From Oscillospiraceae bacterium (GTDB lineage Bacteria; Bacillota; Clostridia; Oscillospirales; Oscillospiraceae), in the NCBI GenBank assembly GCA_015068305.1, contig SVKV01000006.1, positions 1-64,000 of the forward strand: a stretch of 64,000 nt of DNA, written 5' to 3'. The notes under the pieces were generated by a model. The model did no database searches. It had not been told where the DNA came from and worked only from the letters and a program-made list of their open reading frames with translations. Positions 1-64,000 of the stretch are shown in pieces. The number at the start of each line of letters is the position of its first letter. Position 1 is the stretch's first letter. Both the position numbers and the translations under genes were made by a program.

Positions 1-7
1 CAAAGTA

Positions 8-37
8 TTGATTTTCCCTGATGTGATATGATACAAT
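8..37 (+). promoter_or_regulatory. possible sigma-A promoter, distal of two
   Basis: TTGATT and TACAAT are separated by 18 bases. The -10 lies in the loop between a perfect 10-base inverted repeat (GATTTTCCCT at 10-19, AGGGAAAATC at 46-55), so this promoter could be regulated. The evidence is consensus match only. Confidence 0.35.
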
Positions 38-55
38 ATGACAGAAGGGAAAATC
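10..55. repeat. 10-bp perfect inverted repeat upstream of the MetRS-beta gene
   Basis: GATTTTCCCT (10-19) is repeated in inverse as AGGGAAAATC (46-55) around a 26-base AT-rich spacer. No T-run follows the right arm, so it is not a good intrinsic terminator. It could be an operator or an RNA stem. Confidence 0.5.
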
Positions 56-65
56 CCCTAAAGTG

Positions 66-95
66 TTGAGATAACGCAATCTGACACGATATGAT
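66..95 (+). promoter_or_regulatory. possible sigma-A promoter, proximal of two
   Basis: TTGAGA and TATGAT are separated by 18 bases. A start near 102 would fall inside the GAGGAGG ribosome binding site, giving an almost leaderless transcript. The distal promoter may therefore matter more. Confidence 0.3.
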
Positions 96-119
96 AAGTT
101 GAGGAGGCATTTCCCCACC

Positions 120-584
120 ATGAAGCCTCTGGATACTCCGAAGAAGGATGAAACTGCTGCGCCCAAGGCTGCACCTGTGGCTGAAGTGAAGGAGGAAGCT
201 CCCGTAATCGATTTCTCCAAGGTGGAGGTTGAGCCCCTGTTTGCCGACTGCGTGGATTTTGAGACCTTCTCCAAGTCCGATTTCCGGGCAGTGAAGGTTC
301 TGACCTGTGAGGCTGTGAAGAAGTCCAAGAAGCTTCTGAAGTTTACCCTCAATGACGGCACTGAGAACGAGCGTGTGATCCTCAGCGGCATCCACGCCTA
401 CTATGAGCCGGAAGAGCTGATCGGCAAGACCCTGGTTGCCATCACCAATCTGCCTCCCAGACCCATGATGGGCATCGAATCCTGCGGTATGCTGCTGTCT
501 GCTGTCCATAAGGAAGAGGGCGAAGAGCGCCTCAACCTGCTGATGCTGGATGAGCGGATCCCCGCCGGTGCAAAACTGTATTAA
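120..584 (+). CDS. Stand-alone MetRS beta-type tRNA-binding protein
   Basis: This 154-residue protein has the oligonucleotide-binding fold of the MetRS C-terminal (Trbp111/EMAP-like) domain, which binds tRNA and raises MetRS affinity for it. Residues 1-45 are a Lys/Ala/Pro/Glu-rich linker. The OB fold follows, with the family signature PPRPMMGIESCGMLLSA near residues 108-124. The track start is a TTG at 99 that overlaps the Shine-Dalgarno; GAGGAGG at 101-107 serves the ATG at 120. An in-frame TAA at 72-74 separates it from anything upstream, so within the window it is a separate polypeptide and not the tail of a full MetRS. The catalytic subunit is not visible here. A terminator follows directly, so it is the last or only gene of its unit. 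Confidence 0.85.
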   Translation: MKPLDTPKKDETAAPKAAPVAEVKEEAPVIDFSKVEVEPLFADCVDFETFSKSDFRAVKVLTCEAVKKSKKLLKFTLNDGTENERVILSGIHAYYEPEELIGKTLVAITNLPPRPMMGIESCGMLLSAVHKEEGEERLNLLMLDERIPAGAKLY

Positions 585-587
585 TTA

Positions 588-626
588 TAAAGGCCTGTAC
601 ATCTCCGGATGTACAGGCCTTTTCTC
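588..626 (+). terminator. intrinsic terminator after the MetRS-beta gene
   Basis: A 13-bp perfect stem AGGCCTGTACATC/GATGTACAGGCCT (591-603, 608-620) with a TCCG loop is followed by TTTTCTCT. Confidence 0.9.
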
Positions 627-756
627 TGCTTATGGAGTATGAACAAATGGATCGGTTGCGTAACTCCTAATAAACAAGGAAAATTGTATATCATACTGTA
701 ATTACACTGGTTACTTGAACCATGTTTTGCCGATACTGCCAAGTTTTTATTATGTG

Positions 757-785
757 TTGAAAAAGCAGGGAGACTGTGCTATAAT
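757..785 (+). promoter_or_regulatory. sigma-A promoter of the plus-strand polysaccharide operon
   Basis: TTGAAA, a 17-base spacer and TATAAT, with an extended TG directly before the -10 (TGCTATAAT). The predicted leader to the ATG at 850 is about 58 bases. Confidence 0.8.
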
Positions 786-849
786 CATAAAATATAATAG
801 TATAACTATGTAATTCTTGAAATGATACTGTACTGAGGATCGATTGTTC

Positions 850-2220
850 ATGAAAAACAGAGACCAATATAAAAGACTGCTGTTGGCCGCCGCCACAGCT
901 GTGATACTTGCAATGCAGACCGGCCTCTTTGCGGCGGTTTGGTTCACTTGCTATAAAAATGCCGGCGCACAATTTTTTGTCAGAGGCAATTATGCCGTGG
1001 TTGCACTGTACGCACTGATGGTGTTTTTCTTCAACCATATTTTTGGCGGCTTTAAAATTGGAAGGGCACGGGTGTTCGAGGTTTTCTATTCACAGATTTT
1101 CTCGATTCTCTTTGCCAACACGATTACTTACCTGCAGCTGTGTCTGATTTGCCGCTGGAGACTGATGGAAAATCTGATGCCACTGGTATTTATGACGGTT
1201 GTGGAACTGGTACTGGTTTTGGGATGGAGCTTCTTTACCAGATGGGTTTATTCCATACTGTACCCCCCCAGAAAAATGCTGCTGGTTTACGGTGCCTATA
1301 GCCCCGATAATCTGATCAAAAAAATCCAGACCCGGGAGGACCGCTACGATATACAGGATGTGATTTCCATCGATGAGGATTTTGAATGCATCAAGGAGCG
1401 TATCCTGAAAAACGGGAATGTGGTTCTGACAGATATCCCGGCCCATACACGTAATGAGATTCTGAAATTCTGCTTTGAGAATGACATCAGATGCTACTGC
1501 GTTCCCAAAATCTCTGACGTGATGATCCGAAGCGCAGATACCATTCAGTTGATGGATACGACACTTCTGCTGTTCCGGAATATTGGACTGGCTGCTGACC
1601 AGCGGGTACTGAAACGGTTGTTTGATGTCATTGCATCTTTGATTGCAATTATTGTTGCGTCACCGGTCATGCTTCTCATTGCCTGCTGCATCAAGCTATA
1701 CGACGGCGGTCCTGTATTATTTACCCAGGATCGGCTGACGGAGGGTGGAAAGGTATTCAAGGTGTATAAATTCCGCAGCATGTGCGTGGCAGAGGATTCC
1801 TCTGAGTACATTATGACCCGAAAGAATGACAGCAGAGTGACACCAATCGGCAAGATCATCCGCAACATCCATTTCGATGAGCTGCCTCAGCTGTTTAACA
1901 TTCTCAAGGGCGATATGTCCATTGTGGGGCCCCGGCCGGAATGCCCGAATCTGGCAGAAGAATACAAGCAGATCATTCCCCAGTTTGATTACCGTCTGAA
2001 AGTGAAGGCGGGACTGACCGGCTATGCACAGGTATACGGCAAGTACAATACAACGCCTTACGAAAAATTAAAACTGGATCTGCATTATATTGAGAATTAT
2101 TCTTTCCTCCTGGACCTGAAACTGATCATCCTGACCGTAAAGATCCTGTTTCAAAAGGAGAACACAGAGGGAATTGAGGAATGGCAGAAGTCTGCTGCGG
2201 ATCCGTCTGCAAAGAAGTAA
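850..2220 (+). CDS. Polyprenyl-phosphate sugar-1-phosphate transferase (priming enzyme)
   Basis: Membrane enzyme of the PHPT/Bac_transf family (WbaP/WcaJ-like). It moves a sugar-1-phosphate from a nucleotide sugar onto undecaprenyl phosphate and so starts a surface-glycan repeat. Four N-terminal transmembrane segments (about residues 9-130) precede a soluble Rossmann-like region, a hydrophobic helix near 258-285 (DVIASLIAIIVASPVMLL), then the catalytic motifs KFRSM (about 306), DELPQLFNIL (about 342) and GPRPE (about 359), and a KAGLTGYAQV segment. The 456-residue length fits the family. I prefer ATG 850 over the track's TTG 844 because GAGGA at 835-839 is 10 bases from it and only 4 from the TTG. 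First gene of an operon with three glycosyltransferases and an ABC exporter. The sugar it transfers cannot be read from sequence. Confidence 0.9.
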   Translation: MKNRDQYKRLLLAAATAVILAMQTGLFAAVWFTCYKNAGAQFFVRGNYAVVALYALMVFFFNHIFGGFKIGRARVFEVFYSQIFSILFANTITYLQLCLICRWRLMENLMPLVFMTVVELVLVLGWSFFTRWVYSILYPPRKMLLVYGAYSPDNLIKKIQTREDRYDIQDVISIDEDFECIKERILKNGNVVLTDIPAHTRNEILKFCFENDIRCYCVPKISDVMIRSADTIQLMDTTLLLFRNIGLAADQRVLKRLFDVIASLIAIIVASPVMLLIACCIKLYDGGPVLFTQDRLTEGGKVFKVYKFRSMCVAEDSSEYIMTRKNDSRVTPIGKIIRNIHFDELPQLFNILKGDMSIVGPRPECPNLAEEYKQIIPQFDYRLKVKAGLTGYAQVYGKYNTTPYEKLKLDLHYIENYSFLLDLKLIILTVKILFQKENTEGIEEWQKSAADPSAKK

Positions 2221-2247
2221 GATAACGGAGAATAATGGGGTACTGAT

Positions 2248-3015
2248 ATGAACGAACCGCTTGTTTCCGTAATTATGCCTGCATACAAATGCGCATCTAC
2301 CATCCGGGCTGCGATTGATTCTGTGCTGCTCCAGAATGTTCCGCTGGAACTGCTTGTGATTGATGACTGCTCACCGGAGCTCCTGGATGAGGCGCTTGAT
2401 CCGTATCGGAATGAGGAACGGGTGAAATTCTACAGAAATGAGCAGAATCTGGGTGCAGCAGCATCCCGAAACTGGGGTGTCACACTGGCTCGCGCACCGT
2501 ATATTGCATTTCTGGATGCAGATGATATCTGGAAACCGGAAAAGCTTGAAAAGCAGATTTCACTTCTGGATGAAACGGGGCTTGTCTTATGTGCCACAGG
2601 CAGGGAACTGATGGATCCCGATGGCCGGCTGACCGGTCGTGTCATTCCGGTTCCGGAGAGAATTACCTATCGGGAACTGCTGAAGCATAACTGTATCAAC
2701 TGCTCCTCTGTTGTGATGAGAACGGAGGCAGCCCGGGAATTCCCGATGGAGCATGAGGATGCCCATGAAGATTACATCATGTGGCTTAGGGTCTTGCAAA
2801 AATACCAGTATGCCTGCGGGATCAATGAACCCTTGCTGAAGTATCGGCTTACCAATACGGGAAAATCCGGCAGCAAGCTCCATTCTGCCCAAATGACATT
2901 CCGGGTATATCGCTGCATGGGGTTCGGGCTGTGTAAATCTGCTGCGCTTTTTTCCAGCTATGCGGTTCACGGTGTGATGAAATATGCCCTCAGCTATTTG
3001 GGAGACAGAAAATGA
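2248..3015 (+). CDS. GT2 family glycosyltransferase
   Basis: Cytoplasmic GT-A fold glycosyltransferase of family 2, expected to add one sugar to the lipid-linked repeat begun by the upstream priming enzyme. The start VSVIMPAYKCASTIRAAIDS, the nucleotide-binding VIDDCSPE and the metal-binding LDADD (about residue 91) are all visible. Beyond residue 200 there is no clear membrane anchor. The 255-residue length is close to a minimal GT2. The stop overlaps the next start as ATGA (3012-3015), indicating translational coupling. Donor and acceptor are not predictable. Confidence 0.88.
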   Translation: MNEPLVSVIMPAYKCASTIRAAIDSVLLQNVPLELLVIDDCSPELLDEALDPYRNEERVKFYRNEQNLGAAASRNWGVTLARAPYIAFLDADDIWKPEKLEKQISLLDETGLVLCATGRELMDPDGRLTGRVIPVPERITYRELLKHNCINCSSVVMRTEAAREFPMEHEDAHEDYIMWLRVLQKYQYACGINEPLLKYRLTNTGKSGSKLHSAQMTFRVYRCMGFGLCKSAALFSSYAVHGVMKYALSYLGDRK

Positions 3016-3806
3016 AGCTTGATATTCTTTTGTCCTGTGTGAATCAGCAGGATGACCGGTTGATTCGCAGTTCCCGGATCACGGGAAATGCCGTGGTGAT
3101 CAATCAGTGCGGTAATAATGATCTGCGTTCCTGGAAAACCGAAGGCGGAACAGTCCGCTGGTTCGACTCTGCCACAAGAGGATTAACGGTTAGCAGAAAT
3201 CTCGCGCTGGAGAAGTCCGATGCGGATGTCTGTCTGCTGTGCGATGATGACGAGATGTTTGTTCCGGATTATGAAGACCTGATTTGCAAGGCTTATGAAG
3301 CATTGCCCCAGGCGGATGTGATCATTTTTAAGATGGTTGGAAGGGCATCTTCTCTTGAGAACCGGATTATGGAACTGAAGTTTCCCAAGACCATGCACGT
3401 TAGTTCCTGGCAGATTTCTTTCCGCAGGGAGAGTCTTCTGCGAACCGGTGTCCGGTTTGACGAATTGATGGGCGCAGGAACCGGAAACGGTGCGGAGGAA
3501 GAACTGAAGTTTCTGGTGGATTGCCAGAAAGCCGGTCTGAAGATCTGGTATGTTCCGGAGGAAATTGCCTCCGTAGCCCAGACAGAGTCCACCTGGTTTA
3601 AAGGCTTTGATGAATCGTTCTTCTATAACCGGGGTGCTACCACCCGCTATATTCTGGGATGGCCCCTTGCGGTTGCATACGGAATTTACTATGTGATAAA
3701 GAAAAGACCTATGTATACCGGGGACATCTCACCGAAGAAGGCATTCGACGCTCTTTTTCGTGGAATTCGGGAGAATAGAATCGGAAAACAAGCTGGGATG
3801 AAGTGA
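3012..3806 (+). CDS. GT2-like glycosyltransferase
   Basis: A 264-residue glycosyltransferase-like protein, more divergent than its neighbours. The N-terminus (LDILLSCVNQQD) lacks the usual PxYN motif, but TRGLTVSRNLAL matches the GT2 helix before the DXD, and CLLCDDDEMF (about residues 74-83) supplies an acidic metal site. GAGTGNGAEEELKFL and a C-terminal hydrophobic segment (LGWPLAVAYGIYYVI) resemble glycosyltransferases that modify the end of a glycan. It overlaps the previous gene by four bases and precedes another GT2 by 25. Function within the polysaccharide locus is inferred from fold and context. Confidence 0.78.
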   Translation: MKLDILLSCVNQQDDRLIRSSRITGNAVVINQCGNNDLRSWKTEGGTVRWFDSATRGLTVSRNLALEKSDADVCLLCDDDEMFVPDYEDLICKAYEALPQADVIIFKMVGRASSLENRIMELKFPKTMHVSSWQISFRRESLLRTGVRFDELMGAGTGNGAEEELKFLVDCQKAGLKIWYVPEEIASVAQTESTWFKGFDESFFYNRGATTRYILGWPLAVAYGIYYVIKKRPMYTGDISPKKAFDALFRGIRENRIGKQAGMK

Positions 3807-3831
3807 GCGGTCCCGAAGAAAGAGTTTTGCT

Positions 3832-4866
3832 ATGAAAGTTTTATCACTGATTGTTCCGTCCTATAACAGCGAACAGTTTTTAGATAAGGTAATTCCGTCC
3901 TTTCTGCATCCTGAGGTGATTGATAAGCTGGATATCATCGTTGTCAACGATGGTTCCAAAGATGCAACACCTGAGATTGCAAAAAAATACTGTGACGACT
4001 ATCCAGATTCGGTCCGGCTGATTAATCAGGAAAATAAGGGGCATGGCGGTGCACTGAATACGGGCTGCGCTGCGGCAGTTGGAAAGTATCTGAAAGTAGT
4101 TGATGCTGACGACTGGGTGGAAACGGAGAATCTGCCTGCGTTTATCAGTTTGCTGGAGGACTGTGTCAGCGATGTGGTTCTGACCCATCACCATACCGTC
4201 GATATCTCCAGCGGGGAAATAAAAAAATGGAAGAGTTACCCCGAGCAGTTTGGAAGAAGCTATACCATGGAGGAAATCATGGGTCAGTGGAAGAACTTTG
4301 ACAGAAGTCTGACTTTCCACGGAATCACATACTCCACGGAATTCTATCACCGCAACGGCATTCAACTGTCAGAGCACGTGTTCTATGAAGACCATGAATT
4401 TGCAACATTTCCCTGCTGCATGGCAAAAAGTATCACGCCATTTGATTTATTTATTTATGACTATCGCATCGGCGATGTGCAGCAAAGTGTTTCCAACGAG
4501 AATCAGCTTCGCAGAATCGGTCATACAGAGACGGTTTTGCGGCGTTTCGTCCGGGAGTATTATAACCTTCCGCTGGAAAAAGATGATGCCGGACGGAGTT
4601 ACGTGTGTATGAAAGCCCAGGGCTTGCTCATGAGTTATCTGACAACGGTCATGCTGGTGCATCCTGACCGGAAGCAGGGAAGAATGATGGGCGCCCGGAT
4701 GATGGACTATTTTAAAGAGAATTTACCTGATACATGGGAATTGTCCTTCAAACAGTACCAGGCATTCCGCATCATGAATGTTCTTTCTATACAAAAGCAA
4801 ACTTTTGAATCTATGTTGCACTCGCGAGTTTTCAATTGGTTGCGGCATAGTCGTGATTTTGAATAA
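3832..4866 (+). CDS. GT2 family glycosyltransferase
   Basis: A 344-residue GT2 enzyme with LSLIVPSYNSEQFLDKVIPS at the start, VVNDGSKDAT at about 38-47 and VDADDW near 91-96, the canonical nucleotide-sugar and metal-binding motifs. The C-terminal 120 residues are helical, without a transmembrane segment. It lies in the same operon as the priming transferase and stops 9 bases before the ABC permease. Its likely job is adding a residue to the lipid-linked glycan on the cytoplasmic face before export. Specificity is unknown. Confidence 0.88.
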   Translation: MKVLSLIVPSYNSEQFLDKVIPSFLHPEVIDKLDIIVVNDGSKDATPEIAKKYCDDYPDSVRLINQENKGHGGALNTGCAAAVGKYLKVVDADDWVETENLPAFISLLEDCVSDVVLTHHHTVDISSGEIKKWKSYPEQFGRSYTMEEIMGQWKNFDRSLTFHGITYSTEFYHRNGIQLSEHVFYEDHEFATFPCCMAKSITPFDLFIYDYRIGDVQQSVSNENQLRRIGHTETVLRRFVREYYNLPLEKDDAGRSYVCMKAQGLLMSYLTTVMLVHPDRKQGRMMGARMMDYFKENLPDTWELSFKQYQAFRIMNVLSIQKQTFESMLHSRVFNWLRHSRDFE

Positions 4867-4875
4867 GGAGAAATT

Positions 4876-5676
4876 ATGAATAAGTCAAGTAGTAAGATTG
4901 TCCAGTATGTCCAGGAATTCTGGAAATACCGGGATTTGTTGAAGCTGCTTGTTAGCAGAGATATTAAACTCAAATACCGCAGAAGCTTTCTGGGTTATAT
5001 ATGGAGCGTTTTGAATCCGCTGCTGATCATGGTTGTTATGACGGTGGTGTTCTCAACCATGTTCAAGCGGAATATCGATAATTTCCCGGTCTATCTGTTT
5101 TGCGGTCAGCTGCTGTTCAACTTTATGAACTCATCCACCCACCAGGCTATTTTTTCAATTACCGGTAATGCAGCACTGCTGAAGAAAACCTATGTCCCTA
5201 AGTATATTTTTACAATTGCAAAAATCACCAGCGGCATGATTGATATGGTATTTTCTTTAGGTGCATTGGTTATTGTCATGCTGGTTACCCGGGCGAAGAT
5301 TTCCTGGACTGCGCTGCTGTTCCCGTTTGTACTGCTGCAGCTGTATCTGTTCTGCATTGGCCTTGGCCTGTTCCTGGCGCAGGGCAATGTGTTTTTTAAG
5401 GATATCCAGTATATTTATAATGCGATTACCACGGCATGGATGTATCTGACACCGATTTTCTATCCAATTGAGGCTTTGCCCGAATGGCTGTGCTGGTGCG
5501 TGAAGCATTTCAACCCGATGTATTTTTATGTCGGTCAATTTCGGGACCTGGTTTGGACCGGTACCGTTCCCGGTCCATTGATTACGCTTGCAGGATGGGG
5601 TGCTGCTGTGCTGATGCTGACAGTTGGTACATGGAGCTTCATGCGTTCTAAAGATAAGTTTATTCTGTATATTTAA
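4876..5676 (+). CDS. ABC-2 type polysaccharide export permease (Wzm/TagG-like)
   Basis: Integral membrane half of an ABC exporter that carries a lipid-linked glycan or teichoic-acid-like polymer outward. The 266 residues contain an N-terminal amphipathic stretch (LLKLLVSRDIKLKYRRSFLGYIWSVL, typical of the family) and six predicted transmembrane segments, with the YLTPIFYPIEALP motif near residues 190-202. The ATPase subunit follows 14 bases later. Its presence, and the absence of a Wzx/Wzy pair in the window, suggest the ABC-dependent route of polymer export. Confidence 0.9.
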   Translation: MNKSSSKIVQYVQEFWKYRDLLKLLVSRDIKLKYRRSFLGYIWSVLNPLLIMVVMTVVFSTMFKRNIDNFPVYLFCGQLLFNFMNSSTHQAIFSITGNAALLKKTYVPKYIFTIAKITSGMIDMVFSLGALVIVMLVTRAKISWTALLFPFVLLQLYLFCIGLGLFLAQGNVFFKDIQYIYNAITTAWMYLTPIFYPIEALPEWLCWCVKHFNPMYFYVGQFRDLVWTGTVPGPLITLAGWGAAVLMLTVGTWSFMRSKDKFILYI

Positions 5677-5690
5677 TTAGGAGAACTGTT

Positions 5691-6437
5691 ATGGATGAGA
5701 AACGGGTCATGATTGACGTAGACCATGTGACAATCCGATTCAACCTTGCCAACCAAAAGGTAGATAATCTGAAAGAATACTTCATTAAGCTGATCAAAAG
5801 AGAACTGATGTTCCAGGAATTCCTGGCTGTAAAGGATGTGAGCTTCCAGGTCCGCCAGGGTGAAGCCTGGGGCCTGATCGGAACTAACGGTTCCGGAAAG
5901 TCAACCATGCTCAAGGCAATCAGCGGAATCCTGAAACCCTATAAGGGAACCATTTCGGTTAACGGTAGTGTGGCACCTTTGATTGAACTGGGTGCAGGCT
6001 TTGACCAGGAAATGACAGCCCGGGAGAATATTTTCCTTAACGGCTGTGTGCTAGGACACTCGGAACAGTTCATGCGGGAGCATTTTGATGAGATCGTGGA
6101 CTTTGCGGAGATTCGCGATTTTCTGGATTCGCCCATTAAAAATTACTCATCCGGTATGAAAGCACGGTTGGGCTTTTCCGTAGCGACGATGGTCAAACCG
6201 GATATCCTGATTGTGGATGAGATTTTGTCTGTGGGAGACTATAAGTTCAAGCAGAAGTGCATGAAGCGAATGAAGGAACTTCTTAGCGGCGGTACGACGC
6301 TGCTGTTTGTGTCCCATAATATTGATGAAGTTAAACGCCTGTGCGACCATGCAATTTGGATCCATAAGGGCGAGGCAAAGATGATCGGCGAAGCCAAAAC
6401 CGTGTGCGACACCTATATGGAAGAAATGAAGAAATAA
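5691..6437 (+). CDS. ABC transporter ATPase for polysaccharide export (Wzt/TagH-like)
   Basis: Nucleotide-binding subunit partnering the preceding permease. Walker A GTNGSGKS (about residues 64-71), signature YSSGMKARLGFS (about 152), Walker B ILIVDEIL with the following SVGD (about 172-182) and the H-loop VSHNIDE (about 207) are intact. At 248 residues it lacks the C-terminal carbohydrate-recognition domain seen in some Wzt proteins, so chain-end recognition, if present, must lie elsewhere. It is the last gene of the plus-strand operon; stem-loops follow. Confidence 0.92.
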   Translation: MDEKRVMIDVDHVTIRFNLANQKVDNLKEYFIKLIKRELMFQEFLAVKDVSFQVRQGEAWGLIGTNGSGKSTMLKAISGILKPYKGTISVNGSVAPLIELGAGFDQEMTARENIFLNGCVLGHSEQFMREHFDEIVDFAEIRDFLDSPIKNYSSGMKARLGFSVATMVKPDILIVDEILSVGDYKFKQKCMKRMKELLSGGTTLLFVSHNIDEVKRLCDHAIWIHKGEAKMIGEAKTVCDTYMEEMKK

Positions 6438-6492
6438 CGCTGGTATAATGATTGCTGTATATGTCAATGCAGGGGCCCACATATATACTGAA

Positions 6493-6529
6493 GCAACGCC
6501 GGCTCTGAGAGGATTGGAGTCGGCGTTGC
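6493..6529 (+). terminator. terminator-like stem-loop after the exporter operon
   Basis: GCAACGCCGGCTC (493-505) pairs with GAGTCGGCGTTGC (517-529), 13 bp with one G-T pair. There is no T-run after it, so it is a weaker terminator candidate than the hairpin at 6550. Confidence 0.4.
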
Positions 6530-6549
6530 TGCTGCACATATGAAGAATA

Positions 6550-6588
6550 GTGTGGCAGGTTTCCTTATTAGGAAACCTGCCACACTTT
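6550..6588. terminator. intrinsic terminator between convergent polysaccharide operons
   Basis: A 15-bp perfect stem GTGTGGCAGGTTTCC/GGAAACCTGCCACAC with a TTATTA loop is followed by TTT on the plus strand. The next gene is read from the opposite strand, so it may serve both. Confidence 0.8.
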
Positions 6589-6617
6589 ACATTTAAATAG
6601 AACTGTGCGATGTTTAA

Positions 6618-9062
6618 TCAGTTGTGGTTCAAAAATTTGTTGATTCTCTGCTTAAGTGTCTTTTTTGGGGAGGTGGACTCATCTTGCTTGGTTGTGGAGA
6701 AACCGTTGCCCTGTAGTGCAGGGCAATCCGTTTGCACGGATGCGGGAACAGTAAATCCTGTGTTCAGATAGTTGTCAATTTCTTTCCGGAGATTGGCGAT
6801 ATCATTTTGGTACTTTTCATTTTCAGATTCCAAAGCTTTAACACGATTGGACATGCCGATAAACTTGCGCATATGATCGACATTTAGAGTGCGCATTGTT
6901 TCGATACCTGCTTTTGTCGGGCAAACGAGTGCATTTTCTAACCATGCCATAGCACGTTCTTTTTCGAAATGAATACACCTGTTAACGGCAACGTAGTCGA
7001 TGGGCGCATATGCCCGGTCACTGTTACAGATATCGTCAGGATTCAGGAATAGACGATCTCTCAGGCCGAGGGCATCGGCAACTGTTTCAAAACGAGTGAT
7101 GCCACGGCTTGCGTTGCCTATAGCGGCATAGGGCTTCTCATAAATAATGCCGAAGCAGGTACCATGATGAGAGTCGGTCATAAGGTAGGAACAATTTTTG
7201 ATGTAGTACAGGAACTGACTCGAAGTGATCCTGGGCAGAATCGTACCGACATGCCAATTATTGATGGCATAATTGTGCTCCTTCAATCCCAGAATTGTGA
7301 TAATTTCAAGGTTTTCATGTTCAGCAATCGCTCTTGCGGCTGCTTCCTTTTCGGGGGTTGGGTCAAGAATATAACAAAGAAGATATTTTCGGTCGATTAC
7401 ATCATGAACCTTGTCTGCTACACGGTTATAGTCCTCTTTAGTACAAAGGAAAACAGGATCAATAATCTGGTCTGCATCGATGCCAAACCGTTTCTTACAG
7501 ACATCAATACCGGATTTTTCGCGGACGCTGATAGCATCAAAGCGTTTCAGGAAATCTCCTGCGGTAGCACGGACCTCATCGCTTGCATAAAAATCGCTTT
7601 GGCCAAACGATGTGGAAAATGCAATCTTTTTCTTGTCCTTATCAACAAAATCAAGGAAGAACGTATAGCCAACCAAATCTGTGCTTCCGCCTGTCCACAT
7701 CTGGTCAGAACCTAACATAAAGGAGTCACAGAACTGGTTGAATTCATACATTTTATCAAAGCTGCGGGTTTTGCCGATATGGAAGAACTGGGAAAGAAAA
7801 TCAACGGTATACTTGATTTCAGGCTCCCATGGCGTACCATTCACCTTGGCGATGGGAACCATTAAGACCTGTTTGCCCAGGTTTTCAAGAATTGTACCTA
7901 AAGCATAGTAGGTCAGCGAACTGCCATAGTTAGAGGCAAACCACCAGCCAACAATGCCTACGTCATAACGCATGCCACGGCCATACCATAGTGCTTTGTG
8001 ATAACCATAGTCCTTCAAATGAGAAAAGAAAAACTTTCTGGAAGGGTGAGGAGGGGTCGGATGGCGGAGCTGACCATTAAACTGGCTCATGAAATCCAGA
8101 GGAATAGGTTCGCATAGCTTCATGCGGGAACGCAGTTTCTGGAAGAGCTTCTGTCCGTGTTTTGAGTTGACCAAAACGAGAGACGTACCCTTTCGGTCAT
8201 CATACGAGGGATTATGACGGTGAACCTGCCAGCAGTCTGCCATTGTAATGTCAGCGATACGTTCTGCTCTGGCATAGGGGCAACTGTAGCAATTGGTTCG
8301 ATTGATAATACCGTCCAGGAATCCCTTATACCACATACCTTCGTTCCAGGCAGCTTTTTTTACTTCGCCGTTTTTCAGGTAAACCACGGTGGGCGTAGAC
8401 CAAGTGTAATGTACCTTGTCACGGAAGTCGACCTTTGCAATCTCCTTCCCTTCGGAGAATTCCTTGATAAAGGACTGATAGGCAGTTACGGAATTAGAAC
8501 CGTGGCACACGAGGTCTGCGGTGTACAGATTCTCATATTCCTTACCCAGATAACCATAAAGACCGGCAATCTGACAGGGGCAGCCGGTATATAAAACCAT
8601 GCGTCCCTGATCAAGATACTGTTTTGCCTGCCTGTATGTCAGCTCTGTATCGCTTTGCACATATTTGGATCCACGCAAAGGTGCTAAATCTGCTTTATAC
8701 TCAGCCCAAATATGATGCACGAACTGATAGTCATCTGTGTATGCAGCACCACATACGGCGCCACCATGTTCAAGCACGTAGTCAGCCAACAAAGAGAACA
8801 TGCCACCGGAAGAACTCTTAAGACGAACATCATCTGCAGCCCATACAGCATAGCTTGCAGGCTTATCATGAAACTTCAGCGGATTCAGGGCGGGACAGAC
8901 GTTCTGGCATAAACCGCAGTTAACACATGTATCTGTTACCTTGGGGAAGATAAAACCCTCTTCATCATATTCCATGACGATTGCGTTTGTAGGGCATTTG
9001 TTATAGCAAGCACCACAGCCGGTACATTGATCGTGCGATACCTGATTGATTGTTTTATCCAT
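6618..9062 (-). CDS. Fe-S/F420-hydrogenase-beta-like and polysaccharide pyruvyl transferase fusion
   Basis: An 814-residue two-enzyme fusion. Residues 14-54 carry two ferredoxin-type [4Fe-4S] motifs (CTGCGACYNKCP and CVNCGLCQNVCP). A region of the coenzyme F420 hydrogenase/dehydrogenase beta-subunit type follows, to about residue 330, with further cysteines (NCYSCPYA). From about 370, VGIVGWWFASNYGSSLTYYA begins a polysaccharide pyruvyl transferase domain, with MLGSDQMW and MTDSHHGTCFGI motifs typical of that family. The tail contains a short coiled coil (about 745-770). The pyruvyl transferase domain would modify a sugar of the surface glycan; what the redox half does is unknown. The start is ATG at 9062, preceded by AAAGGAG. 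Last gene of the minus-strand operon behind glf and two GT2 genes. Confidence 0.85.
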   Translation of the reverse strand: MDKTINQVSHDQCTGCGACYNKCPTNAIVMEYDEEGFIFPKVTDTCVNCGLCQNVCPALNPLKFHDKPASYAVWAADDVRLKSSSGGMFSLLADYVLEHGGAVCGAAYTDDYQFVHHIWAEYKADLAPLRGSKYVQSDTELTYRQAKQYLDQGRMVLYTGCPCQIAGLYGYLGKEYENLYTADLVCHGSNSVTAYQSFIKEFSEGKEIAKVDFRDKVHYTWSTPTVVYLKNGEVKKAAWNEGMWYKGFLDGIINRTNCYSCPYARAERIADITMADCWQVHRHNPSYDDRKGTSLVLVNSKHGQKLFQKLRSRMKLCEPIPLDFMSQFNGQLRHPTPPHPSRKFFFSHLKDYGYHKALWYGRGMRYDVGIVGWWFASNYGSSLTYYALGTILENLGKQVLMVPIAKVNGTPWEPEIKYTVDFLSQFFHIGKTRSFDKMYEFNQFCDSFMLGSDQMWTGGSTDLVGYTFFLDFVDKDKKKIAFSTSFGQSDFYASDEVRATAGDFLKRFDAISVREKSGIDVCKKRFGIDADQIIDPVFLCTKEDYNRVADKVHDVIDRKYLLCYILDPTPEKEAAARAIAEHENLEIITILGLKEHNYAINNWHVGTILPRITSSQFLYYIKNCSYLMTDSHHGTCFGIIYEKPYAAIGNASRGITRFETVADALGLRDRLFLNPDDICNSDRAYAPIDYVAVNRCIHFEKERAMAWLENALVCPTKAGIETMRTLNVDHMRKFIGMSNRVKALESENEKYQNDIANLRKEIDNYLNTGFTVPASVQTDCPALQGNGFSTTKQDESTSPKKTLKQRINKFLNHN

Positions 9063-9082
9063 AGGGGTCTCCTTTTTGTGGG

Positions 9083-10045
9083 TTAGATATCTCCTCGTCT
9101 AACGGTATTAGCAAGTGTTGCGATATGGGCGGGCATATTATCCAGGTGCTGAGACAAAGCAAAGTCTTGAATCAAAGCATTCACTTCCTGTAAATGCTCT
9201 GCAGCCTGCGTTACCTGAGTGCTGCGGATATCCGCCACCAGGAATTCCAGCAACCACTGAGTAAAGTCCTTTCCGTACAGATCAAGCCAACCCTGGCTCT
9301 TCCAATAATCACAGATGACTCTGGTCAGGAATAAGTGCTTTCTGATCTTCTCGTCCATATCGTCGTGGTTGGTCTGCATGAGAGATCCCTCACGGTACCA
9401 GCGATAATTGTACAGCTTATCAGAAATAAATGCATAGTTCTTGCCGTGGGGAAAAGCTTCCATCTGGAAGACAGTATCCTCGCCGTATTTGATGCTTTCA
9501 TCAAACAGAAGCTTGTGCTCCGTAAAGAAGGTTCGGCTGTAGGCATGACGCCAGACAAAAGGCTTGGCTGCAGGCTCATTGAACAAGACATCAGGGGTGA
9601 ACTCCCAACGGCGGTGTGTGCGGACCGTTAGGACATGATAATACCAGTTTGTGGCACGAGGTGTTGTGGGAAAGATATGCGTTCCAAAAATGACCACATC
9701 AGTGGGTGCCTCCAGAGTTTCACACCAAACACGCTCACAGGCATTTAAAGCAAGGGAGTCGTCCGAATCCAGAAACATTAGGTAGCTTCCGGATGAACAG
9801 GCGATACCGGCATTACGGGCGGAGGATAGGCCACCGTTAGGCTTGTTCACAATCTTGATGCGGTTATCACGCTTTGCAAATTCCTGCAGGATCTGCAGGG
9901 AAGAGTCAGTACTGCCGTCATTGACACAGATGATCTCGATATCGTATAAGGTCTGGTTGATACAACTGTGCAGACAGGCGCTCAGATACTTTTCTACATT
10001 ATATACTGGAACAATTATAGAAATCTTAACAGGAAGTCCACTCAT
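9083..10045 (-). CDS. GT2 family glycosyltransferase
   Basis: A 320-residue GT2 with ISIIVPVYNVEKYLSACLHS, IICVNDGSTDSS and FLDSDDS (DXD equivalent, about residues 93-99), all well preserved. The remainder resembles the C-terminal half of family 2 enzymes acting on capsular or teichoic glycans, without membrane segments. Its ATG overlaps the stop of the upstream GT gene as ATGA (10042-10045), so the two are translationally coupled. Linkage and donor cannot be assigned; UDP-galactofuranose is one candidate donor because glf is in the same operon. Confidence 0.88.
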   Translation of the reverse strand: MSGLPVKISIIVPVYNVEKYLSACLHSCINQTLYDIEIICVNDGSTDSSLQILQEFAKRDNRIKIVNKPNGGLSSARNAGIACSSGSYLMFLDSDDSLALNACERVWCETLEAPTDVVIFGTHIFPTTPRATNWYYHVLTVRTHRRWEFTPDVLFNEPAAKPFVWRHAYSRTFFTEHKLLFDESIKYGEDTVFQMEAFPHGKNYAFISDKLYNYRWYREGSLMQTNHDDMDEKIRKHLFLTRVICDYWKSQGWLDLYGKDFTQWLLEFLVADIRSTQVTQAAEHLQEVNALIQDFALSQHLDNMPAHIATLANTVRRGDI

Positions 10046-11223
10046 TTGCTTACCCTCCCAATGATCTTTTTGACAAACAGTTTGATTGTGTAGAGAAGGC
10101 CGTGTTCGCGAATGCAGTCGAAGCCGCCGAGGATCTTATCCAACAGATAGGGAACTTCCTTGCCATTGATTGTGCGCTTGGGCTTGGGTGCTGCTTCGTA
10201 AAAATCAGGGGCAGGTTCACCATTTTTAATCTTAACCTGGATCATGTGATAGCGGTCAGGGTCTTCAATGATCTGGTTTACCGCCTTCCACTTATACCAC
10301 TCAAAGTAAGCTTTATTCAGAAGACCATCCAGCTGATGCCGACGGAAATCTTCAGCGAAGCGCTGAATGAATTCAGCCTGGAGGGGCTCGGCCAGGCGCT
10401 CATAATTCCAGTTATAGCTATCGTATTTTACGCGGACCATAACCGGTTCAACAATCCCTTTTTCCACGGGGTGGTCGTTTAGAAAGCGCTCCATCTCTTC
10501 GTATTCATCGCAAATGCAGTAAACCTTGCCAGGGGAGTTGATAGAAGAAGCCTCGTTGTCCTGGCGATAGTGCAGGAAGCACTCCTCCATCAATCGGACT
10601 CGCTGGGCGCAGACCCATACCTTAAAGTTGAAACTGGCATCCTGATAGGATGCGCCGGGGGTCTCATTGAAGCGAATGTTATTGGAGCGGATGAAATCTT
10701 TGCGGTAGATCGCAGACCAAATGGTGGGCTTGATGTTGAAGAACTCCACCATTTCCATCTTGGACTTGAAAGCGGTCAAAGGACAGAAAGTACGGTTGCT
10801 GGTTGCGGAAGATGCAATAGGAGCAGGTGTGTTAGTTTCAGTAGGTTTGGAAAAATAGAAGAAGAAGCCGGACTTAACAACATCCAGGTCATGCTCTTTG
10901 GCAGTAGCATATAACTTCTCAAACATATCCAGTTCGGCGTAATCGTCGGATTCGATAATGCCAATATACTCACCGGTAGCCATGTCAAAGCCGCGGTTCA
11001 TGCTGTCGCCGTAACCGGCATTAGGCTTGTCAATGATTTTGATTCGGCAATCCTTTTCAGCATACTCTTGAATAATAGACAGTGTGGAATCTTTGGATCC
11101 ATCGTTTACACAGATAATTTCGATATCCTGCAGGGTCTGATTAATGACACTGTCGAGACACTGGTGCAAATATTTTTCTACATTGTAACAGGGAATGACA
11201 ATAGACACTTTGGGAGAACTCAT
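10042..11223 (-). CDS. GT2 family glycosyltransferase
   Basis: A 393-residue GT2: VSIVIPCYNVEKYLHQCLDS, ICVNDGSKDST, the GYGDSMNRGFDMATGEYIGI helix and an IIESDDY metal site near residue 89, where ESDD replaces the more usual DADD. The C-terminal extension after about residue 240 is soluble and of unknown role. It sits between glf (27-base gap) and another GT2 (4-base overlap). The order suggests successive additions to the same glycan. Specificity is unknown. Confidence 0.88.
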   Translation of the reverse strand: MSSPKVSIVIPCYNVEKYLHQCLDSVINQTLQDIEIICVNDGSKDSTLSIIQEYAEKDCRIKIIDKPNAGYGDSMNRGFDMATGEYIGIIESDDYAELDMFEKLYATAKEHDLDVVKSGFFFYFSKPTETNTPAPIASSATSNRTFCPLTAFKSKMEMVEFFNIKPTIWSAIYRKDFIRSNNIRFNETPGASYQDASFNFKVWVCAQRVRLMEECFLHYRQDNEASSINSPGKVYCICDEYEEMERFLNDHPVEKGIVEPVMVRVKYDSYNWNYERLAEPLQAEFIQRFAEDFRRHQLDGLLNKAYFEWYKWKAVNQIIEDPDRYHMIQVKIKNGEPAPDFYEAAPKPKRTINGKEVPYLLDKILGGFDCIREHGLLYTIKLFVKKIIGRVSK

Positions 11224-11250
11224 CTTTATACCTCGCTTGTTGCGTGTGAA

Positions 11251-12345
11251 TTAAATAATATGTTTTAGGTCGTCCAGTGCAGCACGGATGACTTTATCCA
11301 TATCGTAGTAGCGGTACTGGCCCAGACGGCCACCGAAAATCACATTGCCCTGGGCGTCGGCAAGCTCTTTGTACTTGGCATAAAGAGCGCCATTTTCCGC
11401 ATCGTTGACGGGGTAATAGGGTTCCATGCCGGGTTTCCATTCAGCGGAGTACTCCTTGCTGATGATGGTGGTAGGCTGCTTGCCGAATTCAAAGTGTTTG
11501 TGCTCGATGATGCGGGTAAAGGGCTGGTCCCAGGAGGTGTAGTTGACCACAGCATTGCCCTGGTAGTCTTCCATATCCAGCTCCTCAGTTTCAAACCGGA
11601 CACTGCGGTACTGGAGATTGCCCAGCTTGTAGTCAAAATACTCGTCGATACAGCCGGTATAGACGATCCTGTCTGCGATATTGGGCTCCTGGCGGATGAG
11701 ATCCTTAAAATCTACCCCCAGACGAACCTCTACACCCACCAGCATTTTCTCCACCATGGCGGTGTAGCCGCCAATGGGGATACCCTGGTAGCGGTCGTTG
11801 AAGTAATTATTGTCGTAAGTAAAGCGGCAGGGGAGGCGCTTGATAATAAAAGCGGGGAGTTCCTTGCAGTCCCGGCCCCACTGCTTTTCGGTGTAATCCT
11901 TCACAAGCTTGGTATAAACATCCGTACCCACCAGACTCAGAGCCTGCTCTTCCAGATTCCTGGGTTCGGTGATGTTCAGTGCCGCACGCTGCTGGGCTAT
12001 CTTTTCTTTTGCCTGGGCAGGTGTGCGAATCCCCCACATTTTGGAGAAGGTATTCATGTTGAAGGGGAGATTGTACAGCTCATCCTTGTATACTGCGATG
12101 GGACTGTTGATGTAATTGTTAAACTCAGAAAACTGGTTTACATAATCCCAAACTTCCTTGTCGCTGGTGTGGAAAATGTGAGCACCGTACTTGTGGACAT
12201 TGATGCCGGAAATGCTCTCGGTATAGATGTTGCCGGCGATATGATCCCGGCGATCAATAACAAGGCACTTTTTGCCGGATTTCGTCAGCTCATGGGCAAA
12301 AACAGCACCATAAAGACCGGCGCCCACAATCAGATAATCATACAT
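11251..12345 (-). CDS. glf: UDP-galactopyranose mutase
   Basis: Flavoenzyme that interconverts UDP-galactopyranose and UDP-galactofuranose, the donor for galactofuranose residues in bacterial glycans. The 364 residues match the family length. The FAD-binding LIVGAGLYGAVFAHEL is at residues 4-19, VIDRRDHIAGNIYT follows, and the GAHIFHTSDKEVWDYV and GRLGQYRYYDMDKVI signatures of this family are present. First gene of the minus-strand polysaccharide operon, with a good promoter 60-90 bases upstream. Its presence is the best evidence that the locus makes a galactofuranose-containing polymer. Confidence 0.95.
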   Translation of the reverse strand: MYDYLIVGAGLYGAVFAHELTKSGKKCLVIDRRDHIAGNIYTESISGINVHKYGAHIFHTSDKEVWDYVNQFSEFNNYINSPIAVYKDELYNLPFNMNTFSKMWGIRTPAQAKEKIAQQRAALNITEPRNLEEQALSLVGTDVYTKLVKDYTEKQWGRDCKELPAFIIKRLPCRFTYDNNYFNDRYQGIPIGGYTAMVEKMLVGVEVRLGVDFKDLIRQEPNIADRIVYTGCIDEYFDYKLGNLQYRSVRFETEELDMEDYQGNAVVNYTSWDQPFTRIIEHKHFEFGKQPTTIISKEYSAEWKPGMEPYYPVNDAENGALYAKYKELADAQGNVIFGGRLGQYRYYDMDKVIRAALDDLKHII

Positions 12346-12401
12346 AGTGGTATTCCTTTCTATAAGTGTTGAGTCTAAGTCAAGACCACAATTATTACAA
12401 T

Positions 12402-12430
12402 ATTATAATACACGGCATGTAAAAAAGCAA
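12402..12430 (-). promoter_or_regulatory. sigma-A promoter of the glf operon
   Basis: On the minus strand TTGCTT, 17 bases, TATAAT (plus-strand positions 12425-12430 and 12402-12407), upstream of the glf start at 12345. Confidence 0.75.
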
Positions 12431-12506
12431 TCGTATAATCTATAATACCATAACACGGTAAATGTTTAATAAAGAGGTGATACACTGAACCTGGTTAAAA
12501 ACTATC

Positions 12507-12534
12507 TTGAAAAAGAATTCAAAACTGATATAAT
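12507..12534 (+). promoter_or_regulatory. sigma-A promoter of the ktrB operon
   Basis: TTGAAA, 16 bases, TATAAT, with an extended -10 (TGATATAAT). It diverges from the glf promoter with about 75 bases between the two -35 boxes. Confidence 0.75.
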
Positions 12535-12593
12535 ATAAAATTATATTATGGATAAGTGTTTGTATTGTAAATACAAGGAAAGGGGGAGAAGTC

Positions 12594-13973
12594 GTGCTGC
12601 AGAAAGATTCCAAGGGAAGCTTTGTGGTTGGCAAGAGAAACCGGGCGCTGAGTCCGACCAAGGTGATCGCGCTGACCTTTGCGCTGATTATTCTGACCGG
12701 AGCGCTGCTGCTGATGCTTCCCATTGCCTCCCGAAGCGGTATTTCCTGCGGCTTCCGGCCGGCCCTCTTTACGGCCACTTCTGCTACCTGCGTCACGGGA
12801 CTGGTGCTCTACGACACCTGGACCCAGTGGAGCTGGTTCGGTCAGATTGTCATCATCAGCCTCATTGAGATCGGCGGTCTGGGTTTTATGTCCGCGGCTT
12901 CTCTGGTGGTCTTTCTGTTTCGGAAAAAGGTGGGGCTGAAGCAGCGGCTTGTGATGGCCCAGGCCTTGAGCCTGACAGATATGGAAGATGTGGTCAAGCT
13001 GCAGAAGGTGGTGATCTTCGGCAGCCTGGGCGTTCAGAGTGTGGGTGCGGCGATTCTATTTGTCCGGTTCCTGCCGGAGTTTGGCTTTCGGCGGGCGCTG
13101 CGCTGGGGTGTGTTCCACTCCATATCCGCTTTCTGCAACGCAGGCTTTGATATTTTTGGCTGTATGGAGCCCGGCTCCAGTCTGATTCTCTTTAACTCTG
13201 ATCCTGTGGTGATTCTGACGCTGGGTGCGCTGGTGATTGTGGGCGGCCTGGGTTTTCTGGTCTGGCAGGAAATTGTACAGGTGCGCAATTTCAAAAAATT
13301 CAGCGTCTATACCAAGCTGGTGCTGCTGATGAGCGGCGGATTGCTGGCTCTGGGAACAGTCTGTTTCTGTGCGCTGGAATGGAGTAATCCCGGAACACTG
13401 GGACCTATGAGCATCGGGGATAAGATCCTTAATGGCTTTTTCCAGTCTGTGACGGTTCGTACCGCTGGTTTTGCTGCCGTCGACCAGGCGGCGCTGACCG
13501 ATGCGGGCAAGGCGGTTTCTCTGGTGCTGATGTTTATCGGCGGATCTTCCGGTTCCACCGCCGGCGGTGTCAAGACCGTGACGATGGTGGTGCTGCTGCT
13601 GTTTCTGGCAGCCCGGGCCCGGGGCCGGGACTCGGTCAGCGTATTCAGACGCACCATTCCCAATTCTCAGGTTCTGGATGCCATGACCATTGGATCGATC
13701 GTGATGGGTCTTGCAATTTTTGGAAGTATTTTCATCTGTGTTACATCGTCGGTGTCCTTTGTGGATGCGGCTTTTGAAACGGTTTCTGCCTTGGCAACGG
13801 TGGGCCTGACGGCAGGTGTTACTCCGTCTTTAAGCATCCCGGCACAGATTTTGATGATCGTTTATATGTATTTCGGACGGGTGGGTGTTCTGACCATCAG
13901 CCTGGGCTTCCTGATGGGAAACAGGGCGCAGGACCGGTTCCAGTATGCCCAGACCAATCTGCTCATCGGCTAG
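12594..13973 (+). CDS. ktrB: Potassium uptake translocation subunit, TrkH/KtrB family
   Basis: A 459-residue membrane protein of the SKT superfamily: four M1-P-M2 repeats forming a K+ (sometimes Na+-coupled) translocation pore. Selectivity-filter glycines appear in TSATCVTGLVLYDT, SISAFCNAGFDIFG, VTVRTAGFAAVD and SALATVGLTAGV, one per repeat. The start is GTG at 12594, preceded by AGGGGGAG. The regulator KtrA follows 9 bases after the stop, as expected for a two-gene Ktr system. The KtrB/KtrA naming over TrkH/TrkA rests on the small partner and the Gram-positive context. Confidence 0.9.
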   Translation: MLQKDSKGSFVVGKRNRALSPTKVIALTFALIILTGALLLMLPIASRSGISCGFRPALFTATSATCVTGLVLYDTWTQWSWFGQIVIISLIEIGGLGFMSAASLVVFLFRKKVGLKQRLVMAQALSLTDMEDVVKLQKVVIFGSLGVQSVGAAILFVRFLPEFGFRRALRWGVFHSISAFCNAGFDIFGCMEPGSSLILFNSDPVVILTLGALVIVGGLGFLVWQEIVQVRNFKKFSVYTKLVLLMSGGLLALGTVCFCALEWSNPGTLGPMSIGDKILNGFFQSVTVRTAGFAAVDQAALTDAGKAVSLVLMFIGGSSGSTAGGVKTVTMVVLLLFLAARARGRDSVSVFRRTIPNSQVLDAMTIGSIVMGLAIFGSIFICVTSSVSFVDAAFETVSALATVGLTAGVTPSLSIPAQILMIVYMYFGRVGVLTISLGFLMGNRAQDRFQYAQTNLLIG

Positions 13974-13982
13974 GAGGAACAT

Positions 13983-14630
13983 ATGAAGTCTTATCTTGTA
14001 ATCGGACTGGGTCTGTTTGGTGCAGAGGTTGCCAGACAGCTGTGCAGCCTGGGCTGCGAGGTGCTGGCCATGGATATCAACAGCACTCTGGTGCAGCAGG
14101 TGGCCAACGATGTGACCCATGCGGTGGTGGGTGACGGCAAGGACAAAGAGGTGCTGAAGGCTTTGGATGCAGGCAGCTTTGACTGCGCCATCATTGCTAT
14201 TGGCGACGACCTGTCGGCTTCCATTCTGACCACCATGAATCTGAAGGAACTGAATGTGCCCTATGTGGTCTGCAAGGCCCACGACGAGACTCACCGCCGG
14301 GTGCTGGAAAAGCTGGGTGTGGACCGGGTCATCATCCCTGAGTGTGAATTTGCCGGAAAGCTGGCCCGGAGCCTTTCTTCCCACAATGTGCTGGACTATA
14401 TCGAGCTTTCCAAGGACTATGGCATTCTGGAAGTGCCGGCTCCCAAAAGCTGGGTGGGTAAGACCATCCTGGAGCTGAATGTCCGGGCAAAGCTGGGCGT
14501 GAATATTATTGCGGTGGAAAATAAGGAAACGACCAATGTTTCTCCTTCTGCAAATTACCGGATTGAAGCGGGAGATATCATGGTGGTGCTGGGTGAGAAT
14601 AAAGCATTGGAAGCGGTGCAGAAGCTATGA
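13983..14630 (+). CDS. ktrA: Potassium uptake regulatory subunit, KtrA/TrkA family
   Basis: A 215-residue cytoplasmic RCK protein that forms a ring on the KtrB channel and gates it by nucleotide (ATP/ADP or NAD) binding. The N-terminal Rossmann fold has VIGLGLFGAEVARQL (GxGxxG at about 8-13) and MDINSTLVQQ, the acidic end of strand 2. Residues from about 135 form the RCK C-terminal (TrkA_C) ligand domain. It overlaps the next gene by four bases (ATGA at 14627-14630), so a potassium system and an RNA methyltransferase are coupled in one transcript. Confidence 0.92.
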   Translation: MKSYLVIGLGLFGAEVARQLCSLGCEVLAMDINSTLVQQVANDVTHAVVGDGKDKEVLKALDAGSFDCAIIAIGDDLSASILTTMNLKELNVPYVVCKAHDETHRRVLEKLGVDRVIIPECEFAGKLARSLSSHNVLDYIELSKDYGILEVPAPKSWVGKTILELNVRAKLGVNIIAVENKETTNVSPSANYRIEAGDIMVVLGENKALEAVQKL

Positions 14631-15379
14631 TGACAGAACGAATTTCCTCCCGGAAGAATCCGCTGCTGCAGCAGGTGAAGAAGCTGCTTTCCTCCAAAAA
14701 GGAGCGGGAAGCGGCAGGCCTTTTCGTGGCGGACGGAACCAAGCTGCTGGCAGAAGCGGTGAAATATTACCCCGGACTGGATACGGTGATCCTGTCTGAC
14801 GGAGTGGAAGCACAGATTCCGGAGCATGTGCGCCTCGTGCGGGTGCCAGAGGATGTAATGGCCTCCATTTCTCCCATGGAAACACCCCAGGGGGCACTGT
14901 TTCTGTGCCGGCTGCCGGAAAAAACGGAGTTCCGGCCCAAGCCCGGTATGCTGTTGCTGGACGGAATCCAGGACCCCGGCAATATCGGTACCATTTTGAG
15001 AACCGCCGATGCGCTGGAGGTTCCGGTTGTGCTGCTGGAAGGCTGTGCCGATCCCTACAGCCATAAGGTGGTCCGGGCTTCCATGGGCGCAGTGTTCCGC
15101 ACACCGGTGCTCCAGACCACCTGGGAGAAGGCAAGGGCAGCCTGCGCAGAAGCCGGGATTCCGGTGGGCGTGACGGCCCTGTCTGACCGGGCAAAGGATC
15201 TGCGCAGGGCAGACCTTTCCAAAATGGCGGTGGTCATCGGCAGTGAAGGCCGGGGCGTCCGGAAAGAGATCCTGGATGCGGCGGACGCAGAGCTGATCAT
15301 CCCCATGAATCCCAGATGTGAATCGCTGAATGCGGCAGTTGCCGCATCCATCGTCATGTGGGAAATGACAGAACTTTAA
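14627..15379 (+). CDS. TrmH/SpoU-family RNA 2'-O-methyltransferase
   Basis: SAM-dependent RNA ribose methyltransferase of the SPOUT (knotted) class, probably acting on 23S rRNA or tRNA. An N-terminal substrate-binding domain (ISSRKNPLLQQVKKLLSSKK, VADGTKLLAEAV) precedes the three SpoU motifs: LLDGIQDPGNIGTILRTADA (about residues 115-134), VVIGSEGRGV and IPMNPRCESLNAAVAASI. At 250 residues it resembles the YsgA/RlmB-like group found beside such genes in Firmicutes. The exact target nucleotide is not predictable. It lies 22 bases before dprA. Confidence 0.88.
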   Translation: MMTERISSRKNPLLQQVKKLLSSKKEREAAGLFVADGTKLLAEAVKYYPGLDTVILSDGVEAQIPEHVRLVRVPEDVMASISPMETPQGALFLCRLPEKTEFRPKPGMLLLDGIQDPGNIGTILRTADALEVPVVLLEGCADPYSHKVVRASMGAVFRTPVLQTTWEKARAACAEAGIPVGVTALSDRAKDLRRADLSKMAVVIGSEGRGVRKEILDAADAELIIPMNPRCESLNAAVAASIVMWEMTEL

Positions 15380-15401
15380 AGACAGAAAGAGGGGAAAGAA
15401 A

Positions 15402-16658
15402 ATGATCGTACACTGGATATGGCTGGCCACACGGCAGAATCTGTCGGACCGGCTGAAAGTGGAGCTGGTGCGTCATTTTCAGGACCCGGAGAATGTATAT
15501 TTTGCGGATGGGGAAAGCTACCGGGAGATCGATGGTCTGACCGCCGAAGGTGCAGCAGCATTGCAGGATAAGGACCTGTCCCAGGCCAATCAGATTCTGG
15601 ATGACTGCGACCGGGCAGGATTGCGGATTCTGACCTACCGGGATGCGGCTTATCCCAGCCGGCTTAAGAATATTTCGGATCCGCCCCTGGTATTTTACTA
15701 TAAAGGCCGGCTGCCGGATTTTGACGGACAGCCGCTGATCGGTGTGGTGGGCACCCGGGGTGCGTCGCCCTATGGCCTGACCGTTGCCAAACGGATGGGC
15801 TATCAGATTTCCAGATGCGGCGGAATCGTGGTCTCCGGTATGGCCTACGGCATTGATGGACTCGCCATGCGGGGCGCATTGACTGCCGGTGGAACGGTTG
15901 TGGGTGTTCTGGGCTGCGGTGCGGAGCAGATCTATCCGCCCTCCAACCGGGCCCTCTTTGCAGACACCGAAAGCTACGGCTGCATCCTGTCGGAGTTTCC
16001 ACCCGGAACACCGCCGATGGCCCGGAATTTCCCGAAGCGGAACCGGATCATCAGCGGCCTCAGCTGCGGCGTACTGGTGGTGGAAGCTCCGGAAAAGAGC
16101 GGCGCGCTGATCACGGCCCGGCTGGCAGCGGACCAGGGCCGGGATGTATTCGTGGTACCCGGAAATATCGATGTTGCCACCTTCGTGGGCAGCAACCGGC
16201 TGCTGCGGGACGGTGCCATTGCCGTCAGCCACGGCTGGGACATCCTGAGTGAATATGAGGCCCAGTTCCCCGGAAAGGTTCGGCGGGACATTGCCGGAAA
16301 TCTGCAGACAGCCTATGCTGACGAAGTGTCGGAACCGGTCGAAGTGGAGAAAGAAGTCCATAAAGTGGCTCAGAAATCCCGGGTTCCGGCCCAAAAGAAG
16401 CCTCCGAAACAGGAAATTAAGAAAAAAGTCATTGACAAGGGGAATTCTTCGCCTTATAGTGACGTAAACGATATCCTGCCAAAGCTGTCCTCTGACGAGC
16501 AGACCATCGTGTCCGCCATCGGCAAGGAGGAACAGCTGGTAGACGACGTGATTGCGGCAACAGGCCTGCCGGTGGGCAAGGTTCTGGCAACGCTGACCCT
16601 GCTGGAAGTCAAGGGTGTGGTCAGACGTTTGCCCGGCAAGCGCGTCCGCCTGGGATAA
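15402..16658 (+). CDS. dprA: DNA-processing protein DprA
   Basis: Single-stranded DNA-binding protein that loads RecA on incoming DNA during natural transformation. The 418 residues have an N-terminal SAM/HhH-like segment, the Rossmann core starting at GVVGTRGASPYGLTVAKRMG (about residue 113), the SGMAYGIDGLAMRGAL loop, NFPKRNRIISGLS and FVGSNRLLRDGA, and a basic linker (about 325-350) before a C-terminal winged-helix domain. comF later in the window is another competence-family gene. The dprA-topA order is common in Firmicutes. Whether the organism is transformable is not shown. Confidence 0.93.
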   Translation: MIVHWIWLATRQNLSDRLKVELVRHFQDPENVYFADGESYREIDGLTAEGAAALQDKDLSQANQILDDCDRAGLRILTYRDAAYPSRLKNISDPPLVFYYKGRLPDFDGQPLIGVVGTRGASPYGLTVAKRMGYQISRCGGIVVSGMAYGIDGLAMRGALTAGGTVVGVLGCGAEQIYPPSNRALFADTESYGCILSEFPPGTPPMARNFPKRNRIISGLSCGVLVVEAPEKSGALITARLAADQGRDVFVVPGNIDVATFVGSNRLLRDGAIAVSHGWDILSEYEAQFPGKVRRDIAGNLQTAYADEVSEPVEVEKEVHKVAQKSRVPAQKKPPKQEIKKKVIDKGNSSPYSDVNDILPKLSSDEQTIVSAIGKEEQLVDDVIAATGLPVGKVLATLTLLEVKGVVRRLPGKRVRLG

Positions 16659-16690
16659 ATCCCGGCAAATTTTAGGAATGGAGAACATTC

Positions 16691-18985
16691 ATGAGCAAAC
16701 CTGCCAATCTGGTGATTGTGGAGTCCCCCTCCAAAGCAAAAACCATCGGAAAATATCTGGGCCCGGATTTTGCCGTCAAGGCAAGCATGGGCCATCTGCG
16801 TGATCTTCCCAAATCCACCATGGGCGTGGACCTGGAGGGAGATTTTACCCCCCGGTACATCCCGGTCAAGGGCAAGGAAGATCTGATCAAGGAACTCAAA
16901 TCCGCGGCTGCAGCAGCAGACACGGTGTATCTGGCGACCGACCCGGACCGGGAGGGCGAAGCCATCTCCTGGCACCTGAAAGAGTTGCTGAACCTTTCGG
17001 ATACCAAGGCCCAGCGGGTCACCTTTAATGAGATCACCCAGAAGGTGGTCCGGGAGTCCATCCGGAACCCCCGGGACATCGATTACGACCTGGTGGATGC
17101 CCAGCAGGCCCGGCGGGTGCTGGACCGGATCGTGGGCTACCAGCTGTCCCCGCTGCTGTGGAAGAAGGTCCGCCGGGGCCTGTCCGCAGGCCGAGTTCAG
17201 TCTGTTGCGACCCGTCTGGTTGTGGACCGGGAAAATGAGATCCGGGCCTTCCAGCCGAAAGAATACTGGACCCTGGATGTACAGCTGAACCTGACCGGAA
17301 AGACCGGCAGCTTCACCGCCCGCTACTGGGGCGAGGAAAAGAAGCGGGAACTGGAAAACGAAGCCCAGACCCAGGCTGTTATCGATGATGTGACCGGAAA
17401 GCCCTTCTCTGTGACCAATGTGAAGAAGGCGGAGAAAAAGCGCTCTGCAGCGCCTCCCTTTACCACCTCCACCCTGCAGCAGGAGGCGTCCCGGAAGCTG
17501 GGTTTCACCCCCAAGCGCACCATGGCCGTTGCCCAGCAGCTGTATGAAGGCGTGGATGTGGCAGGCGAGGGCACTCTGGGTCTGATTACCTATATGCGTA
17601 CCGACTCCCTGCGGCTTTCCGAAGAGGCTATGGCCGCCGCCGCCGCGTTCATCAAAAACCGCTACGGCGCACCCTACTATTATGGAAAGTTCCATGTATT
17701 CAAGACCAAGTCTTCTGCCCAGGATGCTCACGAAGCCATCCGGCCCACCCATGTGGAGCTGGATCCCGAGCAGATCAAAGACAGCCTCAACAAGGATCAG
17801 TACCGGCTTTACAAGCTGATCTGGAGCCGTTTCCTGGCGTCCCAGATGGCCAATGCCGTTTACGATACCGTTTCCATCGACACCGAATGCGAGGACCATG
17901 TGTTCCGCAGCGCCCATTCTTCCCTGCGCTTCCCCGGCTTTATCGCGGTTTACGAAGAGGGAAGAGATGATGAGGGCGAAGTCCTGGGTGCAGCGCTGCC
18001 GGACCTTTCCGTGGGCGACCGGGCAACGGCAGTCAAGTTTGATAAGGAACAGCACTTCACCCAGCCTCCGGCCCGTTATACCGAGGCCACTCTGGTCAAG
18101 GCAATGGAGGAAAAGGGCGTGGGCCGTCCTTCTACCTATGCAGCAACCATTTCCGTTATCCAGGACCGGGATTATGTGGTCAAGCAGGATAAACGCCTGA
18201 TGCCCACCGCCCTGGGCGAAGTGGTGACGGGTCTGATGGTGGAGCGGTTCAATGACATCATCGATGTGGAATTTACCGCCAATATGGAATCCCGGCTGGA
18301 TGCCGTGGAGGAGGGCAAGCAGAACTGGAAGGAACTGCTGGCTGACTTCTATGAGGGCTTCAGTAAGGAGCTTTCCGATGCGGAGGCCGCCATGGAGGGC
18401 CAGCGTCTGAAGGTCCCCGATGAGGAGACCGAGGAGGTCTGCGAGCTCTGCGGCCGGAAGATGGTCATTAAGATGGGCCGGTTCGGCAAATTCCTGGCTT
18501 GTCCCGGATTCCCGGACTGCAAGAATGCAAAGCCTCTGGTGGAGCGGATGCCCGGCCGGTGCCCCAAGTGCGGCAGCGGCATGCTGAAGAAGAAGTCCAA
18601 GCGGGGCTATGCCTACTATGCCTGTGAGCAGGGGCAGGAATGCGGCTTTATGACCTGGGATGTGCCCACGGCGGAGGATTGCCCCAAGTGCGGCCAAACC
18701 CTCTTCAAGAAGTCCGGCCGGGGCAGAATGAAGCCCTTCTGCATCAACGAAACCTGCGAAGCCTTCCTGCCGGAGGACAAGCGGGGCTACTATAAGAAGA
18801 AAACTGCCGCAGAGGGCACCGAGGGTGAGCCCGCCGGTGAACCTGCAGCACAGAAGAAGCCTGCAAAGAAAACAGCAGCGAAGAAGCCTGCGAAGAAAAC
18901 AGCAGCGAAGAAGCCTGCGGCCAAGAAAACCGCAGCAAAGAAGACCACAGCCAAGAAGACTGCCAAGAAGAGCAAGGAGGCCTGA
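16691..18985 (+). CDS. topA: DNA topoisomerase I (type IA)
   Basis: Relaxes negative supercoils by single-strand cleavage. The 764 residues carry TOPRIM motifs VIVESPSKAKTIGKYLG (about 8-24) and ATDPDREGEAISWHL (about 80-94), and the catalytic tyrosine in GLITYMRTDSLRLS near residue 300. Three C-terminal zinc modules follow, the first two with four cysteines each (CELCGRK, CPKCGSG) and a third starting CPKCGQ. The last 45 residues are an unusual Lys/Ala/Pro tail built from AKKPAKKTAA-type repeats, like a histone H1 tail; it probably increases DNA affinity. It ends two bases before trmFO. Confidence 0.96.
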   Translation: MSKPANLVIVESPSKAKTIGKYLGPDFAVKASMGHLRDLPKSTMGVDLEGDFTPRYIPVKGKEDLIKELKSAAAAADTVYLATDPDREGEAISWHLKELLNLSDTKAQRVTFNEITQKVVRESIRNPRDIDYDLVDAQQARRVLDRIVGYQLSPLLWKKVRRGLSAGRVQSVATRLVVDRENEIRAFQPKEYWTLDVQLNLTGKTGSFTARYWGEEKKRELENEAQTQAVIDDVTGKPFSVTNVKKAEKKRSAAPPFTTSTLQQEASRKLGFTPKRTMAVAQQLYEGVDVAGEGTLGLITYMRTDSLRLSEEAMAAAAAFIKNRYGAPYYYGKFHVFKTKSSAQDAHEAIRPTHVELDPEQIKDSLNKDQYRLYKLIWSRFLASQMANAVYDTVSIDTECEDHVFRSAHSSLRFPGFIAVYEEGRDDEGEVLGAALPDLSVGDRATAVKFDKEQHFTQPPARYTEATLVKAMEEKGVGRPSTYAATISVIQDRDYVVKQDKRLMPTALGEVVTGLMVERFNDIIDVEFTANMESRLDAVEEGKQNWKELLADFYEGFSKELSDAEAAMEGQRLKVPDEETEEVCELCGRKMVIKMGRFGKFLACPGFPDCKNAKPLVERMPGRCPKCGSGMLKKKSKRGYAYYACEQGQECGFMTWDVPTAEDCPKCGQTLFKKSGRGRMKPFCINETCEAFLPEDKRGYYKKKTAAEGTEGEPAGEPAAQKKPAKKTAAKKPAKKTAAKKPAAKKTAAKKTTAKKTAKKSKEA
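18854..18963 (+). repeat. 27-bp in-frame tandem repeat in the topA tail
   Basis: Near-identical 27-base units (AAGAAGCCTGC.AAGAAAACAGCAGCG) encode KKPAKKTAA. The copies decay toward the 3' end. Such repeats are prone to copy-number change between strains. Confidence 0.75.
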
Positions 18986-18987
18986 GT

Positions 18988-20292
18988 ATGAAAGTAAAAG
19001 TCATCGGCGCGGGCCTTGCCGGCTCCGAAGCTGCCTGGCAGCTTGCAAACCGGGGCATTGAAGTGGAGCTTTATGAGATGAAGCCCCATAAGATGAGCCC
19101 AGCGCACCACAGCCCCTATTTTGCAGAATTGGTCTGCTCCAATTCCCTTCGGGGTGACCGGCTGGAAAATGCGGTGGGCCTTCTGAAAGAGGAACTGCGT
19201 CGCTGCGGCAGCCTCATCATGCAGTGCGCCGAGGCCACCCGGGTGGAAGCCGGCGGCTGCCTGGCCGTGGACCGGGATGGCTTTGCTGCCATGGTCACGG
19301 AGAAAATCCGCTCCCATCCGGCCATTGCCGTCATCGAAGAGGAAGTAACGGAAGTGCCGGAAGGCCCGGTGATCATTGCATCCGGCCCCCTGACCTCCGA
19401 TGCCCTCAGCGAGGCAATCGCAGGCTACTTCGGCGAGACCGGGTATCTCCATTTCTTCGACGCGGCAGCGCCGCTGGTAACCGCCGAATCCATCGATATG
19501 GACAAGGCCTGGTGGCAGAGCCGCTACGACCGGGGTACCCCCGACTACATCAACTGCGCCATGAACCGGGAAGAATACGAAGCCTTTATGAAGGAACTGG
19601 TTTCCGCCCAGGAGGCAGAGGTTCACGGCTTTGAGGATAAGAACGTATTTGAAGGCTGTATGCCGGTGGAAGTCATGGCCCGCCGGGGCTTTGATACCCT
19701 GCGCTACGGCCCCCTGAAGCCCGTGGGCCTGACGGATCCCGCCACCGGCAGAGAACCCTATGCGGTGGTGCAGCTGCGGCAGGACAATGCGGAAAAGACC
19801 GTATTCAATCTGGTGGGCTTCCAGACCCATCTGAAGTTCGGAGAACAGAAGCGGGTCTTTACCATGATCCCCGCATTGAAGAATGCGGAATTCGTCCGCT
19901 ACGGTGTGATGCACCGCAACACCTTCCTGCAAAGCCCCAAGCTGCTGGATAAATACTATGCTGACCGGCGCAATCCTCTGGTTGCCTTTGCGGGCCAGAT
20001 GACCGGTGTGGAGGGTTATGTGGAGTCCACGGCATCGGGCTATCTGGCTGCCGTCGCCATGGCAGCGAAGCTGCAGGGCAGGGAATTGCCCGATTTCCCC
20101 AGGACAACCGCCATCGGTGCTCTGGGACAGTACATCAGTGACGAAACCGTCATCAATTTCCAGCCCATGAACATTAATTTCAGCATCATTGCGCCTCTGG
20201 AGAAGCGCATCAAGAAGAAAGCAGAGAAGAATCTGGCAATTGCGAACCGGTCCCTGGAAGTGATCGATTCCATGGTTGCCAAGGGTATCTAA
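18988..20292 (+). CDS. trmFO: tRNA (uracil-54-C5)-methyltransferase, folate-dependent
   Basis: Flavoenzyme that makes ribothymidine at position 54 of tRNA using methylenetetrahydrofolate and NAD(P)H. The FAD motif VIGAGLAGSEAAWQLANRG is at the N-terminus, ELVCSNSLRG near residue 49 includes a family-conserved cysteine, and GFQTHLKFGEQKRVF and GQMTGVEGYVESTASG are diagnostic. The 434-residue length is normal. The topA-trmFO order is widespread in Firmicutes and supports the call. Two bases separate it from topA, so the genes are co-translated or nearly so. Confidence 0.96.
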   Translation: MKVKVIGAGLAGSEAAWQLANRGIEVELYEMKPHKMSPAHHSPYFAELVCSNSLRGDRLENAVGLLKEELRRCGSLIMQCAEATRVEAGGCLAVDRDGFAAMVTEKIRSHPAIAVIEEEVTEVPEGPVIIASGPLTSDALSEAIAGYFGETGYLHFFDAAAPLVTAESIDMDKAWWQSRYDRGTPDYINCAMNREEYEAFMKELVSAQEAEVHGFEDKNVFEGCMPVEVMARRGFDTLRYGPLKPVGLTDPATGREPYAVVQLRQDNAEKTVFNLVGFQTHLKFGEQKRVFTMIPALKNAEFVRYGVMHRNTFLQSPKLLDKYYADRRNPLVAFAGQMTGVEGYVESTASGYLAAVAMAAKLQGRELPDFPRTTAIGALGQYISDETVINFQPMNINFSIIAPLEKRIKKKAEKNLAIANRSLEVIDSMVAKGI

Positions 20293-20309
20293 AGAAAGAG
20301 GGTATGGCT

Positions 20310-21347
20310 ATGAAGATCATTCTCGACGCAATGGGCGGCGACAATGCACCGGAAGCTCCTGTGCTGGGCGCCATCGAAGCAGCGAAAACCTGGGGATCTC
20401 AGATCACGCTGGTTGGCCGGGGTGAAGAAATTCTGGCTGTGATGAAAAAGCACGGCATTGAAACCCTGCCCGACGGCATGGAAATCGCCAATGCCGACGA
20501 TGTGGTGGATATGCACGATGATCCTGCCAATGTGGTCCGCAAGCGCAAGAACTCTTCCATGATCGTGGGACTGAAGATGCTGTCCGAGGACCAGGGCGAT
20601 GCTTTTGTGTCCGCCGGCTCCACAGGCGCGCTGCTGAGCGGCGCTACCCTGGTGGCCAAGCGGGTCAAGGGTATCCGCCGGGCAGCCATGGGTCCTGCCA
20701 TGCCCAATAAGGCCGGCGGCAAGACCGTCATCTGCGACTGCGGCGCCAATGCCGAATGCACACCGGAGTTTTTGCTCCAGTTCGGCATTGTGGGCACCCT
20801 GTTTGCAAAGAAAAACCTGGGAGTCGAGAATCCCAGAGTCGGTCTTCTGAACATCGGCACCGAGGACACCAAGGGCACTCCCCTGCAGAAGGAAGCCTAT
20901 GCGCTGCTGCAGAATGCCCATGAGAAGGGCCTTGTGAACTTCATTGGCAATGTGGAAGGCCGGGAAGTGCTTCTGGGCGGCGTGGATGTGGTGGTCTGCG
21001 ACGGCTTCTCCGGAAATGTGCTCTTAAAGACCATTGAAGGTACTGCCATGTTTATGGGAAGCCTTCTGAAGCGGATGTTCAAGAAGAATATCTTCAGCAA
21101 GGTCGGTTACTTACTGTGCAAGAGCGGCGTTTCCGATCTGATGAAGATGATGGACTACCGGGAAATCGGCGGCACCCAGTTCCTTGGCATCAAGAAGCCC
21201 GTGATCAAGGCCCACGGTTCCTCCGATACACTGGCTTTCCGCAATGCCATCCGGCAGGCGGAGGAGGCCGCAAAGGCTGATTTCTCTGCAGAGCTGGAAG
21301 AGAGTCTGAAGGCACTGGCCGCAGCAAAGGAGAAGACAGATGATTAA
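20310..21347 (+). CDS. plsX: Phosphate acyltransferase PlsX
   Basis: Converts acyl-ACP to acyl-phosphate, the acyl donor for PlsY in phospholipid synthesis; peripheral membrane protein. MKIILDAMGGDNAPEAPVLG at the start, SAGSTGALLSGATLV, NIGTEDTKGTPLQ and CDGFSGNVLLKTIEG identify the family. The track begins at ATG 20304, but AAGAGGG at 20296-20302 leaves only a couple of bases to it; ATG 20310 gives normal spacing (345 residues). In many Firmicutes plsX is followed by fab genes and acpP; here rnc follows directly, with an 8-base overlap. Confidence 0.94.
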   Translation: MKIILDAMGGDNAPEAPVLGAIEAAKTWGSQITLVGRGEEILAVMKKHGIETLPDGMEIANADDVVDMHDDPANVVRKRKNSSMIVGLKMLSEDQGDAFVSAGSTGALLSGATLVAKRVKGIRRAAMGPAMPNKAGGKTVICDCGANAECTPEFLLQFGIVGTLFAKKNLGVENPRVGLLNIGTEDTKGTPLQKEAYALLQNAHEKGLVNFIGNVEGREVLLGGVDVVVCDGFSGNVLLKTIEGTAMFMGSLLKRMFKKNIFSKVGYLLCKSGVSDLMKMMDYREIGGTQFLGIKKPVIKAHGSSDTLAFRNAIRQAEEAAKADFSAELEESLKALAAAKEKTDD

Positions 21348-22020
21348 GGATCTGGAAGCGGCCATTGGCTACCGATTCAAGAATATCACACTGCTTCAGA
21401 ATGCACTGACCCATTCCTCCTGTGCCAATGAGCGCTGGCACAACAGCCTCCTCAGTAACGAGCGGCTGGAATTTCTGGGGGACTCCATTCTGGGCATGAC
21501 CGTGGCGGAGTATCTGTACCGGAACTTTCCGGACCGGCCGGAAGGCGATCTGACCCGGATGCGGGCGGACATGGTCTGTGAAAAGGCGCTGGCAAAGGTT
21601 GCGGCCCGGATCGAACTGGGAAAGCATCTGATGCTGGGCAACGGCGAAGAGCAGGGCGGCGGAAGAAAACGGGATTCCATCCTGGCAGATGCGGTGGAAT
21701 CTGTCATCGCGGCCTGTTTCCTGGATGGGGGCATGGAGGCAGCAAGACAGTTTATTGACCGGTTTGTGCTGGTGGAGGTGCCTGTGAAAAAACTCCACAA
21801 TGCAGACTATAAGACCGCGCTGCAGGAACTGGTTCAGCAAAAGAAAAACCAGGTGCTCAGCTATGTCCTCATCGGAGAGTCCGGTCCGGATCATGACAAG
21901 CGGTTTGATGTGGAGGTCAAGCTCAACGGCGTGACGGTGGGCACCGGCTCTGGCAGCAGCAAGAAGCGTGCAGAGCAGGATGCAGCCCGCTGCGCACTGG
22001 AAAAAATGGTTTCTGAATAA
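21340..22020 (+). CDS. rnc: Ribonuclease III
   Basis: Double-strand-specific endonuclease that processes rRNA and mRNA. The 226 residues have the catalytic signature NERLEFLGDSILGMTVAEYL (about 39-58) with the acidic metal ligands, a second acidic cluster at LADAVESVIAACFLDGG, and a C-terminal dsRNA-binding domain from about residue 150 (YKTALQELVQQKKNQVL, GTGSGSSKKRAEQDAA). It overlaps plsX by 8 bases. A terminator follows, so it closes the 12.6-22 kb housekeeping run. smc, its usual downstream neighbour, is 3.5 kb away. Confidence 0.96.
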   Translation: MIKDLEAAIGYRFKNITLLQNALTHSSCANERWHNSLLSNERLEFLGDSILGMTVAEYLYRNFPDRPEGDLTRMRADMVCEKALAKVAARIELGKHLMLGNGEEQGGGRKRDSILADAVESVIAACFLDGGMEAARQFIDRFVLVEVPVKKLHNADYKTALQELVQQKKNQVLSYVLIGESGPDHDKRFDVEVKLNGVTVGTGSGSSKKRAEQDAARCALEKMVSE

Positions 22021-22029
22021 TTGTTATAG

Positions 22030-22058
22030 CGCCGGCTGATTCATCAGCCGGCGTTGTC
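22030..22058 (+). terminator. intrinsic terminator after rnc
   Basis: A 10-bp stem CGCCGGCTGA/TCAGCCGGCG with a TTCA loop is followed by TTGTCTTT. Confidence 0.85.
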
Positions 22059-22080
22059 TTTATGCCAAAATCCGGACAGG

Positions 22081-22109
22081 TTGACAAAAACAAGGAAATG
22101 CAGTATAAT
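22081..22109 (+). promoter_or_regulatory. consensus sigma-A promoter of the nahK-like gene
   Basis: TTGACA, 17 bases, TATAAT: a perfect consensus. The predicted leader of about 90 bases has no structure I recognise. Confidence 0.9.
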
Positions 22110-22208
22110 CACTAAAATGCCTATTTATAGGGTTTTGTATACGGTTATTGGAAATTTCTATCGCACCTGCTGCGTAATGATACAGAAGTACAGCAAGAGG
22201 GTTTTAAC

Positions 22209-23303
22209 ATGGACTTAAACAAGAAACTGGAACAGGTCAGCAGACTCTTCCGTATCGAGGGTGAGTATGTTGGCTATGAGACCATCTGCATCGGTAATGT
22301 CAACCAAACCTATGAAGTGAAATTCATTCTGCCCGAAGGAACGCCCAAGTCTTTCCTGATCCAGAATGTCAATACATATGCCTTCCGTCAGCCGGTGCAG
22401 CTGATGGAGAACATTGACAAGGTCACAGAGCACATCCGGGCAAAGAAGCCCGGCCAGGTGGCCCTTCATTTTCATCACACTGCGGACCGGAAGACCTATG
22501 TTTCCGACGGAGCAAACTTCTGGCGGATGACAAATTTCATCCCCTCCAAGACCTACGGATCCGTGGCAGACCCGGAGATCATCCATAACGCAGGCCGGGC
22601 CTTCGGTGAATTCCAGAATCAGCTGGCTGATTTTGATATCAATCAGCTCTACGAAACCATTCCTAATTTCCACAATACCCGGGCCCGTTTTGACCAGCTG
22701 GCAGATGCGGTTGCAAAGGATCCTGTGGGCCGTGTGGCTGAGGTCCGGGCAGAGCTTGACTATCTGATGAGTGTCCGGGAAGAAGCCTGCATTCTGACAG
22801 ATATGGCCAATCGGGGCCAGCTTCCTCTGCGGGTAACCCATAACGATACCAAGATCAACAATGTGCTGTTCAGCCCCATCGACAAGCGGGCTATGGTGGT
22901 GGTGGATCTGGATACGGTTATGCCGGGTCTTGTGGGCCATGATTTTGGCGATGCCATCCGGTTTGCAGCCAACCGGGAGCCGGAGGATTCCAGAAATCTG
23001 GACAACGTCGGAGTCAATCTGGATGTGTTCCGGGCCTTTGCGGAAGGCTTCCTGGAAATGACTGCAAAAACGCTGACACCCAATGAAATCGACACCCTGG
23101 CTGCCAGCTGCCTGACTCTGACGGTGGAGCTGGCTACCCGGTTCCTTGCTGACTACATTCTGGGTGATCCCTATTTTAACATCAGCAGCCCGGATCACAA
23201 TCTGGTCCGTACCCGCTGCCAGATCGCTCTGGCAAAGGATATGCAGAAGAGAATGCCGGAGATGAAGGAAATCGTGGCAATGTGTGTTGCTGAAGCAGAA
23301 TAG
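22209..23303 (+). CDS. nahK: N-acetylhexosamine 1-kinase-like phosphotransferase
   Basis: APH-fold kinase of 364 residues. The stretch RVTHNDTKINNVLF (catalytic HxDxxxxN at about 210) and VVDLDTVMPGLVGHDFGDAIRF (metal-binding DLD near 233), with AFGEFQNQLADFD, FHNTRARFD and FLADYILGDPYF, closely resembles the bifidobacterial NahK/LnpB enzyme as I remember it. That enzyme phosphorylates GlcNAc or GalNAc at C1 in lacto-N-biose/galacto-N-biose salvage. Here no phosphorylase, mutase or uridylyltransferase of that pathway is adjacent. It is a single-gene unit with its own promoter and terminator, placed between rnc and pglF/smc. Substrate is inferred from similarity. Confidence 0.78.
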   Translation: MDLNKKLEQVSRLFRIEGEYVGYETICIGNVNQTYEVKFILPEGTPKSFLIQNVNTYAFRQPVQLMENIDKVTEHIRAKKPGQVALHFHHTADRKTYVSDGANFWRMTNFIPSKTYGSVADPEIIHNAGRAFGEFQNQLADFDINQLYETIPNFHNTRARFDQLADAVAKDPVGRVAEVRAELDYLMSVREEACILTDMANRGQLPLRVTHNDTKINNVLFSPIDKRAMVVVDLDTVMPGLVGHDFGDAIRFAANREPEDSRNLDNVGVNLDVFRAFAEGFLEMTAKTLTPNEIDTLAASCLTLTVELATRFLADYILGDPYFNISSPDHNLVRTRCQIALAKDMQKRMPEMKEIVAMCVAEAE

Positions 23304-23308
23304 TTTTC

Positions 23309-23338
23309 TCACCCCTGCAGCCCAGGCTGCAGGGGTTT
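23309..23338 (+). terminator. intrinsic terminator after nahK
   Basis: ACCCCTGCAGCC pairs with GGCTGCAGGGGT around a short loop and is followed by TTTTG. Confidence 0.85.
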
Positions 23339-23355
23339 TGACTTGGGATGCTTCA

Positions 23356-23384
23356 TTGACAATCTGTAGAAAATAGTATATAAT
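23356..23384 (+). promoter_or_regulatory. consensus sigma-A promoter of the pglF-like gene
   Basis: TTGACA, 17 bases, TATAAT (within TATATAAT). The gene starts about 60 bases downstream. Confidence 0.88.
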
Positions 23385-23442
23385 GATAAAAATTTAGGCT
23401 TTTCTGAAAAAAAGACTTGCAGTACTTTGCAGGAGGTGGAAA

Positions 23443-25344
23443 ATGGAAAACACCAAACCAAAGGTTCATCCCCAGTGGGAACAGCGGGCGATCATTCTGG
23501 GCGTGGCGGACTTTCTGTGTCTGTTGGCATCCTACTTTTTTGCGCTGTATTTAAGACACGATTTCCGGTTTGCAACCATTGATCCGCTGTTTATCCAGGG
23601 ATATATTCGCACCATCCCCCTCTGGGGTGTGGTTGCCATCGGCGTCTTCTATGCATTCCGGCTGTACCACAGCATCTGGAGTATGGCCAGCATCCCGGAA
23701 ATGTACCGGATCATGAAGGCATTTCTGGTGCTGATTGCCTTTTATCTTGCCTTTGCCTACGGTACGAATATGTATATGCCCAAGTCCTATTACATCATGG
23801 GCACACTCTTCCATTTCTGCTGTACAGTTGCTCTTCGCTTCTCCTACAGAATGATCCGGTTCCAGGTTCAGGGTATTTCCAGAGGACAGAGCGGAAAGAA
23901 GCGCCGGATCATGGTCATCGGTGCCGGTGCTGCGGGACAGGCACTGATCCGGGAGCTCTATACAACCGAAAAGGTGAAATCTTCGGTTGTTTGTGTAATT
24001 GATGACAATGCCAATAAGCATGGCCGCTATATCGAGGATGTGGAGGTGGTGGGTGGCCGCCATGACATCGTGAACATGGCAAAGAAATATCTCGTCACCG
24101 ATATCATCTTCGCAATTCCCAGCTGTTCTGTTAAGGCAAGGTCGGAAATCCTGAACATCTGCAAGGAAACCGGCTGTCATCTGCAGACCATGCCTGGCAT
24201 TTATCAGTTGGTCAACGACGAAGTTCGGGTCAGCCAGCTGCGGGACGTGGAAATTACGGACCTTCTGGGCCGGGAACAGGTGAAGGTCAATAACGAAGAA
24301 ATTCTGGCATCCGTCTTTGGCCAGGTGATCCTGGTTACCGGCGGCGGCGGATCCATCGGCAGCGAGCTTTGCCGGCAGATTGCCGAGGCAAAGCCGAAGC
24401 AGCTGATCATCTTCGATATTTATGAGAATAACGCCTATGACATCCAGCAGGAACTGAAGAAAAAGTATCCGGAACTGGACCTGGTGACTTTGATCGGCTC
24501 CGTCCGCAATACAAACCGCATCCGGTCCGTGATGAATACCTATCGGCCTGATGTGGTGTTCCACGCGGCAGCCCATAAGCATGTGCCGCTGATGGAGGAT
24601 AGCCCCAACGAAGCCATCAAGAACAACGTGATGGGAACTTACAAGACCGCAGAGGCTGCGGCAATGGCCGGCGTGCAGAAATTTGTGCTGATTTCCACGG
24701 ACAAGGCTGTGAATCCCACAAACATTATGGGCGCTTCCAAACGGCTGTGCGAGATGATCGTGCAGATGATGGACAGACGCTATGAAGACACCAGCTTTGT
24801 GGCGGTGCGGTTCGGCAATGTGCTGGGCAGCAACGGCAGCGTCATCCCGCTGTTCAAGAAGCAGATTGCCGAAGGCGGCCCCGTAACGGTGACGGACAAA
24901 CGGATTATCCGCTATTTCATGACCATTCCGGAGGCAGTTTCTCTTGTGCTGCAGGCGTCATTCTATGCCGACGGCGGTGAGATTTTTGTTCTGGAAATGG
25001 GCGAACCGGTAAAGATCGATGATATGGCCCGAAATCTGATCCGTCTTTCCGGATTCAAACCGGACGTGGATATCCAGATCGTATACACAGGCCTCCGTCC
25101 AGGTGAAAAGCTCTATGAGGAGATCCTCATGGACGAAGAGGGCCTGCGGGAAACGGAGAATAAGCTGATCCACATCGGCAGACCCATTGATATGGATGAT
25201 GTCTGGTTTGCCTGGAAGCTGTCGGAATTGGAAGAAGCCTGCAAGGGTGAATCCGACAGAATCAAGGAACTGGTATCGGAAATGGTGCCCACCTACCGGC
25301 TTAAGCCTGCGGAAAAGAAGGAAGCCGAAAAGGTTACCGTGTAA
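23443..25344 (+). CDS. Membrane UDP-sugar 4,6-dehydratase, PglF/CapD/WbpM family
   Basis: A 633-residue, inner-membrane short-chain dehydrogenase. Four N-terminal transmembrane segments (about 10-130) precede a first Rossmann domain (MVIGAGAAGQALIREL, about 158) and a second, catalytic one (VTGGGGSIGSELCRQI, about 297). The active-site segment STDKAVNPTNIMGASKR has Met where classical SDRs have Tyr, which is typical of large UDP-GlcNAc 4,6-dehydratases of this family. These make the 4-keto-6-deoxy precursor of diaminosugars (bacillosamine, QuiNAc types) for glycans. It is monocistronic, 11 kb from the polysaccharide cluster, which it may serve in trans. The exact product is unknown. Confidence 0.85.
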   Translation: MENTKPKVHPQWEQRAIILGVADFLCLLASYFFALYLRHDFRFATIDPLFIQGYIRTIPLWGVVAIGVFYAFRLYHSIWSMASIPEMYRIMKAFLVLIAFYLAFAYGTNMYMPKSYYIMGTLFHFCCTVALRFSYRMIRFQVQGISRGQSGKKRRIMVIGAGAAGQALIRELYTTEKVKSSVVCVIDDNANKHGRYIEDVEVVGGRHDIVNMAKKYLVTDIIFAIPSCSVKARSEILNICKETGCHLQTMPGIYQLVNDEVRVSQLRDVEITDLLGREQVKVNNEEILASVFGQVILVTGGGGSIGSELCRQIAEAKPKQLIIFDIYENNAYDIQQELKKKYPELDLVTLIGSVRNTNRIRSVMNTYRPDVVFHAAAHKHVPLMEDSPNEAIKNNVMGTYKTAEAAAMAGVQKFVLISTDKAVNPTNIMGASKRLCEMIVQMMDRRYEDTSFVAVRFGNVLGSNGSVIPLFKKQIAEGGPVTVTDKRIIRYFMTIPEAVSLVLQASFYADGGEIFVLEMGEPVKIDDMARNLIRLSGFKPDVDIQIVYTGLRPGEKLYEEILMDEEGLRETENKLIHIGRPIDMDDVWFAWKLSELEEACKGESDRIKELVSEMVPTYRLKPAEKKEAEKVTV

Positions 25345-25355
25345 AATTTTATCCA

Positions 25356-25393
25356 ATACGCCCAGTCGCGAAAGCGGCCGGGCGTATCTTTTT
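25356..25393 (+). terminator. intrinsic terminator after the pglF-like gene
   Basis: ATACGCCC and GGGCGTAT enclose an inner stem (GTCGCGAAAGCGGCC) and are followed by CTTTTTG. Confidence 0.85.
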
Positions 25394-25417
25394 GTAGCCG
25401 GGAGAAGAAAGTAAACC

Positions 25418-25446
25418 TTGCTTTTTTTGCGTTTTCTGGGTATAAT
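25418..25446 (+). promoter_or_regulatory. sigma-A promoter of the smc operon
   Basis: TTGCTT, 17 bases, TATAAT, about 40 bases before the smc start. Confidence 0.75.
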
Positions 25447-25483
25447 AAACTGATTCATTATAAGTTTTACAAGAGGTTTTACT

Positions 25484-28400
25484 GTGTACTTAAAATCATT
25501 GGAATTACAGGGCTTCAAGTCCTTCCCGGACAAGACCTTGATTCGCTTCGGCGATGACATCACCGCCATCGTGGGCCCCAACGGCTCCGGTAAATCGAAT
25601 ATTTCCGATGCGATCCTCTGGGTCATGGGTGAGCAGAGCAGCAAGACCCTGCGCGGTGCCAAGATGGAGGACGTGATCTTCGGCGGCACCCAGAAGCGCA
25701 GCGCCGTGGGCTTTGCAGAAGCAACCCTGACGCTGGACAATACCGACCGTGCGCTGCGCTATGATGCGGATGAGGTGATGGTCACCCGCCGGTATTACCG
25801 CTCCGGCGACTCGGAATACTATATCAACCGCCAGTCTGCCCGGCTCCGGGATATCAACGAGATGTTCATGGACACCGGCATGGGTAAGGAAGGCTACTCC
25901 AACATCGGCCAGGGCCGCATTGACGAGATTTTGTCTTTGAAGAGTGCGGACCGCCGTGAGATTTTTGAAGAGGCTGCCGGTATCTCCAAGTACCGTCACC
26001 GCAAAGAGGAGACTGAGCGGAAGCTGGAACGCACGGAGGACAATCTGCTGCGCATCGGCGACAAGGTTTCGGAGCTGGAGCTGCAGCTGGAGCCTCTGAA
26101 GATCCAGTCTGAGAAGGCTGTCAAATATCTGGAGCTGAAAGACGAACTGAAGGGTGTGGAAGTGGCTGTCTGGATGGATATGCTGGACAAGCTCTCCGCA
26201 GTTTCCAGAAAGGCGGAAGAGGACTTTAAGTCTGCCTCCTTTGTGCTCCAGCAGGCCCATGAGGAACTGGAAGGCCTTTACCGCCAGGTGGAGCAGTTGG
26301 GCGAAACCCTCCGGGATAAGGACGGGGAACTGGAGACTGCCCGGCTGAAGGTCAATATGCTGGAAGCAACCCACCAGCAGCTGGACGGCCAGATGGCTGT
26401 GCTCCGGAGCAATATTGACAATAACAATGGCAATATCCTCCGGATTGAAGAGGAACTCCAGGGCCAGGAGGACCGCAGCGGCGGCATTTCCAGCCAGATC
26501 GACCAGGCGAATAACCGTATCGGTCAGATCGAAACCACCCTGGGGGAAAAGAAGAAGGAAATCGAACAGCTGCAGCAGAAGCTGGCAGCCATGACTGCCA
26601 ATGCGGAAGGCTATACCCGCCAGTTCCTGGAACTGCGGAGCAGGGAAACCGGACTGGCTTCCGATATTGCCGGCCGGGAGGCTGACATCCGGGGCCTTGA
26701 AGAGAGTATGGTTCAGACCAAAGCGCGGCTGCAGCAGCTGGAAGCAGATCTGGAAGCCGGAGAAGCCCGGGAACAGGAAGCCCGGGACAACCTGCACGGC
26801 AGCCGGCGGGAGCTGCGCCGAGCCAGGGAAGATGTTTCTGCAGCAAATAATACCATTGCAGGCTATGCCCTGCGCCAGACCACCCGGCTGAAGCGCCGGG
26901 ATGAACTGGCAGAGCAGCTGCGCAGCCTGAATTCCAAGCTGGATTCCATTATGGCCAAGACCCGGGTCTACCGGGCCATGGAGCGGGATTTTGACAGCTA
27001 CAATAAATCCGTGAAAACCGTTATGCAGGAGGCCCAGCGGGGCGCGCTGCGGAATATTCACGGTCCCGTATCCCGGCTGATCCGCACCGAGGACAGCTAT
27101 ACCGTGGCGGTGGAGATCGCCCTGGGTGCTGCCATGCAGCAGATCGTGGTGGGTTCCGAGCAGGACGGCAAGGCAGCCATCTCTTATCTAAAGCGCACCG
27201 GTGGAGGCCGTGCCACTTTCCTGCCGCTGAATACCGTCCAGGGCAGGAAACTCCAGGAAAATGGCCTGGAAGACTGCCGCGGCTTCGTTGGCGTGGCATC
27301 TGATCTGGTGTCCGCGCAGCCTCAGTATCGGGGCATTGTTGAAAATCTGCTGGGCAGAACGGTGATCGTCCAGGATATGGATGCCGCCATTGCCATGGCA
27401 GGAAAATACCACAACCGATTCAAAATCGTCACGCTGGACGGCCAGGTGATGAACCCCGGCGGTTCCATGACCGGCGGTTCGGTGAATAAAGAAGCGGGCA
27501 TTCTGTCCCGGGCCAATGAGCTGGAAAAGCTGACGGTCCAGGAGAAAAAGCTCCAGTCCGACAAACAGAAATGTGAAACCGGCCTGCAGGAGGCTCAGCG
27601 GCAGTTCGACGAAGTGGAATTCGAACTGACTACTGCCCGGGAACAGCTCCGTGAGGCAGAGGACCAGGTCCTCCGGCTGGACGGCGTGGTGAAGCAGCAT
27701 GAGATTCTGCTTGGCGCCATTGAGGAAGCAGCGGAAGCTGCGGACCGGGAGCTGGACAGCCTCAACAGCCGTGACCGGGCCGACCGGGAGCGGTTTGCAG
27801 CCCAGCAGGCAAAAATCCAGGTCTTTACCCAGCAGCTGGCGGAAACCCGGCAGGCCATTGCCCGGCTGGAAGGCAGCCAGACCGAGGCTGCGGAGGCAAC
27901 TGCGGCCATCAATGAGCAGATGACCCAGCTGCGTGCCGCCGAAGCGGCGCTTGATGCAGAGCGGGCAACGGCGCTGCTCCATGTGGAGGATCTGAAGAGC
28001 CTCCGTATTGCCATGGAGGGCGACCGGGAGAAGAAGCTGGCGCTGATTGATGCCATCCGGGAAGAATCTGCCCGGCTGGAAAGCCAGATTGCCGAGCTGA
28101 AGCAGCAGCAATCGGACAATGACATCGAAACCGACATAATGCGGAAGGCCCTGCAGGACACCCTGTCCGGCCGCGCCGAAGCGGAAGCCGCCAAGACCCG
28201 CGCAGAGCGGGATGCCCAGGAAAAGAGCAAGGAAATTCTCAATATGGAGCGGGCCTGTGCCCTGCTGGAACAGAAGAAGCTTACTTCCGACATGGAAGAA
28301 AAGCAGATTATCGACAAGCTGTGGGATTCCTACGGCCTGACCCCCGGCACCGCAGGGGAGCATCGGGGACAGATCGAATCCGTCACCGCCGGCAACCGCC

Positions 28401-29056
28401 GGATCGGCGAACTGAAGCGGAAGATCGGCGCCCTGGGAACCCCCAACCTGGGTGCCATTGAGGAGTATGCCCGGGTCAACGAGCGGTATTCCTACCTTTC
28501 CGAGCAGCGGGATGATGTGCTCAATTCCAAGAAGGATCTGGAAAGCATCATCCGGGATATCACCCGGGAGATGACCGTCATCTTTGTGGAGGAATTCCGG
28601 AAAATTGACCATTACTTCGGCCAGGTCTTTGAAGAGATGTTCGGCGGCGGCAAGGGTCAACTGATCCTGGAGGATCCGGAGAATCCGCTAACCTGCGGCA
28701 TTGAGATCCGCGTTCAGCCCCCCGGAAAGCAGGTCAAGACCATCACATTGCTCTCCGGCGGCGAGAAGGCCTTTGTGGCAACGGCGCTGTACTTTGCCAT
28801 TCTGAAGGTCCGGCCCACGCCTTTCTGTATGCTTGACGAGATCGATGCGGCGCTGGATGACCGGAATGTGGAGCGGTATGCTTCCTATCTGCGCAATCTT
28901 GCCCAGAGAACCCAGTTCATCGTCATCACCCACCGCCGTGGCACTATGGAAGCTGCTGACGTACTCTACGGCGTGACCATGCAGGAGCAGGGTGTTTCCA
29001 CGCTGCTGCGTCTGGATTTGAACCAGATGACCGAATATCTGGGAATTGTGGAATAA
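25484..29056 (+). CDS. smc: Chromosome segregation ATPase SMC
   Basis: Condensin ATPase that extrudes DNA loops and aids segregation, with ScpA/ScpB elsewhere. The 1190 residues show Walker A VGPNGSGKSNISDAILW (about 30-46), long coiled coils (about 165-510 and 670-1010), a hinge near 520-660 (ALGAAMQQIVVGSEQDGKAA) and the C-terminal ATPase half with LLSGGEKAFVATALYFAIL and CMLDEIDAALDD. The start is GTG at 25484 with AAGAGG upstream. It is followed by ftsY, the standard order. The conserved rnc-smc pairing is interrupted by nahK and pglF. Confidence 0.97.
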   Translation: MYLKSLELQGFKSFPDKTLIRFGDDITAIVGPNGSGKSNISDAILWVMGEQSSKTLRGAKMEDVIFGGTQKRSAVGFAEATLTLDNTDRALRYDADEVMVTRRYYRSGDSEYYINRQSARLRDINEMFMDTGMGKEGYSNIGQGRIDEILSLKSADRREIFEEAAGISKYRHRKEETERKLERTEDNLLRIGDKVSELELQLEPLKIQSEKAVKYLELKDELKGVEVAVWMDMLDKLSAVSRKAEEDFKSASFVLQQAHEELEGLYRQVEQLGETLRDKDGELETARLKVNMLEATHQQLDGQMAVLRSNIDNNNGNILRIEEELQGQEDRSGGISSQIDQANNRIGQIETTLGEKKKEIEQLQQKLAAMTANAEGYTRQFLELRSRETGLASDIAGREADIRGLEESMVQTKARLQQLEADLEAGEAREQEARDNLHGSRRELRRAREDVSAANNTIAGYALRQTTRLKRRDELAEQLRSLNSKLDSIMAKTRVYRAMERDFDSYNKSVKTVMQEAQRGALRNIHGPVSRLIRTEDSYTVAVEIALGAAMQQIVVGSEQDGKAAISYLKRTGGGRATFLPLNTVQGRKLQENGLEDCRGFVGVASDLVSAQPQYRGIVENLLGRTVIVQDMDAAIAMAGKYHNRFKIVTLDGQVMNPGGSMTGGSVNKEAGILSRANELEKLTVQEKKLQSDKQKCETGLQEAQRQFDEVEFELTTAREQLREAEDQVLRLDGVVKQHEILLGAIEEAAEAADRELDSLNSRDRADRERFAAQQAKIQVFTQQLAETRQAIARLEGSQTEAAEATAAINEQMTQLRAAEAALDAERATALLHVEDLKSLRIAMEGDREKKLALIDAIREESARLESQIAELKQQQSDNDIETDIMRKALQDTLSGRAEAEAAKTRAERDAQEKSKEILNMERACALLEQKKLTSDMEEKQIIDKLWDSYGLTPGTAGEHRGQIESVTAGNRRIGELKRKIGALGTPNLGAIEEYARVNERYSYLSEQRDDVLNSKKDLESIIRDITREMTVIFVEEFRKIDHYFGQVFEEMFGGGKGQLILEDPENPLTCGIEIRVQPPGKQVKTITLLSGGEKAFVATALYFAILKVRPTPFCMLDEIDAALDDRNVERYASYLRNLAQRTQFIVITHRRGTMEAADVLYGVTMQEQGVSTLLRLDLNQMTEYLGIVE

Positions 29057-29068
29057 AGGAGTAAAATC

Positions 29069-29983
29069 ATGGGATTTTTTGATAAAATCAAGGCCGGCCT
29101 TGCAAAGACCCGGGCCGCCCTGAGCAATACATTGGATGAAGTGTTCACCGGCTATGAATCTATCGATGACGATTTTTATGATGAGCTGGAGGAAACGCTG
29201 ATTCTGGCTGATTTGGGTGTGGATACGGCTACCAAGGTGGTTTCCACCCTCCGCCGCCGGGCCACTGACCGGGGCTGGGTCTATACGGAGCATGTCCGCT
29301 TCGGACTGAAGCAGCTGCTGACCGAGATGCTGAATGTGGGTGATCCGGCGCTGAATATCAGCACCAACCCCTCCGTGATCCTGGTCATCGGTGTCAACGG
29401 CGTGGGCAAGACCACCACCATCGGCAAGATTGCCAAGCAGCTGACTTCCCAGGGAAAGAACGTGATGCTGGTGGCCGGTGATACCTTCCGGGCTGCCGCA
29501 GCCGATCAGCTGGAGATCTGGGCAGGACGGAGCGGCGCATCCATTGTCCGCCAGCATGAGGGAGCGGACCCTGCATCCGTTGTCTACGACGGCATTCAGT
29601 CCGCCAAGGCCAAGGGCAGCGAGGTCATCATCATCGACACCGCAGGCCGGCTTCACAACAAGGCCAATCTGATGAATGAGCTGAATAAGATCAGCCGCAT
29701 CGTGGACCGGGAGCTGCCGGGCGCGGCCAAGGAAGTGCTGTTGGTGCTGGACGGCACCACCGGCCAGAACGGCCTTATCCAGGCAAAGCAGTTCAAGGAA
29801 ATTGCCGGCGTTACCGCCATGGCCATCACTAAGCTGGACGGCACCGCCAAGGGCGGCATCGTCATTGCGGTATCCGATGCTCTGCAGATTCCAGTGAAGT
29901 TTGTGGGCGTGGGCGAACAGGCGGACGATCTGATGCCCTTTGTTGCCGAAGACTTTGTGAAAGCGCTGATTGGAGACGAATAA
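29069..29983 (+). CDS. ftsY: Signal recognition particle receptor FtsY
   Basis: SRP-family GTPase at the membrane that receives ribosome-SRP complexes and hands them to the Sec translocon. The 304-residue protein is the compact NG form without a long acidic A domain. G1 is GVNGVGKTTTIGKIAKQL (about 109), the DTFRAAAADQLEIW motif follows, G3 is DTAGRLHNK (about 191), and TKLDGTAKGG is the G4 box. It lies 12 bases after smc and touches rdgB, which starts at the base after its stop. Confidence 0.97.
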   Translation: MGFFDKIKAGLAKTRAALSNTLDEVFTGYESIDDDFYDELEETLILADLGVDTATKVVSTLRRRATDRGWVYTEHVRFGLKQLLTEMLNVGDPALNISTNPSVILVIGVNGVGKTTTIGKIAKQLTSQGKNVMLVAGDTFRAAAADQLEIWAGRSGASIVRQHEGADPASVVYDGIQSAKAKGSEVIIIDTAGRLHNKANLMNELNKISRIVDRELPGAAKEVLLVLDGTTGQNGLIQAKQFKEIAGVTAMAITKLDGTAKGGIVIAVSDALQIPVKFVGVGEQADDLMPFVAEDFVKALIGDE

Positions 29984-30589
29984 ATGAAAGTTGTACTGGC
30001 AAGCAAGAATCCCCACAAACTGGTGGAAATCAGTAAGATTACCGAGAAATTCGGCTTCGAGCTGGTCCTCCAGTCTGAGCTGGGTGTGGATATCGATGTG
30101 GAAGAAACCGGCACCACCTTCGAAGAGAATTCTTTCATCAAGGCAGAGGCTGTGATGAAGGCCACGGGCCTTCCCGCGCTGGCAGACGATTCCGGTATCG
30201 CGGTGGATGCCCTCAACGGCGAGCCCGGCATCTACTCGGCCCGGTACGGCTTCGACGATTCTCTGGACGACTGGGGCAGACTTCTTCTGCTGCTGAAGAA
30301 TACCGAGCATGTGCCCGACGGCCAGCGGCAGGCCCAGTTCGTCTGCGTGATCACCATGGTGACCCCGGAAGGACAGGTGATCCAGGCCCGGGGCGAGATC
30401 CACGGCGAGCTGCTGCGGGCCCCTGTCGGCGAGAACGGCTTCGGCTATGATCCCATTTTCTACTATCCCCCCGCAGGCATGAGTACTGCGGAAATGCCCC
30501 CGGAAGAGAAGAACAAGGTTTCCCACCGGGGCAATGCACTGAATGTATTTTATGAGAAATTAAAGGAGGCAGGTTATGCTGACAAGTAA
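29984..30589 (+). CDS. rdgB: XTP/dITP diphosphatase (HAM1 family)
   Basis: House-cleaning enzyme that hydrolyses dITP, ITP and XTP to monophosphates, keeping deaminated purines out of nucleic acids. The 201 residues include VLASKNPHKLVEISKI (substrate-binding SxNxxK at the start), GTTFEENSFIKAEA, ADDSGIAVDALNGEPGIYSARY (catalytic aspartates) and the C-terminal VSHRGNAL. It starts immediately after ftsY and overlaps yhbY by 14 bases, indicating tight co-translation. Confidence 0.95.
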   Translation: MKVVLASKNPHKLVEISKITEKFGFELVLQSELGVDIDVEETGTTFEENSFIKAEAVMKATGLPALADDSGIAVDALNGEPGIYSARYGFDDSLDDWGRLLLLLKNTEHVPDGQRQAQFVCVITMVTPEGQVIQARGEIHGELLRAPVGENGFGYDPIFYYPPAGMSTAEMPPEEKNKVSHRGNALNVFYEKLKEAGYADK

Positions 30590-31037
30590 GGAACGGGCAG
30601 AACTTCGCGCTCAGGCAAATACCATCGACACCACTCTGATCGTGGGTAAGGACGGCGTGACAGAGAATACCATCGCTGAGGCAGACCGGCTGCTGACCGC
30701 CCGGGAACTGGTAAAGGGCAAGGTCCTGGAGACTGCGCTGATGAGCGCCCGGGAAGTCAGCGACGAGATCTGTGCTGCCACCGGTGCCGACGGTGTTGCC
30801 TGTGTGGGCTATAAATTTGTGATTTACCGCTTCAGCGAAAAATGCCAGGAGGAGCGGAACCAGACAGGCCGGGCAAAGCGGAAAGAAACCAAGGTTAATC
30901 CCGTCCGCAAGGGTGCCCAGGCCCGCCGCCAGGCAGCCCGGAAGGTCCGGGAACAGCGGAATGAATATTTCCGCCAGCAGGCAATTGAAAAGTCCATCGA
31001 GAAGGCAAGAGAGAAGAAACTGAGAGAACAGGAATAA
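30576..31037 (+). CDS. yhbY: YhbY-family CRM-domain RNA-binding protein
   Basis: Small RNA-binding protein associated with ribosomal 50S precursors. Residues 1-95 form the CRM domain (LTSKERAELRAQAN, IVGKDGVTENTI, LKGK-like LVKGKVLET, VGYKFVIYR). Unlike the usual ~97-residue protein, this one has a 55-residue basic, helical extension (RRQAARKVREQRNEYFRQQ and following) that may add RNA contacts. It has a good GGAGG ribosome binding site inside rdgB and precedes nadD/yqeK, as in Bacillus (yqeI-nadD-yqeK-rsfS). Confidence 0.9.
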   Translation: MLTSKERAELRAQANTIDTTLIVGKDGVTENTIAEADRLLTARELVKGKVLETALMSAREVSDEICAATGADGVACVGYKFVIYRFSEKCQEERNQTGRAKRKETKVNPVRKGAQARRQAARKVREQRNEYFRQQAIEKSIEKAREKKLREQE

Positions 31038-31080
31038 TTCCAATTCCGAATGAGATTGGTTGTCACAGGAGGGATCTACG

Positions 31081-32253
31081 TTGAAAATCGGCATCTACGG
31101 CGGTACCTTTAACCCCATCCACACGGGTCATATGCATGCGGCAGTCCAGGCGATCGATACGCTGGGGCTTGACAAACTGCTGATGATCCCGGATCGGATT
31201 GCGCCTCATAAGCAGATCCCCTCCGGATCCCCGTCCCCGGAGCAGCGGCTGGAAATGCTGCGCATCGCGGTGGAGGGCTATGAGAAAATCCAGGTTTCCG
31301 ATATGGAACTGAAGCGGGAAGGGAAGAGCTACACCTATCTGACGGTGGAGGCCCTCCGGGAAGAATATCCCGATGCGGAAATCTTTCTGCTGATGGGCAC
31401 CGATATGTTCCTTAGCTTCCATACCTGGATGAATCCTGACCGAATCACTGCCCAGGCAACCCTCGCGGTGATGTACCGGGGAGAAAAGGGCGAAGAAGCG
31501 AAGATCGAAGCCCGGAAGCAGGAAATGGAAGCTGCGGGAGTCAAGGTCGCGCTGATAAAAAATGACACCATCAACATTTCCTCCACCCAGCTGCGGCGGC
31601 TGATTGCATTCCGCTGCGCCGGTGAATTCCTGCCTGCCGGAGTGGGTGACTACATCCGGGAAAAGGGGCTTTACGATTCCGCTGCCGACTGGAGAGACCT
31701 TCCCATGGAAGCGCTGGAGCCTATTGTCATCCGGCTCTTAAACCCCAATCGGGTGGCCCATGTCCTGGGCTGCCGGGATACGGCGGTGGAGCTGGCAAAG
31801 CACTGGGGCGCGGAAGTGGATGATGCTGCCCGGGCGGGCATTCTCCATGATATCACCAAGGCGCTGGATGGCCCCCTGCAATTGACATTGTGCCGGGAGT
31901 ATGGTACGATACTGGATGGATTTGGATATAAATACCCCAAAACCCTCCATGCTTTGACCGGTTCTTTGGTCGCGGAGCGGATTTTCGGGGAAGATGAAGC
32001 AGTCGTTTCTGCCATTTGCCACCACACAACCGGCAAAGCGGACATGACCCTGCTTGAAAAGATCATCTATGTGGCAGACTATATGGAGCCCTGCCGGAAT
32101 TTCCCCGGTGTGGAGGAGCTCCGGGCACTGGCTTTTTCCGACATCACGGCTGCGCTGAAGCTGGGACTGGAAATGACACTGCGGCATCTGGCAAATCTGG
32201 GAGATGAGGTCAGTCCCGCATCCCAGGCTGCCCTGGAATTTTTGAATTCGTAA
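31081..32253 (+). CDS. nadD: Fused nicotinate-nucleotide adenylyltransferase and HD hydrolase (NadD-YqeK)
   Basis: A 390-residue bifunctional protein. Residues 1-195 are NadD: IGIYGGTFNPIHTGHMH is the nucleotidyltransferase GxFxPxHxGH motif, and NDTINISSTQLRRLI is the second signature. It makes nicotinate adenine dinucleotide in NAD synthesis. Residues about 210-385 are a YqeK-type HD domain: HVLGCRDTAVELAKHWG, AGILHDITKAL (HD at about 256-257), CHHTTGKADM and ADYMEPCR, a family reported to hydrolyse diadenosine tetraphosphate symmetrically. In Bacillus these are two adjacent genes. The track start (TTG 31060) covers the ribosome binding site; AGGAGGG at 31067-31073 points to TTG 31081. Confidence 0.93.
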   Translation: MKIGIYGGTFNPIHTGHMHAAVQAIDTLGLDKLLMIPDRIAPHKQIPSGSPSPEQRLEMLRIAVEGYEKIQVSDMELKREGKSYTYLTVEALREEYPDAEIFLLMGTDMFLSFHTWMNPDRITAQATLAVMYRGEKGEEAKIEARKQEMEAAGVKVALIKNDTINISSTQLRRLIAFRCAGEFLPAGVGDYIREKGLYDSAADWRDLPMEALEPIVIRLLNPNRVAHVLGCRDTAVELAKHWGAEVDDAARAGILHDITKALDGPLQLTLCREYGTILDGFGYKYPKTLHALTGSLVAERIFGEDEAVVSAICHHTTGKADMTLLEKIIYVADYMEPCRNFPGVEELRALAFSDITAALKLGLEMTLRHLANLGDEVSPASQAALEFLNS

Positions 32254-32281
32254 TATTCTTTCTAGAGAAAGGAAAGATCAT

Positions 32282-32644
32282 ATGTTAAGTGCAAGAGAAG
32301 TGGCCCTGGCTGTGACCAAGGCACTGGATGAAAAGAAGGGCATTGACATCAAGCTGCTGAAAATCGACAAGGTCAGCTCCCTGGCAGATTATTTTCTGAT
32401 CTGCACCGGTACCGTCAATACCCATGTCAAGACCCTGTGCGACTACGCAGAGTATACCATGGAGCAGCTGGGCGAGCCCATGCTGGGCCGGGAAGGCCAC
32501 CGGGGCAACAGCTGGGAACTGCTGGATTTCGGCTCCGTGGTTGTCCATGTGTTTACCGACGAAGCCCGCCGGTTCTATGACCTGGAGCGGCTCTGGGCCG
32601 ATGCAGAACTGGTGGACCTGAGCGACATCGTGATGCCCGAGTAA
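32282..32644 (+). CDS. rsfS: Ribosomal silencing factor RsfS
   Basis: Binds uL14 of the large ribosomal subunit and blocks subunit joining when nutrients are short. The 120 residues match family size, with ALDEKKGIDIKLLKIDKVSS, ADYFLICTGTVNTHVKTLCD and WELLDFGSVVVHVFTDEARRFYDLERLW, the last being the family hallmark. It follows the nadD/yqeK fusion by 28 bases and precedes leuS, matching the Firmicutes order (yqeK-yqeL) and confirming the neighbourhood. Confidence 0.95.
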   Translation: MLSAREVALAVTKALDEKKGIDIKLLKIDKVSSLADYFLICTGTVNTHVKTLCDYAEYTMEQLGEPMLGREGHRGNSWELLDFGSVVVHVFTDEARRFYDLERLWADAELVDLSDIVMPE

Positions 32645-32671
32645 TCTGTAATATTGACTGAGGTGAGAGAA

Positions 32672-35098
32672 ATGCCTGTTTACGATTTTTCCGCCATTGA
32701 AAAGAAATGGCACAAATACTGGGAGGAGAACAATACCTTTGCCACCGATGTGTGGGATTTCTCCAAGCCCAAGTACTATGTTCTGGATATGTTCCCCTAT
32801 CCTTCCGGTGTGGGTCTGCACGCAGGCCACCCCGAGGGCTATACCGCAACCGATATCATGTCCCGCATGAAGCGCATGCAGGGCTACAATGTGCTGCACC
32901 CCATGGGCTACGACTCCTTTGGTCTGCCCGCCGAGCAGTATGCCGTCGATACCGGCAACCATCCTGCCGGCTTTACGGAGAAGAACATTGCCACCTTCTC
33001 CGGTCAGCTGAAGGAACTGGGCTTTGACTATGACTGGTCCAAGGTCATCGCTACCTCTGACCCCGAGTTCTACAAGTGGACCCAGTGGATTTTCAAGAAG
33101 CTGTGGGAAGCAGGCTATGCCAAGCGCATCGAAATGCCTGTCAACTGGTGTGAAGCACTGGGCACGGTCCTTGCCAACGACGAGGTCATCGACGGCAAGT
33201 CCGAGCGCGGAGGCTATCCTGTCGTCAAGAAGAACATGATGCAGTGGGTCATTGACCAGCCCGCCTTTGCAGAAGCCCTGCTGGAGGGCCTGGATGAGAT
33301 TGACTGGCCCGAATCCACCAAGGAGATCCAGCGCAACTGGATCGGCAAGTCCACCGGCGTTGAGGTGGATTTCAAGCTGGTGGGCGGCGGTGCATTCTCC
33401 ATCTACACCACCTGCATTGAAACCATCTACGGCATCACCTTCATGGTTCTGGCTCCCGACGGCAAGATCACCGCATCTTTGCTGGACCGTGTTGAGAACC
33501 GGGAAGAAGTGGAAGCTTACATCGCAGAAGCTGCCAAGAAGAGCGACATCGATCGCACTGATGCCACTAAGACCAAGACCGGCTGCCCCCTGAAGGGCGT
33601 CTATGCCATCAACCCCGTCAACGGCAAGGAAGTCCCCGTGTTCATCGGCGACTTCGTCCTGGGCAACTACGGCACCGGTGCCGTCATGGCAGTTCCCAGC
33701 CACGACCAGCGTGACTTTGAGTATGCCATTGCCCACAATATCCCCATGATCCAGGTCATTGAGGGCCGCGATGTTTCTGAGTGTGCTTTCGAGAAGCAGG
33801 ATTACCTGGGCAAGGGCTGTAAGCTGATCAACTCCGAGGAGTTCACCGGTCTGACCGTGGAAGAAGCTAAGGAAGCCATTACCTGCAAGCTGGAAAATGC
33901 CGGTGTTGCAAGACGGAAGAATAACTACCACTTCCGCGAGTGGATCTTTGCCCGCCAGCGCTACTGGGGCGAGCCTGTTCCCTGTGTGTATACCGAGGAC
34001 GGCGAAACTGTCTTCCTGCCCGATGAAGAACTGCCTCTGGTGCTGCCCGTTCTGGAGGATTACAAGGGCCGCGGCGGCCAGGCACCTCTGGAAAATGCCG
34101 AGGAATGGAAGTACTATGACAACAACGGCCTGAAGGGCAAGCGGGAAACCTCCACCATGCCCGGCTCCGCTGGTTCCTCCTGGTACTACATGCGCTATAT
34201 TGATCCCAAGAACGACAAGGCCCTGTGCGATCCGGAACTGCTGAAGCACTGGCTGCCTGTTGACCTGTATGTGGGCGGTCCCGAGCACGCCGTGGGTCAT
34301 CTGATCTACTCCCGTATCTGGAACCGGTTCCTGTATGACCAGGGTGTTTCTCCTGTCAAGGAGCCCTTCAAGAAGCTGGTCCATCAGGGCATGATCCTGG
34401 GTGAGAACGGCATCAAGATGGGCAAGCGGTTCCCCGAATTCGTGGTTAACCCCTCCGACATCGTCCGGGAGTACGGCGCAGATACCCTGCGTCTGTACGA
34501 GATGTTCATGGGTCCTCTGGAGGTTTCCAAGCCCTGGAGCGCCACCGGTGTTGCCGGTGCCAAGAAGTTCATCAACCGCGTGTGGAACTTCTTCTCCGAG
34601 AGCGCCAACATCACCGATGCCGACGATGGCAAGCTGACCAAAATCTACCACCAGACCGTCAAGAAGGTCACCTCTGACTTTGAGACTCTGGGCTTCAATA
34701 CCGCCATTGCCCAGATGATGGTCTTCGTCAACGAGGTTTACAAGGCAGGCACCTGCCCCAGAGAATATGCCGAGGGCTTCATCAAGATGATGTCCTGCAT
34801 CACTCCCCATGTGGGCGAAGAGCTGTGGCAGCTGCTGGGCCATGACAAGACCATTGCCTACGAAAAGTGGCCCGAGTACTCCGAGGAAAAGTGCAAGGAC
34901 AACGAGGTTACCATCGCCGTCCAGGTCAACGGCAAGATGCGCGGCACTGTGATGATGGCTGCAGATCTTGACAATGATACGGTTGTTCAGAACGTCCTGG
35001 CCAACGAAAAGATCGCTGCTTTCCTCTCTAAGCAGGAAGGCCAGATCCGCAAGACCATCGTGGTTAAGAACAAGCTGGTCAATTTGATCGTGAAGTAA
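32672..35098 (+). CDS. leuS: Leucyl-tRNA synthetase
   Basis: Class Ia synthetase charging tRNA-Leu. The 808 residues hold the HIGH-type motif PYPSGVGLHAGHPEGYT (about 43-59), a CP1 editing insertion (about 220-420), REWIFARQRYWGEPVP, the KMSKS region, and the anticodon and C-terminal domains ending MRGTVMM..KLVNLIVK. Two key motifs differ from textbook forms: KMGKRFPEFVVNP replaces KMSKS near residue 582, and the editing T-rich loop reads TTCIETIYG (about 246) where many enzymes have TTRPDTLFG. The editing aspartate context SHDQRDFEYA is kept. ATG 32672 with GAGGTGA upstream is preferred over the TTG at 32654. Last gene before a terminator. Confidence 0.96.
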   Translation: MPVYDFSAIEKKWHKYWEENNTFATDVWDFSKPKYYVLDMFPYPSGVGLHAGHPEGYTATDIMSRMKRMQGYNVLHPMGYDSFGLPAEQYAVDTGNHPAGFTEKNIATFSGQLKELGFDYDWSKVIATSDPEFYKWTQWIFKKLWEAGYAKRIEMPVNWCEALGTVLANDEVIDGKSERGGYPVVKKNMMQWVIDQPAFAEALLEGLDEIDWPESTKEIQRNWIGKSTGVEVDFKLVGGGAFSIYTTCIETIYGITFMVLAPDGKITASLLDRVENREEVEAYIAEAAKKSDIDRTDATKTKTGCPLKGVYAINPVNGKEVPVFIGDFVLGNYGTGAVMAVPSHDQRDFEYAIAHNIPMIQVIEGRDVSECAFEKQDYLGKGCKLINSEEFTGLTVEEAKEAITCKLENAGVARRKNNYHFREWIFARQRYWGEPVPCVYTEDGETVFLPDEELPLVLPVLEDYKGRGGQAPLENAEEWKYYDNNGLKGKRETSTMPGSAGSSWYYMRYIDPKNDKALCDPELLKHWLPVDLYVGGPEHAVGHLIYSRIWNRFLYDQGVSPVKEPFKKLVHQGMILGENGIKMGKRFPEFVVNPSDIVREYGADTLRLYEMFMGPLEVSKPWSATGVAGAKKFINRVWNFFSESANITDADDGKLTKIYHQTVKKVTSDFETLGFNTAIAQMMVFVNEVYKAGTCPREYAEGFIKMMSCITPHVGEELWQLLGHDKTIAYEKWPEYSEEKCKDNEVTIAVQVNGKMRGTVMMAADLDNDTVVQNVLANEKIAAFLSKQEGQIRKTIVVKNKLVNLIVK

Positions 35099-35106
35099 AT
35101 CTGTCA

Positions 35107-35140
35107 AAACAGGCTGCGGATCATACGCAGCCTGTTTTTC
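35107..35140 (+). terminator. intrinsic terminator after leuS
   Basis: AACAGGCTGCG/CGCAGCCTGTT, 11 bp, loop GATCATA, followed by TTTC. It ends the smc-leuS run. Confidence 0.9.
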
Positions 35141-35155
35141 ATCGGGAGGCTTTTT

Positions 35156-36172
35156 ATGGACAATCGAATCTGGTTTAAGCAGGCCCAGTACGGCATGATG
35201 GCCCACTGGGGGCTTTACAGTCTGCTGGCGGGAGAATACCGGGGCAGACGTTCCGGTAATTATGCCGAGTGGATCCAAAGCGACATGGCAATTCCTAATT
35301 CCGAATATGCCCGGCTGGCGGAAGCATTCAATCCGGTATACTTCGATGCGGATGAGTGGATCCGGCTTGCCAGAGATGCCGGGATGAAGTATTTTGTTTT
35401 CACAGCAAAGCACCACGACGGCTTTGCCATGTTCCGTTCCAAAGCGGACCGGTTCAATGTGGTGGATGCAACTCCCTTCCGCCGGGATGTGGTGGAGGAA
35501 CTGGCCAATGCCTGTGACCGGCATGGACTGAAATTCGGCCTGTACTATTCCCAGGAACTGGACTGGGCCCATCCTCACGGCGGCGGCTATACCCGCACAG
35601 ACCCCTGCGCCGGAACCAGCTGGGATAACAATTGGGACTTTCCTGACCGGGAGAAGAAGGATTTTGGCATCTGCTTTGAAGAAAAAATCAAACCCCAGGT
35701 CCGGGAGATCCTTACAAACTACGGCGATTTGTGCCTGATCTGGTTCGATGTGCCCCATACCATCACTTCTGATCAGAGCATGGAGCTTTACCGGATGGTC
35801 AAGGAACATCAGCCCGGGTGCCTGATCAATTCGCGCCTGGGAAACGGAGCCTATGACTATGTTTCCCTGGGGGACAATGAATATCCCCGGGAAGCACCCC
35901 CGGAAAACTGTAAGGCAGACCCCAACAGTGTGGACGGGTTTAAGGATTCTCCCTATGGCCTGTATGAAACACCCGCTACCATGAATGCATCCTGGGGCTT
36001 CCGCTATTATGATCAGAATTGGCTGTCGGGGGATGCGATCCGGAAAAAGCGGGAAGCGCTGAAGGGACTGGGAATCAATTATTTGCTGAATGTGGGGCCC
36101 GATGGACTGGGAAGAATTCCTTCATTTTGCCGGGATGCCCTTCTGGAAGCAGCGATTCGGGTAGACGGGTAA
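35156..36172 (+). CDS. GH29 alpha-L-fucosidase, cytoplasmic
   Basis: Glycoside hydrolase family 29 catalytic domain, which releases L-fucose from glycans with retention. WFKQAQYGMMAHWGLYSLLAG at the start, GMKYFVFTAKHHDGFAMF and the nucleophile strand CLIWFDVPH (Asp198) are visible; GINYLLNVGPDGLGRIP ends the barrel. At 338 residues it has only the barrel and no C-terminal beta domain. There is no signal peptide, so it should act on imported fucosyl-oligosaccharides. It has its own GGGAGG ribosome binding site just after the leuS terminator; no promoter of its own is obvious. The acid/base residue cannot be assigned safely. Confidence 0.85.
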   Translation: MDNRIWFKQAQYGMMAHWGLYSLLAGEYRGRRSGNYAEWIQSDMAIPNSEYARLAEAFNPVYFDADEWIRLARDAGMKYFVFTAKHHDGFAMFRSKADRFNVVDATPFRRDVVEELANACDRHGLKFGLYYSQELDWAHPHGGGYTRTDPCAGTSWDNNWDFPDREKKDFGICFEEKIKPQVREILTNYGDLCLIWFDVPHTITSDQSMELYRMVKEHQPGCLINSRLGNGAYDYVSLGDNEYPREAPPENCKADPNSVDGFKDSPYGLYETPATMNASWGFRYYDQNWLSGDAIRKKREALKGLGINYLLNVGPDGLGRIPSFCRDALLEAAIRVDG

Positions 36173-36201
36173 AGATTTTTGTAATTTTATTGAATTCCTG
36201 C

Positions 36202-36230
36202 TTGACATTCGGCGAATTACTGATTATAAT
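36202..36230 (+). promoter_or_regulatory. consensus sigma-A promoter of rpsU
   Basis: TTGACA, 17 bases, TATAAT: a perfect consensus. The roughly 65-base leader contains GCATCC/GGATGC (about 36259-36280), a small stem just before the ribosome binding site. Confidence 0.9.
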
Positions 36231-36300
36231 ATTCAAGCCTAATGTTAGGTCCTGAACGCATCCTGGACTTAGCCGGATGCTATTGAGGGGAGGGAAAACA

Positions 36301-36483
36301 ATGTCTGAAATTCGCGTTAAGGAAAACGAAACTCTGGAGAGCGCTCTGCGCCGTTTCAAGCGTAGCTGTGCCAAGGAGGGCGTTATCGCTGAAGTTAAGA
36401 AGCGCGAGCATTACGTCAGCCCCAGCCTGAAGCGTAAGCAGAAGTCTGAAGCTGCCCGTAAGAACAAGAGAAAGTTCTATTAA
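36301..36483 (+). CDS. rpsU: Small ribosomal subunit protein bS21
   Basis: A 60-residue basic ribosomal protein of the 30S platform, near the Shine-Dalgarno helix of 16S r[23 protein letters not shown] and [21 protein letters not shown] match the family end to end. GGGGAGGG lies 7-8 bases before ATG 36301; the track start at 36277 adds eight residues that overlap this site and is rejected. It has a strong promoter and terminator of its own, so it is a single-gene unit. The codons are biased like those of other highly expressed genes here. Confidence 0.96.
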
Positions 36484-36509
36484 TTGAAAATCCCTCTTGA
36501 TTTATGCTC

Positions 36510-36540
36510 AAAACCGCTCACCGAAAGGTGAGCGGTTTTT
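36510..36540. terminator. intrinsic terminator after rpsU, possibly bidirectional
   Basis: AAAACCGCTCACC/GGTGAGCGGTTTT with a GAAA loop and TTTTTGC after it. On the minus strand the A-run becomes a T-run, so it can also end the convergent regulator gene. Confidence 0.92.
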
Positions 36541-36545
36541 GCATC

Positions 36546-37103
36546 TTAATTGGTATGTTTTGTTGTATGTACCTTGTGCTCAGCCAGGGAGTGGAAGGTA
36601 GCCATGTTTTTTAGATACATTTCAATTCCACTCAAAATATCTTCATCTGCCCCATTGGTGATTTGGACATCAACGTGTGTAATACCGTTGAAGGCATCCA
36701 ATTCTTCCTCACGAAGAGGCTGACTGGTGGCAGTGAACAGGTATTTCACTTCTTTTTTATGCTCAGCCTCAAACTCAGCAACAGCCAAAGCTGTTTCGTA
36801 ATCTGTCAGAATAACTGCAGGCTGAAAATGATATCTACCGATGAGATCGGCAATCTTCTGCCCCAATTCTTCGGTTTCTGCTACGACAATGGCCTGCTTC
36901 CGGGCGGTATTTCGGCCCAGCAGTTCATCCGTTGTCACTTCAAAAAAGTCTGCCAGTGCGCAAAGCATCAGAATATCCGGCAGGGTATAGCCATTCTCCC
37001 ATTTGGATACGGCGGCTGCGGTGACACCCAGCTCCGCCGCAAGCTCCTCCTGGGTGATGTTTTTCTGTTTTCTCAGTTCCTGAATATTTCTTCCGATGTT
37101 CAT
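36546..37103 (-). CDS. XRE-family transcriptional regulator with unknown C-terminal domain
   Basis: A 185-residue DNA-binding protein. Residues 4-65 are a Cro/CI-type helix-turn-helix (NIQELRKQKNITQEELAAEL, VTAAAVSKWENGYTLPDILML, then the TTDELLG end). The C-terminal 115 residues (VVAETEELGQKIADLIG, FQPAVILTDYETALAVAEFE, THVDVQITNGADEDI) form an alpha/beta domain I do not recognise. The track's TTG start is replaced by ATG 37103, which has GGAGGT 6 bases upstream. Two palindromes lie in its promoter and leader, suggesting autoregulation. No adjacent target is obvious. Confidence 0.85.
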   Translation of the reverse strand: MNIGRNIQELRKQKNITQEELAAELGVTAAAVSKWENGYTLPDILMLCALADFFEVTTDELLGRNTARKQAIVVAETEELGQKIADLIGRYHFQPAVILTDYETALAVAEFEAEHKKEVKYLFTATSQPLREEELDAFNGITHVDVQITNGADEDILSGIEMYLKNMATFHSLAEHKVHTTKHTN

Positions 37104-37125
37104 ATTGAAACCTCCAAAGTTGATT

Positions 37126-37139
37126 TCAAAGATCTTTGA
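37126..37139. promoter_or_regulatory. 14-bp palindrome in the regulator's leader
   Basis: TCAAAGATCTTTGA is a perfect palindrome near the expected transcription start of the XRE gene. It is an operator candidate. Confidence 0.5.
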
Positions 37140-37146
37140 TGGCTTC

Positions 37147-37175
37147 ATGATAGCATGGAATCTGAGATTCCGCAA
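37147..37175 (-). promoter_or_regulatory. promoter of the XRE regulator with embedded palindrome
   Basis: On the minus strand TTGCGG, 17 bases, TATCAT, with an extended TGC before the -10. GGAATCTGAGATTCC (37157-37171), a 7-1-7 perfect inverted repeat, occupies the spacer, the usual place for an autorepressor site. Confidence 0.6.
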
Positions 37176-37182
37176 TGGAGCG

Positions 37183-37908
37183 TCAGGCAGATGACTTTCC
37201 TGTTGGGAAAGTCCCCAGCTCCTGCCACAATCCTACGGCGCGGCTCACGCCCAGCTCTGCGGCCAATTCCAGTTTCTTTTCGAGGCTTTCCGGGGTATCA
37301 AACAGAGTGAAATTAATGGAATCTCCGGTGATCTGCGTGCGGTAGCAGCAGCGCAAAGCTTCCTCATAGAAGCCGCCCTCAAGCTGCTGTGTGGGAAAAA
37401 CCGGATGATGGGTCATTCCTTTTTCTGTGATCTGCACCTCTTCCTGGCACAGGGCAGCCTCCAGCCAGATATCTCTTCCGCGCCACGGTGCGATGTGCTG
37501 CTCCGAAGGAATGTGAAGGGGAGCAGGGGAGAGAAAAACCGGACAGTCAAGGGGCTGCGCAAAGCCTTCGGTGACTGCTGCGGGACAGGGCAGCTTCTTA
37601 AGGATCGTTGTCACCATTGCGACGGATTCGGGCTCCGGGGGACGCTGAAAGTCCAGCAAAACACTTTCGCAGCTTAGACGGGAAACCGCATCGGCAAGCT
37701 GACCGGCCACCAGATCGGGACTGTGGCCGGCGCAGGCCATCCGGTCGTTGAGAATGAGCATGGCTTTTTCCGGCAGGACATCCGGGATGCCGGCAAGACC
37801 TGCGCCGTAAGGGGAAAAGTGGCAGGCCATATAGGCGCAGGGAAAGGTGGGGGATGGCGCCGCGGAAATTTCAGTGGCAGTCATCGCAAGATAAAGGGGC
37901 AAAACCAT
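37183..37908 (-). CDS. Conserved-looking protein of unknown function
   Basis: I do not recognise this 241-residue protein. It reads as a real gene: GAGGGTG ribosome binding site 8 bases before ATG 37908, no internal stops and a balanced composition. Repeated short hydrophobic strands (KAMLILNDRMA, CESVLLDFQRP, CPVFLSPAPLHI, DIWLEAALCQEE) alternating with helices look like an alpha/beta barrel, but no catalytic motif is clear. It has no signal peptide despite a hydrophobic start. Its start overlaps the promoter of divergent yqeG, and its stop is 8 bases before the -35 of the downstream XRE gene. Function unknown. Confidence 0.65.
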   Translation of the reverse strand: MVLPLYLAMTATEISAAPSPTFPCAYMACHFSPYGAGLAGIPDVLPEKAMLILNDRMACAGHSPDLVAGQLADAVSRLSCESVLLDFQRPPEPESVAMVTTILKKLPCPAAVTEGFAQPLDCPVFLSPAPLHIPSEQHIAPWRGRDIWLEAALCQEEVQITEKGMTHHPVFPTQQLEGGFYEEALRCCYRTQITGDSINFTLFDTPESLEKKLELAAELGVSRAVGLWQELGTFPTGKSSA

Positions 37909-37936
37909 GGACAAATCACCCTCGTCGTGTTATAAT
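37908..37936 (+). promoter_or_regulatory. sigma-A promoter of yqeG-papA
   Basis: TGGACA, 17 bases, TATAAT, with TGT before the -10. The -35 lies over the first codons of the divergent unknown gene. Confidence 0.6.
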
Positions 37937-37970
37937 TCATCCATATCCTATGAAAGCTAAGAGGTATGAT

Positions 37971-38483
37971 ATGCCTTTTCCGTTACTCCCCGGTATCATT
38001 ACCGACGAACTGACCGACCTGACCCCGGAACTGCTGCAGGAGCATGGCATCCGGCTGCTGATGATGGATTTTGATAATACCATCGTCCCCTATACCACCG
38101 ATGCTCCCACCCCGCTGATGGAGCAGTGGCTCATGGATATGGCGGAATGTGATATCCACATTTGCGTTGTGTCCAACAGCAAGCGGGACCGGGTGAAGGT
38201 TTTCTGCAATAAATACGGCATTGCCTGCATCACCCACGCGAAGAAGCCCTTTACCAAAGGAATTCGGGAATGCCTTTCAAAGTATGGCATCCCGGCATCC
38301 GAAGCGGCGTTGGTGGGCGATCAGATCTACACCGATACCTTCGGTGCCAACAATGCAGGCTGCCTGCCCATTCTGGTCCGGGCAATCGACAATCATAATA
38401 TCTGGCTGAAGCTGCGTCATGTGGCGGAACTGCCTTTTATTTTTGCTGCAAGAAAAAGGAGAATCAACCATGAAAAATCTTGA
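37971..38483 (+). CDS. yqeG: YqeG-family HAD phosphatase
   Basis: HAD-superfamily (subclass IIIA) hydrolase of 170 residues. RLLMMDFDNTIVPYTT supplies the catalytic DxDxT near residues 28-32, VVSNSKRDRV the motif II Ser and AKKPFTKGIRECL the motif III Lys; VGDQIYTDTFGANNAG is motif IV. The physiological substrate is uncertain; relatives occur in the Bacillus yqeG-yqeH region. ATG 37971 follows AAGAGG by 5-6 bases; the track start 37854 lies upstream of the promoter and is rejected. It overlaps the peptidase gene by 14 bases. Confidence 0.9.
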   Translation: MPFPLLPGIITDELTDLTPELLQEHGIRLLMMDFDNTIVPYTTDAPTPLMEQWLMDMAECDIHICVVSNSKRDRVKVFCNKYGIACITHAKKPFTKGIRECLSKYGIPASEAALVGDQIYTDTFGANNAGCLPILVRAIDNHNIWLKLRHVAELPFIFAARKRRINHEKS

Positions 38484-39531
38484 TAAGTATCTGTCCCTGC
38501 TGGGAGAAGAAGTGGACGGCCTGCTGCTGACCAGCCGCTACAGCCGTCACTACGGCGCTGAGTTTGACATTGCCGAGGGCGTTGCCATCGTCACCGCCAA
38601 GGGCTGCCGTTATTTCACCGACAGTCGCTACATCGAGTCCGCCCAGCGGGATCTGAAGGGCTTTGAGGTGCTGTGTGTCGACAAGATCGGCTACATGAAG
38701 CTCCTGAACGACGCCATCGCAGATTTCGGTGTTACCGTTCTGGGCTACGAAGAGCCCTATCTGACCGTTGCCGAGCTGATGGGCTATGAGAAGAATCTGA
38801 ACGCCAAGCTGATTCCCTTCAATGAGAAGATCTATGCCTTCCGGGGCGTTAAGGAAAGCTGGGAGCTGGATCTGATGCGCAAGGCCCAGGATATCACCGA
38901 TAAGGCTTTTGCTGAGGTGGTTACCCGCCTGAAGGCAGGCATGACTGAGCTGGAGCTCCAGGCAGAACTGATCTACTGCCTGTACAAGAACGGCGCCACC
39001 GGTCTGGCATTTGATCCCATCGTGGTTTCCGGCCCCAACACCAGCCTGCCCCACGGCGTGGCCGGCGAGCGTGTGATCTGCGAAGGCGACTTCGTGACCA
39101 TGGACTTCGGCGCTTCCTACATGGGCTACTGCTCCGATATGACCCGCACCGTTGCCGTTGGCTTTGCCACCGAGGAAATGAAGAAGGTCTACAACACCGT
39201 TCTGGAAGCACAGCTGGCAGGTCTGGCCGTCTCCAAGGCCGGTGTGCCCGGTATGGACATCGACGGCGCTGCCCGGAAGGTCATTGCCGATGCCGGTTAC
39301 GGCGAGTACTTCGGCCATGGCTACGGCCACAGCCTGGGCCTGGAGATCCACGAGGGTCCCAACCCCAATCCCAGAAATGAGCTGGGTATGCCGGTGGGTG
39401 CGGTTGCTTCTGCCGAGCCCGGCATCTATCTGCCCGGCAAATTCGGTGTCCGCATTGAAGATACCTGCATTTATCTGGAGGATGGCATCGAAATTCTGAC
39501 CCACAGCCCCAAAAATCTGATGATTATCTAA
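38470..39531 (+). CDS. M24 family Xaa-Pro aminopeptidase/dipeptidase
   Basis: A 353-residue metallopeptidase that cleaves N-terminal residues before proline. The N-terminal creatinase-like domain spans about 1-120. The pita-bread domain has all five metal ligands in the expected motifs: MDFGASYMGYCSDMTRTVAV (two Asp), GHGYGHSLGLEIHEGP (His), VASAEPGIYLPG (Glu) and GVRIEDT (Glu). AAGGAG precedes ATG 38470. It precedes efp, the same pair as yqhT(papA)-efp in Bacillus, which supports an aminopeptidase P-like role. Confidence 0.93.
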   Translation: MKNLDKYLSLLGEEVDGLLLTSRYSRHYGAEFDIAEGVAIVTAKGCRYFTDSRYIESAQRDLKGFEVLCVDKIGYMKLLNDAIADFGVTVLGYEEPYLTVAELMGYEKNLNAKLIPFNEKIYAFRGVKESWELDLMRKAQDITDKAFAEVVTRLKAGMTELELQAELIYCLYKNGATGLAFDPIVVSGPNTSLPHGVAGERVICEGDFVTMDFGASYMGYCSDMTRTVAVGFATEEMKKVYNTVLEAQLAGLAVSKAGVPGMDIDGAARKVIADAGYGEYFGHGYGHSLGLEIHEGPNPNPRNELGMPVGAVASAEPGIYLPGKFGVRIEDTCIYLEDGIEILTHSPKNLMII

Positions 39532-39549
39532 AAAAATTGCGATTCCCTC

Positions 39550-39578
39550 TTGCAAATTGTATCTTCTTCGGTTAGAAT
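39550..39578 (+). promoter_or_regulatory. sigma-A promoter of efp
   Basis: TTGCAA, 17 bases, TAGAAT, about 65 bases upstream of the efp start. Confidence 0.65.
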
Positions 39579-39642
39579 ATACAAGTTAAAGTATGCAAAC
39601 ATAAAACATCCGCAAGGATGACCATTTTAGGAGGATATTACA

Positions 39643-40206
39643 ATGATTTCTGCAGGCGATATTCGCAACGGCATTACTTTCGAGATGGACGGCAAGGTTA
39701 TGCAGGTCATCGAGTTCCAGCACGTCAAGCCCGGCAAGGGCGCTGCATTCGTTCGCGTGAAGATGCGCAACGTCATCACCGGCGGCGTGACCGAAACTTC
39801 CCTGAACCCCTCTGCCAAGTTCCCCACCGCTTTCATTGAGAGAAAGAAGATGGAGTACTCCTACAACGACGGCTCCCTGTACTACTTCATGGACCAGGAG
39901 ACCTACGAGCTGGAGCCCATCGACGGCGCTAACCTGGACGACTCCTTCAAGTTCGTCAAGGAGAACGACGTTTGCACCATCATGAGCTACAAGGGCAAGG
40001 TCTTCGGCGTCGAAGTCCCCAACTTTGTTGACCTGGTTGTTACCGAGACCGAGCCCGGTTTTGCCGGCAACACCGCTACCAACGTCACCAAGCCCGCTAC
40101 CGTTGAGACCGGCGCTGAGGTGAAGGTGCCCCTGTTTATCAACGAGGGCGACAAGATCCAGATCGACACCCGTACCGGTGAGTACCTGGGCCGTTCCAAG
40201 GCTTAA
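39643..40206 (+). CDS. efp: Elongation factor P
   Basis: Rescues ribosomes stalled at polyproline stretches. The 187 residues comprise a KOW-like domain and two OB domains ending YLGRSKA. The tip loop [16 protein letters not shown] carries Lys32, the position modified in other bacteria. The loop form PGKGA is the standard Lys type, but the modifying enzyme cannot be inferred from this window. It is preceded by AGGAGG and its own promoter, and by the Xaa-Pro peptidase gene. A 255-base region follows before the next gene. Confidence 0.96.
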
Positions 40207-40406
40207 GTTTATAGCGGTCACCGCTGTAAATCCTTTTCTGCCCTGTTGGCGTGTCTTTCGGCGCAGCTCGGCAGTTTGAAATCCTTGAAATACACAAAGT
40301 ATTCCTTCGGTTTTGAACTTTGATCTGCACCAAAATCCGTCGCCATCTGTACAAAAAAGTCTTTTCATCGGCGCCCGACTGTCCGATTGGATAAACTGTT
40401 AATTTC
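40207..40406. other. 200-bp non-coding stretch after efp, possible dispersed repeat
   Basis: No gene with a ribosome binding site is visible. The sequence is unlike its neighbours in base use, holds only a small stem (AGCGGTCACCGCT near 40214), and gives overlapping spurious ORFs on the minus strand. Its look suggests an interspersed intergenic element. This cannot be confirmed without other copies. Confidence 0.35.
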
Positions 40407-40435
40407 GGGGGACGATGCGCATCGTCCCCCTTTTT
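40407..40435 (+). terminator. intrinsic terminator after efp
   Basis: GGGGGACGAT/ATCGTCCCCC with a GCGC loop, followed by TTTTTC. Confidence 0.92.
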
Positions 40436-40461
40436 CAAAATTGTAGTAAGGAGTAATTACT

Positions 40462-40908
40462 ATGACCATTTCTGAAAAGTCCGCTTACCTGAAGGGCCTG
40501 ATGGACGGCCTGAAGCTCAGCACCGAGACTGATGAGGGCAAGATGATTGCCGCCATCGTGGATCTGCTGGGTGATCTGACCCGCAAGGTTACCGACATCG
40601 AGGATACCACCATCGCCATCTCCGATGAGCTGGATGAGATCGAAGAGGATCTGGATGCCATCGAGGACTTCATCATGGACGAAGATGAGGATGACTACGA
40701 GGACGAAGAGGACTTCGACTGGGACGACGAGGACGAGGAATTCGAGGAAGGCTTCGACTTCGGCGACGAGGACACCACCATCTACGAAGTTCAGTGTGTC
40801 TGCGGCGAAGTGATCAACTTCGACGAGGAGACCCTGGAAGAGGGCTCCATCATTTGCCCCAACTGCGGCGAGACTCTGGAATTCGACGTGGAAGAGGACG
40901 AAGAGTAA
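40462..40908 (+). CDS. Acidic zinc-ribbon protein (CD1247-like N-terminal domain)
   Basis: A 148-residue protein with three parts. Residues 1-65 are helical (KSAYLKGLMDGLKLSTETDEG, a Clostridia domain first named from a C. difficile protein). Residues 66-105 are almost entirely Asp/Glu. The C-terminus is a rubredoxin-like zinc ribbon with CVCG and CPNCG knuckles. The function of this family is unknown; RNA-polymerase or chaperone-type contacts would be guesses. AAGGAG lies before the ATG and terminators stand on both sides. I find no clear promoter in the 30 bases between the efp terminator and the start. Confidence 0.85.
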   Translation: MTISEKSAYLKGLMDGLKLSTETDEGKMIAAIVDLLGDLTRKVTDIEDTTIAISDELDEIEEDLDAIEDFIMDEDEDDYEDEEDFDWDDEDEEFEEGFDFGDEDTTIYEVQCVCGEVINFDEETLEEGSIICPNCGETLEFDVEEDEE

Positions 40909-40920
40909 TCAGGAATACTG

Positions 40921-40953
40921 AACCCGGGTATGCGAGCGCATACCCGGGTTTTC
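40921..40953 (+). terminator. intrinsic terminator after the acidic protein gene
   Basis: AACCCGGGTATGC/GCATACCCGGGTT, 13 bp, with a GAGC loop and TTC tail. Confidence 0.88.
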
Positions 40954-41005
40954 TGCATTTATAGACTGTTTTTCTAATGACGGCAGAACTATTGGAACGG
41001 TCAAT

Positions 41006-41034
41006 TTGTACAAATGAAACTGATGTGCTATGAT
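41006..41034 (+). promoter_or_regulatory. sigma-A promoter of the double-cubane reductase gene
   Basis: TTGTAC, 17 bases, TATGAT with an extended TGC before the -10. The leader is about 63 bases, with AGGAGG before the ATG. Confidence 0.7.
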
Positions 41035-41103
41035 AATTCTATGTAGTTCGCACAGTTTTGCTTTTGCTGCAATCAGAATAAACAAATATACAGGAGGATA
41101 AAT

Positions 41104-42378
41104 ATGGCCAATTATGTTGAAATGTGGAAGGATCTGGGAATGAATCTGGAAAACCATGACCTGCTGTGTCAGGTGCTCCCCACCGCTGTGGGTGATGTGT
41201 TCCTGTCCCAGGAGAACCGCCCCAATGCGATGGATTTCTGGGATCTGGTCATCTCCGAAGTTCATGGCATTCGCCCTGCTGAGCTGATCGAAGCCCAGAA
41301 GGCAGGCAGAAAAGTCTTTGGCACTTTCTGCGTCTATGTTCCTGATGAAGTTGTCATTGCTGCCAATGGTATCGTTACCGGCCTGTGCGGTGGCTCCCAG
41401 TTCTGGGTTCCCGACGGCGAGACTGTTTTGCCCAAGGCTACCTGTCCTCTGGTGAAGGCATCTGTCGGCGCAAGATTGGGCAAGACCTGTCCGTTCTTCC
41501 GGATTGCGGATATGTATGTCGGTGAGACTACCTGTGACGGCAAGAAGAAGGCCTATGAGATCCTGGGTGAGGATGTTCCCATGTACATCATGGACCTGCC
41601 TCAGATGAAGCGGCCCAAGGATATCGTCAAGTGGAAGGAAGAAATTGCCGACTTTGCCAAAAAGGTCGAAGAGTTCACCGGCAATGAAATTACTGTGGAG
41701 AAGCTGAACGAGGCCATCCACATCATCAACGAGCGCCGCAAGGCCATGGCCCGTGTTTATGAGTGCCGCAAATCCGAGTGCCTGCCCATCTCCGGCCGTG
41801 ATGCTCTGCTGATGACTCAGATTTCCTTCTTTGATGATCCTGTCCGCTGCGCTCAGATGTGCAACCGTCTGGCAGACGAGCTGGAGCAGAGAATCAAGGA
41901 CGGTGTTTCTGTGGTTCCCGCCGGAACCAAGCGCATTCTGGTCACCGGCACTCCTCTGGCTGTTCCCAACTGGAAGCTGCATAACATCATCGAAACCAGC
42001 GGCGGTGCTGTTGTCTGCGAGGAGATGTGCACCGGCACCCGCTACTTCACCAACCTGGTGGATGAGACCAAGACCACGCTGGATGAGCAGTTCATGGCTC
42101 TGTCCGAACGCTACATGAAGACCAATTGCGCCTGCTTTACCCCCAACACCGGCCGTATCGAGGACATCCTGGAGCTGGTCAAGGAGTACAAGGTCGACGG
42201 TGTCATCGACTGCAGCCTGAAGTTCTGCTGCCTGTATGATACGGAAAAGCGCGGTGTTGCTGCTGCACTGAAGGAAGCCGGAATTCCTGTGCTGAGCCTG
42301 GAAACCGACTATGCCGATACCGATGCCGAGCAGCTGCGCACCAGAATCGGTGCTTTCATCGAACTGCTCAATGGCTGA
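41104..42378 (+). CDS. Double-cubane-cluster anaerobic reductase (YjiM/HgdB-like)
   Basis: A 424-residue relative of the 2-hydroxyacyl-CoA dehydratase beta subunit. Family members bind an [8Fe-9S] double-cubane cluster and reduce small substrates at very low potential after ATP-driven activation. Cysteines in likely ligand contexts include GTFCVYVP, GLCGGSQ, ATCPLVK, CPFFRIAD, CEEMCTGTRYF and CSLKFCCLYD. The single-subunit form, without a separate alpha partner, favours the DCCP/YjiM group over classical dehydratases. A DUF3343 gene overlaps its 3' end by 8 bases. The ASKHA-type activating ATPase normally needed is not in the window. Substrate unknown. Confidence 0.82.
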   Translation: MANYVEMWKDLGMNLENHDLLCQVLPTAVGDVFLSQENRPNAMDFWDLVISEVHGIRPAELIEAQKAGRKVFGTFCVYVPDEVVIAANGIVTGLCGGSQFWVPDGETVLPKATCPLVKASVGARLGKTCPFFRIADMYVGETTCDGKKKAYEILGEDVPMYIMDLPQMKRPKDIVKWKEEIADFAKKVEEFTGNEITVEKLNEAIHIINERRKAMARVYECRKSECLPISGRDALLMTQISFFDDPVRCAQMCNRLADELEQRIKDGVSVVPAGTKRILVTGTPLAVPNWKLHNIIETSGGAVVCEEMCTGTRYFTNLVDETKTTLDEQFMALSERYMKTNCACFTPNTGRIEDILELVKEYKVDGVIDCSLKFCCLYDTEKRGVAAALKEAGIPVLSLETDYADTDAEQLRTRIGAFIELLNG

Positions 42379-42643
42379 TCCGGATCTTCGTTGGTACGTC
42401 ATGTTTGCCAACTATGAGCAAGGTTTGGCACTGCGGGACCTATTAATGAAGCATGGCGTGAAAAACCGCATTGCACCGGCTCCCAGGAGCATTCAAGGGG
42501 AACTCAGCTGCGGCATGAGTTTGCTGATTGAGGATGCGGATATTGAATCTGCCTTGACATGCATTGTGACAAACAATGGAGCGTACCATAGCATTGTACC
42601 GCTAAGAAATCAAATCAAATCCCGACGGGATAAATATTGCTGA
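42371..42643 (+). CDS. DUF3343 small protein (putative Se/S carrier-like)
   Basis: A 90-residue protein of the DUF3343 type, seen next to double-cubane reductases and selenium/sulfur genes. YVMFANYEQGLALRDLLMKHG, the LSCGMSLLIED cysteine and the short beta-alpha-beta layout fit. The real start is ATG 42371 (MADPDLRWYVMF), overlapping the reductase gene by 8 bases; the track start at 42311 lies well inside that gene. The overlap implies coupled translation. It may deliver sulfur or persulfide to the cluster protein, which is inference from co-occurrence. Confidence 0.75.
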   Translation: MADPDLRWYVMFANYEQGLALRDLLMKHGVKNRIAPAPRSIQGELSCGMSLLIEDADIESALTCIVTNNGAYHSIVPLRNQIKSRRDKYC

Positions 42644-43975
42644 TCATTGACTCCTCCGTTCATGAATTTGGGCGGAGGAGTTTTTTAGATCCCCGGTTGC
42701 CGGATTCTCCAGCAGTTTTCCGCCTTCTGTGAACCGGGAGCCGTGGCAGGGGCAGTCCCAGCTTCGCTCCGCCGGATTCCATTTCAGTGCACAGCCCAGA
42801 TGGGGGCACCGGGGCTTTGTGGGCGTGAGCAGATTGAACGTGGATTCCACCGCATTAACCGCCAGCTGGGGCCGCAGGATGGTCCTGGAGGGGGAGAAAA
42901 GCTCGGCATAGGGATTGGACCTGCCCTGGACCAAGTCCGCCAAAAGATGTGCGGAGACCATGGAGGCGGTCATGCCCCATTTGTTGAAGCCGGTGGCGAC
43001 AAAAAGGTTTGGCGTATTGGCGCTGTACTGGCCGATATAGGGAATCCCGTCCAGCGTTATGCAGTCCTGGGTGGCCCAGCGGCAAACCTCCCGGGATTGG
43101 GGGTAGTGCTTTTTTGCAAAGGCCTCCAGTTCCGCCCAGCAGCCGCCCTGCTTTCCGGTCCGGTGCCCGCCGCCTCCGAGCAGCAGCACATCCCCATAAC
43201 TGCGGAAGGAAAGACCGTCCGTTGCCCCATCCAGATACATGCCCTCCGGCTGCGGCGCATTTTTCAGCGCCAGGACGTAGGAGCGCCGCTGATACAGTTT
43301 CAGAAAATAGAGACCGTGCTTGTTGAAAATAGGGAAGTGGGTGGCAACAATGATTTTTTCCGGGAAGATTTTGCCGCTGTCTGTGATGACTGCGGTTCCG
43401 TCGAATGCTTTGACTGCCGTGTGCTCATAAATGCGCAGCTCTTTTGCAATGCCGGCAGCAAATTTCAGCGGATGAAACTGAGCCTGGTTCGGAAAAGAAA
43501 CTGCCCCGGAAACCGGAAGAGGCAGGGGGAGGCGGCTGTGGAATTCTGCCGGGATACCCAGCTGATGCAGGGCCTGCCACTCCTGCATCGGGCTGTCCGT
43601 GTCTGCAGTTGCATAGATATAATTATCCCGGACCTCAAAATCGCAGGCAACAGACCGGCACATCTTCCGGTACCGGGTCAGTGCATCCTCGTTGGCCTGC
43701 CAGTAAAGCCGGGCCTTCTCCGGACCGAAGCGGCGCAGCAGCTTGTGATAAACAAGACCGTGCTGGGTCGTGATTTTGGCGGTGGTGTTCCGGGAAACGC
43801 CATGCATGATCGTATCCGCTTCGATCAGCGCATAATTGACACCCTCCCGGTGGAGCTGATGGGCGCACAGAATGCCCGCCAGACCGCCGCCAATAATCAG
43901 CACATCGGTATTTAAGTCCTGCTGCAGTTTCGCAAAAGAGGGGAGCTGTATTTCAGCCCAGATGGAGTTGTTCAT
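42644..43975 (-). CDS. FAD-dependent oxidoreductase with C-terminal Rieske domain
   Basis: A 443-residue protein of the DAO/GlpO fold fused to a Rieske [2Fe-2S] domain. VLIIGGGLAGILCAHQL (about 26-42) binds FAD, followed by IEADTIMHGVSRNTTAKIT, a segment typical of this family. The Rieske motif CPHLGCALKWN..CPCHGSRF spans about residues 392-415. The substrate of this class is not established, though glycine/sarcosine-oxidase-like amine oxidation has been proposed by fold. Its stop codon abuts the DUF3343 stop with no gap. The ribosome binding site GGTGAT is weak. A terminator-tipped structured region lies 150 bases upstream. Confidence 0.85.
   Translation of the reverse strand: MNNSIWAEIQLPSFAKLQQDLNTDVLIIGGGLAGILCAHQLHREGVNYALIEADTIMHGVSRNTTAKITTQHGLVYHKLLRRFGPEKARLYWQANEDALTRYRKMCRSVACDFEVRDNYIYATADTDSPMQEWQALHQLGIPAEFHSRLPLPLPVSGAVSFPNQAQFHPLKFAAGIAKELRIYEHTAVKAFDGTAVITDSGKIFPEKIIVATHFPIFNKHGLYFLKLYQRRSYVLALKNAPQPEGMYLDGATDGLSFRSYGDVLLLGGGGHRTGKQGGCWAELEAFAKKHYPQSREVCRWATQDCITLDGIPYIGQYSANTPNLFVATGFNKWGMTASMVSAHLLADLVQGRSNPYAELFSPSRTILRPQLAVNAVESTFNLLTPTKPRCPHLGCALKWNPAERSWDCPCHGSRFTEGGKLLENPATGDLKNSSAQIHERRSQ
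42650..42686 (+). terminator. intrinsic terminator inside the 3' end of the Rieske gene
   Basis: ACTCCTCCG/CGGAGGAGT with a 14-base loop and TTTTT ends the plus-strand DUF3343 transcript. The same bases code for the last residues of the convergent Rieske protein. Confidence 0.8.
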
Positions 43976-44123
43976 ATCATCACCGGCAGTAGTATGCGCG
44001 GTGGGAGAAGAATTAATCCCGGATCAGTGCTTTCATAGTGCGGTACCTTCTAACGGAATCCGATGTCGGGAACAGTGAAATGCCAAATTATAAGAATATG
44101 ACTGTTAGTCGTGTTGAATTTTT

Positions 44124-44173
44124 AAAAAAATGAGCATCTGCCAACAGTCATACCGACTGCCGTCAGATGCTCA
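44124..44173 (-). terminator. minus-strand terminator closing the structured element
   Basis: TGAGCATCTG/CAGATGCTCA (10 bp) with an inner CAGTC/GACTG stem. On the minus strand it is followed by TTTTTTTAAAAA. It lies upstream of the FAD/Rieske gene. Confidence 0.75.
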
Positions 44174-44174
44174 T

Positions 44175-44252
44175 GGACTTTCCCACGCCCTAACTGACTG
44201 TCCACCGGACAGTCAGTTACCCCGTCTTCGCCGGGGCCGGGCTTTCAAGTCC
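44175..44252 (-). ncRNA. candidate structured RNA, multi-stem element
   Basis: Nested pairings are exact: GGACTT/AAGTCC (44175-44180 with 44247-44252), GCCC/GGGC (187-190 with 239-242), and inside them a 13-bp hairpin TAACTGACTGTCC/GGACAGTCAGTTA (191-203, 207-219) directly abutting CCCCG/CGGGG (220-224, 232-236). Read on the minus strand, the structure runs straight into an intrinsic terminator, as a riboswitch or sRNA would. I do not recognise a known class. It is downstream of the tRNA-Trp terminator and about 200 bases upstream of the FAD/Rieske gene. Confidence 0.5.
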
Positions 44253-44262
44253 GTGCCACGTC

Positions 44263-44297
44263 AAAAAACGCCAACCGCAAATGCGGTTGGCGTTTTT
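44263..44297 (-). terminator. intrinsic terminator of the tRNA operon
   Basis: AACGCCAACCGC/GCGGTTGGCGTT with A- and T-runs on both sides, directly after the tRNA-Trp CCA end on the minus strand. Confidence 0.9.
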
Positions 44298-44373
<76 letters not shown>

Positions 44374-44410
44374 ATGTAAATATAAAGGGCGTTGCCGCCC
44401 GTATTTTTTG

Positions 44411-44487
44411 TGGTGGGCCTTCAGGGATTCGAACCCGGGACTATCCGGTTATGAGCCGGAGGCTCTAACCAACTGAGCTAAAGGCCC
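44411..44487 (-). tRNA. tRNA-Met (CAT anticodon), elongator type
   Basis: 77 bases with encoded CCA. The acceptor stem GGGCCTT pairs with AAGGCCC, the D arm is AGCTCAGTTGGTTAGAGC, and the anticodon loop CTCATAA contains CAT. It is not an initiator, since positions 1 and 72 pair. A lysidine-modified tRNA-Ile with the same anticodon cannot be excluded by eye. Confidence 0.93.
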
Positions 44488-44522
44488 ATCGGTCGCGGGT
44501 GCTGAGCACCAATCACTTGGAT

Positions 44523-44551
44523 ATGATAGCACATAGGTGCGCTTCTGTCAA
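44523..44551 (-). promoter_or_regulatory. sigma-A promoter of the tRNA operon
   Basis: On the minus strand TTGACA, 17 bases, TATCAT with an extended TGC. A transcript would begin about 30 bases before tRNA-Met. Confidence 0.85.
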
Positions 44552-44600
44552 GGTTTTTCTTTGGCGATTTTTGCGAAATTTGGTTGCATATTTCAAAATC

Positions 44601-44629
44601 TTGACAGTGGTACGGCATGGAACTATAAT
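44601..44629 (+). promoter_or_regulatory. consensus sigma-A promoter of the reductase/aconitase X operon
   Basis: TTGACA, 17 bases, TATAAT, perfect consensus, diverging from the tRNA promoter. AAGGAG lies before the first gene. Confidence 0.9.
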
Positions 44630-44687
44630 AAAACTATCAGTAGCGAAATACTGAATTGACCACCAAAAGATAAGGAGTGGATACAAA

Positions 44688-46748
44688 ATGGATGCAAAGT
44701 ACGAAGCTTTGTTTACCCCCTGGAAGATCGGCAATGTGGAGATCAAAAACCGCATCGTCATGTGTCCCATGGGCGGAACATCCCTGTTCGGCTGGTTTGA
44801 ACTGACCGGCTGCGGCTTTGACAAGGAGGCAGCCAAGCTGTTCCTGGAGCGGGCCAATAACAACGTGGGTCTGATCATCCCCGGCATCGCACCCCTGCGG
44901 GATACCTTCTGGGGCAAGTGGCTCTGGCAGAATCCCAAGATGTTCGAGGAACTGAAGGAATTCATGGATGAGATCCATAAGACCGGTGCCAAGCTGTTCG
45001 TGCAGCTGACCGCCGGCATGGGCCGGTCCTGGGCCATCACCGAGCTGATCGGACCGCTGCACAAGAATAAGATTACCCGGGCCATTGTTAAGCCCGTCAT
45101 CGACACCAGCCATGAGCTGGCCTGCCCCAGCCCCCAGCCCAACCGCTGGGCTCCGGACATCATCTGCCCGGAAATGACCGTGGAGCAGATCCATGAGATC
45201 ATTGAGGCCTTTGCCAAGACCGCCAAGCTGTGCAAGGACGCCGGTGTTGACGGTGTGGAAGTCCATGCTGTCCATGAAGGCTATCTGCTGGATCAGTTTG
45301 CCATCGAATTCTTCAACAAGCGCACCGACGACTACGGCGGAAGCTTCGAAAACCGCTACCGCTTCGCAGCTGAAGTGGTCCATGCCATCAAAGAGGCCTG
45401 CGGCGACGATTTCCCCGTTTCCCTGCGCTACAGCGTCGAATCCAAGCTGAAGGGCTTTGCCGAGGGTATCGTCCCCGGTGAGGATGCCAAGGAAATGGGC
45501 CGTAATATGGAAGAGTCCGAGCGGGCAGCCAAATACCTGCAGGATGCCGGCTACGATATGCTCAACGCCGACAACGGCACCTACGACTCCTGGTACTGGG
45601 CCCATCCGCCCATGTATATGCCCCAGAACTGCAACCTGGAGGATGTGGCACACATCAAGCAGGTGGTGGATATTCCCGTGGTCTGCGCCGGCCGTATGGA
45701 GCCGGATGTGGCTGCCGCAGCCATCGCAGAGGGCAAGATCGACGGCATGGGCGTTGCCCGCCAGTTCCTGGCTGACGGCGAATGGATCACCAAGCTCATC
45801 GAGGACCGGATGGAGGACATCCGTCCCTGCATCTGCTGCCACAGCGGCTGCTTCAACTTCTCTTCCTCCAAGGGTCACTATAACACCCAGGATCTGTCCG
45901 ATACCATGGGCCTGGCCCGCTGCGCGCTGAACGCTGAAACCATGCAGAGCAAGAAGCACTACATTAAGCCTGCCAGGAAGGCAAAGAACATTGCCATCAT
46001 CGGCGGCGGCATCGGCGGCATGGAGGCCGCTCTGGTCTGCGCCAAGCGGGGCCATAAGGTGACGCTGTACGAAAAGACCAATGAGCTGGGCGGTGTGTTC
46101 ATTGCAGCGGCAGCACCCTCCTTCAAGGAAAAGGATAAGGCTCTCATCGCCTGGTACAAGCGGGAACTGACAAAGTATCCCATTGAAGTCAAGCTGAATG
46201 CAGAGGTCAAGGATCTGTCCGTGGTCAATGCGGACGAGGTGATCATCGCTACCGGCGCAAAGGCCAACCGGATCCCCGTGCCCGGTTTCGACAAGGGCAT
46301 CCAGGCCATCGACTTTCTGCTGGGCAAGGCTGAGGTGGGCGAGAATGTGACCATCATCGGCGGCGGCCTGACCGGCTGTGAGATCGCCTACGAGCTGTAT
46401 CTGCAGGGCAAAAAGCCTACCATCGTGGAGATGCTGGATGATCTGGTCTGCACGCCCGGCATCTGCCTGGCCAACACCAGCTTCCTCCGAGACTTCTTCA
46501 AGGCAAACAAGGTTCCCGTCCACCTGGAAACCAGCGTCTGCGAGATCCAGGATGACGGCGTTCTGGTCAAGGACAAGAACGGCATGCAGTACAAGATCGC
46601 ATCCGACAATGTGATCCTGTCCGTCGGCTACAAGCCCGATCCTCTGGCACCCAAGGCAAAGCATGTTCATGTGATCGGCGATGCGGACAAGGTGGGCAAC
46701 CTGCGCACCGTTATCTGGCAGGCCTGGGATGTCTGCATGAAGCTGTAA
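44688..46748 (+). CDS. Old-yellow-enzyme/FadH-type Fe-S flavoprotein reductase
   Basis: A 686-residue NADH:flavin oxidoreductase of the 2,4-dienoyl-CoA/enoate reductase class. An FMN TIM barrel (about 1-350) has PWKIGNVEIKNRIVMCPMGG at the start and the substrate-loop HAVHEGYLLDQFAIEFFN. A [4Fe-4S] segment follows (CICCHSGCFN with a later Cys in GLARCALN). FAD/NAD domains follow with IAIIGGGIGGMEAALVCAKRG (about 430) and VTIIGGGLTGCEIAYELYLQ (about 555). Such enzymes reduce activated C=C bonds with NAD(P)H. It heads an operon with both aconitase X subunits, so its substrate may be their dehydration product. The BaiCD/BaiH bile-acid reductases are relatives, but bile acid activity is not implied. 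Confidence 0.85.
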   Translation: MDAKYEALFTPWKIGNVEIKNRIVMCPMGGTSLFGWFELTGCGFDKEAAKLFLERANNNVGLIIPGIAPLRDTFWGKWLWQNPKMFEELKEFMDEIHKTGAKLFVQLTAGMGRSWAITELIGPLHKNKITRAIVKPVIDTSHELACPSPQPNRWAPDIICPEMTVEQIHEIIEAFAKTAKLCKDAGVDGVEVHAVHEGYLLDQFAIEFFNKRTDDYGGSFENRYRFAAEVVHAIKEACGDDFPVSLRYSVESKLKGFAEGIVPGEDAKEMGRNMEESERAAKYLQDAGYDMLNADNGTYDSWYWAHPPMYMPQNCNLEDVAHIKQVVDIPVVCAGRMEPDVAAAAIAEGKIDGMGVARQFLADGEWITKLIEDRMEDIRPCICCHSGCFNFSSSKGHYNTQDLSDTMGLARCALNAETMQSKKHYIKPARKAKNIAIIGGGIGGMEAALVCAKRGHKVTLYEKTNELGGVFIAAAAPSFKEKDKALIAWYKRELTKYPIEVKLNAEVKDLSVVNADEVIIATGAKANRIPVPGFDKGIQAIDFLLGKAEVGENVTIIGGGLTGCEIAYELYLQGKKPTIVEMLDDLVCTPGICLANTSFLRDFFKANKVPVHLETSVCEIQDDGVLVKDKNGMQYKIASDNVILSVGYKPDPLAPKAKHVHVIGDADKVGNLRTVIWQAWDVCMKL

Positions 46749-46779
46749 GCGGCGAATCAATAAGAAAGGATGCTCACAT

Positions 46780-48051
46780 ATGTACTTAACTCCCGAACAG
46801 CAGGCCATTTTGAACGGCTCCCAGGGCGAAACCATGGCAAAGGTCATGAAGACCCTTGTGATGTACGGCGAAACCTTCGGCGCAGACAAAATGGTTCCTG
46901 TGACTTCTGAATATAACCATCTGGTGACCTCCTTCGGTCTGAAGATGCTAAAGCCCGTGTTTGAGCTGATGCAGCAGCTTATCGATGCCGGGGCTGTTTC
47001 TCAGCAGCAGTTTTCCGTGGATCCCCGGCCTGTGGATCCCAAGGTCCCTGCCAATTTCCTGCAGAACTTCATTTTCAACAAGATCATGTACACCAAGCAG
47101 GCTTCCTACGAAGACCAGCTGAAGGAGCTGGGCCTCATGAATGAGGATGCCTTCACCTGCACCTGCTACTTAGACCAGGTGAGCAACAAACCCAAGAAGG
47201 GCGAGATCCTCAGCTGGGCAGAATCTTCCGCTGTTGTTTATGCCAACTCCGTTCTGGGTGCCCGGTGCAACCGGAACTCCGGCATTATGGATATCATGGG
47301 CTCCATTGCCGGCTGCGTGCCTAATTTCGGTCTGCTGACTGATGAAGGCAGAAAGGCTACCTGGATCGTCAAGGTCGAATGTGAGAAGAAGCCCGAGGCA
47401 CAGCTGCTGGGCTCTGCCATCGGCATGAAGGTCATGGAAGATGTGCCCTATGTGATGGGTATGGAAAAGTGGCTGGGCACCGAACTGAACGACGAAAACT
47501 GCGCATATTTGAAGGATTTCGGCGCCGCCACTGCAAGTAACGGCGCTGTGGGCCTGTACCACATTGCAAATCTGACCCCCGAAGCAAAAGAACTGGGCGA
47601 GAGCCTCATCGCAGAGGGTGCACAGGTCTATGTGATCGACGATGCCGAGCTGCAGAAGGTCCAGGACAACTATCCCGTCATGTGGAAGAATCCTGCCGCC
47701 AAGCCCAAGCTCTGCTTCGTAGGCTGCCCCCATCTGAGCATGCAGCAGCTCAAAGACTGGACTGTGGCTGTTGAGGAAGGTCTGAAGGCTGCAGGCAACA
47801 AGAAGGTCCAGATTCCCACTGTCTTTACTGCGGCCCCTGCCGTGAAGAAGGAATTTGAAAAGACCGAATTTGCTGCCCGGCTGGAGGCCACTGGCATCAT
47901 CCTGTCTTCCATCTGCCCGCTGATGTACATGAATAACCCCCTGTGCAAGGCCATGCCGGTCATGACCTGCTCCAACAAGCTCCGCACCTATACCACCGCC
48001 CGTTACTATACCGAATCCGAGATTCTGGAAAAGATCACGAAAGGAGTGTAA
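46780..48051 (+). CDS. Aconitase X large (catalytic) subunit
   Basis: A 423-residue member of the AcnX/DUF521 family, cluster-dependent hydro-lyases. LTPEQQAILNGSQGETMAKVMKTL at the start and PVTSEYNHLV are family signatures. Cysteines in FTCTCYLDQ, GARCNRNSG, GSIAGCVP, CPLMY and MTCSNK include the probable cluster ligands. Known members are cis-3-hydroxy-L-proline dehydratase in bacteria and phosphomevalonate dehydratase in archaea. Here the small subunit is a separate gene 6 bases downstream. Substrate not assignable; pairing with an ene-reductase suggests that dehydration is followed by reduction. Confidence 0.85.
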   Translation: MYLTPEQQAILNGSQGETMAKVMKTLVMYGETFGADKMVPVTSEYNHLVTSFGLKMLKPVFELMQQLIDAGAVSQQQFSVDPRPVDPKVPANFLQNFIFNKIMYTKQASYEDQLKELGLMNEDAFTCTCYLDQVSNKPKKGEILSWAESSAVVYANSVLGARCNRNSGIMDIMGSIAGCVPNFGLLTDEGRKATWIVKVECEKKPEAQLLGSAIGMKVMEDVPYVMGMEKWLGTELNDENCAYLKDFGAATASNGAVGLYHIANLTPEAKELGESLIAEGAQVYVIDDAELQKVQDNYPVMWKNPAAKPKLCFVGCPHLSMQQLKDWTVAVEEGLKAAGNKKVQIPTVFTAAPAVKKEFEKTEFAARLEATGIILSSICPLMYMNNPLCKAMPVMTCSNKLRTYTTARYYTESEILEKITKGV

Positions 48052-48057
48052 TCTGCC

Positions 48058-48501
48058 ATGAAAGAATTCAAAGGAAGAGTTGTTGCACCCGGTACGGTTA
48101 CCGCTCCTGCGCTGGTTTCCCACGGGGGCCTGAATACCCTGGCATCCTTCCAGGGCGCGCTACAGTTCGGCGACAAGAAGGCCACCTGCGGTGACCAGAA
48201 TAATGCAGACCTGTATAACAAGCAGATGGTGGGCACCGCCCTGTGCCTGCCCCAGACCATCGGCTCCACCACCGGCGGCCTGGTGCTGTATACTGCCTGC
48301 GCCATGAACCGTCAGCCTGCCTGTATGCTGTTCAGTAAGCCTATCGACTCTCTCGCTGCCGCAGGTTCCATTCTGGCATCTGTCTGGCTTCCTGAGGTTC
48401 AGATGCCTGTTATTGACTCCCTGGGCGATGATTTTCTTGATTATGTGAAGGATGGCATGTCCGTCACCATCAAGGAAGACGGAACCGTCTGTGTTGACTA
48501 A
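48058..48501 (+). CDS. Aconitase X small (swivel) subunit
   Basis: A 147-residue DUF126-type swivel domain that completes the active site of aconitase X. KGRVVAPGTVTAPALVSHGG at the start and LPQTIGSTTGGLVLYTACAM (about 60-79), the serine-rich loop that contacts substrate in this family, identify it. It lies 6 bases after the large subunit gene, with AAAGGAG before its start, and ends with a strong terminator. The split, two-gene form is one of several AcnX arrangements. Confidence 0.87.
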   Translation: MKEFKGRVVAPGTVTAPALVSHGGLNTLASFQGALQFGDKKATCGDQNNADLYNKQMVGTALCLPQTIGSTTGGLVLYTACAMNRQPACMLFSKPIDSLAAAGSILASVWLPEVQMPVIDSLGDDFLDYVKDGMSVTIKEDGTVCVD

Positions 48502-48511
48502 AGGTTAAATC

Positions 48512-48541
48512 AAAACACCCGGCTTGTGCCGGGTGTTTTTC
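48512..48541 (+). terminator. intrinsic terminator after the aconitase X operon
   Basis: ACACCCGGC/GCCGGGTGT with a TTGT loop, then TTTTTC. Confidence 0.92.
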
Positions 48542-48575
48542 TGTGTTATACTTTCATCAGAAAGGATGTGGGATC

Positions 48576-49691
48576 ATGGGAAACCAGATTCGGGCGGCGC
48601 TGATTGGATTCGGCGGAATGGGAAAGATTTATGCCCAGATGATTTATGCCGGAATGGCACCGGGGATGATGCTTGCCGGCGTCTGCTGCCGGAATGAAGA
48701 GGGGCAGAAGCTGCTGAAAGAGCGATTCTCCGGCGTTGCGGTTTACACGGATGCGGACCATATGGCGCAGCACCAGGAAGATTATGACGCGGTGATCATC
48801 GTCACGCCCCATACCAGCCACATTCCCCTGGGTCTTCGGTTTGCAAAGCTGGGAAAGCACATCCTCATGGATAAGCCTGCGGGAACCGATGCCGGGGAAG
48901 TGGAAGAACTGGTGCGCTATTGCGACGATCACGGAATTGCTTTCTCCATGATCTTCAACAACCGGCAGCTGCCGGGCTTCAAGGCAGTGAAGGAGAAACT
49001 GGACAGCGGCATTCTGGGCAAGCTCCACCGGGCGGTGTGGGTCTGCAATGACTGGTACCGCAGTCCTGCCTACCATGCATCCGCCGGCTGGCGCAGCAGC
49101 TGGGCAGGGGAGTGCGGCGGCATGATGGTCAATCAGAATCCCCATTTTTTGGATATGTGGAACTGGTTCTTTGGCTTGCCGGACAGGGTTTATGCCTCCA
49201 TGGAATTTGGCCGGTACAATGATTTTTCCGTGGATGATGCCATCGATCTGCAGCTGTTTTATAACAATGGATTCCACGGTACCTTCATCAGTGCCACCGG
49301 TGAGGCTCCGGGCATCAACCGGCTGGAAATCTGGGGATCCGGAGGCAGGCTGACGCTGGAGGGAAACCGGATCAGCTTTGCGGAAAACGAGCTGGATACA
49401 GAGCTGTTCGGCCGGGTGAATACGGAAAAGTTTGCGAAGATTCCTTTTGTGATCCATGAAGAGACGCTGGAGGGCCAGGTAAACCCCTATACGGCTGTTT
49501 TTCAGAATTTTGCAGATCATATCCTCTGGGGAAAACCGCTGTTTACGACCGGCTGGGACGGCCTGAGGCAGGTTCAGCTTGCCAATGCGGTCTATGTATC
49601 CGGCTGGGAGGAAAGAACGGTATCTGTTCCGGTGGACGGAAAGCGGTACCGGGATGGACTGAAGCAGCGGCAGGAAACGGAAAAACATTAG
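48576..49691 (+). CDS. Gfo/Idh/MocA family oxidoreductase
   Basis: A 371-residue NAD(P)-dependent oxidoreductase, probably acting on a sugar or inositol. The Rossmann motif is AALIGFGGMGKIYAQMI. DKPAGTDAGEVEELV holds the catalytic-lysine segment (DKP in place of EKP), and GGMMVNQNPHFLDMWNWFFG corresponds to the substrate-site helix with the conserved His. The C-terminal domain is a beta-sheet. ATG 48576 is used; the track's TTG 48543 falls inside the preceding terminator. It is monocistronic between two terminators. The fucosidase and NahK genes suggest carbohydrate use, but the substrate is unknown. Confidence 0.88.
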   Translation: MGNQIRAALIGFGGMGKIYAQMIYAGMAPGMMLAGVCCRNEEGQKLLKERFSGVAVYTDADHMAQHQEDYDAVIIVTPHTSHIPLGLRFAKLGKHILMDKPAGTDAGEVEELVRYCDDHGIAFSMIFNNRQLPGFKAVKEKLDSGILGKLHRAVWVCNDWYRSPAYHASAGWRSSWAGECGGMMVNQNPHFLDMWNWFFGLPDRVYASMEFGRYNDFSVDDAIDLQLFYNNGFHGTFISATGEAPGINRLEIWGSGGRLTLEGNRISFAENELDTELFGRVNTEKFAKIPFVIHEETLEGQVNPYTAVFQNFADHILWGKPLFTTGWDGLRQVQLANAVYVSGWEERTVSVPVDGKRYRDGLKQRQETEKH

Positions 49692-49692
49692 T

Positions 49693-49722
49693 AAAAGGAG
49701 TCCTTAGCAGGACTCCTTTTTG
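49693..49722 (+). terminator. intrinsic terminator after the Gfo/Idh gene
   Basis: AAAAGGAGTCC/GGACTCCTTTT with a TTAGCA loop, followed by TTGG. Confidence 0.88.
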
Positions 49723-49767
49723 GCATACCCCCCGGACAATCTGCATAAGCTTTTCCAGGTGATGCGG

Positions 49768-50241
49768 ATGAAGAATCAAAAATTCCGGGTCTATGCCATT
49801 GCAATCCTCATTCCGGAAGCGGTGGGAGCTCTGGCGGGCCTGCTCACAAGAGAGGGTATCCTAAATTTTCAGAATGTGCCCCAATCGGCGCTGACACCTC
49901 CGGCGGTTCTTTTTCCCGTCGTCTGGACAATCCTGTATGCCCTGATGGGCATCAGTCTGGCCAGGGTTTGGATGGCGGAGGAAAGCATGGAACGGGCCCG
50001 GGGACTGTCCCTGTTTTTGTTTCAGCTGATCTTCAATTTCTTCTGGAGCCTTTTCTTCTTCAATATGGGTGCCTACGGTTTCTCATTTTTGTGGATTCTG
50101 GGGCTCTGGGTGCTGATCGGGCTGATGATCCTGTCTTTTTACAAAGTAGACAAGATTGCTGCCTGGCTCCAGGTGCCCTATTTTCTGTGGGTGACCTTTG
50201 CTGCCTATCTCAATTACGCAGTCTGGCAGCTGAACAAATGA
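49768..50241 (+). CDS. TspO/MBR-family membrane protein
   Basis: A 157-residue integral membrane protein with five predicted helices, the size of the tryptophan-rich sensory protein/translocator family that binds porphyrins and related ligands. FQNVPQSALTPPAVLFPVVWTILYALMGISL (two short pieces: LTPPAVLFPVVWTILY and ALMGISLARVW) is the family loop and helix 2. FFWSLFFFNMGAYGFSF and TFAAYLNYAVWQLNK complete it. I use ATG 49768, 7 bases after AGGT; the track start lies in the terminator flank. It has its own terminator downstream. Physiological role in this organism is unknown. Confidence 0.85.
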   Translation: MKNQKFRVYAIAILIPEAVGALAGLLTREGILNFQNVPQSALTPPAVLFPVVWTILYALMGISLARVWMAEESMERARGLSLFLFQLIFNFFWSLFFFNMGAYGFSFLWILGLWVLIGLMILSFYKVDKIAAWLQVPYFLWVTFAAYLNYAVWQLNK

Positions 50242-50243
50242 AA

Positions 50244-50280
50244 AGTGTCCCGGATGCTTCTGCATCTGGGACATTTGTTC
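50244..50280 (+). terminator. intrinsic terminator after tspO
   Basis: TGTCCCGGATGC/GCATCTGGGACA, 12 bp with one G-T pair and a TTCT loop, followed by TTTGTTCTT. Confidence 0.75.
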
Positions 50281-50309
50281 TTGCAAAAAAGACCGAAATG
50301 AGTTACCAT
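50281..50309 (+). promoter_or_regulatory. possible promoter of the M28 peptidase gene
   Basis: TTGCAA, 17 bases, TACCAT. The -10 is weak. AGGAGG stands before the gene. Confidence 0.35.
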
Positions 50310-50340
50310 AGGCCTATACATTATTTAGGAGGATTCATGG

Positions 50341-51567
50341 ATGAACGCAACTGAAATTATGAAGATTTTTGAGGATACGGCCTATGTCCGCATGGGCGGT
50401 ACGGAGGAAGAGCTTCGGGCTGCTAGGTATCTGCAGGAATGCTGCTCCAGGATGGGCTTGACTGCCGCCATCGAGGATTTCCCTGTGGATATGGCCAATC
50501 TCCAGGAGGCTTCTTTCGAGGCAGACGGTGTCAGCGTGACCTGCAAGGGTTACTTCAATGCAGGCTCCGCAGAAATTGAAGCACCTTTCTACTACCTGCG
50601 CAGCACCGAACCCTACGCCCTGAAGCAGTGCAAGGGCAAGATCGTCATGATCGACGGCTATATGGGCTACTGGATGTACCAGGATCTGCTGGAAAACGGC
50701 GCTGTGGGCTTTGTGACCTACGACGGTAATGCAAACTACTGCGACCGGGACATCGATCAGCGGGAGCTCCGGGCCTTTGTCCACAAGGGTAACAAGATCC
50801 CCGGTGTCAACATCAATGCCAAGGATGCCATTGAGCTGGTCAACAAGGGCGTAACCAATGCCAAGATCGTTCTGAAGCAGGAAGAATATGTAGGCAACTC
50901 CCGGAACGTGGTGCTGGATATGCCCGGCGAAATCGACGAGTACATCGTGCTGACCGCACACTATGATTCCACCTCTCTTTCCCAGGGCGCATACGACAAT
51001 ATGTCCGGCTCCGTGGGCCTGCTGGGCATCGCCGAGTATTTTACCACCCATCCCCACCGCTACGGTCTGCGCTTTGTCTGGTGCGGCAGCGAGGAGCGGG
51101 GTCTGCTGGGTGCCAAGGCTTACTGCGAGAAGGAAGAAAATCTGAAACATGTGGCTCTGAATATTAACCTGGATATGATCGGCTGCATCATGGGCCGTTT
51201 CATCGGCTGCTGCTCTGCTGAGGAAAAGCTGGTCCATTATATCAGCTATCTGGGCAGCGAGCTGGGCTTCCCCATCAGTGTTCGGCAGGATGTGTACTCC
51301 TCTGACTCTACGCCCTTTGCGGATAAGGGTGTGCCGGCCCTGTCTTTTGCAAGAATTGCACCCCAGAATACCGCAACCATCCACAACAGCTATGATACCA
51401 TTGCCCTCATGAAGGGTGAGCAGATGGTGGAGGACATTGCCTTCATCGTGGCCTTTACTGACCGGATGGCCAATGCCAAGCTGTGCCCCGTGGCAAAGGA
51501 GATTCCCGATTCTGTCAAGGAAAAGCTGGATATTTACCTGGCCCGGAAGCGCGCTCCCAAGCAGTAA
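50341..51567 (+). CDS. M28 family metallopeptidase
   Basis: A 408-residue zinc aminopeptidase-type protein without a signal peptide, so probably cytoplasmic. An inserted PA-like domain (about 75-190, KGKIVMIDGYMGYWMYQDLL) lies before the catalytic core. All five dinuclear zinc ligand motifs are visible: VLTAHYDST (His), GAYDNMSGS (Asp), CGSEERGLLG (Glu-Glu), NINLDMIG (Asp) and IHNSYD (His). It is likely to release N-terminal amino acids from peptides. It is a single-gene unit ended by a bidirectional-looking terminator. Natural substrate unknown. Confidence 0.9.
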   Translation: MNATEIMKIFEDTAYVRMGGTEEELRAARYLQECCSRMGLTAAIEDFPVDMANLQEASFEADGVSVTCKGYFNAGSAEIEAPFYYLRSTEPYALKQCKGKIVMIDGYMGYWMYQDLLENGAVGFVTYDGNANYCDRDIDQRELRAFVHKGNKIPGVNINAKDAIELVNKGVTNAKIVLKQEEYVGNSRNVVLDMPGEIDEYIVLTAHYDSTSLSQGAYDNMSGSVGLLGIAEYFTTHPHRYGLRFVWCGSEERGLLGAKAYCEKEENLKHVALNINLDMIGCIMGRFIGCCSAEEKLVHYISYLGSELGFPISVRQDVYSSDSTPFADKGVPALSFARIAPQNTATIHNSYDTIALMKGEQMVEDIAFIVAFTDRMANAKLCPVAKEIPDSVKEKLDIYLARKRAPKQ

Positions 51568-51573
51568 TAGGAA

Positions 51574-51603
51574 AAGGCGAACCGCGAAATGCGGTTCGCC
51601 TTA
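51574..51603. terminator. terminator between the M28 gene and asnS
   Basis: AAGGCGAACCGC/GCGGTTCGCCTT, 12 bp, loop GAAAT. A-rich on the left and TTAAAT on the right, so it may serve both convergent genes. Confidence 0.75.
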
Positions 51604-51691
51604 AATATTACAAATGAATCGTTACCGAGCGGGTGGGCAGTACCGAAATCCACAGCACCGGGCACGAATTGCCTGTCGGGGCATCCCGACC

Positions 51692-53083
51692 TTACAGCTC
51701 GCAGTTGCCGACGGTGCGGGGGAAGGGGATTGCATCGCGGATGTTGCCGATGCCGGTCAGATACATGACGCAGCGCTCGAAGCCCAGACCGAAGCCGGCA
51801 TGACGGCAGGAGCCGTACTTGCGCAGATCCATGTAGAAGCCGTAATCCTCGGGATTCATGCCCAGCTCTTCGATGCGGGCCTTCAGAATCTCATAGTTAT
51901 CCTCACGCTGAGAGCCGCCGGTGATCTCGCCGACACCGGGAACCAGGCAGTCCACAGCAGCAACGGTCTTTCCGTCGGGGTTCAGCTTCATGTAGAAGGC
52001 CTTGATCTCCTTGGGGTAGTCGGTGACGAAGACGGGCTTCTTGAAGATCACTTCCGTCAGATAACGCTCATGCTCGGTCTGCAGATCGCAGCCCCAGCTG
52101 ACGGGATAGTCGAACTGGTCGTTGTGGTTTTCCAGCAGAGCCACTGCATCGGTGTAGGTGATGCGGCCGAAGTCGTTGCTCAGGATGTTGTTCAGACGGT
52201 CCAGCAGACCCTTGTCAACAAACTGGTTGAAGAAGTTCATTTCCTCGGGAGCATGCTCCAGAACGTAGGAAATGATGTACTTCAGCATATCCTCCTCCAC
52301 CCGGAGCAGATCGTCCAGATCAGCAAAGGCCATTTCGGGCTCGATCATCCAGAATTCGGCGGCGTGGCGGGTGGTGTTGGAGTTTTCGGCACGGAAGGTG
52401 GGGCCGAAGGTGTAAATGTTGCGGAAAGCCATGGCAAAGGTCTCACCGTTGAGCTGGCCGGAGACGGTCAGATTGGTGGGCTTGCCGAAGAAATCCTTGG
52501 AGAAATCCACCTTGCCGTCCTCAGTCATGGGGATGTTCTGAAGGTCCATGGTGGTGACCTGGAACATCTCGCCGGCACCCTCGCAGTCGGAGCCGGTAAT
52601 CAGGGGCGTGTGGACATAGACGAAGTCCCGCTCCTGGAAGAACTGGTGGATGGCTATGGCAGCCAGGCTTCTTACACGGAACACAGCCTGGAAGGTGTTG
52701 GTCCGGGGACGCAGATGGGGAATGGAGCGCATGAACTCCATGGTATGGCGCTTGGGCTGCAGAGGGTAATCACCGGTGGAGGGGCCTTCCACAGTGACGG
52801 TCCTGGCCTGGATTTCAAAGGGCTGCTTGGCCTCGGGGGTCAGAATGACCGTGCCCTTAACGATCAGTGCAGCACCGATGTTGATTTTGGAGATTTCCTG
52901 GAAATTCTCGATGGTGTCGTTATAAACTACCTGAACGGGGCTGAAGTAAGTACCGTCAGAGAGCATGATGAAGCCAAACTGCTTGGAGCCCCGGCGATTG
53001 CGGACCCAACCACCGATTTCAATCTCGGTATCGGCGTATTTGGCGGTGTTCTTAAACAGCTCGCGCATGGTGATGAGTTCCAT
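51692..53083 (-). CDS. asnS: Asparaginyl-tRNA synthetase
   Basis: Class IIb synthetase charging tRNA-Asn, 463 residues. The N-terminal OB fold binds the anticodon ([20 protein letters not shown]). Motif 2 is [19 protein letters not shown], and motif 3 [20 protein letters not shown] ends in [10 protein letters not shown], which distinguishes AsnRS from AspRS. The start is ATG 53083 with AGAGGAT upstream; the track start is a TTG in the promoter region. It has its own promoter, so the convergent-looking ATP synthase operon upstream is transcribed separately after its terminator. Confidence 0.96.
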
Positions 53084-53119
53084 AAATACGATCCTCTCTT
53101 CTTGCTGAAAATATAGTTT

Positions 53120-53148
53120 AGTATAAGCCAAATTGGAGGATTTTACAA
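53120..53148 (-). promoter_or_regulatory. sigma-A promoter of asnS
   Basis: On the minus strand TTGTAA, 17 bases, TATACT, 35-60 bases before the asnS start codon. Confidence 0.7.
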
Positions 53149-53179
53149 GAGGGAAAGTGAATTTTTATGGAAAATATTC

Positions 53180-53213
53180 AAAGAAAACCCTCCGGTTCGG
53201 AAGAACCGGAGGG
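53180..53213 (-). terminator. intrinsic terminator of the ATP synthase operon
   Basis: CCCTCCGGTTC/GAACCGGAGGG with a four-base loop, followed on the minus strand by TTTTCTTT, directly after the atpC stop. Confidence 0.92.
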
Positions 53214-53219
53214 GAATTC

Positions 53220-55904
<2,685 letters not shown>

Positions 55905-55919
55905 GGTAATTTCCCTCCC

Positions 55920-57428
55920 TTACTTCGTAAACTCGACCAGCAGTTCGGACAGGGCGGCCTTCAGGCCTTCTTCGGTATCCTTTTCCAGCTTGCCGGTGGT
56001 ACGGATGGCCTCCAGGACCTCGGGATGGGAGTTATCCATGAATTCACGCATCCGAACCTCGAATTCGGGGATCTGAGCCACATCGATGTCGTTCAGATAG
56101 CCCTTGGTAACTGCATAGATGATGCACACCTGATGGGCAACTTCCACAGGAGCATTGTTCTTCTGCTTCAGAACAGCTACGATGCGCTCACCCAGAGAAA
56201 GTCTTGCCTTGGTATCGGCATCCAGGTCGGAGCCGAACTGTGCAAAGCTCTGCAGCTCGCGGTACTGAGAGTACAGCAGCTTCAGACTGCCTGCGACCTT
56301 CTTCATGGCCTTGATCTGTGCGTCACCGCCGACACGGGAAACGGAGATACCGGGGTTGACTGCGGGCATAACACCGGAGTTAAACAGCTCGGATTCCAGG
56401 AAGATCTGGCCGTCGGTAATGGAGATGACGTTGGTGGGAATATAGGCGGAAACGTCGCCGGCCTGGGTCTCAATGATGGGCAGAGCGGTCAAAGAGCCAC
56501 CGCCCTTCTTGTCAGACATACGGGCTGCACGTTCCAGAAGACGGGAGTGCAGGTAGAAGACGTCGCCGGGGTAAGCTTCACGTCCGGGGGGACGGCGGAT
56601 CAGCAGAGAAATTGCACGGTATGCAACTGCGTGCTTACTCAGGTCGTCGTAGATGACCAGAACATCCTTGCCCTGGTGCATGAAATGCTCGCCCATGGTG
56701 CAGCCGGTGTAGGGGGCGATGTACTGCATGGGAGCAAGCTCGGAAGCGGTGGCGGAGACCACGATGGTATAGTCCATAGCGCCGGCGATGGTCAGGTTTT
56801 CAACCACCTGAGCAACGGTGGAGCGCTTCTGACCGATGGCCACGTAGATACAGATGACATCCTTGCCCTTCTGGTTAACGATGGTATCGGTAGCGATGGT
56901 GGTCTTACCGGTCTGACGGTCGCCGATGATCAGCTCACGCTGGCCGCGGCCGATGGGAATCATGGAGTCGATGGCCTTGATACCGGTCTGCAGGGGGGTA
57001 TCCACGTGCTGACGGTCAATGATGCCGGGAGCGGGCATTTCGATGGGGCGGAAGGCCTCCTCAGCGATGGGGCCCTTGCCGTCGATGGGCTCGCCCAGAG
57101 CATTCACAACGCGGCCAATGAGGTTTGCGCCCACGGGAACGGACACAACACGGCCGGTGCGCTTGACCGTGTCGCCTTCCTTGATACCGTTGTCGGTACC
57201 CAGGATAACGATGGAGACGGTATCCTCCTCCAGGTTCTGGGCCATGCCGTAGGAACCGTTGGGGAATTCCACCAGTTCGCCGGCCATACACTGATCCAGA
57301 CCGGAGGCCTTGGCGATGCCGTCGCCCACCAGAATGACGACGCCGGTCTCGCTGGACTCCATCTTGTTTTCGTAGTTCTTGATCTGACTACGAATGATTT
57401 TTGTTATTTCTTCGGGTCTTAATTCCAT
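55920..57428 (-). CDS. atpA: ATP synthase alpha subunit
   Basis: Non-catalytic nucleotide-binding F1 subunit alternating with beta. The 502 residues contain the N-terminal [15 protein letters not shown], the P-loop [16 protein letters not shown] (about residue 170), [20 protein letters not shown] and the signature [17 protein letters not shown]. It is followed closely by atpG and preceded by atpH (18 bases). The family match is full length and unbroken. Confidence 0.98.
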
Positions 57429-57446
57429 ACTGTCCCTGCTTTCTTA

Positions 57447-57986
57447 TCAGAGTACGGTGCCTTTCAGCGCCTTGGTGATGGCGTCCATGCGGTGGGAAAC
57501 CGTATCATCCAGACGCTTGCCGTCATAATCCAGGCGGACACCGCCCAGAACAGAGGGGTCGACCAGGTTGTGCAGCTTGATCTGCTTGGCGGTCGCCCGG
57601 GAGAGCTTTTCTGCCAGCTTTGCCGCCTGTTCCTCGCTGAGCGCGATGGCCGTGATGGCGGTGACGGGCAGAATGCCGTTGTCACGGTTGTAAAGATCCT
57701 CAAAGGTCTTGCAGCAGTCGTAGAAATGCTTCATGTAGCCCTTCTCGGTGAGAATCTTCAGAAAGTTCAGCACGTAGGCGTGAACCTTGCCGCGGAAGCT
57801 GTCGTCAAGGATCTGGCAGCGTTCCTGCTTGGGGAAATTGGGGGAGGAAAGCAGGCGAATAAATTCGGGATTTTCACGGAAGCTCTGGGAAAGAACGGTC
57901 AATTCCTCCAGGAGCTTGCCGGTGAGCTGCTCCTCCAGCGCTAAGGTGTACAGCGCTTCGCCGTAAACATTTCCTACCTGGGTCAT
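57447..57986 (-). CDS. atpH: ATP synthase delta subunit
   Basis: Peripheral-stalk subunit linking F1 to the b subunits, 179 residues. VGNVYGEALYTLALEEQL (N-terminal helical domain), LSSPNFPKQERCQILDDSF and the C-terminal VDPSVLGGVRLDYDGKRLDDTV (signature of the family) are present. It overlaps atpF by four bases (57983-57986), so the stator subunits are translationally coupled. The sequence is moderately diverged, as is normal for delta. Confidence 0.95.
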   Translation of the reverse strand: MTQVGNVYGEALYTLALEEQLTGKLLEELTVLSQSFRENPEFIRLLSSPNFPKQERCQILDDSFRGKVHAYVLNFLKILTEKGYMKHFYDCCKTFEDLYNRDNGILPVTAITAIALSEEQAAKLAEKLSRATAKQIKLHNLVDPSVLGGVRLDYDGKRLDDTVSHRMDAITKALKGTVL

Positions 57987-58489
57987 ACCTGATCACCCAA
58001 TTCGTCGATAAAGCTGTCGATCAGAGACTTCTGGTCGTCAGCGGTCAGCTCGCGGCCCACAACCTTGCCTGCAATGGCCAGGGACAGACCTGCGATCTCG
58101 TCTTTTGCGTCGTTGATAGCCTTCTTCTTTTCCTGAGCAATGTCAGCGCTGGCCTTTTCACGGATGGCGACAGCCTCGTCATTGGCCTGGCGGATGATCT
58201 CTTCACTGCGGACAGTTGCGGTCTTCTGAGCCCGCTCCAGGATGGAACTGGCCTGAGCCTTGGCTTCCTTCATGTTCTGCTCATAGGTTTCCTTGATGAC
58301 CAGAGCCTCGGCTTTTGCAGCCTGGGCGTCGGTGATTTCCTTGTCAGCAGCCTCCCGGCGCTGATCCAGAATTGCCTTGATCTTATCCAGGAAGAAGATC
58401 TTTACGACTGCAAGCTGGAGAAACAGATTGCAGATCTGCGCAATCAGAGTTACAGGGTTTACCGTCACAAGGGACTGGTAAAGATCCAT
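57983..58489 (-). CDS. atpF: ATP synthase b subunit
   Basis: Membrane-anchored peripheral stalk, 168 residues. A single hydrophobic helix (VTLIAQICNLFLQLAVVKIFFL, about 13-34) anchors a long, charged alpha-helix (LDQRREAADKEITDAQAAKA and following). The C-terminus contacts delta. Only one b gene is present, so the stalk is a homodimer. It lies 47 bases after atpE with a GGAGG ribosome binding site. Confidence 0.95.
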   Translation of the reverse strand: MDLYQSLVTVNPVTLIAQICNLFLQLAVVKIFFLDKIKAILDQRREAADKEITDAQAAKAEALVIKETYEQNMKEAKAQASSILERAQKTATVRSEEIIRQANDEAVAIREKASADIAQEKKKAINDAKDEIAGLSLAIAGKVVGRELTADDQKSLIDSFIDELGDQV

Positions 58490-58536
58490 TTGTTTGCCTC
58501 CTTCCGGTTTTGTTGATGAATACTACTTGCGGTAAA

Positions 58537-58827
<291 letters not shown>

Positions 58828-58873
58828 CTAAAAATTAATTAACAAAATCATTTATTCAAATGGCTGCGGGCGG

Positions 58874-59752
58874 TTAGTCGCCGGCGGCCTGTTTGATGAA
58901 GAGAGTGGTGAGGGTGCAGAAGATGAATGCCTGGATGCAGCCGCCGAACCAGTCAAAGTACAGGCTGGGAATGGCGGGAATACCCACGGTCAGCCAGGGG
59001 AAAGTGGCACCCAGATTGGTGATGACTGCCAGCACACCCAGAACAGTGATGATGATGCCGGGGATCAGAAGCGCCTTTTTCTTCTTCAGATAGCCGAAGA
59101 TCAGCGGGCACAGACCAATGACCAGAACCACCAGGGCCACATACATGCTGGAACCCAGGAAGCCGAAGAGGGCATTGTTGGCAGCGACCAGAGCGGCATA
59201 GATCAGGGTGCTGATAACGGTGCCGGACAGGATGTTGCCGAAATGACGGCAGGCCATGGAAATGGGTGTGAAGCACTCACTCATGATGTTGATGGGCAGC
59301 AGAATGAAGATGGGATCCAGGAACCCCTTCAGATAACCGCCCAGGCCGGAAGCCTTGATCTTATGATAGGTGATCAGCACGAAAACCACGAGACCCCAGG
59401 CAAGCTCCGTCATCAGGTCAGCGGTGGGACTCCAGATGCCCAGCAGGCTGATCAGATTGGAGAAGAAACTGGTGATAAAGATCGTGCCGACCAGGGGAAT
59501 GTACCGGTCAAACTCCGTACCCATGTTGCCCCGGACAAAGTTGACCAGAGCACCGTAGACCATTTCCGCCACAGCCTGCTTCCGGGAAATGCCGGAAACC
59601 TTCAGACCGGAGCCCAGCCAGATGGCCAGAGCGGAGATGATGATCAGAATCAGCCAGGACACGATCAGTGTCTGGGTGATCTGAACGGTACCGAAGAGGG
59701 GTACATTCTCAAAGGTATGGATAATTCTTGCGCCATTGATTGATACATCCAT
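58874..59752 (-). CDS. atpB: ATP synthase a subunit
   Basis: Stator channel of Fo, 292 residues with about six transmembrane helices. The essential arginine is visible in SMACRHFGNILSGTVISTL (Arg169). The N-terminus FENVPLFGTVQITQTLI and the C-terminal IQAFIFCTLTTLFIKQA match the family. With the c subunit's ligand set, it likely carries sodium ions. It comes after the two small membrane genes and before atpE, in the standard order. Confidence 0.96.
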   Translation of the reverse strand: MDVSINGARIIHTFENVPLFGTVQITQTLIVSWLILIIISALAIWLGSGLKVSGISRKQAVAEMVYGALVNFVRGNMGTEFDRYIPLVGTIFITSFFSNLISLLGIWSPTADLMTELAWGLVVFVLITYHKIKASGLGGYLKGFLDPIFILLPINIMSECFTPISMACRHFGNILSGTVISTLIYAALVAANNALFGFLGSSMYVALVVLVIGLCPLIFGYLKKKKALLIPGIIITVLGVLAVITNLGATFPWLTVGIPAIPSLYFDWFGGCIQAFIFCTLTTLFIKQAAGD

Positions 59753-59785
59753 ATATCGCTCACCTCATTATAAATATGGTGTTAC

Positions 59786-60259
59786 TTACACTTCAAAGCT
59801 GCCCAGATGATCTTCGGGCTCTTCCTGCTCGTCGGCAGGGGGATTTTTTCGCTCACTAGGCTCCACCAGCTTACCCTTGCTCTGCAGATAAAAAATTACC
59901 AGATTGGGGAACAGCAGGGGAACGGCGGCAGCGACCACATGGATATGGGGAACCAGGATCGCAACGATGATCCAGCCGGCCTGCAGCAGAAGACGGCCAT
60001 TGTAGCTGCCCTGGATGAAGGCCTTCATCTGCTTTTGCTCCGCGATGTCAACAGCCTTCTGAATGGTCAGGCACATGACGGTGAAATTTGCAACCGCAAC
60101 AATAAAGCCGCCCAAAGCACCGACAAAAACTCTGTAGCTGAATGTTCCGATGCCGCCCAGGCTCAGAATAAAAAGAACGGCGATCATGATGACATCGCAG
60201 ATGCCGGTGCCGACGGCAATACGTTTGATTTCTTTTTTGGATGCGCTTTGTAGTTTCAT
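59786..60259 (-). CDS. atpI: ATP synthase subunit I-like membrane protein
   Basis: A 157-residue membrane protein with four predicted helices (ICDVIMIAVLFILSLG, VFVGALGGFIVAVANFTVM, LLLQAGWIIVAILV, VAAAVPLLFPNLVIFYL) and an acidic tail. Position directly before atpB and topology match AtpI/UncI-type proteins, which help assemble the c-ring, especially in sodium ATP synthases. Sequence similarity in this group is weak, so the name rests partly on operon position. It follows the AtpZ-like gene by 21 bases. Confidence 0.8.
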   Translation of the reverse strand: MKLQSASKKEIKRIAVGTGICDVIMIAVLFILSLGGIGTFSYRVFVGALGGFIVAVANFTVMCLTIQKAVDIAEQKQMKAFIQGSYNGRLLLQAGWIIVAILVPHIHVVAAAVPLLFPNLVIFYLQSKGKLVEPSERKNPPADEQEEPEDHLGSFEV

Positions 60260-60280
60260 GGTTTCATTCCTTTTTGGGTA

Positions 60281-60538
60281 TTAGCTGTGGTCGTTGAACG
60301 ACACGGGGGGCTTTTCCTGGGATGAGGCTTCATCCCGGGCCTTGAGCAGGGAGTGCAGACAGCTCTTTGCGGTGGAGATGCTGGTCAGAAAACCGATCAC
60401 ACCGCACAGAATCATTACCCACAGTCCCAGATCAAACCGGTTCTGCAGCCAGAAGCCCAGATACATAAAAAGGCATAGGGGAAACAGCACGGAAAAGCCA
60501 AATTGCGTTACCCATATGATCAGACTCAGTATTTTCAT
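60281..60538 (-). CDS. atpZ: AtpZ/AtpI-type small membrane protein
   Basis: An 85-residue protein with two membrane helices (IIWVTQFGFSVLFPLCLFMYLGFWL and LWVMILCGVIGFLTSISTA), of the kind encoded first in many ATP synthase operons and annotated as AtpZ or 'F0F1 ATPase subunit'. Family members have been linked to Mg2+/Ca2+ transport and rotor assembly. The C-terminal tail is charged. It is first in the operon, downstream of two tandem promoters. Start at ATG 60538, preceded by GGAGGC. Confidence 0.78.
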   Translation of the reverse strand: MKILSLIIWVTQFGFSVLFPLCLFMYLGFWLQNRFDLGLWVMILCGVIGFLTSISTAKSCLHSLLKARDEASSQEKPPVSFNDHS

Positions 60539-60599
60539 AGTGCCTCCAGCCTGGAGAGAATCAGTGAACAGGGCATAGAACCCCCATTAATCAGTAACT

Positions 60600-60628
60600 A
60601 TTATATCGAATAATAAGTTAAGATTCAA
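60600..60628 (-). promoter_or_regulatory. proximal sigma-A promoter of the atp operon
   Basis: On the minus strand TTGAAT, 17 bases, TATAAT. The predicted leader is about 55 bases. Confidence 0.75.
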
Positions 60629-60637
60629 TCATAAAAA

Positions 60638-60666
60638 ATTATAGGAAATCGATTTGTCTGTTTCAA
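60638..60666 (-). promoter_or_regulatory. distal sigma-A promoter of the atp operon
   Basis: On the minus strand TTGAAA, 17 bases, TATAAT, 38 bases upstream of the proximal one. Confidence 0.75.
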
Positions 60667-60821
60667 CAAAAAATTTATTAAAATTTGGGAGTGTTGACTA
60701 TAGTTTGCTCGTCTTTTCATAAATGTACCCGAAGCCGGGGAAAGAATTCACAAAAGGACTTTTCATTTTCCCGGAAATATTGTAAACTGTATATCAGAAT
60801 GATAACGGAGCGAGAGAGTTA

Positions 60822-63032
60822 ATGGAACAGGAAATGGAAATCATCCAGGGCGTCATCAGCGCCGTGGTGTTTGAAAATTACGATAACGGCTATGCGGTGC
60901 TGCGGCTGAATGTGGGCGGCGGCCAGGCTGTGACCGTGGTGGGCACCATTCCGCTGCCGGCAGCTGGCGAGCGGCTGATGGTTACGGGAAAATGGAGCAA
61001 CCATCCCAGCTTCGGACGTCAGTTTGAGGCGGAATTTCTGGAACGGCTGATGCCCCAGACCAGCATGGAGATTTTAAGCTATCTGGGCAGCCGGATCATC
61101 AAGGGCATCGGCCCCCGGATGGCAGCCCGGATCGTGGAGCGGTTCGGCGATGAAACGCTGACCGTCATGGAGCGCCAGCCGGAGCGACTGGCGGAGGTTT
61201 CCGGTATTTCCCGGGAAAAGGCTCTGAAAATCGGTGAGGAATTTCATCAGCGCGTTGGCATGCGGCAGCTGATGGAGTTTTTTACCATGCATCACCTGCC
61301 GGCGGAGCTGGCTGTGCGTACCTACAAATTATACGGCGAAAGCACCGTGGATCTTCTTTACGATGATCCGTACCTGCTGATGGACGAAGGCCTGGAGGCT
61401 CCCTTCGGAGCGGTGGACCGGTTTGCCATCGACCTGGGCGTGGCGGGAGACGATCCCCGGCGTGTGGAAGCCGGTATCCTTTTCGAACTGCGCTACAATC
61501 TGTCCGCAGGCCACGCCTTTTTGCCGGAGGACAAGCTGGTTGCGGCAACAGCGCAGCTGCTGAACATCGACGGAACATCCGTCACAGAAGGACTGAACCG
61601 GCTGATGGAAGCGGACCGGCTGGTCCGGGATCACCTGGCGGGTATTACGGTGGATTATCTGCCCCAGCTTCATGAGGCAGAGAATTACTGCACCCGCAGG
61701 CTTCTGGAAGCGGCGTCCGTCCATATCCCCGCTCCGGGTAATCTGGAGAGAATGCTCCGCACGGCCCAGAAAGAAGACAGAATCGAGTATTCCCAGCAGC
61801 AGAAGGATGCCATCCGGGCAGCGGCCACCGAGCGGATTTTGCTCATCACCGGCGGCCCCGGTACCGGTAAGACCACCATTCTGAACGGCATTCTGTCGCT
61901 GTTTGGCCAGATGCAGCTGAAATGCTTGCTGGCTGCCCCCACCGGAAGAGCGGCCAAGCGGCTGACGGAAGTGACGGGGGAGGAGGCCTCCACCATCCAC
62001 CGGCTGCTGGAAGCTGGAATCGATCAGAATACAGGGCTTATGTTCTTTGCGAAGGATGAGAGCAATCCACTGAAAGCCGATGCCATTATCATTGATGAAA
62101 TGTCCATGGTGGATGTGCAGCTGCTGCACAGTCTGTTGCAGGCCATCCCGGCAAACAAGCGGATCATCCTGGTGGGTGACCCGGATCAGCTGCCGCCTGT
62201 GGGTCCCGGATTTCCCTTCAGCGATATGCTTCGCAGCGGTGTGCTGCCCACGGTCCGTTTAACGGAAGTATTCCGCCAGGCTCAGCAGAGCCTCATCGTT
62301 ATGAATGCCCACCGGGTCAACCGGGGCGAAATGCCGGAACTGAAATCGGTCACCAGCGACTTTTTCTTCATGCGCCGCCAGAGTGAGGATGCGGTGCGCA
62401 GTACCATCCGGGATCTTTGCACCACGCGCCTTCCTCAGAATATGGGTATCCCCTCGGATCAGATCCAGGTGCTGACCCCCACCCGGAAGGGGGGCGTGGG
62501 AACCTGGAGCCTCAACACACTTTTGCAGGAGGCACTGAACCCTTCCGCACCCAATAAAAAGGAGCGCCAGTCCGGAGAGTTTACCTTCCGGGAAGGGGAC
62601 CGGGTGATGCAGATCCGCAATAATTACGATATTTTGTGGAAAAAGTGTGACGGCAGCGCCGTGGGTGCCGGTATTTTCAATGGGGATATCGGCATCATCA
62701 GAAAGATCGATCCCCAGATGGAAACCGTGACGGTGGTCTATGACGACCGGGAAGCAGACTACGATTATACCCAGCTCAATGAGCTGGAGCCTGCATATGC
62801 CATGACGGTCCACAAGAGCCAGGGCAGCGAGTACCGGGCGGTGATCCTGGCGGCCTGGAATGGCTCGCCTTACTTACTCAGCCGGAGCATTCTCTATACC
62901 GCCATCACCCGGGCCCGGGAACTGCTGATTATCGTGGGCAGGGAAGAGACGGTTGCCGTCATGACGGAAAATGCAAAGAAAAACCGCCGCTATTCCGGCC
63001 TCAAGCTGCGGCTCCAGGGGAAATGTGAATGA
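60822..63032 (+). CDS. recD2: RecD-like ATP-dependent DNA helicase (RecD2)
   Basis: SF1B 5'-3' helicase found in bacteria without RecBC, with roles in repair and replication. The 736 residues show an N-terminal OB and HhH region (SRIIKGIGPRMAARIVERFG, about 89-108), Walker A ITGGPGTGKTTILNGIL (about 341-357), Walker B AIIIDEMSMVD, motif III GDPDQLPPVGPG and the C-terminal YAMTVHKSQGSEY of SF1 enzymes. ATG 60822 is chosen; a second Met lies four codons later. The upstream 280 bases are shared with the divergent atp promoters, but I find no convincing promoter of its own. It overlaps comF by four bases. Confidence 0.95.
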   Translation: MEQEMEIIQGVISAVVFENYDNGYAVLRLNVGGGQAVTVVGTIPLPAAGERLMVTGKWSNHPSFGRQFEAEFLERLMPQTSMEILSYLGSRIIKGIGPRMAARIVERFGDETLTVMERQPERLAEVSGISREKALKIGEEFHQRVGMRQLMEFFTMHHLPAELAVRTYKLYGESTVDLLYDDPYLLMDEGLEAPFGAVDRFAIDLGVAGDDPRRVEAGILFELRYNLSAGHAFLPEDKLVAATAQLLNIDGTSVTEGLNRLMEADRLVRDHLAGITVDYLPQLHEAENYCTRRLLEAASVHIPAPGNLERMLRTAQKEDRIEYSQQQKDAIRAAATERILLITGGPGTGKTTILNGILSLFGQMQLKCLLAAPTGRAAKRLTEVTGEEASTIHRLLEAGIDQNTGLMFFAKDESNPLKADAIIIDEMSMVDVQLLHSLLQAIPANKRIILVGDPDQLPPVGPGFPFSDMLRSGVLPTVRLTEVFRQAQQSLIVMNAHRVNRGEMPELKSVTSDFFFMRRQSEDAVRSTIRDLCTTRLPQNMGIPSDQIQVLTPTRKGGVGTWSLNTLLQEALNPSAPNKKERQSGEFTFREGDRVMQIRNNYDILWKKCDGSAVGAGIFNGDIGIIRKIDPQMETVTVVYDDREADYDYTQLNELEPAYAMTVHKSQGSEYRAVILAAWNGSPYLLSRSILYTAITRARELLIIVGREETVAVMTENAKKNRRYSGLKLRLQGKCE

Positions 63033-63694
63033 TTCATAAGCTGTTAACGGAACTGCTGTTTCCGCCCAAATGCATCCTGTGCGGAAAACTGCTGAAAAGA
63101 GACGAAACGGATCTGTGCCGCACCTGCCGGGTGGAAAGCCCCATGTGTGATAAGAATAACTTAAAGTTCCCGTTTCTTGACAGTTGGGCTGCGGTCTGGT
63201 ATTATAAAGGGAACATCAGGAAAAGTCTGCACCGGTATAAATTCCGCAATGCCCGGCATTATGCGCCGGCTTACGGAAGAATGCTGGCCATGAAGCTGAT
63301 GCAGGAATACCCGGAGGGCATTGATGTGCTCACCTGGGTGCCGGTCAGCAGGTGGCGGAAATTCACCAGAGGTTATGACCAGGTGGAACTGCTGGCAGAA
63401 GCCGTGGGAAAAGAGCTGGGGATGGTACCGGTTCGCACCCTGGAAAAACTGCGCAATAACCGTCCCCAATCCCGGATTTCCGGTGTTGCCAGACGCCGGG
63501 CCAATGTGCTGGGCATTTACCGGGCTGCGGCTCCGGAAGCTGTGGAAGGAAAGCGGATTTTGCTCCTGGATGACATTGTTACCACCGGCGCCACCGCCGG
63601 AGAGTGCGCCCGGGTGCTGCTCACCGCCGGGGCAAAGGAAGTATATTTGGGCTGCGTGGCGGCAGCTTTACATCATAAACAGGACAAAAGGTGA
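63029..63694 (+). CDS. comF: ComF-family phosphoribosyltransferase-like protein
   Basis: A 221-residue protein of the ComF/GntX family, required for transformation in model species. The N-terminal zinc ribbon (CILCGKLL and CRTCRVESPMC, about 15-45) precedes a type I PRTase domain with the PRPP loop RILLLDDIVTTGATAGECAR (about 170-189). YDQVELLAEAVGKELG is also typical. With dprA it is the second competence-type gene here. The stop is 6 bases before the mreB start. Confidence 0.92.
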   Translation: MIHKLLTELLFPPKCILCGKLLKRDETDLCRTCRVESPMCDKNNLKFPFLDSWAAVWYYKGNIRKSLHRYKFRNARHYAPAYGRMLAMKLMQEYPEGIDVLTWVPVSRWRKFTRGYDQVELLAEAVGKELGMVPVRTLEKLRNNRPQSRISGVARRRANVLGIYRAAAPEAVEGKRILLLDDIVTTGATAGECARVLLTAGAKEVYLGCVAAALHHKQDKR

Positions 63695-63700
63695 TCATTT

Positions 63701-64000
63701 ATGTCTATTTTCTCTACCAATGACCTGGGCGTGGACCTGGGTACTGCGAACGTTTTGATTTATGCCGACGGCAAGGGTCTGGTTGTCAGAGAGCCCTCCG
63801 TTGTTGCGGTTGACAAGAATACCGGCAAGATTCTGCAGGTGGGTTCCGCTGCCCGTAATATGCTGGGCCGTACCCCCGGCAACGTGGTGGCCATGCACCC
63901 GCTGAAGGACGGTATCATCTCCGACCATGAGATGACGGTCCGGATGCTCCAGGCCATGTTCAAAACCGCAACCAAGTCCGGCGCTTTCACCCCTAAGCCC
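63701..64000 (+). CDS. mreB: Rod shape-determining protein MreB, 5' part
   Basis: First 100 codons of an actin-like cell-shape protein, cut by the window end. SIFSTNDLGVDLGTANVLIY carries the phosphate 1 loop (DLGTAN), and EPSVVAVDKNTGKILQVGSA with PLKDGIISDHEMT match MreB closely. AAAAGGTGA lies before the ATG at 63701. The track shows no plus-strand ORF here because the stop is outside the window. MreB/Mbl paralogues cannot be told apart from this fragment. It indicates that the organism, or its ancestor, is rod-shaped. Confidence 0.93.
   Translation, partial: MSIFSTNDLGVDLGTANVLIYADGKGLVVREPSVVAVDKNTGKILQVGSAARNMLGRTPGNVVAMHPLKDGIISDHEMTVRMLQAMFKTATKSGAFTPKP

Follow-up and report, generated by a model that had tools for sequence, protein, structure and literature searches.

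A ferredoxin-like flavoprotein fused to a polysaccharide pyruvyl transferase relative is a probable lactyl-ether synthase for a bacterial surface glycan

An iron-sulfur flavin reductase and a relative of the pyruvyl transferases are joined in one protein of a gut bacterium. The gene lies at positions 6618–9062 (minus strand) of the window, the 64,000-nucleotide stretch of Oscillospiraceae DNA analysed here. Judging from sequence and predicted structure, this protein is quite probably a bifunctional synthase of lactyl (1-carboxyethyl) ethers in a surface glycan, which would carry out the reaction pair of MurA and MurB with unrelated folds in a single chain. The muramic acid of cell walls is made by lactyl-ether chemistry of this kind. 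Our case is built on computational observations of the fusion and its conservation, of changed active-site residues, of linkage to reductases that are swapped for one another, and of the gene content of the Escherichia coli O124/O164 antigen locus.

The open reading frame starts with ATG, has 814 codons with no internal stops, and is present as a single copy in a search of the host genome. All parts of the product are given here with positions on the minus strand. At the N terminus is a 2[4Fe-4S] ferredoxin-like domain (residues 8–58; 8889–9041; Pfam Fer4/Fer4_7), whose eight cysteines (13, 16, 19, 23, 46, 49, 52 and 56) are invariant among 46 aligned fused homologues. A flavoprotein domain follows (residues 71–315; 8118–8852), recognized by Pfam, alignment and Foldseek, in which FrhB_FdhB_N (residues 71–138) scores 31.7 bits against a cut-off of 22 and FrhB_FdhB_C (residues 154–315) scores 80.6 bits against 23.3. 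Thus both domains that define the FrhB/FpoF family (PF04422 and PF04432) exceed their cut-offs behind an eight-cysteine ferredoxin-like N terminus. Four cysteines of the flavoprotein domain (C163, C186, C258 and C261) are also invariant in the 46 homologues and may hold a third cluster. With 12 invariant cysteines, the statement of a first-pass annotation that the Fe-S cysteines of the redox half are intact is borne out.

The C half carries a PS_pyruv_trans domain (PF04230; residues 378–650; 7113–7931) that scores 109.7 bits against a gathering cut-off of 25.3 and covers model positions 1–278 of 280. It includes the motifs N378-Y-G380-S381, GSD453Q, R514 and S631-H-H633, with the invariant R657 just beyond the domain. 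The chain ends in a long helix that resembles a coiled coil (residues 717–767; 6762–6914), as read from the secondary structure of an AlphaFold2 model at pLDDT 60–75; from residue 769 on, pLDDT is below 50. The model of the whole protein has a mean pLDDT of 91 and a pTM of 0.82. Foldseek searches returned FrhB/FpoF-type chains as the top matches of the N half, along with the plant enzyme HCAR, and for the C half gave GT-B proteins, Pvg1p (5ax7) among them. Sequence and profile searches of the PDB with the C half found no relative, and Pvg1p was reached by fold search only. Below, PPT denotes any protein of the PS_pyruv_trans family (PF04230), and L and G numbers are labels for loci and genomes.

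The fusion is not peculiar to this record. A congener carries it at 72% identity, and other species carry it in separate assemblies. Matches occur in 34 of 151 genomes of the family Oscillospiraceae, where only the congener has the FrhB-first order, most other fused members are PPT-first, and several genomes have FrhB and PPT genes side by side. When 84,980 species genomes were scanned, 79 loci from many phyla were recovered. Fusions make up 54 of these (47 FrhB-first, 5 PPT-first and 2 of unclear order), a share that is inflated because the query was itself a fusion and the loci are its nearest matches. At 20 loci a PPT gene lies within 6 kb of an FrhB gene, and the remaining five, three of them near contig ends, have no such neighbor. 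The two fusion orders require at least two changes on the PPT tree. The fusions of other species, together with the common opposite-order and split versions, rule out an assembly or annotation artefact; the first-pass annotation had named absence from relatives as the sign of such an error. Some fusions (L057 and L110) additionally bear one or two GT2 domains, which places the class in glycan assembly. One reading frame encodes 2052 amino acids (L085:9959–16117), with FrhB-PPT continuing into ILEI, citrate-lyase-ligase C-terminal and epimerase/NAD-binding domains.

The genetic context in the window is likewise that of a glycan locus. The fused gene comes last in an apparent minus-strand operon of the order glf-GT2-GT2-fusion. 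This comprises glf, encoding UDP-galactopyranose mutase (11251–12345; TIGR00031, 434.5 bits against a cut-off of 303.75), and two GT2 glycosyltransferase genes, the first (10042–11223) overlapping the next by 4 bp and the second (9083–10045) followed after 20 bp by the fused gene. The operon faces a plus-strand set that includes a polyprenyl glycosylphosphotransferase gene for starting glycan synthesis (844–2220; TIGR03025 above cut-off). Three glycosyltransferase-like genes follow within 2248–4866 (2248–3015, 3012–3806 and 3832–4866), of which the middle one has no Pfam match and only a below-cut-off match to HpsN. A Wzm/Wzt-type polysaccharide ABC exporter, permease and ATPase, is also part of the set (4876–6437; profile matches). 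Between the convergent units, a perfect 16-bp inverted repeat with a four-base loop, read in the sequence at 6550–6585, resembles a terminator.

Known ketal pyruvyl transferases have an active site composed of the Asp of an NxGD motif, Arg217/148, Arg337/306 and His339/308 (PMC4872226, PMC10435577, PMC10629545), where the paired numbers refer to Pvg1p (D106, R217, R337, H339) and CsaB (R148, R306, H308). The D106A mutant of Pvg1p is nearly inactive (PMC4872226, PMC10629545). The fused protein has NYGS at residues 378–381 in place of NxGD, and Ser631 of SHH in place of the Arg of RxH, a position that is Ser in all 50 FrhB-first fusions. The equivalents of Arg217/148 (R514) and His339/308 (H633) are kept and are invariant in 46 homologues, and R657 is a candidate to stand in for the lost Arg337. 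The same pattern recurs in PPTs linked to reductases, which read NxG[S/A/N/G]...GSD...SxH; Ser takes the place of Arg337 in nearly all of them, and Asp106 is mostly replaced by S, A, N or G. In contrast, most unlinked PPTs read NxGD...GGG...RxH, and E. coli WcaK retains both NxGD and RxH. All reductase-linked PPTs separate from canonical ones on the PPT tree (support 99). The residue change is no strict rule, however, because two fusions, L244 (G211:C24:25400–35400) and L249 (G247:C1:914000–924000), join FrhB to RxH-type PPTs. One of these PPTs has NxGD as well, and the G211 version has no ferredoxin domain; the two represent a separate FrhB-PPT combination.

Linkage between this PPT class and FrhB was measured with PF04230 matches taken from 101 genomes of the phylum in a way that avoided FrhB-based selection, and with PF04432 matches from the same genomes. 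Among 112 PF04230 matches that were read, 12 belong to the new class, 93 are canonical and 7 have no motif assignment. FrhB lies within 6 kb of 10 of the 12 new-class PPTs versus 2 of the 93 canonical ones (Fisher p 1.5e-10, uncorrected for relatedness of the genomes). Chance neighborhood is ruled out by this survey together with the occurrence of both fusion orders. No reductase was seen near three class or near-class proteins, G179:C6 (L173), G200:C4 (at a contig end) and G211:C90 (L161). In two separate genomes (L173:6165–11308 and L257:4968–10498) a class PPT gene is followed by wzx and then by genes for a TPP-dependent enzyme and an SDR/epimerase, and a flavin reductase is absent there.

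FrhB, nitroreductase and MurB, flavin reductases unrelated to one another, all occur as partners of the class, either paired or fused. FrhB is fused in both orders, and among plasmid and E. coli records it is fused in Marinibacterium and is paired with a class PPT in E. coli O124/O164, O69 and IAI1, in Klebsiella aerogenes and in Lactiplantibacillus plantarum LZ227. Nitroreductase (PF00881) is fused in Gemmobacter (L177) and Paracoccus alcaliphilus (L253), adjoins the PPT gene in E. coli (L176), and lies one gene off in L. plantarum (L178). MurB is fused in Paracoccus aestuarii (L252), is the next gene in Cetobacterium (L255) and is one gene off in Levilactobacillus brevis (L258), and MurB-like FAD-binding proteins adjoin class PPTs in Novosphingobium and in the haloarchaeon Natrinema. 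The Natrinema protein passes the cut-off for FAD_binding_4 and fails that for MurB_C. Both it and the Cetobacterium protein keep the GSVF motif, which in MurB contains the proton-donor serine. Genes for MurB with no PPT nearby in Bacillus velezensis, Serratia and Salipiger indicate that plasmid murB matches are not all PPT partners.

In lactobacilli, the third gene of a syntenic PPT-wzx-X arrangement encodes nitroreductase (L178), FrhB (L256) or MurB (L258). Overall, the PPT tree implies at least nine reductase switches, although long branches make several of its deep placements uncertain. The reaction of MurB is the reduction of an enolpyruvyl ether to a lactyl ether. A domain that is interchangeable with MurB and lies beside a member of a PEP-using transferase family is most simply read as catalyzing that reaction too. 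The Fe-S part appears to serve as an electron relay, since E. coli FrhB versions have only part of the N-terminal Fe-S cysteines while keeping the flavoprotein domains, and the homologue on the LZ227 plasmid (L256:7592–8761), one gene off the PPT gene, has lost nearly all of them and retains both FrhB Pfam domains. The both-order fusions, the common split neighbors and the other flavin reductases in the same place support the earlier proposal that the redox half is functionally tied to the PPT-like half.

The nature of the product is suggested by the O124/O164 O-antigen locus of E. coli, which contains only wzx, FrhB, PPT, four glycosyltransferase genes, wzy and glf. FrhB and PPT are the sole genes left unassigned, so that by elimination an unusual sugar modification would fall to them. 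The O124 antigen, presumably shared with Shigella dysenteriae type 3, would by analogy carry a lactyl group. A sugar of this type, 4-O-[(R)-1-carboxyethyl]-D-glucose, is a component of the S. dysenteriae O-antigen (PMC10609480), and antigenic relations of O124/O164 with Shigella have been cited (PMC6156305). The title of a 2006 paper (cited in PMC5643014) announces two new genes for glucolactilic acid in Shigella boydii 17; going by that title, these are probably an FrhB-PPT pair. O124 antiserum shows a weak cross-reaction with a type of Escherichia albertii that is related to O69 (PMC6927306), and O69 also has FrhB and a class PPT, so a lactyl epitope shared with O124 is possible. The fused protein has the features of such pairs, namely FrhB and a PPT of the GSDQ/SxH class in a glycan locus.

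In the mechanism we propose, the C half would take an (enol)pyruvyl group, with PEP as the likely donor, and attach it to one sugar hydroxyl, leaving the usual cyclic ketal unclosed. The acceptor is probably a lipid-linked oligosaccharide. Electrons from reduced ferredoxin would pass through the [4Fe-4S] clusters of the N half to the flavin, which would reduce the enolpyruvyl ether, or an oxocarbenium equivalent, to a lactyl ether. Both the enolpyruvyl intermediate and the lactyl product are thus putative in this organism. Ferredoxin is the probable electron donor, and the host genome encodes pyruvate:ferredoxin oxidoreductase. F420 was rejected as the carrier: neither cofD nor cofE was found in the host genome while methanogen controls gave matches, which makes its use unlikely. 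The fused protein also scores only 39.2 bits against the FpoF equivalog cut-off of 475.

Other readings of the fusion are considerably less probable. The C half might be an ordinary ketal pyruvyl transferase, and the FrhB half might act on a different group of the repeat unit, such as a keto or unsaturated sugar, the two being fused merely through their common glycan. This is unlikely, although the PF04230 match is well above cut-off and two FrhB fusions have RxH-type PPTs. Both the Asp and the Arg of known ketal transferases are missing from the class, which counts against the ordinary pyruvate ketal that the first annotation implied. Moreover, the finding of reductases of three unrelated kinds, MurB included, in one and the same place suggests one shared substrate reduced by flavin, and the O124/O164 locus shows no further genes for making a sugar in need of reduction. 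No support was found for the keto-sugar reduction that the first-pass annotation had also entertained. Its suggestion that the redox half works on the same glycan holds insofar as the two halves are tied together, but the evidence points to the transferred (enol)pyruvyl group as the target.

Loss of the Arg337 and Asp106 equivalents might mean that the donor is a compound other than PEP. A transferase that uses such a donor or makes a related ether, with the reductase acting on that group, is slightly less credible again than an ordinary ketal enzyme. Ser does replace the PEP-contacting Arg337, ethers of 2,4-dihydroxypentanoic acid exist, as in Providencia (PMC10609480), and TPP-dependent enzymes rather than a reductase stand beside some members (L173 and L257). 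However, the His339 and Arg217 equivalents are retained, and both the MurB partners and the locus for glucolactilic acid favor a lactyl group of three carbons. Very improbable is a regulatory role in which the Fe-S/flavin half senses redox state or oxygen to control the transferase and takes no part in sugar chemistry. Such clusters are generally oxygen-sensitive, judging from the family, and record titles place the fused relatives mostly in anaerobic habitats. Yet MurB and nitroreductase-family enzymes, which have no Fe-S clusters, replace this half, and FrhB of E. coli and Lactiplantibacillus has lost Fe-S cysteines, in part or almost entirely, while retaining the flavoprotein domains.

The lactyl-ether reading likens the fused protein to MurA-MurB in its proposed chemistry, an enolpyruvyl transfer from PEP followed by flavin reduction. 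The folds differ, being EPSP-synthase-like plus MurB in the classical pair and GT-B plus FrhB in one fused chain here; neither an EPSP-synthase-fold nor a MurB-fold domain is present in the fused protein, and the host's single MurB is encoded on another contig. MurA-MurB use a UDP-linked acceptor and NADPH, whereas a lipid-linked acceptor and ferredoxin are proposed for the fusion. We nevertheless retain the comparison, given the fusion of MurB to a PPT of this class in L252. The closest counterparts are FrhB and PPT of E. coli O124/O164 and, by title, the S. boydii 17 genes, which share the FrhB-family flavoprotein, the NxG(non-D)/GSDQ/SxH PPT and a glycan locus with glf. The E. coli O124/O164 genes are separate, their FrhB has partial N-terminal Fe-S cysteines, and the acceptor sugar may differ. 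The ketal pyruvyl transferases CsaB, WcfO, WbbZ, Pvg1p and WcaK share PF04230, the GT-B fold and the PEP-site Arg and His, but the fused protein departs from them in lacking the NxGD Asp and RxH Arg, in its attached reductase and in the open lactyl ether proposed. With the F420 oxidoreductase subunits FpoF/FrhB and plant HCAR it shares the FrhB_N/FrhB_C flavoprotein fold, and with FpoF the 2[4Fe-4S] N terminus; its score far under the FpoF cut-off, the lack of detected F420 synthesis genes and the glycan context set it apart from FpoF/FrhB.

The domain families are already known, and the FrhB-PPT pair was, as far as its title tells, probably tied to glucolactilic acid in 2006. In the literature searched, which mostly excluded subscription papers, we found neither an assayed enzyme of this PPT class nor a description of the fused form, the residue signature, the three-reductase swap including MurB or the breadth of the class. 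With somewhat less assurance than for the fused protein itself, we favor the view that reductase-linked PPTs are enolpyruvyl transferases of a second, unrelated family. With FrhB, nitroreductase or MurB as interchangeable partners, they would make up a convergent MurA-MurB-like lactyl-ether system that is widespread among bacteria and also occurs in an archaeon, and of which the fused protein would be the fully fused, ferredoxin-driven form. If so, a sizeable class annotated as 'polysaccharide pyruvyl transferase' consists of lactyl-ether synthases that can be told by two residues and a neighboring reductase, and glycans of the gut and of pathogens that contain 1-carboxyethyl sugars could be recognized by this marker in genomes. 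The muramic-acid reaction would then have evolved convergently, with its second enzyme swapped several times.

Several related loci deserve mention. A plasmid of Haematobacter massiliensis (L261:2617–4960) has genes for a MurA-like UDP-GlcNAc 1-carboxyvinyltransferase and MurB side by side with glycan genes near, perhaps a classical pair recruited for a lactyl-ether glycan. Three E. coli plasmids (L176, L188 and L189) are small mosaics rich in insertion sequences that bear fragments of glycan loci (wzx, FrhB or nitroreductase, PPT and glycosyltransferases), and they may alter surface antigens. Finally, three of five E. coli genomes, TUM18780 (L185:7148–8283), TUM18530 and DETEC-C31, have the O124/O164 PPT gene broken into two reading frames; the gene is intact in the O124/O164 isolates VL7S7 and WEC. 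The split genes form a natural loss-of-function set that may relate to the difference between O124 and O164.
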